Shown here in pieces: positions 1 to 29,074 of a stretch of DNA of 29,074 bases. Every line of letters starts with the position of its first letter. Positions within the stretch are counted from its first letter, which is position 1. The notes below the pieces were generated by a model, which was not told where the DNA came from, made no database searches, and worked only from the letters and a program-made list of their open reading frames with translations. Location: IMG/VR virus record IMGVR_UViG_3300032309_000500, positions 1 through 29,074 of that record. The stretch is one strand, 5' to 3'. A program made the position numbers and the translations under genes. Source of the stretch: a virus.

Positions 1-53
1 ACATTCACGTCACATTGCCTGCTGGTGCGGCAGTGACTATTTTCTGCGGTTAA
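1..53 (+). CDS. C-terminal end of a beta-rich (probably fibre or decoration) protein, partial
   Basis: Frame 3 is open from the left edge to a TAA at 51-53 and gives 16 residues ending VTLPAGAAVTIFCG. Alternating hydrophobic and small residues with a PAGA turn are typical of the last strands of phage fibre and decoration proteins. The stop lies two bases before the next start, as is usual in this tightly packed strand. The fragment is too short to name a family, and the coding call rests on frame, spacing and composition only. Confidence 0.5.
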   Translation, partial: IHVTLPAGAAVTIFCG

Positions 54-55
54 TC

Positions 56-364
56 ATGCCAAGCAAATCACCAGCCCAACACAAATTAATGGCGGCGGTT
101 GCGCACAACCCTGACTTTGCCAAGAAGACTGGCATTCCTCAAAAGGTTGGCAAAGAGTTTGTGAAGGCGGATAAAAAGAAAATGGCTGAGGGTGGAAATG
201 TAAATGCCGCTGGCAACTACACTAAACCTGAACTTAGAAAACGCATTGTGTCTCAGGTTAAATCTGAGGCTACGCATGGTACTGGCGCTGGGGAATGGAG
301 CGCTAGAAAAGCACAACTTGTGGCTAAACGATACAAAGACGCTGGAGGAGGTTATCGTGATTAA
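56..364 (+). CDS. Small lysine-rich conserved phage protein
   Basis: 102 residues. The N-terminal half (about 1-45) opens with KSPAQHKLM and is rich in Lys and Ala. The second half (about 50-102) has a TKPELRKRI helix followed by a GEWSARKAQLVAKRYKD segment. Both blocks resemble short basic modules seen repeatedly in uncultured aquatic phages; the second is, as I recall, the type named DUF6321, but I could not check. There is no signal peptide or membrane segment. The basic charge suggests nucleic-acid or virion binding (inference). The linker MAEGGN resembles the GG linkers in the large internal proteins at 20-24 kb. The start has only a weak ribosome site. The end overlaps the following GTG-started gene by 8 bases. 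Confidence 0.75.
   Translation: MPSKSPAQHKLMAAVAHNPDFAKKTGIPQKVGKEFVKADKKKMAEGGNVNAAGNYTKPELRKRIVSQVKSEATHGTGAGEWSARKAQLVAKRYKDAGGGYRD
344..351 (+). promoter_or_regulatory. Strong Shine-Dalgarno deciding a GTG start
   Basis: GGAGGAGG lies five bases before the GTG at 357. It is the strongest ribosome site in the left end and selects GTG 357 rather than the upstream in-frame ATG at 204, which lies inside the previous gene. Confidence 0.7.
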
Positions 365-488
365 AGACGTAAAACACACTGATGATTGCGCTGTCCAAGA
401 AGATGGCCCATGTACCTGTGGAACTGAAGAGGTTCTTGAAGAATTGGCGTTGGAAGATGCTGATTTACCTGATGAAGATTTTGCATGA
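357..488 (+). CDS. 43-residue acidic Cys-containing protein (GTG start)
   Basis: The protein begins MIKDVKHTDDC and ends PDEDFA. Three cysteines at 11, 19 and 21 (C-x7-C-x-C) with flanking His and Asp could bind a metal or form a disulfide, but they are too few for a recognised zinc finger. The C-terminal half is strongly acidic (EEVLEELALEDADLPDED), the opposite of its basic neighbours. GTG 357 is chosen because of the GGAGGAGG site just upstream and because the longer reading from 204 lies wholly inside the previous gene. The stop overlaps the ATG of the next gene (ATGA at 485-488), which suggests translational coupling. I do not recognise a function. Confidence 0.7.
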   Translation: MIKDVKHTDDCAVQEDGPCTCGTEEVLEELALEDADLPDEDFA

Positions 489-721
489 AAGCCCCTCAGC
501 AGTCTCTAAAAGATTGGGGCGACCAAAAATGGAGAACGAAAAGTGGTAAAAAATCTTCTGAAACTGGTGAAAGATACCTTCCAGAATCTGCAATCAAGAG
601 CCTTAGCCCTGCTGAGTATGCTTCGACGACCAAAGCAAAAAGAGCAGGCAAAGCCGCAGGAAAACAATTCGTAGCGCAACCTAAAAAGATTGCACAGAAA
701 ACAGCCAAATACAGGTTTTGA
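485..721 (+). CDS. Small basic phage protein (DUF5872-like)
   Basis: 78 residues, very rich in Lys, Ala, Ser and Gln. The segment WGDQKWRTKSGKKSSETGER followed by YLPESAIKSLSP matches my memory of the short basic phage domain called DUF5872, whose function is unknown. The C-terminus (FVAQPKKIAQKTAKYRF) is a positively charged tail. There are no cysteines, membrane segments or catalytic signatures. It starts within an ATGA overlap with the 43-residue gene. Nucleic-acid binding or a minor virion role is only inference from charge and position. Confidence 0.75.
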   Translation: MKAPQQSLKDWGDQKWRTKSGKKSSETGERYLPESAIKSLSPAEYASTTKAKRAGKAAGKQFVAQPKKIAQKTAKYRF

Positions 722-723
722 CT

Positions 724-1134
724 ATGAAAAAAACCAATGCATCAATAGCCAAGTCTTTAAAAAAGTCTGGTTTTTATGACGCTGGCAAAAAAAAACCAGA
801 GCGAATAAAAATTATCAATGAGGTGACAACCAAACCTCAACGGCTTGAGATGGTGGATAAGATGTTTTCAGAAAAGAAGCTGAAAGATGGCGGCGTGTCG
901 CTTACGGTTGGTCGAGGCGAGAAGTTGTCCACTGAAAAAGGCGCTGGCTTAACAGCTAAGGGTCGGGCAAAATACAACCGTGAGACTGGTAGCAATTTAA
1001 AGGCTCCACAGCCTAAAGGCGGCGCTCGAAAAGATTCTTTTTGCGCACGCATGAGTGGGGTTGTGGAACATTCAAAAGGGGACGCACCACGCGCCAAGGC
1101 ATCGCTGAAGCGGTGGGACTGCCCCGGTTGGTAA
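724..1134 (+). CDS. Lysine-rich conserved phage protein with C-terminal CARMSG / CPGW module
   Basis: 136 residues. The N-terminal part (1-60) is a basic helical segment. From about residue 65 a conserved module begins: KLSTEKGAGLTAKGRAKYNR, then GGARKDSFCARMSG, ending KRWDCPGW. The two Cys residues and the WDCPGW end are characteristic of a short basic domain found in many marine and freshwater phages, as I recall a DUF6321-type unit; its function is unknown. The ATG at 724 is preferred over the TTG at 718 because the AGG at 713-715 is correctly spaced only for 724. The preceding gene ends at 721. Confidence 0.75.
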   Translation: MKKTNASIAKSLKKSGFYDAGKKKPERIKIINEVTTKPQRLEMVDKMFSEKKLKDGGVSLTVGRGEKLSTEKGAGLTAKGRAKYNRETGSNLKAPQPKGGARKDSFCARMSGVVEHSKGDAPRAKASLKRWDCPGW

Positions 1135-1146
1135 GGACAAAAACAA

Positions 1147-2217
1147 ATGGCGTACTCTGATACCTACGGACAAACGGTCAATGTGCAAACCTTGATTGAC
1201 CACGGCGCTCGTCGGTGTGGAAAACTGGCTGAGGAGTTGACTTCTGAGCAGGTTCTTTCCGCTCGTCAGTCGCTTGGATTCCTGCTCTCCAACCTTATCA
1301 ATCGTGGCATCCAATATTGGTGCATCAGCAAAGAGGTTGTGGGACTGACCCCTAACAAGTATCAATACACCCTCCCTGATGGCGCTGTAGACACGCTTAA
1401 CGTGCTGTACCGCACTTTAAATCGTCCTGTGGGTGCTTACACTTCCTCTGCTGGTGGCGTGGTTGCAAACCTCTACGATGGCAACATTGACACCTACACC
1501 CAACAGACCTCAGCAAACGGCAACTTCACAGTCAATTACGGCACGACAAACCCCATCTATGCGGGTTCTATTGGCTTCTTGCCCTACATTGCTGGTGGCG
1601 GGTCAGCGACGTGGAATATTTCGCTTCAATACTCGACTGATGGGGTGACGTACTCTACGTTGCAGAACCTTGGCGCAGTCGCGGTCACGGACAACACATG
1701 GGTGTGGACGGATATAGACCCCGGTCAATCGGTCGCCTTCTACCGCATCGTTGCCTCTGGTGGCACTACTCTTGCCCTGCGCGAGTGGTACATCGGCAAT
1801 AACAGCACTGAGGTGATGATGTCTCGCCTGAACCGCGACGACTACACCAATCTGCCAAACAAGAATTTCACAGCAAACCAGCCTTTTCAGTTTTGGTTTG
1901 ACCGCACTATTCCAAACCCTACGATTTATCTTTGGCCTACTCCCAGCAACGCATTTGTGCAAATGACTGTGTGGTATTCCACCCAAATCATGGATGTGGG
2001 CGCTTTGACTGACGAATTGCAGATTCCTCAGCGTTGGTACGAGGCGGTGGTGTTTATGCTGGCTCACCGTATGAGCCTCGAACTCCCGCAAGTTGCTATG
2101 GACAGGGTTGGTTATCTTGAGAAGATGGCTGAAAAGTATTTGTACGAGGCGGAGCAAGAAGAGCGCGACAAGTCGCCAATTTACTTTGCCCCTAACATTT
2201 CCGTGTACACGAGGTAA
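1147..2217 (+). CDS. Head-tail adaptor-like protein with inserted discoidin-like domain
   Basis: 356 residues. The N-terminal 90 residues form a helical part (LLSNLINRGIQYWCISKE) followed by a beta segment (KYQYTLPDGAVDTLNVLYR). The C-terminal part (about 218-356) has FWFDRTIPNPTIYLWPTP, then helices QRWYEAVVFMLAHRMSLELP and a charged end. This arrangement is like phage gp4/gp6-type adaptor or tail-tube accessory proteins. Between them, about residues 94-215, sits a beta domain with the marks of an F5/8 type C (discoidin) fold: ANLYDGN near the start, IGFLPY, LQYSTDGVTYSTL, then FYRIVASGG and LREWYIGN. Such folds usually bind glycans. A separate shorter adaptor-like protein is encoded at 12134-12769. 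GGTAAGGAC upstream serves as ribosome site. The structural role is likely; the exact family is uncertain. Confidence 0.7.
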   Translation: MAYSDTYGQTVNVQTLIDHGARRCGKLAEELTSEQVLSARQSLGFLLSNLINRGIQYWCISKEVVGLTPNKYQYTLPDGAVDTLNVLYRTLNRPVGAYTSSAGGVVANLYDGNIDTYTQQTSANGNFTVNYGTTNPIYAGSIGFLPYIAGGGSATWNISLQYSTDGVTYSTLQNLGAVAVTDNTWVWTDIDPGQSVAFYRIVASGGTTLALREWYIGNNSTEVMMSRLNRDDYTNLPNKNFTANQPFQFWFDRTIPNPTIYLWPTPSNAFVQMTVWYSTQIMDVGALTDELQIPQRWYEAVVFMLAHRMSLELPQVAMDRVGYLEKMAEKYLYEAEQEERDKSPIYFAPNISVYTR

Positions 2218-2220
2218 CGG

Positions 2221-2580
2221 ATGCCAATCTTCTTAGACACAACGGGATTGACTTCACTTGCTATCGCGGTGTGCGATAGGTGCAAGATGAAGAAGCCGTA
2301 TGTCAATTTGAGACCTGATGGCAACTCCCCCGGTCTGCGCGTCTGTGGCGACGGGTGCTGGGACACGCTTGACCCCTATCGTTTGGCGGCACGAAAAACC
2401 GAAAGGATTAACCTTCGGTTTGCACGCCCTGATGTGAGTGTTGCGGCTAACGACAATTTCTTGATGACTGGCGGAACAAGTGAGTTCCAAATTTCGACTG
2501 AACAAAATACTCAAACTCCGACCAACACAGGGAATAAGGATACGATTGCTCCTAACCCCCCAGACAATACGAGTACATAA
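2221..2580 (+). CDS. Small zinc-ribbon phage protein
   Basis: 119 residues. The N-terminal half carries four cysteines as C18-x2-C21 and C42-x3-C46 (CDRC and CGDGC), spaced like a small zinc ribbon. The preceding MPIFLDT and the following DPYRLAARK and LRFARPD segments match a small protein family that I recall next to tail genes in aquatic phages. The last 40 residues are Thr/Asn/Pro-rich and probably disordered. GAGG at 2211-2214 is the ribosome site. It lies between the adaptor-like protein and the first fibre gene, so a structural or assembly role is plausible. No enzyme motif is present. Confidence 0.75.
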   Translation: MPIFLDTTGLTSLAIAVCDRCKMKKPYVNLRPDGNSPGLRVCGDGCWDTLDPYRLAARKTERINLRFARPDVSVAANDNFLMTGGTSEFQISTEQNTQTPTNTGNKDTIAPNPPDNTST

Positions 2581-5010
2581 ATGTCCGCACAAGTAACCAT
2601 ACTCCAACTCCCAGCGGCTGGTGCTTTAACAGGCACTGAGGCGGTTCCTGTTGTCCAAAATGGGGTGACAGTTCAGACTACGACTGGCGCAATTGCTATT
2701 CAGCCAACTCAGACGCAGACATTTTTAACGGCTACGCAACAGACTTCGTTGCCCAATAGTCGATATGTATCCGCTGGCACTGGCATTTCAATTTCGGACG
2801 GTGGCCCAATTTCGTTCTTCCAATTGAGCCTCAACGGTACGGCTCTGAGCCTCCAAAACGCCGCTGGTGGCATTATTGTGAAGAACTCGGCATCTACGGT
2901 AGCCTCACGCTCTATTGCGGTCTCTGGGGCTGGTTTGAGCGTTTCTAATGCTGACGGTACTGGTGGCGACCCAACGCTGGCTTTGAGCGGTCTGCCTGCT
3001 ACTTTGGCAAATCTGTCTGGCTCAGGAATGTTGGCTATTGTTGGTGGCTCTAGCATTAACCCACGAACCATTACTGGTACAGGAAGTCAAATCACTTTGA
3101 CGAATGGGGATGGTCAAGCAGGCAACCCAACGATTGCAATTGCTGATAATGCGGTGTTCCCCGGCACAGGCGCTATCACCGTACCCGTTGGCTCTAACGC
3201 GCAACAACCCGCTGGCGCTAATGGGCAGATTCGCTACAACAGTGATGTCAATGCGTTTTTCGGATACGCCAACGGCGCATGGAACGCCTTCACTTTGGCT
3301 GGTGGTGTTTCTACTTTTAGTGCAGGCGCAACAGGTCTAACACCATCTTCTCCGCAGTCTGGAACTGTTGTCCTTGGCGGAGTACTAAATGTTTCCACTG
3401 GCGGCACTGGAGCAACCTCTCTGACTGGTTATGTCAAGGGTACTGGCACAACTGCCATGACCGCAAGCGCAACCATTCCAAATACAGATATATCTGGTTT
3501 GGGTACGATGTCCACGCAAAATGCAACCGCTGTGGCTATTACAGGCGGAACTATTGCAGGCGCGACCATTACTGGTAGCACAGTCAACAGCACAACAATT
3601 GGCGCAACGACTGCGGCGGCTGGTACGTTTACTTCCGTGACAATGACCACGGGAACGATTTCTACCGCGCCAACAAATAACACAGATATTGTCAACAAAG
3701 AATACGCTGATGCAATTGCGTCAGGTATTAACTTTCACCAATCTTGTCGTTTAGCGACAACTGCCGCCCTTCCTGCGAATACTTACAACAACGGCTCCTC
3801 TGGCGTTGGAGCAACACTGACTGCAACCGCAAATGGTGCGCTAAGTGTTGATGGTTTAGCTGTTGCTGTTACCAATCGAATTTTGGTAAAAAATCAGGTA
3901 AATCAAGCACATAACGGCGTGTACACAGTTTCACAGACTGGCTCTGCTGGTGCGCCTTACATCTTGACTCGCGCTACTGACTTTGACACTTCAGGCACAG
4001 GCGTAGACCAAATTGACGCTGGTGACTTTTTCCTTATTACCGCAGGAACTACCAACGCAAATACGTCTTGGGTACAGCAAACACCGCAACCTATTGTTGT
4101 TGGCGTAACTGCAATCGTATTTGCTCAGTTTGGCGCACCTTTAACCTATACCGCTGGCACTGGCTTAAATGAGTCGCCAGCCTATACGTTCAACATTGCC
4201 AACACTGGCGTGTCTGCGGCAACCTATGGCTCTGCGTCGCAAGTGCCTGTTTTGGCTGTAAACGCCCAAGGACAACTGACTTCGGTCACCAATACCTCTA
4301 TTGCCATAGCCGCAGGCGCTGTATCAGGCTTGGCGGCTTCTGCGACTACTGACACTACCAACGCCTCCAATATTACCTCTGGAACGCTTGGCACGGGTCG
4401 CTTAAGCGGTTCTTACACTGGTATTACAGGTGTTGGAACTCTTGCGGCAGGGACATGGAACGGCACGGCAATTGGCGTGGCTTACGGCGGTACTGGGCTT
4501 ACAGCTACCCCAACCAATGGTCAATTGGCTATTGGTAACGGAACTGGCTATTCGTTGGCTACCCTGACCGCAGGAACCAACGTCAGTATTAGCAATACGG
4601 CTGGTGGCATCACGATTTCTGCAACACCTGCGGCTGGTGGCACGGTTTCTTCTGTGGCAATGACTGTTCCTGCGTTCTTGACGGTGACTGGCTCCCCAAT
4701 CACTACAAGCGGGACTTTGGCTGTCAGTTTGTCTGGTACAGCCCTTCCTGTGGCAAATGGCGGTTCTGGAGCCACAACCTTAAGTGGTTACTTAATCGGT
4801 AACGGCACAAGCGCATTTACGGCATCTACCACAATTCCTAGCACAGCAATCACTGGTTTAGGAACAATGGCAACACAAAATGCCAACTCTGTAGCCATTA
4901 CTGGTGGGACAATTGACGGTACATCAATTGGAGCAACTACTATATCAACAGGCAACTTCACAACAGTGACTGCCACAACATATTCTGGTATCTCAGGAGG
5001 AACCTTCTAA
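2581..5010 (+). CDS. Large modular tail fibre protein
   Basis: 809 residues of Gly, Thr, Ser, Ala and Asn with few charged residues, typical of trimeric beta-rich fibres. The N-terminus (about 1-60) has short non-repetitive segments (ILQLPAAGALTGTEAVPVVQ) often seen at the virion end of such fibres. Residues about 365-520 form a distinct domain (VNKEYADAI, RILVKNQ, AHNGVYTVSQTGS, YILTRATDFD) found in many phage fibres. Two diverged repeat units near residues 270-360 and 724-809 share a GGTGATSL / GGSGATTL start, GLGTM-TQNA and VAITGGTI. The protein ends SGISGGTF. It probably binds the host surface or links to the adhesins downstream. Its TAA overlaps the next ATG by one base. Confidence 0.85.
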   Translation: MSAQVTILQLPAAGALTGTEAVPVVQNGVTVQTTTGAIAIQPTQTQTFLTATQQTSLPNSRYVSAGTGISISDGGPISFFQLSLNGTALSLQNAAGGIIVKNSASTVASRSIAVSGAGLSVSNADGTGGDPTLALSGLPATLANLSGSGMLAIVGGSSINPRTITGTGSQITLTNGDGQAGNPTIAIADNAVFPGTGAITVPVGSNAQQPAGANGQIRYNSDVNAFFGYANGAWNAFTLAGGVSTFSAGATGLTPSSPQSGTVVLGGVLNVSTGGTGATSLTGYVKGTGTTAMTASATIPNTDISGLGTMSTQNATAVAITGGTIAGATITGSTVNSTTIGATTAAAGTFTSVTMTTGTISTAPTNNTDIVNKEYADAIASGINFHQSCRLATTAALPANTYNNGSSGVGATLTATANGALSVDGLAVAVTNRILVKNQVNQAHNGVYTVSQTGSAGAPYILTRATDFDTSGTGVDQIDAGDFFLITAGTTNANTSWVQQTPQPIVVGVTAIVFAQFGAPLTYTAGTGLNESPAYTFNIANTGVSAATYGSASQVPVLAVNAQGQLTSVTNTSIAIAAGAVSGLAASATTDTTNASNITSGTLGTGRLSGSYTGITGVGTLAAGTWNGTAIGVAYGGTGLTATPTNGQLAIGNGTGYSLATLTAGTNVSISNTAGGITISATPAAGGTVSSVAMTVPAFLTVTGSPITTSGTLAVSLSGTALPVANGGSGATTLSGYLIGNGTSAFTASTTIPSTAITGLGTMATQNANSVAITGGTIDGTSIGATTISTGNFTTVTATTYSGISGGTF
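3388..5007 (+). repeat. Duplicated fibre module inside the 809-residue protein
   Basis: Two units encode the same pattern: 3388-3660 and 4747-5007. Each reads GG(T/S)GAT(S/T)L(T/S)GY, then GTG/GNGT, TIP-T-I-GLGTM-TQNA, then VAITGGTI and a Thr-rich tail. Codons differ between copies, so this is an old protein-level duplication rather than a recent DNA repeat. Confidence 0.75.
4995..5000 (+). promoter_or_regulatory. Shine-Dalgarno AGGAGG before the second fibre gene
   Basis: AGGAGG lies nine bases before the ATG at 5010, inside the end of the previous gene. It supports the TAATG overlap as the true start. Confidence 0.6.
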
Positions 5011-5747
5011 TGGCTCAAGCAGGCTTTACACCCATTTCGCTGTACTACAGCACAACGGCTTCTGCCATCCCAACTTCTGGCAATCTTGCTAACGGTGAGT
5101 TGGGGCTGAACATTGCCGACATGAAGTTGTATGCAAAGAACAGTGCTGGCACGGTTACTTTGTTGGCTTCAAGCAATTCAACGGGAGCCACGGTTTCTAG
5201 CGTTGCAGTTTCTGGTGGCACGACTGGTTTGACCACTTCGGGCGGCCCAATCACTTCCTCTGGCACGATTACGCTGGCAGGAACGCTCGCAATTACCAAC
5301 GGCGGAACTGGTCAAACGACAGCGTCTGCGGCGTTTAATGCTTTGTCGCCAATCACCACAACAGGTGATTTAATTATTGGTAATGGCACAAATAGTGCAA
5401 CACGACTTGCGATTGGCACAAACGGATATATTCTTACTTCAAACGGTACAACAGCAACTTGGGCGGCGGCTCCAGCAGGCGGAGTTACAACTTTTAGCGC
5501 AGGTACAACTGGTCTGACGCCAAACACAGCAACTAGTGGCGCAATTACTTTGGCAGGAACTTTGGCGCTGGCAAATGGTGGCACAGGGCAGACGTCCGCA
5601 AACGCGGCTTTCAATGCTTTAGCCCCATCTCAAACCAGTAATAGTGGAAAATACTTAACCACTAATGGTACAAACACATCGTGGGCTACGGTAACTGCTG
5701 GTGTGTCTAAAGGTCAGGCAATCGTACTTTCAATGATTTTTGGATAA
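5010..5747 (+). CDS. Second modular fibre-like protein
   Basis: 245 residues. The N-terminus contains GNLANGELGLNIADMKLYAKN, a motif common at the start of phage fibre proteins (GELAxNxxDxKLYxK). The rest is two tandem Thr/Gly modules: GGTGQTTASAAFNALSPI and GGTGQTSANAAFNALAPS, each preceded by SGxITLAGTL. Each is followed by a TSNGTTATWA / TTNGTNTSWA strand. The stretch GGVTTFSAGTTGLTP is nearly the same as one in the 809-residue neighbour, showing shared modules. It ends with a short hydrophobic tail. A fibre or fibre-extension role is likely. The ATG overlaps the previous TAA and follows AGGAGG. Confidence 0.8.
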   Translation: MAQAGFTPISLYYSTTASAIPTSGNLANGELGLNIADMKLYAKNSAGTVTLLASSNSTGATVSSVAVSGGTTGLTTSGGPITSSGTITLAGTLAITNGGTGQTTASAAFNALSPITTTGDLIIGNGTNSATRLAIGTNGYILTSNGTTATWAAAPAGGVTTFSAGTTGLTPNTATSGAITLAGTLALANGGTGQTSANAAFNALAPSQTSNSGKYLTTNGTNTSWATVTAGVSKGQAIVLSMIFG

Positions 5748-5759
5748 TAAGGAGCAATC

Positions 5760-6134
5760 ATGGCAATCCCTAATTTAGCAAACGTAACAACAATCACGCC
5801 TGCAAACTCGCAGGTGTATCTCACATCAACTTCCGCAACGAGTCTTGCAAGCAATGCGGCGTCAAGTGGTACGGTGTTGAAGATTGAAAGTTTGGTTGTG
5901 TCTAATTCAGACACAACAACGGCTTACAACGTGACAATCAATACCTACAGCGCCGCCGCTTTGGGTGGCACGGCATATCCGATTGTTTCTACTTTGTCTG
6001 TTCCTGCCAACTCTTCAGTTATTGTGATTGACAAGACCAATGCAATTTATCTCAATGAAAACCAATCATTGGGCGCTACGGCTGGTACAGCAAACGAAAT
6101 TTATGTGAATACTTCTTGGGAGGTAATGTCGTAA
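5760..6134 (+). CDS. Small beta-rich structural protein, unknown family
   Basis: 124 residues, mostly Ala, Ser, Thr, Val and Asn with alternating hydrophobics, suggesting a single beta sandwich. Segments VLKIESLVVSN, AYNVTINTYS and SSVIVIDKTNAIYLNENQSL look like consecutive strands of an Ig-like fold. There are no Cys and no catalytic motif. The TAAGGAG ribosome site is just upstream. The end overlaps the ATG of the glycine-rich adhesin by one base (TAATG). Position between fibre genes suggests a fibre tip, decoration or attachment role (inference). Confidence 0.75.
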   Translation: MAIPNLANVTTITPANSQVYLTSTSATSLASNAASSGTVLKIESLVVSNSDTTTAYNVTINTYSAAALGGTAYPIVSTLSVPANSSVIVIDKTNAIYLNENQSLGATAGTANEIYVNTSWEVMS

Positions 6135-7948
6135 TGAGCCAAAGAAACCCCGGCGGGCTGATTAGCGGTTTGCCTTTAACAATCAGTAGCGCAGGCACTA
6201 GCGGTATTTTCACGCTGTCTCAAGCGCAACAATACATTTCGGCTGGAAAGTGGCCCATCAACTTTTATAGAGTCGTGATGCAATTCACTGGTTCTGGCGT
6301 TTGGACTTGCCCTACAGGTGTAACCTCTGTTGACTACTTTATTGTGGCTGGCGGTGGGTCTGGTGGGGCTTTTAAAGGTGGCGGAGGTGGCGCGGGAGGT
6401 TATGTTGCTGGTACGGGATTTCCTGTTACTGCTGGTGTTTCCTATACGGTTACCGTTGGTGCGGGAGGCGCTACTGTCAGAACTTCGGGTGGAAATAGCG
6501 TATGGGGTAATGCGCCAAATTCAGTTACTGCTATTGGTGGTGGAGGTGGGGGATTTACGACTAATCCAGCCCCAGCCCCAACCGCTCCCGGTGGAGGTTT
6601 AAATGGTGGCTCGGGTGGCGGTGGTGGCTCTTGCGCTAGTTGTGGGGGAACACCAAATGGAACTGGAACACCGGGTCAAGGCACAAATGGAGGAAATGGA
6701 AATCCAGCAAACTATGGTGGTGGAGGCGGAGGCGGTGCTACGGTTGCTGGAGGTACTGCGCCTTACCCTGTAGCCGCTCCATTTACTCAGGCTGGCGGTA
6801 AAGGTGGGGATGGTATCGCCTCAAGTATTACTGGAACCTCTACTTATTATGCTGGTGGTGGCTCTGGCGGTTGGGCTGGCTCTTCCCCCGGCCCAGTCAA
6901 CTCAACCCCCGGTGGCTTGGGCGGTGGCGGCTCATCTACATATTCGACTGGAAACAATGGTGGTGCGAGCACCGGAGGAGGCGGTGGTGGTGGCTCAAAT
7001 GTTACTCCAAACCCTGCTAATCCCGGCGCAAATGGTGGTTCTGGCGTTGTTATCATCACATATCAATTGCCCACAACACAAAATAATTTTAGATTTGAGG
7101 CTTCTACTAACTGGATTTGTCCTGCTGGTGTAACTTCTGTCGATTATCTTGTAGTGGCGGGTGGCGGTGGCGGTGGTTTTGGTGGCAGTATTGCTCCACT
7201 TGGATATGCTGGTGGTGGAGGTGGTGCTGGTGGTATTCGCATTGGCTCTAGTTTTCCAGTTACCGCTGGCGTAACTTATCCAATCATTGTGGGCGCTGGA
7301 GGCGTAGGTAATACTCGCACCCCAAATCCTGCTAACGTAATAGGTACTGCGGGTTCAGTAAGTAGTTTTGGCACTTCACCAGTTATTTACGAATCTGCAG
7401 GTGGTGGTAGAGGTGGCGGTCAAAACCCTAGCACTTCTCCGGGCGCTTATGCTGGTGGTGCAGGTGGTTCTGGTGGTGGCGGTTTGGGTGGTGTTGGTGG
7501 TTTTCCAACTAGCCCATTGGCCGCCGCTGGTGCTGGCAACACTCCATCGCAATCTCCTGCGCAGGGTTTTGCTGGCTCAAATAGTGCAGGAGCAGGAGGG
7601 GGTGGTGGTGGTGGCGGTAGTGCTGTTGCATCTGCTCCTTCTGGCAACATTGGTGGTATTGGCGGCACGGGACTGGCTTCTTCAATCACTGGCACATCAG
7701 TAACTTATGCAGGTGGTGGTAGTGGAGGCTCTACTTCCCCCTCTCCTACCCCAGTTCCCGGCGGTGTTGGCGGTGGTGGCACTGGCGGTAGTAGCGGTAC
7801 AGCACCTGCCAATAATGGCGGAAACGGGACTGCTTATTTAGGTGGTGGAGGCGGTGGTGGTGGAACTGGGAATCCTCCTGCTTGTCATCCCTTTTCTAGG
7901 GGTGGTAACGGAGGCGCTGGCTTGGTTATTCTTAAAGTGGTGGGTTAA
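6134..7948 (+). CDS. Glycine-rich receptor-binding adhesin with two tandem domains
   Basis: 604 residues from ATG 6134. The GGGAGG at 6118-6123 and the TAATG overlap favour it over the TTG at 6116. Residues 1-42 (RNPGGLISGLPLTISSAGTS, then FTLSQAQQYI) are an N-terminal segment often seen on phage tail adhesins. Two copies of the same domain follow, about 46-310 and 315-604. Each opens with W-(T/I)-C-P-(T/A)-GVTSVDY and AGGG, continues with TAGVSYTVTVGAGG or TAGVTYPIIVGAGG, and closes with SGVVIITYQL or AGLVILKVVG. Long runs of glycine separated by Ser, Asn, Pro and Thr fill each domain. The organisation recalls T2-type gp38 adhesins, where poly-Gly loops contact the receptor. It is likely the host-range determinant. 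Confidence 0.85.
   Translation: MSQRNPGGLISGLPLTISSAGTSGIFTLSQAQQYISAGKWPINFYRVVMQFTGSGVWTCPTGVTSVDYFIVAGGGSGGAFKGGGGGAGGYVAGTGFPVTAGVSYTVTVGAGGATVRTSGGNSVWGNAPNSVTAIGGGGGGFTTNPAPAPTAPGGGLNGGSGGGGGSCASCGGTPNGTGTPGQGTNGGNGNPANYGGGGGGGATVAGGTAPYPVAAPFTQAGGKGGDGIASSITGTSTYYAGGGSGGWAGSSPGPVNSTPGGLGGGGSSTYSTGNNGGASTGGGGGGGSNVTPNPANPGANGGSGVVIITYQLPTTQNNFRFEASTNWICPAGVTSVDYLVVAGGGGGGFGGSIAPLGYAGGGGGAGGIRIGSSFPVTAGVTYPIIVGAGGVGNTRTPNPANVIGTAGSVSSFGTSPVIYESAGGGRGGGQNPSTSPGAYAGGAGGSGGGGLGGVGGFPTSPLAAAGAGNTPSQSPAQGFAGSNSAGAGGGGGGGGSAVASAPSGNIGGIGGTGLASSITGTSVTYAGGGSGGSTSPSPTPVPGGVGGGGTGGSSGTAPANNGGNGTAYLGGGGGGGGTGNPPACHPFSRGGNGGAGLVILKVVG
6345..7935 (+). repeat. Tandem duplicated poly-glycine coding region
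   Basis: The region is dense in GGTGG/GGCGG tracts that encode GGGG runs in both domains. Similar tracts around 6540, 6720, 6980, 7150, 7590 and 7850 could allow recombination or slippage between the copies. It is purely coding and has no CRISPR-like spacing. Confidence 0.7.
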
Positions 7949-7950
7949 CA

Positions 7951-8205
7951 ATGACAAAAGACTTTTATCAAATGTATGGTGTGGACACAGCAATGCATTT
8001 GTTGCGCCCTAGCGCAAAATGGGAAATTACAAACACTAAATTCACTCGGTGGGAAGACCCTCGCCCATGCCCTACATGGGAGGAAGTCCTTGAAACATTG
8101 GAAAAAATTAAGGCTTTTGAAGATGGTATAAAAACCATTTGGACTGAAGAGCAGATTGAGGCAATGACCAAACAGCAAGCAGTTCTTAAAAAGGCAGTTG
8201 GATGA
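7951..8205 (+). CDS. Small protein resembling tail-fibre assembly (XkdW-type) proteins
   Basis: 84 residues. The pattern LLRPSAKWEITNTKFTRWEDP, then PTWEEVLETLEKIKAFED, matches the layout of small phage proteins that follow fibre genes: a beta hairpin containing a Trp, a P-T-x-E-E-V turn, then a long helix. These are often annotated as tail-fibre assembly or XkdW-like proteins. The last 25 residues are a second helix. It follows the adhesin by two bases, so chaperoning the adhesin is the simplest guess. The ATG of the first oxygenase overlaps its stop. The assignment is by pattern only. Confidence 0.7.
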   Translation: MTKDFYQMYGVDTAMHLLRPSAKWEITNTKFTRWEDPRPCPTWEEVLETLEKIKAFEDGIKTIWTEEQIEAMTKQQAVLKKAVG

Positions 8206-8804
8206 TGCAGGTCATAAACTTATTCCCAACCGCTATTGGTTCATTCAGTCTTGGACGCGACATTACTACTGACGAGATGGACTTCATGTTGAATCAACCA
8301 CAAAAGAGCAACACTGGAAATACAACAAGCGAAAATAGAAACATTCTTGAACACGAAAAAATGGCTGACATCCGTGTTTTTATTCAAGAGTGTGTTGACA
8401 AATACTTTCAAGAAATTTTTCGCCCAAAATTTGATGTGAAGTTGCGTTTTACTCAAACATGGATGAATTATTCTGAGCCGGGGCAATTTCACCATAAACA
8501 CGAACACCCAAACTCTTTAATATCTGGATGTTTTTATCCGCAAGCAAATAAAGAATTAGACAAAATATTTTTTTTCAATGAAAAATATAAACAAATTTCA
8601 ATAGAGACTGAAGACTTTGGTCATTACAACTCGCCATCTTGGTGGCTTCCAGTTGGAACTGGTGATGTGTTAATTTTTCCATCGTCGTTAACTCACATGG
8701 TTCAAAATGTTGTGTCTGATAAAACTCGTGTAAGCCTTTCATTCAATACATTTCCAGTAGGCTATATCGGTAACGACAATACTTTGACTGGGTTGCACTT
8801 ATGA
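8202..8804 (+). CDS. 2OG-Fe(II) oxygenase (TIGR02466-type), first of three
   Basis: 200 residues. The N-terminus (QVINLFPTAIGSF) is the usual opening of the TIGR02466/2OG-FeII_Oxy_5 family. The metal site is in QFHHKHEHPNSLISGCFY (His 97, 98, 100 and 102), followed by a beta strand. The distal ligand is His165 in LTHMVQNV, with the 2OG-binding Arg176 in DKTRVSLSFN. DVLIFPSSLTH is also typical. Such enzymes hydroxylate proteins or small molecules using 2-oxoglutarate and O2; the substrate here is unknown. The ATG at 8202 overlaps the previous TGA; an ATG one codon later is also possible. Its place directly after the adhesin block suggests virion proteins as substrates (inference). Confidence 0.85.
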   Translation: MMQVINLFPTAIGSFSLGRDITTDEMDFMLNQPQKSNTGNTTSENRNILEHEKMADIRVFIQECVDKYFQEIFRPKFDVKLRFTQTWMNYSEPGQFHHKHEHPNSLISGCFYPQANKELDKIFFFNEKYKQISIETEDFGHYNSPSWWLPVGTGDVLIFPSSLTHMVQNVVSDKTRVSLSFNTFPVGYIGNDNTLTGLHL

Positions 8805-9361
8805 ACAAAGACCTTACATCGTATGTAAAAATTTATAAAGTGTTTGAACCTGAATTTTGCTCTGAAGTCGTTTTATCTTTAGGGCAGGCAGATTGGCGCG
8901 AGCATCAATTTAACATTGCTGGTACAAATGAATTTATTTCGTATGACAATGAATTATCAGTATCGCATTATGAGGCTCCAAAAAAACGTGAAATGACTGA
9001 ACGTCTATGGGGTGTAATTAAACAGTATTTAAATGAAATGGAATGTCAAGAATGGTTTAACTCATGGAGTGGTTATACGGCAATTCGTTTTAACAAATAC
9101 GATGTCAATACACAGATGAAAATTCATTGTGACCACATACATACCATATTTGATGGCGAACGCAAAGGCATACCCATATTAACAATTCTTGGTGCTTTGA
9201 ATGACGGCTACGAAGGTGGAGAACTTATTCTATGGCAAGACACTGAAATAAAGATTCCGCCCGGTCATGTGGCGGTGTTTCCCTCTAACTTTTTGTATCC
9301 ACATAAAGTAGAACCCGTGAAGAGCGGTGTTCGTCACTCTTATGTGTCTTGGGTTTGGTAA
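8801..9361 (+). CDS. 2OG-Fe(II) oxygenase, prolyl-4-hydroxylase-like, second of three
   Basis: 186 residues with a textbook double-stranded beta-helix site: His109-x-Asp111 (KIHCDHIH), then YEGGELILW, then GHVAVFPS, and finally His168 (YPHKVEPV) with Arg178 (GVRHSYVSWVW). The spacing of H168 and R178 is standard for the P4H/2OG-FeII_Oxy_3 family, so the enzyme should be active. Family members hydroxylate proline or other residues in proteins; the substrate is unknown. It belongs to a different subfamily from its two neighbours, so the cluster is not a simple tandem duplication. The ATG overlaps the preceding stop (ATGA). Confidence 0.9.
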   Translation: MNKDLTSYVKIYKVFEPEFCSEVVLSLGQADWREHQFNIAGTNEFISYDNELSVSHYEAPKKREMTERLWGVIKQYLNEMECQEWFNSWSGYTAIRFNKYDVNTQMKIHCDHIHTIFDGERKGIPILTILGALNDGYEGGELILWQDTEIKIPPGHVAVFPSNFLYPHKVEPVKSGVRHSYVSWVW

Positions 9362-9374
9362 TTAGGAGAAAGAA

Positions 9375-9740
9375 ATGGCACATTTTGCAGAATTGGACAG
9401 CAACAACAAGGTATTGCGCGTTGTAGTCATCAAGAATGAAGACACTGCGGATGCTCACGGTGTTGAAAAAGAATACATTGGCGCGGCATTTTGCGAACGC
9501 TTGTTTGGTGGTCGTTGGGTACAGACTTCATACAACGGCTCTATTCGCTCTTGTTTTGCTGGTGTGGGCATGATGTATAATGAACAGCACAACATTTTTA
9601 TTAATGAGCAACCGTTCCCGTCTTGGACTATTGATGTCAACACCAAGGCTTGGGAAGCCCCAACTGCTAAACCTGAAGATGGCAAGCAGTACGATTGGAG
9701 TGAGGCAACCTTGTCTTGGGTTGAGCGAGTTACCGATTAA
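9375..9740 (+). CDS. Conserved phage protein of unknown function (MAHFAELD family)
   Basis: 121 residues. The start MAHFAELDSNNKVLRVVVI, the internal WVQTSYNGSIRSCFAGVGMMY and the end PEDGKQYDWSEATLSWVE match a family that I recall as common in cyanophages and other aquatic phages near tail genes. It looks like a small beta protein with a C-terminal Trp-rich motif. It has two Cys and no catalytic signature. A good GGAG ribosome site (TTAGGAGAAAG) lies upstream. It sits between the second and third oxygenases and might be a substrate or virion protein (inference only). Confidence 0.8.
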   Translation: MAHFAELDSNNKVLRVVVIKNEDTADAHGVEKEYIGAAFCERLFGGRWVQTSYNGSIRSCFAGVGMMYNEQHNIFINEQPFPSWTIDVNTKAWEAPTAKPEDGKQYDWSEATLSWVERVTD

Positions 9741-10361
9741 ATGTCGTCCAACTTTGGTGCTAGTTATTATTTTGCTTCGGTGGTTTACACTGCCGAGGAG
9801 CCTCAGTTTTTGGATGAAGCCAAGACTGTTGTTGCGGACTACCTAAAGAACTCTGTAAAAACTTTAGACGGATTGCTCATACAAACAGGAAGTATGTTTG
9901 ATGGTCGCTTGGAAGGTTTAATTAAACACATAGCCCAGTCTGGTTGGAACATCTTGGACAGCCAAGGCTACGACATGAGCGACAAGACTACAAATCTCAT
10001 GGAGTTTTGGGCGCAAGAACATCAAAAACATTCAGGCATGGATGAGCATATTCACGGTGCAGGTGCGCAGTTGGTTGGGTTTTATTTCCTTGATTGTCCT
10101 GACGAAGAGGCGAGGATTGTTTTTTCAGACCCAAACCAAGCCAAGAAGCAGATTAACCTGCCACAGAAAGAAATTAGTCAGGTAACGCTTGGAACCACAA
10201 TGGTGAACTTCCAGCCCAAGCCGGGCCTTCTGATTATGACTAACGCTTGGGTTCCGCACACGTTTACAAGAAACAGGTCTGACAAGCCATTTACTTTCAT
10301 TCACTTCACAATTGGCGTAGAGAGGGCTTTGCCAACTCCACCACCTGCCGAGGTGATATGA
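9741..10361 (+). CDS. 2OG-Fe(II) oxygenase-like protein, third of three, missing the usual Arg
   Basis: 206 residues with the layout of the TIGR02466-type family: a long N-terminal part (SGWNILDSQGYDM), then the proximal metal motif DEHIHGAGAQ (His103, His105) followed by LVGFYFLDCP. GLLIMTNAWVPHTF follows with His173. In the position of the 2OG-binding Arg (DKTR in the first oxygenase) this protein has DKPF, followed by TFIHFTI. The fold call is good, but catalysis with 2OG is uncertain. It may use another Arg, or be a different or inactive enzyme. It starts directly after the previous stop, and its own stop overlaps the next start. Confidence 0.75.
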   Translation: MSSNFGASYYFASVVYTAEEPQFLDEAKTVVADYLKNSVKTLDGLLIQTGSMFDGRLEGLIKHIAQSGWNILDSQGYDMSDKTTNLMEFWAQEHQKHSGMDEHIHGAGAQLVGFYFLDCPDEEARIVFSDPNQAKKQINLPQKEISQVTLGTTMVNFQPKPGLLIMTNAWVPHTFTRNRSDKPFTFIHFTIGVERALPTPPPAEVI

Positions 10362-10594
10362 ACACATACAAAATCAGGTTTAACAAAAGCAGGGGCATGG
10401 AAGGTCGTGGAACGGTTGACCATGTGTGGCGTGTCTTTGAAAATGACAAAGAATTTTTGTTTAAAAATTTGGACATCACTGTGCCAGTCAAAAGCGAAAA
10501 AGATGTGAACGAAAATGATTACAACATTACTTGTAACGGTTACATGACAATTGACAGAGACACATCAACTGCAATAATTTCAACAGCAAAATGA
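10358..10594 (+). CDS. Small conserved phage protein (YKIRFNKSRG family)
   Basis: 78 residues. Conserved blocks are YKIRFNKSRGMEGRGTVDHV, WRVFENDKEFLFKNLDI and a C-terminal TIDRDTSTA. I recall this protein as common in cyanophages and other aquatic phages, with no assigned function. It appears to be a single small beta-rich domain with no Zn or catalytic motif. The ATG overlaps the preceding stop (ATGA at 10358), suggesting coupling to the third oxygenase. Confidence 0.8.
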   Translation: MNTYKIRFNKSRGMEGRGTVDHVWRVFENDKEFLFKNLDITVPVKSEKDVNENDYNITCNGYMTIDRDTSTAIISTAK

Positions 10595-10602
10595 GGCATC
10601 AA

Positions 10603-10740
10603 ATGGAACTGAAACTACCAATTGAAACTGTAAATCAAGTCCTTGGTTATCTTGGAACACGCCCATATCAAGAGGTGTTCCAACTTATTCAAGCTATTCA
10701 AGAGGCGGCAAAGCCAAAAGAAGAGCCAAAAGAGGAATGA
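10603..10740 (+). CDS. 45-residue helical protein
   Basis: The product begins MELKLPIETVNQVLGYL and continues GTRPYQEVFQLIQAIQEAAK, ending in a charged KPKEEPKEE tail. GAGG at 10593-10596 is six bases before ATG 10603; an in-frame ATG at 10591 would add four residues. The pattern looks like a small phage family with two short helices, which I recall next to lysis genes. The stop is followed one base later by the next ATG. No function is assigned. Confidence 0.7.
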   Translation: MELKLPIETVNQVLGYLGTRPYQEVFQLIQAIQEAAKPKEEPKEE

Positions 10741-10741
10741 T

Positions 10742-10957
10742 ATGGCAGACGTTCACGAACTTGCCTCAGAGACTGACAAGCGATTAAGTGTCCACGAGGC
10801 AATCTGCGCCCAGCGTTATGAGAGCATTCAGAGTCGATTTGATGATGGCTCAAAGCGCATGACCAAGATTGAGTACCTCTTGTACGGGGTAATTGTTTGC
10901 GTGCTGTTTGGCCCCGGCGTCGCTGGGGAACTCATCAAAAAAGTTTTGGGGTTGTAA
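10742..10957 (+). CDS. Small membrane protein (XhlA-like layout)
   Basis: 71 residues from ATG 10742, chosen because AGAGG lies six bases upstream. Residues 1-43 form a charged helix (TDKRLSVHEAICAQRYESIQ), followed by one membrane segment at about 45-62 (YLLYGVIVCVLFGPGV) and a short basic tail. An N-terminal coiled helix plus one C-terminal membrane segment is the layout of XhlA/hemolysin-type accessory holins. It directly precedes another single-TM protein, a holin and an endolysin. A lysis accessory role is likely but not certain. Confidence 0.7.
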   Translation: MADVHELASETDKRLSVHEAICAQRYESIQSRFDDGSKRMTKIEYLLYGVIVCVLFGPGVAGELIKKVLGL

Positions 10958-11275
10958 ATGGCTGAAGAATCCAAAGAATCCGCAAAAGGCGCGTTAATTG
11001 AAAAACTCACCTTTGCTGTGTTGCCACTGTTGTTTACCTGCGTGGTGTACCTCATGTCAGCGCTCTCCAACTTGAGTCACGAGGTCACAATCCTCAACAG
11101 CAAGATTAGTTTGGTGGTCACCAGCGACAACAAGCAGGCAACCAACACGGGCGCTGAACTGGCTCGTGAGCGTCTACGCCAAGACTTGTCAGCCGAGATT
11201 CAAAAAAATCGTGACGACATTCAGTACAACCGCCAAAAGATTGCGGTGATTGAAACTAAACTGGAGAGAAAATAA
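10958..11275 (+). CDS. Membrane-anchored coiled-coil protein, possible spanin or lysis accessory
   Basis: 105 residues. One membrane segment at about 17-36 (LTFAVLPLLFTCVVYLMSAL) is followed by a long helix. From about residue 60 to the end it is charged and heptad-like (ELARERLRQDLSAEIQKNRD to AVIETKLERK). A single N-terminal anchor with a periplasmic coiled coil is the layout of inner-membrane spanins (Rz-like), but no partner lipoprotein with a lipobox was seen. It starts immediately after the preceding TAA and ends in a TAATG overlap with the holin. Confidence 0.65.
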   Translation: MAEESKESAKGALIEKLTFAVLPLLFTCVVYLMSALSNLSHEVTILNSKISLVVTSDNKQATNTGAELARERLRQDLSAEIQKNRDDIQYNRQKIAVIETKLERK

Positions 11276-11793
11276 TGCTTCCAATAGTTGCATCCCTCCT
11301 TGGTACATTGGCTCAGAACGGTCTGGGCCTTTTGTCTTCTGCAATCCAAGCCAAGGGCAAAGAAGTTGTTGAAAAGACACTTGGCGTCAAGATTTCTGAC
11401 GACCCAACGCCAGTCGAAGTAGAAAAACTTCGCCAACTGCAATACGACCACGAAGAGCGTTTGCTTGAGTTGGGTATTGAAAAGGCTCGTATTGAGCAAG
11501 AAGAGTTGACGGCACTGCTTAAAGCGCAGGCAAATCAAGAAGACAATGTGTCCAAGCGTTGGCAGGCTGATATGTCGTCTGACTCGTGGCTGTCGAAGAA
11601 TGTGCGCCCCGGCACTCTGGTGTACCTTTTGACGGCATATTTAATTTTTGCCCTGCTTGACGGCTATGGGTACAAGATAAGTGAGTCCTACGTCAACCTG
11701 CTAGGTCAGTGGGGTATGTTGGTGATGACCGCTTACTTTGGCGGTCGCACCGTTGAGAAGGTCATGGAGATGCGCAGAAAGGACAAAGAATGA
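11275..11793 (+). CDS. Holin of the GTA 3TM family
   Basis: 172 residues. There is a short hydrophobic N-terminus (1-23), a long charged helix (about 47-98), then the family signature SWLSKNVRPGTLVYLL. Membrane segments lie at about 112-130 and 138-157 (GQWGMLVMTAYFGGRTVEK), with a basic tail. This matches the GTA_holin_3TM family, which releases endolysin through the inner membrane. It lies directly before the endolysin, with an ATGA overlap, so holin and endolysin are co-translated. Confidence 0.85.
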   Translation: MLPIVASLLGTLAQNGLGLLSSAIQAKGKEVVEKTLGVKISDDPTPVEVEKLRQLQYDHEERLLELGIEKARIEQEELTALLKAQANQEDNVSKRWQADMSSDSWLSKNVRPGTLVYLLTAYLIFALLDGYGYKISESYVNLLGQWGMLVMTAYFGGRTVEKVMEMRRKDKE

Positions 11794-12131
11794 GCCTGAG
11801 CCAAGAACAAGCCGCGTTCCTACTGGATGCCTGCGCCCTTATCAAATACGCCACAGAACAGGGTTTTATGGTCACTGGCGGAGAACTTGCTCGTACCCCT
11901 GAACAACAGGCTTTGCACGTCAAGGCTGGACGCTCCAAGACCATGAATTCGATTCACCTGAAACGGTGTGCCATTGACTTGAATTTCTTCAAGGATGGGC
12001 AGATAATCTGGGACAAGGGCATCCTTGCACCTTTGGGCGCATATTGGGAAACTTTGCACCCTAAAAACCGCTGGGGTGGAAATTTTAAATCACTGGTGGA
12101 TTGTCCACATTTTGAACGAAACGTGGGGTAA
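11790..12131 (+). CDS. Endolysin: M15 family L-Ala-D-Glu / D-Ala peptidase-like
   Basis: 113 residues, the usual size for single-domain M15 endolysins (T5 Lys type). Zinc ligands are His56 and Asp63 (NSIHLKRCAIDL) and His107 (DCPHFE), with the conserved WGG before the last ligand (RWGGNFKSLVDCPHFE). TGGELARTPEQQ is also typical of the family. It cuts peptide cross-bridges or stems in peptidoglycan at the end of infection. There is no signal peptide, so it depends on the holin encoded immediately upstream. Confidence 0.9.
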   Translation: MSLSQEQAAFLLDACALIKYATEQGFMVTGGELARTPEQQALHVKAGRSKTMNSIHLKRCAIDLNFFKDGQIIWDKGILAPLGAYWETLHPKNRWGGNFKSLVDCPHFERNVG

Positions 12132-12133
12132 AT

Positions 12134-12769
12134 ATGGCAACCGCATCGGTAATGACTTACGACTCTTTGGTCGAAAACATTCAGTCTTACCTCGACCGTA
12201 CTGATGCGGATACGCTTGCCAAGATTCCGTTGTTCATTATGCTGGCAGAGCAAATCATTGCCAGCCAAATTAAGTTTCTTGGCAACCTGACTGTTCAGAC
12301 TTCAAACATGACGATAGGTCAGCCTATCATCGACAAGCCTGCACGCTGGCATAAGACGGTGTCAATGAACGTCACCGTGGCTGGTGAAAAACAGCCTGTA
12401 TTACTTCGCAAGTACGAGTACCTGCGCGAGTACAACCCAAACGCAACCGTCACTGGCGCACCCGTTTATTACGGAGATTACGACTACACCCACTGGCTGG
12501 TCGCTCCATCGCCTAATTTGGCGTATGAGTTTGAGGTTTTGTACTACGAGCGACTTCAACCGCTTGATTCTTCTAACCAAAGCAATTGGTTTACCACCTA
12601 CGCTCCGCAAGCGTTGCTGTATGGGTCTTTGTTGCAGGCTATGCCGTATGTCAAGAACGACGAGCGGATGGGTATGTGGCAACAGAACTACGACCTCATC
12701 ATTCAGACCTTAAAAGCTGAGGATGTACAGCGTATTGGTGACCGCCAAGCAACTGTATTGGATACCTAA
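12134..12769 (+). CDS. Phage adaptor protein (head-tail connector type)
   Basis: 211 residues. The N-terminal helices (DSLVENIQSYLDRTDADTLA and IPLFIMLAEQIIASQIKFLG) precede a central beta region (RWHKTVSMNVTV, LLRKYEYLREYNP, APVYYGDYDYTHWLVAPSPN). It ends with helices (YAPQALLYGSLLQAMPYVKN). This is the pattern of phage adaptor proteins of the gp6/gp16 or tail-tube-A-like kind that join portal and tail. It differs from the 356-residue adaptor-like protein at 1147, which has a large insert. It follows the endolysin by two bases. Confidence 0.8.
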   Translation: MATASVMTYDSLVENIQSYLDRTDADTLAKIPLFIMLAEQIIASQIKFLGNLTVQTSNMTIGQPIIDKPARWHKTVSMNVTVAGEKQPVLLRKYEYLREYNPNATVTGAPVYYGDYDYTHWLVAPSPNLAYEFEVLYYERLQPLDSSNQSNWFTTYAPQALLYGSLLQAMPYVKNDERMGMWQQNYDLIIQTLKAEDVQRIGDRQATVLDT

Positions 12770-12771
12770 TT

Positions 12772-14001
12772 ATGAGTTTTAACAGCCCCTTTACAGGCAA
12801 CGTCATTCAACCAACGGATGTCTCATACAACCGCATCATCTTAACTGCTGACTTGCAGTTAACTTGGCCTATCAACGGCACGACTGCTGATGACGCCGCC
12901 GCTCGTATCATGGAGGTGTCAACGCTCTCCACGGCAAACGAGTTGTGGATGCCCCCAGCCAATCAAGGCTCTGTTGGTCAAGACGCTTTGATTCGTAACG
13001 TCGGTGCTGTTGCAGTTACCGTCAAAGACTACACTGGCGCAAACACGATTGTCACGGTCGCCGCAGGCGAAGCCCAGTACATTTACATTACTGCCAACGC
13101 TACCACGGCGGGAACATGGGGCATCATTGCCTTTGGTATTGGCTCTTCTGGCGCTGACGCCGCTACCCTTGCTGGGTATGGTTTGCTGGCAATCGGTCAG
13201 ACGCTGAACCAAAGCCAACCTGTTACGACGTTCTCCTCCAGCTACACCGCGCTGACAACAGACCGCTCAAGTACCTATGTATGGACTGGCGGAGCGGGAA
13301 CATTGACTTTGACCCTTGCGTCTACGCTTGGCGACAATTGGTTCATGTTCGTGCGCAACAACGGCACAGGCGCTTTGACGGTGGCTGGCAGTGGTGGCAA
13401 CACCATCAACGGCTCTACGTCTATTGTTCTTCAACCTGCTGACTCTTGCATTATTGTTTGCAGTGGTTCAACTTTTTACACGGTGGGTTTGGGTCGTAAC
13501 ACCCAGTTTGCATTTACCCAACTGAGCAAGGTTGTGGCGTCTGGCTCGTACACCCTTACGGCTTCTGAAGCATCCAACGTAATTCAAAAATATACGGGAG
13601 TTTTGTCAGCCAACGTCACAATTGTTGTGCCTGCAACGGTTCAGGTTTACTACATCCTCAACGAAACTTCTGGTGCATACACCGTCACAATCACCACAGG
13701 TTCTGGCGCTACTGCTATTTTGACCGCAGGCAGTCAAGCCACATTGGTTTGTGATTCTGTAAACCTGTATAACGCTAACACTATTTTGGCTGGCTCTTCA
13801 AATATCAGTTTGAGCAACGGCTCTGTTGGCGCTCCGTCTTTGAATTTTTCATCAGAGACCACGACGGGTGTGTACCGCGCCGCTTCTGGTGAGTTCAACA
13901 TTGCAGTCCTTGGCGTGTTGCGTGCAACGGTTTCTGCCACTGGTTTGGCGGTTGTTGGTACGGGTAACTTTACAGGTGGTATTTCTGGCGGGACGTACTG
14001 A
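12772..14001 (+). CDS. Beta-rich fibre or tail-decoration protein
   Basis: 409 residues, rich in Thr, Ser, Gly, Val and Asn. The N-terminal section (FNSPFTGNVIQPTDVSYNRI) and following repeats of beta strands (LTLASTLGDNWFMFVRNNGT, GALTVAGSGGNTINGSTSIV) look like a tail-associated beta-helix or stacked sandwich. The C-terminus (TTGVYRAASGEFNIAVLG, then ending GGISGGTY) resembles the SGISGGTF end of the 809-residue fibre, so both may use the same final module. The TGATG overlap with the next start (14001) suggests coupling to the gp10-like protein. It is most likely structural; there are no enzyme motifs. Confidence 0.75.
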   Translation: MSFNSPFTGNVIQPTDVSYNRIILTADLQLTWPINGTTADDAAARIMEVSTLSTANELWMPPANQGSVGQDALIRNVGAVAVTVKDYTGANTIVTVAAGEAQYIYITANATTAGTWGIIAFGIGSSGADAATLAGYGLLAIGQTLNQSQPVTTFSSSYTALTTDRSSTYVWTGGAGTLTLTLASTLGDNWFMFVRNNGTGALTVAGSGGNTINGSTSIVLQPADSCIIVCSGSTFYTVGLGRNTQFAFTQLSKVVASGSYTLTASEASNVIQKYTGVLSANVTIVVPATVQVYYILNETSGAYTVTITTGSGATAILTAGSQATLVCDSVNLYNANTILAGSSNISLSNGSVGAPSLNFSSETTTGVYRAASGEFNIAVLGVLRATVSATGLAVVGTGNFTGGISGGTY

Positions 14002-16256
14002 TGGCAAAGAAAGTTTTTACCATCGACACGTTGCCCGGCGTACAGCGCGACGGCACTATCTTTGACATGAACTTTTACACGGACGCTCGTTGGGTTCGGT
14101 TCCAGCGTGGTCGTCCACGAAAAGTCGGTGGTTACCGCGCAATTGTTAGCAATGCAAACGGATACTCTCGTGGCATTTACGTCAACTCAGTAGATGGAAT
14201 TAACTCGGTTTTTAATGGGTACAACAACGGTCTTGAGGTTGTCAACATCAACAATCTTGGCATTGGTGCAGGTGTCAATCAATTTACCTTTACAGGTTTG
14301 ATTCTGACGCTCAATACACTTGTTGGTGGAACTCTATACACCAACGGCACTTACACGAATGTCACCCTGACTGGCGGTTCTGGCTCTGGCGCAAAAGCCA
14401 CTATTGTTGTGTCTGGCGGTTCAGTAACCACGGTGACGGTAACAACCCCCGGCAACAGGTATGTGGTTGGCAATACCTTGAGCGCGACAGCGGCAAGCAT
14501 CGGTGGAACTGGCAGTGGATTCTCAATCAAGGTGGCAACCATCAATGATGGGTTTACCGAGAGCAACTTGAACCTGTGGCAGTTTGACTCTACGTTTGAC
14601 GCTCAAGGTTCGGGCAATCAGTTGCTGTTGGCGCACCCCGGTCAGAACTTGGCGCAAATTGACCAAACCGTTAACACCCCTGTTTTGGCTGGCAACATCA
14701 ATGGCACTACTCTTTCCCCGCTCACAGACACTTCTGGTTCAACTCCAACAGGTGATGTAATTGAAGTTGCTGGTGGCGTATGCGTTTTGCACCCCTACGT
14801 CTTTGTGTATGGAGATAACGGTTTAATCAAGAATTGCGTTGCTGGAAACCCATTTGATTGGAACGGCGCTGACGCTAACGAGGTCAACGTAGCCTCCACA
14901 AAGATTGTCAAGGGGTTGCCAGTGCGAGGTGGCTCTAACGCCCCTTCAGGACTGTTCTGGGCGCTTGATTCACTGATTCGTGTGTCCTACACACCAACCA
15001 CCGTAACGGTCGCTGGAAGCCCCCAAACCTTCTACTGGCGCTATGACATCATCTCTAGCCAGTCCTCCATTCTTTCTAGCCAATGCGTCATTGAGTATGA
15101 CGGCATCTATTATTGGATTGGCGTTGACCGCTTCCTGATGTACAACGGCGTGGTCAAGGAAATCAAAAACACGTTCAATCAAAACTACTTTTTTGACAAC
15201 TTGAACTACGCGCAACAGCAAAAGGTTTTTGTCAACAAGGTTCCTCGCTTTGGAGAAATCTGGTGGTTCTTTCCTTCTGGCGATTCAGAAGAGTGCAACG
15301 ACTGCATCATCTATAACGTGCGAGAAGACTGTTGGTATGACGCAGGCGAGGCTTTAGGCGCTCGTCGCACTGCTGGTTACTTCTCTCAAGTGTTCCATTA
15401 CCCCATCAATGCGGGTGCAACATTGAGTGAAGAGGAAGTAATTTTCACGGCATCTATTTCAACAACCAACGCAAACGCTGTGATTACGATTGCGCCAAAC
15501 AACTTGGTTGCCGTGGGACAGCAAGTTGTTTCTACAAGCGTCCCGTCTGGTGCGCTGGTCAATTTAATTACGCCTAATTCAGCGTCGCCAACGGCAACGG
15601 GTTCTGCTGGCGCAAGCACTATTGTGGTCAGTAGCGCAACTGGTATTGTGCTGAATCAATCCGTGACTGGCACGGGCATTGGCACGGGCGCGGTGGTAAC
15701 CACCATTGTTGGAACAACCATCACGTTGTCCGTAGTTAACAGTGGCGCTGTATCAGGAGCCATGTCGTTTTCTGGTTTGAGTTTGACTTTGTCTGCAAAC
15801 GCAACGGCAACAGCGGTTGAGACCGCAAACTTTAATACTGTGGCTGGTCAAGTAATTTTGTGGCAACACGAAATTGGAACTGATGAAGTGATTGCTGATG
15901 AAGCTAACGCCATTGAAAGTTACTTCCAAACAAGTGACTTGGGTTTTGTGGCGGGTGGCCCTGCCCAGACCGCACCTGTTGGCGACAACTTTTGGGTAAA
16001 CCTAGAGCGGGTAGAGCCTGACTTTGTTCAGCAAGAAGAGATGACTTTCCAAGTTACTGGTCGTCCTTACGCTCAGTCTACTGATGTAACGTCAGAGCCT
16101 TATGTGTTTTCGCCAAGCACTGGCAAGATTGATATGCGCCAACAAAGGCGTGAGATACGTTTGCGTTTTAGTAGTAACGTGCAAGGTGGAAATTACGAAA
16201 TGGGTAAAGTTTTGCTCACAGTTACTTTGGGCGATTCCAGACCATACGGAAGCTAA
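14001..16256 (+). CDS. P22 gp10-like packaged-DNA stabilisation / tail hub protein with two inserted domains
   Basis: 751 residues. The start (FTIDTLPGVQRDGTIFDMNF, then DARWVRFQRGRPRKVGGYRA) and the body (ENPSGLFWALDSLIRV-type segment, TFYWRYDIISSQSSILSSQC, YDGIYYWIGVDRFLMYNG) follow the pattern of phage stabilisation proteins related to P22 gp10, which plug the portal channel. P22 gp10 is near 470 residues. The extra length is explained by two Gly/Thr/Val-rich inserts at about 99-181 (NGTYTNVTLTGGSGSGAKAT) and about 473-617 (GSAGASTIVVSSATGIVLNQ). The C-terminal 120 residues (IESYFQTSDLGF, then RREIRLRFSSN) return to the core. It is followed one base later by the 86-residue gene. Confidence 0.75.
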   Translation: MAKKVFTIDTLPGVQRDGTIFDMNFYTDARWVRFQRGRPRKVGGYRAIVSNANGYSRGIYVNSVDGINSVFNGYNNGLEVVNINNLGIGAGVNQFTFTGLILTLNTLVGGTLYTNGTYTNVTLTGGSGSGAKATIVVSGGSVTTVTVTTPGNRYVVGNTLSATAASIGGTGSGFSIKVATINDGFTESNLNLWQFDSTFDAQGSGNQLLLAHPGQNLAQIDQTVNTPVLAGNINGTTLSPLTDTSGSTPTGDVIEVAGGVCVLHPYVFVYGDNGLIKNCVAGNPFDWNGADANEVNVASTKIVKGLPVRGGSNAPSGLFWALDSLIRVSYTPTTVTVAGSPQTFYWRYDIISSQSSILSSQCVIEYDGIYYWIGVDRFLMYNGVVKEIKNTFNQNYFFDNLNYAQQQKVFVNKVPRFGEIWWFFPSGDSEECNDCIIYNVREDCWYDAGEALGARRTAGYFSQVFHYPINAGATLSEEEVIFTASISTTNANAVITIAPNNLVAVGQQVVSTSVPSGALVNLITPNSASPTATGSAGASTIVVSSATGIVLNQSVTGTGIGTGAVVTTIVGTTITLSVVNSGAVSGAMSFSGLSLTLSANATATAVETANFNTVAGQVILWQHEIGTDEVIADEANAIESYFQTSDLGFVAGGPAQTAPVGDNFWVNLERVEPDFVQQEEMTFQVTGRPYAQSTDVTSEPYVFSPSTGKIDMRQQRREIRLRFSSNVQGGNYEMGKVLLTVTLGDSRPYGS

Positions 16257-16257
16257 T

Positions 16258-16518
16258 ATGGCGCTTCCGCTCGTATACGACCCTCGGTATCACACATGGA
16301 ACTCTTGGTCGAGTTTGATGTGCGAGGCGTATGCGGCGCAACAGCTATCCATAAACACTCCCGAAGAGGAGTGGAAGAACTGGGCGTCGGGGTTAAAAGC
16401 CATCGACATTTTTGTGAACGAGGGGATACCCGGCCCCTACATCTACGAGAACTGGTACGACTGGGCGCAAGCACTTGTCGGAGCCGTCAACAAATCAACA
16501 CAGGAAACGGCAACATGA
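16258..16518 (+). CDS. 86-residue conserved phage protein
   Basis: Start ATG 16258 lies one base after the gp10-like stop. The product opens MALPLVYDPRYHTWNSWSSL, continues with CEAYAAQQL, EEEWKNWASGLKAIDIF and IPGPYIYENWYDWAQALVGA. It has six Trp residues and several Tyr residues, so it is a compact aromatic helical protein. I recall similar small proteins beside tail genes of aquatic phages, with no known function. Its stop overlaps the ACP start (ATGA), so the two are probably co-translated. It may be structural or belong to the ACP unit; the sequence does not decide. Confidence 0.75.
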   Translation: MALPLVYDPRYHTWNSWSSLMCEAYAAQQLSINTPEEEWKNWASGLKAIDIFVNEGIPGPYIYENWYDWAQALVGAVNKSTQETAT

Positions 16519-16796
16519 ACTTCATTGAAATTTTTAACTATGTGGCAAAGATAGCAAGACCTGCCCACGCCAAGCAATCTATTGCTGAGGCGATGGAAGA
16601 CGAGTTCCAAGACATTGGTTTGGACAGCCTAGATGGGTTGGTCATGCTGATGTACTTTGACGAACTTTATGGCATTGATGATGCAATCAGCAAAGATTGG
16701 ACGCCCAAATCCGTTCAGGAACTCCATGACCTTGTGATGGCTCACAAAACCAAAGAGCCAGCCTCTATGGAAGAAGTCGTCGAGGTGTGCAAATGA
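16515..16796 (+). CDS. Acyl carrier protein (phage-encoded)
   Basis: 93 residues from ATG 16515. The 4'-phosphopantetheine site is Ser38 in FQDIGLDSLDGLVMLMYFDE, matching the ACP consensus (D/E)-x-G-x-DSLD followed by an acidic-hydrophobic helix II. A helix III/IV region (WTPKSVQELHDLVMAH) follows, like the TPKSVQEL-type ends of ACPs. The last 15 residues are an extra acidic tail. Helix II differs from E. coli AcpP: the acidic residue five after the Ser (AcpP Glu41) is Val43 here, while Asp40, Asp49 and Glu50 keep charge. A host AcpS-type transferase would have to load it, as none is visible. It overlaps the ketosynthase start (ATGA), so it is probably that enzyme's partner. Confidence 0.88.
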   Translation: MNFIEIFNYVAKIARPAHAKQSIAEAMEDEFQDIGLDSLDGLVMLMYFDELYGIDDAISKDWTPKSVQELHDLVMAHKTKEPASMEEVVEVCK

Positions 16797-17902
16797 TTTA
16801 CCTCACGCACTACCGCACCGCCTGCACCAAAGAAGTTGAACTCTTTGATGACATCATCTACCCCCAAAAGGTGAACTGGTTTCCAGACACCTACAACCGC
16901 ACAAAGTCTGGTCTGGTCTACGTCCCCCACAAGCTGGCGGAGAAAGTCCTTGACCCTGAGTTACTTACCCACTTGCGCGAGAACCCCGTAGGCAAGACAG
17001 CATTTATCCTTGCTGGTGGCAACGCACACTTTGCAGGCATTGGACAGCGCCCGTATGACTCTCGCCTGACCTATACCTACAAGTTCTTGCCATTCACGTT
17101 GACGCAAGTCTATGCTGGCAGGATTGCCCAGTCCTTCGGTGATATGGATATGGTTACCACCGACGCTTCTGCCTGCGCATCTAGCCTCAAGGTAATGATG
17201 GATGTGCAAAACCTTATTCAGTTTTACGATTTTGACCGCGTCATTGTTCTAACGGTTGAGGACGGAGTATCAAATGCTGTGCTGGAGTTTTTTGGCGACT
17301 CCAAGGCTGTTTTGACTGAAAAACAAGAGGAGGAGGGCATCAAGCCATCCGCTTTCGATTCGGTTAACTTTGGGTTTCGTATTGGTCAGGGAGCGGCTTT
17401 GGCTGTATTTGAATCCCGTCAGGCTGTTGTCAAGCAACACATCATGCCCCATGCCCGTCTGGTTGGGGCTTACAGCGCCTCTGAGCGCTCTACAAACGCC
17501 ATCGGGCAGTGTGAGGATGGGGAAGGCTTTACTAAAGCTATGGCTGGTGCAATGCACTATGGCAATATATCCCCAGATAAGATTAAAATAGTCAAAACCC
17601 ACGGAACTGGAACAGCGTCCAACAACAAGGCTGAAAAAAACGCCTTGACCCAAACGCTACAAGACTTCGTTGCAACCTCGTATAAGCAGAAAATTGGTCA
17701 TACGATGGGTAGCAGTGGACTTCTTGAAACGCTACTTTTACTGCAAGACATCAAAGCTGGATTTGTCCCTGCGATTGAGAACCGAACAGAAAGCGATTCG
17801 GTATTCCTTTCGGAATCGACAACTTCGCCTGATGGCTTGATAATGAGTCTGGCGGCAGGAATGGGAAACATCTACTCCGCCGCAATTTTTAAGGGGATGT
17901 GA
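16793..17902 (+). CDS. Beta-ketoacyl-ACP synthase-like condensing enzyme
   Basis: 369 residues from ATG 16793 (CGAGG upstream; the GTG at 16787 would add two residues). The thiolase-fold triad is complete: Cys128 in TTDASACASSLKV, His270 in VKTHGTGTASNNKAEKNAL (FabF-type HGTxT-x3-KAE) and His303 in QKIGHTMGSSGLLETLLLL (FabF-type GHxxGxxG). The gene is about 40 residues shorter than FabF. The N-terminus lacks the usual VVTGxGxxxxxG strand and has an unrelated segment (TACTKEVELFDDIIYPQKVN). The final glycine loop reads AAGMGNIYSA instead of GFGGxN. It should form a C-C bond between an ACP-bound or CoA-bound acyl group and malonyl-ACP; substrate and product are unknown. TGATG links it to the next gene. 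Confidence 0.85.
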   Translation: MIYLTHYRTACTKEVELFDDIIYPQKVNWFPDTYNRTKSGLVYVPHKLAEKVLDPELLTHLRENPVGKTAFILAGGNAHFAGIGQRPYDSRLTYTYKFLPFTLTQVYAGRIAQSFGDMDMVTTDASACASSLKVMMDVQNLIQFYDFDRVIVLTVEDGVSNAVLEFFGDSKAVLTEKQEEEGIKPSAFDSVNFGFRIGQGAALAVFESRQAVVKQHIMPHARLVGAYSASERSTNAIGQCEDGEGFTKAMAGAMHYGNISPDKIKIVKTHGTGTASNNKAEKNALTQTLQDFVATSYKQKIGHTMGSSGLLETLLLLQDIKAGFVPAIENRTESDSVFLSESTTSPDGLIMSLAAGMGNIYSAAIFKGM

Positions 17903-18345
17903 TGTTAGTTGACAGCAAGGAAAAAGAACTGGGCGTAGAGGCAATCATGATGATTGCCGCTCAGGAGACCAAGTCACCTCACCCAGCCTCCTCGGTTTAC
18001 GCGGCGATGGTGAAAGAGATGAATATGCCCGGCACATCCATCTTTCGCGAAGGTAACACTCTTTTTATCATCCATGTTGCAGAAGGTCGCACTGGAATTT
18101 TCCGCGCATTAAACGCCGACACCGCCCGTAACTACTTAGAGAACTCTTACACTTTTATTCAAGCCGCGTACAAGATGGGGTTTGACACACTTGTAAGCGA
18201 GTTTGAAGACCCAACAATTTTCAACATTTTTAAAGCCATTTCACGCAACCCTCCGCAAGAAGGCATGGGTTACCGCGCAGAACGAACCAAAACAGGTTTC
18301 CGCGTTACGGTGAAACTTGGGCCAAAACGGGCTGAAAGGGAATAA
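17902..18345 (+). CDS. Conserved phage protein of unknown function downstream of the ketosynthase
   Basis: 147 residues; ATG 17902 sits in a TGATG overlap, five bases after AAGGGG. Residues 7-40 are helical (EKELGVEAIMMIAAQETKSP), followed by strands (TSIFREGNTLFIIHVAEGRT, then GIFRALNADTARNYLENSYT) and a C-terminal mixed part (TGFRVTVKLGPKRAERE). The FREGNTLFIIH and FRALNADTARNYLENS segments look like a fold seen in other phage structural regions; an acyltransferase-like (GNAT) fold is conceivable but no motif proves it. It could act with the ACP pair, since the genes are coupled, or belong to the virion set. Confidence 0.7.
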   Translation: MLVDSKEKELGVEAIMMIAAQETKSPHPASSVYAAMVKEMNMPGTSIFREGNTLFIIHVAEGRTGIFRALNADTARNYLENSYTFIQAAYKMGFDTLVSEFEDPTIFNIFKAISRNPPQEGMGYRAERTKTGFRVTVKLGPKRAERE

Positions 18346-18347
18346 TT

Positions 18348-20039
18348 ATGGGAGCAGTAGCAGACTTTGTTGAAGACACTTTTGACTTTGTTGGCGACGT
18401 CTTTGAGGCTGTTGGTGACGCTGTTGAGGACGTTGTTGAATTTGTTGGCGATGCTGTTGAAAAGGTTGGCGACGTTGTTCAGGCAGTTCTTGACGACCCG
18501 CTTCCTGTTTTGCTTGCTGTTGCTGGGGCTTCTTTTGGTATCCCCCCTTATATCACGTCAGGTGTTGTTACCGCCGCACGCGGAGGTGACCTTGAAGACA
18601 TTGCCTTATCAATGGGTACTTCGTATCTTGGCTCTTCTGCTGGTGCTGGTATTACTAACTCCATTTCGTCTACTGTGTCCTCAACATTTATTGAGGCAGG
18701 AGTAAACGAAACATTTGCTGAAATTGCCAGCGACTCAATCACCAAAGGTTTGGTCAACGGAACTATTGCCGAAGTGAGGGGCGGTGATTTTGAAGATGGT
18801 TTTGCTGGAGGTTTTACTGGCGGACTGGTTGCTGGTGGCGTTGGAGAAGTTGCCAGTTACGTCAAACCAGACATTGTTGAGTTTGCTATGGATAGTGGCT
18901 TTGATTTGCGTGATGCCAATTCCTTATTCAACGCTGGTGTAAGAGCGGTCACCGCTGGCGTAACTTCTGAGGTAACTGGTCGAGGTGACTTTGCTACTTC
19001 ATTTACCAACAGCGCAATTGGTTCTGGCGTTGACTATGGAATGCGTGAAGTCAATAAAACAATTGACGAACAATTTAACACCGCCGCGACTGGTTGGAAC
19101 GAAACAAGCAATGACGACAAAAAGGTTGACACTACCGTTGTCGGCGCAGGCATTCCTAACGACCTTGTTACTGAAGTCAAAATATCTGATATAGGTGTAG
19201 ATAACGACGCAGGAACATTTGATGTTGCAAGCGTATTTGCTGAACCCCAAGATACAAGCAACGTCAACAATACATCTTCTTCTTACACTGGCGAAACAGC
19301 AACATCTAACATTTCCGTCCTGCCAGAAACGCAGTTGGCTGAAGCGCCTAAAGCTGAAACCATTTATGATTTTGCTGACACGACTGTTGCAGAGACACCA
19401 GTATCTAGCGACAGTGTTTTAGCTGAAGCCACCAACCTTCCTGAGAGCGTAATTAACATTGCTGATTCTCTGCCAGAAGATACTTCTCCTGATGTTTCAA
19501 CAGAACCTGTAGGTGGCTTAAATGTTTTGGCTGAGACAACTCCAATAGTTGATTTAGACACTACCACCCCTGCGGTTGTGTCTGAAGCGCCAATTGCTCA
19601 GGATTTGCTGTCTAACAATTTAACGCAAGACAAAACAGAAGAGCAACCCACGGGTGGTTTGAATGCGGTTGCATCACAAACTGCTGTGGACAAAATGTCT
19701 CCGTCTTTAAACCTCAAGCCAACTGACTTTACAAAGCCAGTGGTTGCGACCGTTGGTAATTTAATTAAGCAGACACTGACTCAGCCAAAACGCCCAACAA
19801 ACCGCCCTACGCGACCCGCTGGAGGCTTGCAGTTGGCTAGTCCAAAGCTGATGACCAAGAAACCCGTAACGCCACCACCTCCTCGAATGGATGTGGCAAA
19901 GTTGATTCCAATTCAAAAAGCGCCGTTTGTTGGAAAACCATTAAAAGCTAGCCCTCCAAAAACTTTGGCAGGCAACGCAAACTTAACTCCTGTAAGCAAT
20001 ATTGCAGGTTTGACTTCATTGGTTAAGAAGACAGGATAA
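18348..20039 (+). CDS. Large internal virion-like protein with amphipathic N-terminal repeats
   Basis: 563 residues. Residues 7-50 are heptad repeats of the form (F/A)VGD(V/A)(F/V)E, an acidic amphipathic helix. About 54-240 is glycine- and alanine-rich with hydrophobic stretches (PVLLAVAGASFGIPPYITSG, EDGFAGGFTGGLVAGGVGEV), as in ejection proteins that insert into membranes. The C-terminal half is a disordered Thr/Pro/Glu-rich linker with GGLNVLAE / GGLNAVAS units, then a basic Pro-rich end (PKTLAGNANL, LTSLVKKTG). It leads a run of five large genes and is followed by another start three bases later. A DNA-ejection or internal virion role is likely; the family is not identified. Confidence 0.65.
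   Translation: MGAVADFVEDTFDFVGDVFEAVGDAVEDVVEFVGDAVEKVGDVVQAVLDDPLPVLLAVAGASFGIPPYITSGVVTAARGGDLEDIALSMGTSYLGSSAGAGITNSISSTVSSTFIEAGVNETFAEIASDSITKGLVNGTIAEVRGGDFEDGFAGGFTGGLVAGGVGEVASYVKPDIVEFAMDSGFDLRDANSLFNAGVRAVTAGVTSEVTGRGDFATSFTNSAIGSGVDYGMREVNKTIDEQFNTAATGWNETSNDDKKVDTTVVGAGIPNDLVTEVKISDIGVDNDAGTFDVASVFAEPQDTSNVNNTSSSYTGETATSNISVLPETQLAEAPKAETIYDFADTTVAETPVSSDSVLAEATNLPESVINIADSLPEDTSPDVSTEPVGGLNVLAETTPIVDLDTTTPAVVSEAPIAQDLLSNNLTQDKTEEQPTGGLNAVASQTAVDKMSPSLNLKPTDFTKPVVATVGNLIKQTLTQPKRPTNRPTRPAGGLQLASPKLMTKKPVTPPPPRMDVAKLIPIQKAPFVGKPLKASPPKTLAGNANLTPVSNIAGLTSLVKKTG
18366..18497 (+). repeat. Heptad repeat coding for (F/A)VGD(V/A)(F/V)E
   Basis: Six near-copies of a 21-base unit encode the acidic heptad, one interrupted by a four-codon DVVE insert. 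The unit is seen at DNA level as repeated GTTGGCGAC and GCTGTTGA. Confidence 0.7.
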
Positions 20040-20042
20040 GAC

Positions 20043-23036
20043 ATGGCTATTCTAAAAAAACGCACATCAAGCAAACAACTCCCAGAGGCAAGGGGTCTTG
20101 ACCGCGCACCGTTGGACAGTGTTATTCGAGACCTTAATGACCGTCCTTCATTGACTGGTCGCACTTCTGATTCACTGACTTCAACTGATGGCTCTTTTGC
20201 ACCAACCAATAGACCAACTTTGTCAACAGGGGAAACAACAAAGCCAACGCTGACGTCTACAACTAAGCCTGTAACAACAAAACCAGCCATAACTTCAAAA
20301 CCATCCGTAACTACAAAACCAATAACCACAAAGCCATCGGTTACGACTAAGCCTGCGGTCACCACAAAACCAACAACCACAACCAAACCTTCAATTACGA
20401 CAAAACCAACAACAACAACCAAGCCTTCCATTACAACAAAGACGCCAACGACTCCGACAACAAAAACACCTATTACATCGGTTGTAAAAAAACCAACTGT
20501 TACGACTCCAAAGACAAACACAAACTCCACCACCAATAAGGTGGTAAACGCGCTTACGGGCGCGGCAATTGGCGCTGGCACAAAACTTATCATTGACAAG
20601 ATTACGGGCAAGCCTGTTATTAAGTCTGGCACTGGCACAACAGTACCTAAAGCGCCTATTACTGGAACACCCAAAGCACCTATTACTGGAACCCCCAAAG
20701 CGCCCGTCACTGGTACACCTAAATCCCCCGCTGGCGGAACAAAAACGCCACCTGCTGGTGGCACAAAGACGCCTCCTGCTGGCGGTACAAAAACACCACC
20801 TACCAGCGTGGTGAAACCGCCTGCTGGCGGTGGTAGCCTGATTACTGCGGACGAGGCGTACAAAGGCACACTTGCTGATGAATCTTTGGGTTTGCCTGAA
20901 GGGTCTATTGACAACGGGGATGGAACATATACGTCTGACGGTACAACTTTTGATATGCAGACGGGTATGCCTCTGTACCGCGAAAACGCGGAAGGTGGTG
21001 TGGATGTTGTGACGGACAACAACGACGGGACGTACACCATTGGCAACACAACCTACAGCATGGACAATGACTCTGTTTTGTACACCACTGATGCTGATGG
21101 AAATATTACCGTTGCTGGTAGCGATAGCGGTGGAGGTGGAGAAACAAATGTTGTTGGCGAAGGAGACGATGGTTCTTCTGAAGAGCAATATTATGAAGAC
21201 GACAGTGGCAACATTTACACAATGAACGACGATGGTAGCTACGACTTATATCGTGCCGCTGAAGTAGATGAGGATATTTCCGCAGAGGATGCTGGCTTAT
21301 TTGGCACTTCTCCAGTAGAAGAAGAAGAACAATATTACGAAGATGATAGTGGCAACACTTACATCTTGAATGACGATGGTGAATACGATTTGTACCGCGC
21401 CGCAGAAGTGCCAGAAGACATTGTTGAAGAAGACTATGGTCTATTTGATACTTACCCAGAAGAAGAATTTGTGTACGAGCCAGACGAGCGATATTCAACT
21501 TTTGAAGATGACGGTGACGAATACTACGATTTCAAAAGTGGGGGCTTGACTACTATGATGAAAAACGGCGGAGTTCCTCGTTTTGAAGATGGCGGAGTGG
21601 CGTATATGCCCTATGGCGCTGTAGACAACAACGACGGCACATTCACAATAGACAACGACGTCTTTGATATGGAGACTGGTGACCCTCTGTACAGCATGAA
21701 TGACGACGGCGAAATCATTTACGTTGAGCCATCCGCTATAAGCGGTTATGTGGACAACGAAGATGGAACGTACACGATGGATGGCATAACCTACGACATC
21801 GAAACAGATATGCCGTTGTACGCAGATAGCGAAAGTGGCGTTGACATTGCAACAGACAACGGCGATGGTACTTACACCATAGGAAATCAAACCTATGACA
21901 TGGAGACCAACGAGCCTTTGTACACTACCAACCCAACAACGCGCTCACTAACCGTAAACCCTACCGCAATTTCTAACGTAGGCAGTGGAGCTACTAACAC
22001 CAAAAAAGACGTCTACCAAACTGACGCAGAAGGAAATGTCTTTAAAAACGGCGTCTTCTATCGTGCGCCAGACATTCCTAATGCTCCAACAAGTTTTCTT
22101 GACTCTGACTTTTTGTCGACATTGACTAATGCATTAGGCACAACCGCAGGCGCGGCTGGTGCTGGCGCTTTGGTTGCCTCGTTGCTTGGCAGTGACTTTA
22201 CGGGTGGTGGTAGCGGCGCTCAGAACCAAGGCGTGGATATGTCGCAGGTTGGTCTCATCAACCCACGCACGACCGACTTTGGGATTGGCCCAACAAACTT
22301 TGTGGGCTACGACCAGTACGGTACGGATGCGGACGACTACACACCAAACGAAGAGTTGTTGCGCAATTTGAATGCACCGGGCTACAACCCCGTGCGTGAA
22401 GGCGATTACGGCTACGAAGAAGTTCCCGCAGAAGAAGAAGAAGTTCCAGAAATGGCTTCTGGTGGCTTGTCTTCCATGTCAACGCCTGTAGCCTCTTACT
22501 ACACCTTTGGTCAACCCGCTGACATCTTGGCAAACTTGGGGATGCGTCCGCAACCCCCAATGAACCCGCCTGAGATGATGCCTCAAGTTGGTCAGCAAAA
22601 GCCTGCCCAGCAAATGCAACAGCAAGGGTTGCCACAACAGATGCCACCTCAAATGGCACAGCAGGCTCCGCAAGGTATGCCCCAGCAGGGCATGATGCCT
22701 CAACAGCAGGGTATGCCTCCTCCTATGCGTAAGGGTGGCTTGCCCCACGTTTCTAACGTGCCATTGACTCAAGGCCGCATGGATTTCCGCAAGGGCGCGG
22801 CTGTGCATGGCGCAGGCGATGGACAGTCTGATGACATTCCAGCTATGCTGGCGGATGGTGAATATGTAATTGACGCTGAGACCGTAGCGCAAATTGGCAA
22901 CGGCTCAACTAAGGCTGGCGCACAGGCTTTGGATAAGTTCCGCGAGGGTATCCGCGCTCACAAGCGCTCTGCCCCTGTCAACAAGATTCCACCTAAAACC
23001 AAGGCGTTGACCTCGTATCTCAAAGGAGCAAGATAA
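20043..23036 (+). CDS. Giant multi-repeat virion protein (997 residues)
   Basis: The layout is unusual. Residues 1-64 are basic and polar; 65-143 are TTKP-type repeats; 168-191 form a hydrophobic patch (NALTGAAIGAGTKLIIDKI). Then come PKAPITGT (202-226) and AGGTKTPP (230-253) repeats. Residues 289-627 hold five copies of a DN-x-DGTYT...DMxTxxPLY unit and two copies of a YYEDDSGN unit, all strongly acidic. After that come a GGLTTMMKNGGVPRFEDGGV segment, more hydrophobic stretches (AGALVASLLGSDFTGG), a Gln/Pro/Met-rich region, and a conserved C-terminal 100 residues (VHGAGDGQSDDIPAML, then EYVIDAETVAQIGNG, AHKRSAPVNKIPPK). That C-terminal segment I recall from other phage virion proteins. AGGATAAGAC is the ribosome site. 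Function is not assigned; probably an internal virion or tail component. Confidence 0.7.
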   Translation: MAILKKRTSSKQLPEARGLDRAPLDSVIRDLNDRPSLTGRTSDSLTSTDGSFAPTNRPTLSTGETTKPTLTSTTKPVTTKPAITSKPSVTTKPITTKPSVTTKPAVTTKPTTTTKPSITTKPTTTTKPSITTKTPTTPTTKTPITSVVKKPTVTTPKTNTNSTTNKVVNALTGAAIGAGTKLIIDKITGKPVIKSGTGTTVPKAPITGTPKAPITGTPKAPVTGTPKSPAGGTKTPPAGGTKTPPAGGTKTPPTSVVKPPAGGGSLITADEAYKGTLADESLGLPEGSIDNGDGTYTSDGTTFDMQTGMPLYRENAEGGVDVVTDNNDGTYTIGNTTYSMDNDSVLYTTDADGNITVAGSDSGGGGETNVVGEGDDGSSEEQYYEDDSGNIYTMNDDGSYDLYRAAEVDEDISAEDAGLFGTSPVEEEEQYYEDDSGNTYILNDDGEYDLYRAAEVPEDIVEEDYGLFDTYPEEEFVYEPDERYSTFEDDGDEYYDFKSGGLTTMMKNGGVPRFEDGGVAYMPYGAVDNNDGTFTIDNDVFDMETGDPLYSMNDDGEIIYVEPSAISGYVDNEDGTYTMDGITYDIETDMPLYADSESGVDIATDNGDGTYTIGNQTYDMETNEPLYTTNPTTRSLTVNPTAISNVGSGATNTKKDVYQTDAEGNVFKNGVFYRAPDIPNAPTSFLDSDFLSTLTNALGTTAGAAGAGALVASLLGSDFTGGGSGAQNQGVDMSQVGLINPRTTDFGIGPTNFVGYDQYGTDADDYTPNEELLRNLNAPGYNPVREGDYGYEEVPAEEEEVPEMASGGLSSMSTPVASYYTFGQPADILANLGMRPQPPMNPPEMMPQVGQQKPAQQMQQQGLPQQMPPQMAQQAPQGMPQQGMMPQQQGMPPPMRKGGLPHVSNVPLTQGRMDFRKGAAVHGAGDGQSDDIPAMLADGEYVIDAETVAQIGNGSTKAGAQALDKFREGIRAHKRSAPVNKIPPKTKALTSYLKGAR
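20235..20471 (+). repeat. TTKP / SITTKP coding repeat
   Basis: About twelve units of the T-T-K-P type, with A/C-rich codons (ACAACAAAACC-like). The product is a mucin-like disordered linker. The DNA is a slippage-prone low-complexity tract. Confidence 0.85.
20646..20801 (+). repeat. PKAPITGT and AGGTKTPP coding repeats
   Basis: Three copies of a PKAP(I/V)TGT unit (about 20646-20720) are followed by three copies of AGGTKTPP (about 20730-20801). These are coding tandem repeats. Confidence 0.8.
20907..21923 (+). repeat. Acidic DN-x-DGTYT repeat array
   Basis: Five units of about 23-24 residues at 20907-20978, 21015-21083, 21624-21692, 21750-21821 and 21855-21923 share DN(G/N/E)DGT(Y/F)T and a (D/S)M...PLY-like end. 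Two longer units with YYEDDSGN lie at 21180-21302 and 21324-21446. The D-x-N/D-x-D-G loop recalls calcium-binding loops; this is not proved. Confidence 0.8.
23023..23028 (+). promoter_or_regulatory. Shine-Dalgarno AAGGAG before the 337-residue gene
   Basis: AAGGAG is seven bases before ATG 23036, which overlaps the preceding TAA (TAATG). Confidence 0.6.
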
Positions 23037-24049
23037 TGGCTGGCTTATTTCAGGGTGACCCACTACCCGCGATTACCAAGACGACGGAAGCCCAACAGTC
23101 GGCTCCAGAGTTTTACACGAACTACCTGCAAGACATTGCCAACTTAGGTCAGAACGCTGTCCAGCAGGGCGGTATTGCTGGCTTCAGTCCTTTGCAACAG
23201 CAAGCCTTTCAGATGGTTCCAGACGTTGCGTTTGCTGGCGCTGGGTCTATGGGTGCATCATCCCAATTATTGGGCGAGGCAGGCGTTACAACCGTTCCTG
23301 ACGTCATTGCTGACTACATGAACCCCTATCAGTCCGCTGTGGTGGATGAGATGGGTCGACTGACTCAGCGTAACATTCAAGAAAACATTTTGCCAAACCT
23401 TGGCGCGGCGGCGGTTGGCTCTGGTCAGTTTGGTTCACGTCGTCAGTCTCAAGCCACTGGCAACGCTTTGCGTGACATCCAAGCGGATTTGCTTGGCAAG
23501 CAAATGCAAGCGCTTCAGCAAGGCTACACGACCGCTGGAACGCAGGCTCAAACTGATTTGTCTCGCGCACTGAGTGCTGGTCAAGCCTTTGAGAACTTAG
23601 GTCAAGCCCAACAGGGTATGGGTCTGGCTGGTCTGAAGACCATGTCTGACTACGGCGCTCAACAGCAGGCACAAGGTCAGAAGTTGCTTGACTACCCAAT
23701 GGCTCAAACTCAACAGTTTGCCAAGTTGCTTCAAGGTTATCAAATGCCTATGGGTACAACCACGCAACAAGTTGGCTCAGAGGGTTACTCCAACAGTCCG
23801 CTGTCTCAAATTGCTGGCTTGGGTTCTTTGGTTGCTTCTTTGTTTCCCCAGCAATCTGCAACTCAAGATTTGCAAAATCAACTTCTTCAAAAACAGATTG
23901 CTTCTATAAAAAGCGCCAAAGGTGGCGCAATCAAAAAAGCAAACGGTGGCGGGGTGCGTCTTGCTGATGGCGGAATGGCTCCTTCTGGCGCAGAATATCA
24001 CGATGGCAAAGGTAATTTTTACGATGCCGATGGCTACTTAGTGGGGTAA
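23036..24049 (+). CDS. Internal virion / ejection-type protein (NPY...FGSRR family)
   Basis: 337 residues. Typical segments are GIAGFSPLQQQAFQMVPD, DYMNPYQSAVVDEMGRLTQR and GSGQFGSRRQSQATGNALRD, which I recall from a widespread family of phage internal or structural proteins. It is rich in Gln, Ala and Gly and largely helical, suggesting an extended assembly. The C-terminus has three GG motifs (AKGGAIKKANGGG, RLADGGMAP) and a D-x-D-G end (YDADGYLVG). It follows the 997-residue gene with a TAATG overlap. Confidence 0.75.
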   Translation: MAGLFQGDPLPAITKTTEAQQSAPEFYTNYLQDIANLGQNAVQQGGIAGFSPLQQQAFQMVPDVAFAGAGSMGASSQLLGEAGVTTVPDVIADYMNPYQSAVVDEMGRLTQRNIQENILPNLGAAAVGSGQFGSRRQSQATGNALRDIQADLLGKQMQALQQGYTTAGTQAQTDLSRALSAGQAFENLGQAQQGMGLAGLKTMSDYGAQQQAQGQKLLDYPMAQTQQFAKLLQGYQMPMGTTTQQVGSEGYSNSPLSQIAGLGSLVASLFPQQSATQDLQNQLLQKQIASIKSAKGGAIKKANGGGVRLADGGMAPSGAEYHDGKGNFYDADGYLVG

Positions 24050-25834
24050 ATGATGGCAACTGCACAACCAGCACAAGGCGGTTTGAATCAAGCCTCCGTC
24101 GCTCAACAAAAACCTCCTGTACCAGTTCAGGCTGGGGGGAAGTTTGATGTGAGCGCGGCGCAAGCCAACAATTTAGAAAAGATAGCAACACCAAACCCTC
24201 TAAAGAATTTTGTTTCTGACGAACTCGAAGACCAACGCGAGGCTCTCAACATTGCTTTGGCGCGTATGCGTGCAAGTTTGGATGACCGAAAGAGTAGAAG
24301 GTTTGACCCTGTCTTGATGCAGACCGCCGCAGGTTTCCTAAAACCCACTAAGACGGGTTCTTTTGGTGAGTCCTTGGGGTACGCCGCGGAGGGGGCTGGC
24401 GTCGCCGCAGACCGCGAGGCAGTCTTTGAAAAAGAAAACCAAAAGATGGAAATGGAACTGCTTGCAAAGGAACAAGAACTTCGCAGGCAAATGGGTAGTG
24501 ACAGATTCTTGGGTGCTTTGGTAAATCGGGGACGTAATACCGCTCCTCCACCTGCGTCTGGTGCTGTTACCACGCCAACTGGAGCGCCAAGAATCCAAGG
24601 CACAGCCTCCCCAGTAGACCTTACCTCCGCTTCAGTTCGCCCTCCAACAGCCGACCAAGTCGTAGATGCGGCTAAAGCGGGTCGCATCGTGATTGACGAC
24701 GAAACAATATTGATGTCTAAAAATATTGACCCTAAATTGCCAGAAATACTAAAGGCAATCCGCGAAACTCAGTTGAAAGAAGATACAGCTACTCTTGAGC
24801 GCGAAAAGTTTCAAGGTACGACTCGTAAAGTCAAACCTCTTGGTGGCTTAACTGAACGCGAGATGGATAGAACTGAATACGCAGAATACCAAGCAAAAAT
24901 TAAAGAAGCTGAGGACGCCAACGACGAGCAAATCTTGCTTAGATATTACAAGAAAAAAGGTTGGTTGGAAGGTAATCAACTTAGTGAATATAAGCCTGCA
25001 AAAGAAGGTGAAGCGCCTGCTCCAATTCCTCGTTCTAAATCTCAATCAGAGATAGACGCAGAAAAAGAAGCAATGACTGAGAGACAAAGAGTTCGCGCCA
25101 AAGCATCTGAGGATGCTGGAAACATGGTTCTTGACCGTGGTAGAAACTCTATCAACATGGAGAGTCTTGCTACTGATGTATTGAGTCTTACAGACTCAAA
25201 TGCCAAGGCGTTTAATCTGATGCAAAACGCAACGGTTAGAGACGCTGTGTTGCGTGCAGTTGAGCAGGGTGCGTCGGTGACGGCGGGGCCAATGACGGTG
25301 GCTTTGAATTTGCCTGTCCGCGTTGCGCTACAGGGAAACAAAGAATACCAGTTGACCAAGGACGACATTGCCGCGTTGCAGTTGTTCCAACAAAAGCAAT
25401 CTGCAATTACGGCAGAGATGCGCAGAATGGCAAGAACACCGGGCGAGGGCGCAACAGACAGGGCGGAGGGTCAGTTGTACGCCGCCATCGGCATACTCCC
25501 AACCGACTCAGCCAAAGTGTTGGCACTCAAGTCAGAGGCGATGATTCAGCGTGCGCGTTACGATGCACGCGCCGCGGAGTTGTGGTCTAAGTTCCAAGAT
25601 GACAATCCAAACAGGTCGTTCACATACTTCCAAAACAACAATCCAGAGTTCAGAGAACTTCAGAAAAACTATGTTCGCACGCTCAACGATATGCGTGAGA
25701 AAAATGCGGACACGTTGCGGACATCACCAAAGGCTCCAGCACCTACTGGTCAATCTTCAGGACAATCTGGCGCTGAACGCAAACCACCAAAGGGTTGGAA
25801 GAAAATGCCTGACGGCTCTTTTGAGAAAGAATGA
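24050..25834 (+). CDS. Coiled-coil internal virion-like protein
   Basis: 594 residues; ATG 24050 directly follows the previous TAA (ATG 24053 also possible). Residues 55-80 and 120-150 are strongly helical (LEDQREALNIALARMRASLD; NQKMEMELLAKEQELRRQM). A Pro/Thr linker follows (about 165-200). Further charged helices span 235-350 (LKEDTATLEREKF, AEYQAKIKEAEDANDEQIL). About 360-550 is a conserved-looking helical domain (ATDVLSLTDSNAKAFNLMQN, then GQLYAAIGILPTDSAKVLAL, SFTYFQNNNPEF). The tail ends PPKGWKKMPDGSFEKE. There are no transmembrane segments. The layout and position fit an internal ejection protein; no enzyme site was recognised. Confidence 0.7.
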   Translation: MMATAQPAQGGLNQASVAQQKPPVPVQAGGKFDVSAAQANNLEKIATPNPLKNFVSDELEDQREALNIALARMRASLDDRKSRRFDPVLMQTAAGFLKPTKTGSFGESLGYAAEGAGVAADREAVFEKENQKMEMELLAKEQELRRQMGSDRFLGALVNRGRNTAPPPASGAVTTPTGAPRIQGTASPVDLTSASVRPPTADQVVDAAKAGRIVIDDETILMSKNIDPKLPEILKAIRETQLKEDTATLEREKFQGTTRKVKPLGGLTEREMDRTEYAEYQAKIKEAEDANDEQILLRYYKKKGWLEGNQLSEYKPAKEGEAPAPIPRSKSQSEIDAEKEAMTERQRVRAKASEDAGNMVLDRGRNSINMESLATDVLSLTDSNAKAFNLMQNATVRDAVLRAVEQGASVTAGPMTVALNLPVRVALQGNKEYQLTKDDIAALQLFQQKQSAITAEMRRMARTPGEGATDRAEGQLYAAIGILPTDSAKVLALKSEAMIQRARYDARAAELWSKFQDDNPNRSFTYFQNNNPEFRELQKNYVRTLNDMREKNADTLRTSPKAPAPTGQSSGQSGAERKPPKGWKKMPDGSFEKE

Positions 25835-27483
25835 CCATGTCAACAGTTGCTGATTACAACAACAACCCCGGTAATTTAAAACCCATCGGTTTCACTTACA
25901 AAGGTCAAATTGGAGTTGATGACCGAGGCTTTGCTGTTTTTGCAACAAAAGAGGCTGGTCGCAATGCGTTGATTCAAGACATTCAAATCAAGCAAAAGAG
26001 AGGGATTAACACCCCTCAATCTTTTATTGACAAGTATGCTCCAGCAGGCGCAGAAAATCCAGAAGATGCGCGAGACAACTACAAAGTTGGTATGGCGGAG
26101 CATCTTGGTTTAAAAAGTACAAAAGACCCCTTTCCAGAAGGTTCAGCAGAAAAGATTGCCGACTTTATTACGTCATTTGAAAGCGGTCAGGGTCTACCGC
26201 AGGCAAGTCAAGATGCATCAAAAGCCGACCCTAATAATCCATTTGCTGTTGGTGTTCCTTTAGCTGATAAAGCGCGTGAGGCTACAGAAGCTAAAGAAAA
26301 AAAAGAAGAAAACAAAGAACCAACAACTTTGCTTGAAAAAGCAAGTGCTTTAGCCAATGAGGTTGACCCAACATATGGCGCTTTGGCTGGCGCTGTGGCA
26401 AACGTGGGTGGCGCTAAATTTGTCAAGCCACCTTTGACTCCAGCGGAGATTGCTAGTTTAGCCGCTGAGGAAAAATTGCGGTTAGACCGTCTAGCGTTAC
26501 GAGACGCCGCTCCAATGGGTTTTGAAGACATTCAAAAATCTTATGACATAAGCCAAGGCGAACTTGAAAGAATCAAGAACGAGCAAAAGTTAAAGGAGAT
26601 GCAATTAAAGTCACTCCCTCCTGCATCGCCACCACCCGCGCCAACTCCGCAAGAGCAGTTAGAGATTGAGGCACGCAAAATTACTGGTGCTGGAGCGCCG
26701 TACAACACCGTACAAGCGATGGCAAGTGAGCGAGTTCCTTACAACTTAGCAAGCCAAGCAATTGACATGACTCGTGGAGAGGGGCATGGCAAGGGCGCTC
26801 ACGACATTATTGACGTTTTCAATCAAGGCAAACAAAAAGCCGCTGACTTGGGTCTTGTGTCTGGTTTTAAACTTACGGGTGAAAAAGGGCCGGGCGAGTT
26901 GTACCTTCCCGACGAACTCGCTGACCCCAAGAACGCTGAAATCCAACAGCGCGTTGAAGCAAGTCAAAACCAGCAAGCAATCTTTGAGCAACAGCAAGAG
27001 CAAGAACGCTTACGTCTTCAAGCTGAGTTAGACCGTATCAGCAAAGAGCGTGCATTGCAGGGTTCGCAACTTAACGCCCTTGCTGGTCAAGTGAGAGACG
27101 TAAAGCCTTTAAAGAAGGCAGTGACTACGTCAGAGCAAGCCGCTGAGTTGGCTAGATACAAAGCCAAACTAAAAGCGCAAAATCAACCCACGACCCCACA
27201 AGACCTTTTAAACAAAGGAAAAACTGTTGGTCGTACAGTTGCTGGTGGAGCCGCTGGCTATTACGGTGTGATGAGCGTTCAAGAAGCGTTGGAGCGCTAT
27301 AAAGCTGGCGATACTAGTGAAGCCGTTTTGCAGACTTTAGGTGCGCTTTCTGCGACAGCCTCATTAGCACCCCCAGTCAATCCAAAACTATCTGGTTTGA
27401 AGAAAGCTGGAACGCTTGGAGCGTTAGGTATGGCTGGACGAGATATTTACAAACGCCTCACCCAAGAACCCCCAGCACAATAA
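25831..27483 (+). CDS. Virion protein with N-terminal P5-like (peptidoglycan-active) domain and hydrophobic C-terminus
   Basis: 550 residues; the ATG at 25831 overlaps the preceding TGA (ATG 25837 also possible). Residues 8-105 contain YNNNPGNLKPIG, GRGFAVFATKEAGRNAL-type (here DDRGFAVFATKEAGRNALIQ), TPQSFIDKYAPAG and NYKVGMAEHLGL. This is the pattern of the small virion-associated domain often annotated as structural protein P5, related to cell-wall-degrading virion enzymes. Then comes a Pro/Glu-rich linker, a long charged coiled coil (about 370-415), and at about 465-545 hydrophobic stretches (RTVAGGAAGYYGVMS, QTLGALSATASLAPP). It probably enters the cell envelope during infection to open a path for DNA. 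The last + strand gene; the terminator lies just after it. Confidence 0.75.
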   Translation: MTMSTVADYNNNPGNLKPIGFTYKGQIGVDDRGFAVFATKEAGRNALIQDIQIKQKRGINTPQSFIDKYAPAGAENPEDARDNYKVGMAEHLGLKSTKDPFPEGSAEKIADFITSFESGQGLPQASQDASKADPNNPFAVGVPLADKAREATEAKEKKEENKEPTTLLEKASALANEVDPTYGALAGAVANVGGAKFVKPPLTPAEIASLAAEEKLRLDRLALRDAAPMGFEDIQKSYDISQGELERIKNEQKLKEMQLKSLPPASPPPAPTPQEQLEIEARKITGAGAPYNTVQAMASERVPYNLASQAIDMTRGEGHGKGAHDIIDVFNQGKQKAADLGLVSGFKLTGEKGPGELYLPDELADPKNAEIQQRVEASQNQQAIFEQQQEQERLRLQAELDRISKERALQGSQLNALAGQVRDVKPLKKAVTTSEQAAELARYKAKLKAQNQPTTPQDLLNKGKTVGRTVAGGAAGYYGVMSVQEALERYKAGDTSEAVLQTLGALSATASLAPPVNPKLSGLKKAGTLGALGMAGRDIYKRLTQEPPAQ

Positions 27484-27515
27484 GTTTCGAGGAGCAGTTG
27501 CCGCTCTCCTTCTTT

Positions 27516-27543
27516 GCCCCCCTTAATCGGGGGGCTTTTTTTT
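27516..27543 (+). terminator. Strong rho-independent terminator of the rightward unit
   Basis: The stem is seven G/C pairs (GCCCCCC at 27516-27522 and GGGGGGC at 27529-27535) with loop TTAATC, followed directly by eight T. The T run is on the + strand only, so it stops rightward transcription. The end of the leftward unit abuts it at 27542. The only gap in the window with no gene, 27484-27541, holds this element. Confidence 0.95.
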
Positions 27544-27763
27544 ATGCTGGTCGTTGATTCTCTAAAGCCTCACCAACTGCGCGGTTCATCTCTTTGACAA
27601 TTTCTACGCAACGAGCGTGTTCCTTACGGGCGTACTCCATTGCCACATATAACTCAATGTTGTGGGCAAATTGGGTTATGTCTACCTCGTCTGCCAGCAA
27701 TGGGTCTTTGCGGGGTCGGTCGCTTTGGAAGAAGATTTGTTTAACTGTTTCTTCGCTTAACAT
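27542..27763 (-). CDS. Small helical phage protein, unknown
   Basis: 73 residues from ATG 27763. AAGGA at 27774-27770 lies six bases upstream, while the TTG at 27769 would be too close. The product begins MLSEETVKQIFFQSDRPRKD and continues with a helical part (FAHNIELYVAMEYARKEHAR, VEIVKEMNRAVGEALEN). The gene is charged and soluble, with one Cys. It ends on the T run of the terminator and follows the nuclease gene. I recognise no family. Confidence 0.7.
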   Translation of the reverse strand: MLSEETVKQIFFQSDRPRKDPLLADEVDITQFAHNIELYVAMEYARKEHARCVEIVKEMNRAVGEALENQRPA

Positions 27764-27772
27764 TTTCAATCC

Positions 27773-28543
27773 TTACTTGTGAGAGTTTTTAAGTTGCCAA
27801 AATTGTAAAAGGTTTACAAACATTTCCCAGCCACGGTCAAGGTCTTCTGCACTCCACTCGCGCACCACGACAAGGTCAGGAACGCTACGGGAGACAAAGA
27901 CGTTTGCACAGCGTGCCTTGGGGATGCCTAAACCAACTCGGTAAGCTGAGAGTTGCATGAGGTGTTCATCGTATCCATCGACCTTTGCGGGGTCAGAGAA
28001 CTCTTTGGTTTTGATGTCAGCAACGATGCCTTCTCCGTCCCCAGAAAATAAATCGCACTTACCGCCAAAACCGAGGTCATGTGCAAATGAGCGTTCAGAG
28101 ACCCATCGTTGTTGACCGAAGTGTTTGGTGATTGCGAGGTCGCAGGCTTGAACACTCTCGTGGTGCTTGCCTGTCGGGTTGTTTTCATAAAAGCCTTGTA
28201 TTGATGCATGGATGTCAGTTCCCGCATCCGCCGCAGACCGACCCTGCTCTTTGGAGTCGCTGATGATTCGCTCAACGTATTCTTTTTCAGGCTCGTCTGG
28301 GCGACGTGGGAGGGTAAGCGCGGCGAGTAGTACCTGTTGCTGAAGCCAAGCTGTCAGCGCGGGTTTCGCCGCGACGCTCAATATTGTAGTGACACTTGGA
28401 ACCAAGTTCATGGTTCGCGCATCACGCAGAGTAGTAGCACGCTGTCCGCCCTTCTTGGCTTCCACGGTGTACTGTGGCACGCCATCGCGGGTGTACCAGT
28501 GATTCGATTCGCTTGCGCGTATTGCTGGGGTTGTTAGTGACAT
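27773..28543 (-). CDS. RecB/Cas4-like PD-(D/E)XK exonuclease
   Basis: 256 residues from ATG 28543, chosen because GAGGAA lies just upstream; an upstream extension would read through the next gene in another frame. Motifs in order: DIHASI (His112) after GTD, ERSF (Glu150), GFGGKCDLF (Asp164), VADIKTKEF (Asp176-x-Lys178) and QLSAY (Gln197). This H...E...D...DxK...QxxxY set is the RecB-family nuclease signature, as in Cas4, lambda-type and phage-encoded exonucleases. It likely digests or processes DNA ends for recombination or replication. No helicase or iron-sulfur Cys set is visible, so Cas4 itself is unlikely. Confidence 0.85.
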   Translation of the reverse strand: MSLTTPAIRASESNHWYTRDGVPQYTVEAKKGGQRATTLRDARTMNLVPSVTTILSVAAKPALTAWLQQQVLLAALTLPRRPDEPEKEYVERIISDSKEQGRSAADAGTDIHASIQGFYENNPTGKHHESVQACDLAITKHFGQQRWVSERSFAHDLGFGGKCDLFSGDGEGIVADIKTKEFSDPAKVDGYDEHLMQLSAYRVGLGIPKARCANVFVSRSVPDLVVVREWSAEDLDRGWEMFVNLLQFWQLKNSHK

Positions 28544-28546
28544 TTG

Positions 28547-28552
28547 TTCCTC
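28547..28552 (-). promoter_or_regulatory. Shine-Dalgarno for the RecB-like nuclease
   Basis: GAGGAA on the - strand, with the GAGG core five bases before ATG 28543. It overlaps the stop of the upstream gene and shows that the long upstream in-frame extension is not real. Confidence 0.65.
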
Positions 28553-28928
28553 ATTGAAATTCTTGGGCGTCTGCCCAGTTGTACCAGCGCGTGACAAACT
28601 TTTTGAGGTCATCAACAGATTTGCCCCGCACCCTGAAACGACCGTCTGAACAAAGTTGCTCAAACCTCTCGACCACCATGTCACCATCTGTGTTGCCTTG
28701 GATGATGACGACCGTGAACTGGGGTTGCCTTGCCAGATTGCGCAGTAGCAACCCCTGTCCTTGGCTAATGCTTTCACCTTCCCGCTTCCACTCACCGACA
28801 AAGAATTTGCACTTGCGCTCAAAAATCATGTCAATGTCGCAGGGCGTCGCCTTGGGGTTGGTTTCAATCAGCCCTTTGAACTGAAAAAAATCAATGTGCG
28901 ACGCATTCTGATTGCGCATGAGCCTCAT
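28551..28928 (-). CDS. Small PD-(D/E)XK-like nuclease
   Basis: 125 residues. The core reads CDIDMIFERK (Asp31, Asp33), then FFVGEWKREGE (Glu46-x-Lys48), then SQGQGLLLRNLA. This is the minimal D...E-x-K pattern of a small PD-(D/E)XK fold, such as VRR-NUC or Hjc-type resolvases. A later helix (DDLKKFVTRWYNW) completes it. It is short enough to be a single-domain resolvase or endonuclease. It lies between the SSB-like gene and the RecB-like exonuclease, so a DNA-processing role fits. The family name is not certain. Confidence 0.75.
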   Translation of the reverse strand: MRLMRNQNASHIDFFQFKGLIETNPKATPCDIDMIFERKCKFFVGEWKREGESISQGQGLLLRNLARQPQFTVVIIQGNTDGDMVVERFEQLCSDGRFRVRGKSVDDLKKFVTRWYNWADAQEFQ

Positions 28929-28930
28929 GG

Positions 28931-29074
28931 TCAGAAGGGGATGTCGTCGTCCATATCGTCAAAGCCATTAGAAGGGGCTTTAGAGGGCGCTGGAGCGCTT
29001 TTTCCGCCTCGTGCCTGCCACTCTGGTGACTTCTGGATTTTCTCCTTTAAACCGCTACTAAAGCTGTCAAACAG
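28931..29074 (-). CDS. C-terminal part of an SSB-like protein (partial)
   Basis: The last 47 residues, reading from the right edge, include LKEKIQKSPEWQARG, a Pro/Ala/Ser linker and the end GFDDMDDDIPF. The acidic DDDIPF tail is the classic protein-interaction tip of single-stranded DNA-binding proteins (E. coli SSB ends DDDIPF). The DNA-binding domain lies outside the window, so another protein with the same tail (for example a DUF2815-like phage ssDNA protein) is also possible. It is the most upstream visible gene of the leftward unit. Confidence 0.75.
   Translation of the reverse strand: MFDSFSSGLKEKIQKSPEWQARGGKSAPAPSKAPSNGFDDMDDDIPF

Follow-up and report, generated by a model that had tools for sequence, protein, structure and literature searches.

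A fabG–acpP–fabF cluster has been reported in prophages of Rhodobacteraceae (roseobacters) (PMC8224337), and an acyl carrier protein (ACP) alone has been reported as a phage auxiliary metabolic gene (PMC11705849, PMC5463345), stand-alone ACPs being encoded, e.g., by Alteromonas phage R22Y and Erythrobacter phage R6L (PHROG 5934). The locus described here, in a viral contig of 29,074 bases (the whole stretch analyzed, below called the window), resembles the former in that an ACP and a beta-ketoacyl synthase (KS) occur together on a phage element, and the latter in that the ACP is phage-encoded. It differs from the prophages, which include fabG, in the absence of FabG from 27 records of the present group, in the position of the pair inside a virion gene cluster, and in the phage group itself; while the reports on the R22Y and R6L proteins mention no KS, the present ACP sits beside one. 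No paper on a phage cassette consisting only of ACP and KS was found in our literature search, the roseobacter cluster being the nearest case described; this absence is not proof for the whole literature.

The same block as in the window is present in the circular 57-kb genome of Caudoviricetes sp. ctpbd312 from Manatee Spring (MW202545), with identities to the window of 45.6% for the ACP, 62.6% for the KS, and 35.9% for the product of the third gene, a 147-aa protein with a predicted GNAT fold. In the annotation of that record, the KS is a 3-oxoacyl-ACP synthase with a later start, the ACP is hypothetical, and no role is proposed. FabF and FabB (KAS I/II) share with the phage KS the thiolase fold, the Cys–His–His–Lys site, and both Pfam domains; the phage protein, about 15–21% identical to them in Foldseek alignments, has a shorter N-terminus and a C-terminal loop AAGMGN where FabF has GFGG, and, unlike FabF and FabB, is encoded by a phage and adjoins its own ACP.

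For the third gene, an analogy is offered by the RTX toxin acyltransferases, such as ApxIC, whose fold is GNAT-like but without CoA-binding elements, and whose donor is acyl-ACP (PMC8339906). A GNAT-like fold without CoA elements is common to HlyC, ApxIC, and the 147-aa protein, but the latter has no sequence match to them and no conserved catalytic His, and its possible substrate is a phage protein rather than a toxin.

Results

Organization of the locus

The genes of the block and its flanks are all on the plus strand. The ACP gene (93 aa; 16515..16796) and the KS gene (369 aa; 16793..17902) overlap by four bases, ATGA (16793..16796), that hold the stop of the former and the start of the latter; from this overlap, which is kept at 135 of 139 loci, we infer that the two genes may be translationally coupled. 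Upstream lie a 751-aa virion structural (“stabilization”-type) protein (14001..16256), identified as the syntenic anchor on this side, and a conserved 86-aa virion-cluster protein of unknown function (16258..16518), which is present in sister phages lacking the ACP–KS pair and delimits the insertion on the left. Downstream, the 147-aa protein (17902..18345), whose structure model predicts a GNAT acyltransferase fold and whose gene is usually the third in the block, is followed by a 563-aa probable ejection-type protein with an amphipathic/hydrophobic N-terminus (18348..20039), by a 997-aa protein whose C-terminus is homologous to gp066c of a Caulobacter phage and which is the downstream syntenic anchor (20043..23036), and by a DNA ejection protein (23036..24049; PHROG 4287). 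The two open reading frames, their ATGA overlap, and the location of the pair among virion genes had all been described in the first-pass annotation, and each was recovered.

The 997-aa protein contains a long low-complexity region of TTKP/TGTPKAP-type repeats. Elsewhere in the window, three 2OG-Fe(II) oxygenase-like genes (8202–8804, 8801–9361, and 9741–10361, with Pfam domains 2OG-FeII_Oxy_5, Oxy_3, and Oxy_5, respectively) are clustered between tail and lysis genes.

Ketoacyl synthase and acyl carrier protein

Both Pfam domains were found in the KS above the cut-off of 20.8 bits (Ketoacyl-synt_C, 55.6 bits; ketoacyl-synt, 36.1 bits), and FabF structures were matched by its sequence with E = 7e-22 and by the family profile with E = 1.3e-28. 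The structure model (pLDDT 91.6, pTM 0.92) has a FabF-like thiolase fold; when it was compared with the PDB using Foldseek, the best E-value was 3e-23, and the best 50 of the 1061 matches at E <= 1e-3 were all ketosynthases. In the alignment to FabF, Cys128 corresponds to the nucleophile, His270 and His303 to the active-site histidines, and Lys298 to the active-site lysine, and all four residues are kept in 141 of 141 full-length relatives. By sequence and by model, the product of 16793–17902 is a KAS I/II-type ketoacyl synthase, apparently active. The fabF models are nearest to it by sequence, yet it is distant from all named fatty-acid subfamilies and fails the curated cut-off of the FabF equivalog model TIGR03150 (109.4 vs. 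493.75 bits), and a divergent KS with the AAGMGN loop may have a function different from ordinary elongation. Its nearest phage family is PHROG 35856 (“unknown function”; 3.4e-41), and this match indicates that PHROG 35856 is related to the present ketoacyl synthase family.

The ACP is recognized less readily when taken singly: the window protein scores 12.9 bits with Pfam PP-binding, under the cut-off of 20.8, and matches the PHROG acyl carrier protein at 3e-4. The family profile, built from 45 diverse relatives, reaches solved ACPs in the PDB at E = 5e-5, and residues D37, S38, and D40 are invariant in 147 of 147 relatives, the phosphopantetheine-site motif being DSL in 143 of them and DSM in four. 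With the support of this profile, the product of 16515–16796 is assigned as a putative acyl carrier protein. The earlier description of a 93-residue ACP with a DSLD motif at Ser38, next to a condensing enzyme with Cys128, His270, and His303, thus holds in both parts, with Lys298 added; of the checks proposed with it, the structure model of the KS showed the thiolase fold, while the Pfam search bore out the KS and not the ACP.

Breadth, linkage, and selection

A scan with the window KS yielded 206 viral relatives, and a scan with a divergent KS, 66 loci, two sets that may overlap. The KS was found on over 200 viral contigs, and the ACP adjoins it wherever room exists (at 147 of the 148 loci in the first collection, the remaining locus being cut by the contig end); the pairing as observed is far beyond chance. 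The median dN/dS among close relatives is 0.084 for the ACP and 0.077 for the KS, both genes being under purifying selection.

Among GenBank phages, only MW202545 was found to carry a close KS. In a search of 84,980 species, represented by one genome each, the best KS match (59% identity) was on a 37.6-kb contig of a Balneolaceae MAG (JAGYJQ010000016.1), where the KS is accompanied by the ACP, GNAT-fold, and ejection-type genes; with these block genes present, this is probably a phage contig, and its binning possibly hints at a Balneolaceae host. The cellular relatives that come next are at most 31% identical.

The position of the pair varies. Four contigs (L104, L108, L109, L114) have the ACP and KS outside the usual gene context and with no GNAT-fold gene adjoining; in L104, the neighbors are an SNF2-like helicase gene upstream and, downstream, a sigma-like and a terminase-small-subunit-like gene. 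L245, L246, and L248 are close relatives of this group. Recombination-like junctions were observed near the border of the KS and the GNAT-fold gene and near the ACP start (L037 vs. L074; L039 vs. L080), and in these comparisons the GNAT-fold gene and the ejection gene seem to have been exchanged together.

Partner enzymes

The first-pass annotation had seen no other enzymes of fatty-acid synthesis near the pair, and this observation extends to 27 records of 40–66 kb, including one circular 57-kb genome: AcpS (PF01648), FabD/AT (PF00698), FabG (PF13561), and FabA/FabZ (PF07977) were each found in none of them, the bacterial control genomes being positive in the same searches. The searches covered these four families. 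Ketoacyl-synt_C matched exactly once in each of the 27 records, so that there is no chain-length-factor partner. For the families tested, no full FAS or PKS set was found elsewhere in these records, and the pair would therefore probably depend on the fatty-acid machinery of the host.

Insertion site

In Caulobacter phages RW, RLK, KcrB, and GB2A, assigned to the proposed Riverwalkvirus (PMC11053796), gp070c, gp069c, gp068c, and gp067c match window ORFs 12134, 12772, 14001, and 16258, in the same order, and gp066c of the Riverwalk phages matches the C-terminus of window ORF 20043. Between gp067c and gp066c of these four phages, the ACP, the KS, and the 147-aa protein are all absent, and the 563-aa ejection-type protein has no separate counterpart. 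They thus share the gene order of the window on both sides, as far as the 86-aa protein on the left and starting with the 997-aa protein on the right, and represent a natural empty site. When the structural anchor was used for a scan, loci with enough downstream sequence comprised 44 with all three genes missing (43 contigs and KcrB), eight with all three, and two with the 147-aa protein alone; whole-record searches of those anchor-scan records that were tested found the KS absent, as at the locus. In the tree of the anchor protein (56 rows), which has modest support at some nodes and an unreliable long branch (L098), KS-bearing phages group together, with L324, which has only the 147-aa protein, nested inside, and with L326, which has none of the three genes, next to a subset of them. 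Such a topology is compatible with one gain of the block followed by one or two losses.

Predicted GNAT-fold protein and probable ejection-type protein

The model of the 147-aa protein (pLDDT 93.5) has a strand and helix order that fits GNAT, and Foldseek gives a probability of 1.00 with TM of about 0.5–0.6, the best match being the acyltransferase domain of NcdE (E = 1.4e-4). The CoA pyrophosphate loop (R/Q-x-x-G-x-G/A) is missing from the conserved columns, the loop after strand 4 reading ALNADTARN, and no His is invariant across 41 sequences. Pfam and PHROG scans and a PDB sequence search returned nothing significant for this protein, with no RtxC-type Pfam match.

In 80 of its 80 closest relatives, the KS is directly upstream. 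Two 53-kb records, L323 and L324, keep the GNAT-fold gene, at about 9,890–10,550, without any KS; they are 98% identical in the structural anchor protein and 63% in the GNAT-fold protein. Relaxed selection after the loss of ACP and KS was considered for this divergence and rejected: similar jumps between KS-positive relatives run into the ejection gene, so that recombination explains it equally well. The GNAT-fold gene was likewise rejected as an obligate third partner, since it occurs without the KS in L323 and L324, and the pair occurs without it adjoining in the L104 group. GNAT-like proteins similar to the 147-aa protein are widespread in uncultured phages. The protein encoded next has an amphipathic/hydrophobic start in nearly all cases, and the product of 18348–20039 is probably an ejection-type protein; tblastn with its N-terminus gave no match in phage records.

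Discussion

The conserved active-site residues and the predicted fold of the KS suggest that the ACP–KS pair is very probably catalytic. As to its use, we tentatively favor a two-gene phage module that would feed host type II fatty-acid synthesis and have a role in the lipid or acyl pool. In such a scheme, Ser38 of the phage ACP would be modified with phosphopantetheine by host AcpS, malonyl would be supplied by host FabD, and Cys128 of the phage KS would be primed by a host acyl-ACP or acyl-CoA; the KS would then carry out the condensation to beta-ketoacyl-ACP on the phage carrier, as its conserved residues and fold imply, and the product would be handled by host FabG, FabZ, and FabI, since the phage records contain no FabG- or FabA/FabZ-type enzymes. 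The net effect would be the addition of an elongation step of the phage's own choosing, and its end use would most likely be a changed acyl-ACP pool for the membrane lipids of the infected cell, a suggestion that we put forward with reserve. In favor of the module are also the low dN/dS of both genes, the near-constant adjacency of ACP and KS, the lack of the tested partner enzymes in the 27 records, and the phage precedents cited above. The occurrence of the pair in the helicase/terminase context, with no GNAT-fold neighbor, fits a self-contained metabolic unit. On the other hand, the usual position in the virion and ejection cluster is also compatible with a virion role, and the reductive steps would require host enzymes that accept the phage ACP.

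A virion role had been among the possibilities raised at the outset, as the transfer of an acyl chain to a virion protein, and the GNAT-fold gene, lying directly before that of the ejection-type protein, provides a candidate enzyme for it, although the link is not obligate. In this view, and by analogy with the RTX toxin acyltransferases, an acyl-ACP made by the pair for this purpose would be the substrate of the GNAT-fold protein, which would move the acyl group onto a phage protein; the most plausible acceptor is the amphipathic ejection-type protein encoded next, which would thereby be helped into the host membrane. The confidently predicted GNAT fold, the lack after strand 4 of a canonical CoA loop, a feature also reported for ApxIC (PMC8339906), the invariable KS upstream of the closest relatives, the amphipathic/hydrophobic start of the following protein, and the absence of the entire block from sister phages all agree with this. 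However, the GNAT-fold gene persists without the KS in L323 and L324, partial contigs with the pair alone have no match to it, recombination among related phages can part it from the KS, swapping it together with the ejection genes, the invariant His of RtxC-like enzymes is missing, and comparable proteins are common in uncultured phages. We consider acyl transfer to a phage protein unlikely, though not far-fetched, and less likely still the narrower proposal that the whole ACP–KS–GNAT–ejection block is a fatty-acylation pathway, in which the ejected virion protein, once acylated, would enter or span the host membrane as the DNA is injected. It is improbable that the pair independently produces a small compound of beta-keto or polyketide type, in the manner of a minimal type II PKS, e.g., a signal or lysis-timing molecule: Foldseek ranks the actinorhodin KS (1tqy_A) first and the type II PKS complex AntDE:AntF second, and the records encode neither a ketoreductase nor a dehydratase of the families tested, but FabF structures come immediately next with marginal rank differences, a chain-length factor is absent, there being one KS per record, and the sequence is closest to fabF models.

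A non-catalytic or regulatory use, with the ACP as a decoy or binding partner disturbing ACP-dependent regulation in the host and the KS as its holder, would accord with the reported phage ACPs that have no KS (PMC11705849, PMC5463345), but a mere binding partner would not be expected to keep the catalytic residues of the KS and the serine of the ACP without exception, which makes this quite improbable. The chance that a bacterial fab fragment reached a phage contig by host contamination or mis-assembly is negligible. Some records in phage collections do hold a distant host-like fabF, and a relative occurs in the Balneolaceae MAG; against this, hundreds of viral contigs have conserved phage flanks, the circular MW202545 has the same block, and the next cellular relatives are remote. 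Host contamination as the source of the ACP–KS pair is thus ruled out by the conserved phage context. The distant host-like fabF genes occur in records named Listeria, Enterococcus, Staphylococcus, or Acinetobacter phage, and probably represent bacterial DNA in phage assemblies.

The fatty-acid genes known from phages have for the most part been ACPs on their own or fab fragments resembling those of hosts. The ACP–KS pair described here, divergent and apparently active, is kept by purifying selection as a strongly conserved block in a large group of uncultured phages, and occupies a precise site that is vacant in the Caulobacter isolates; these empty-site relatives, which infect the laboratory strain Caulobacter CB15, could serve for comparison. 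The pair points to phage control of acyl-chain synthesis in the host, or else to acyl modification of phage proteins.
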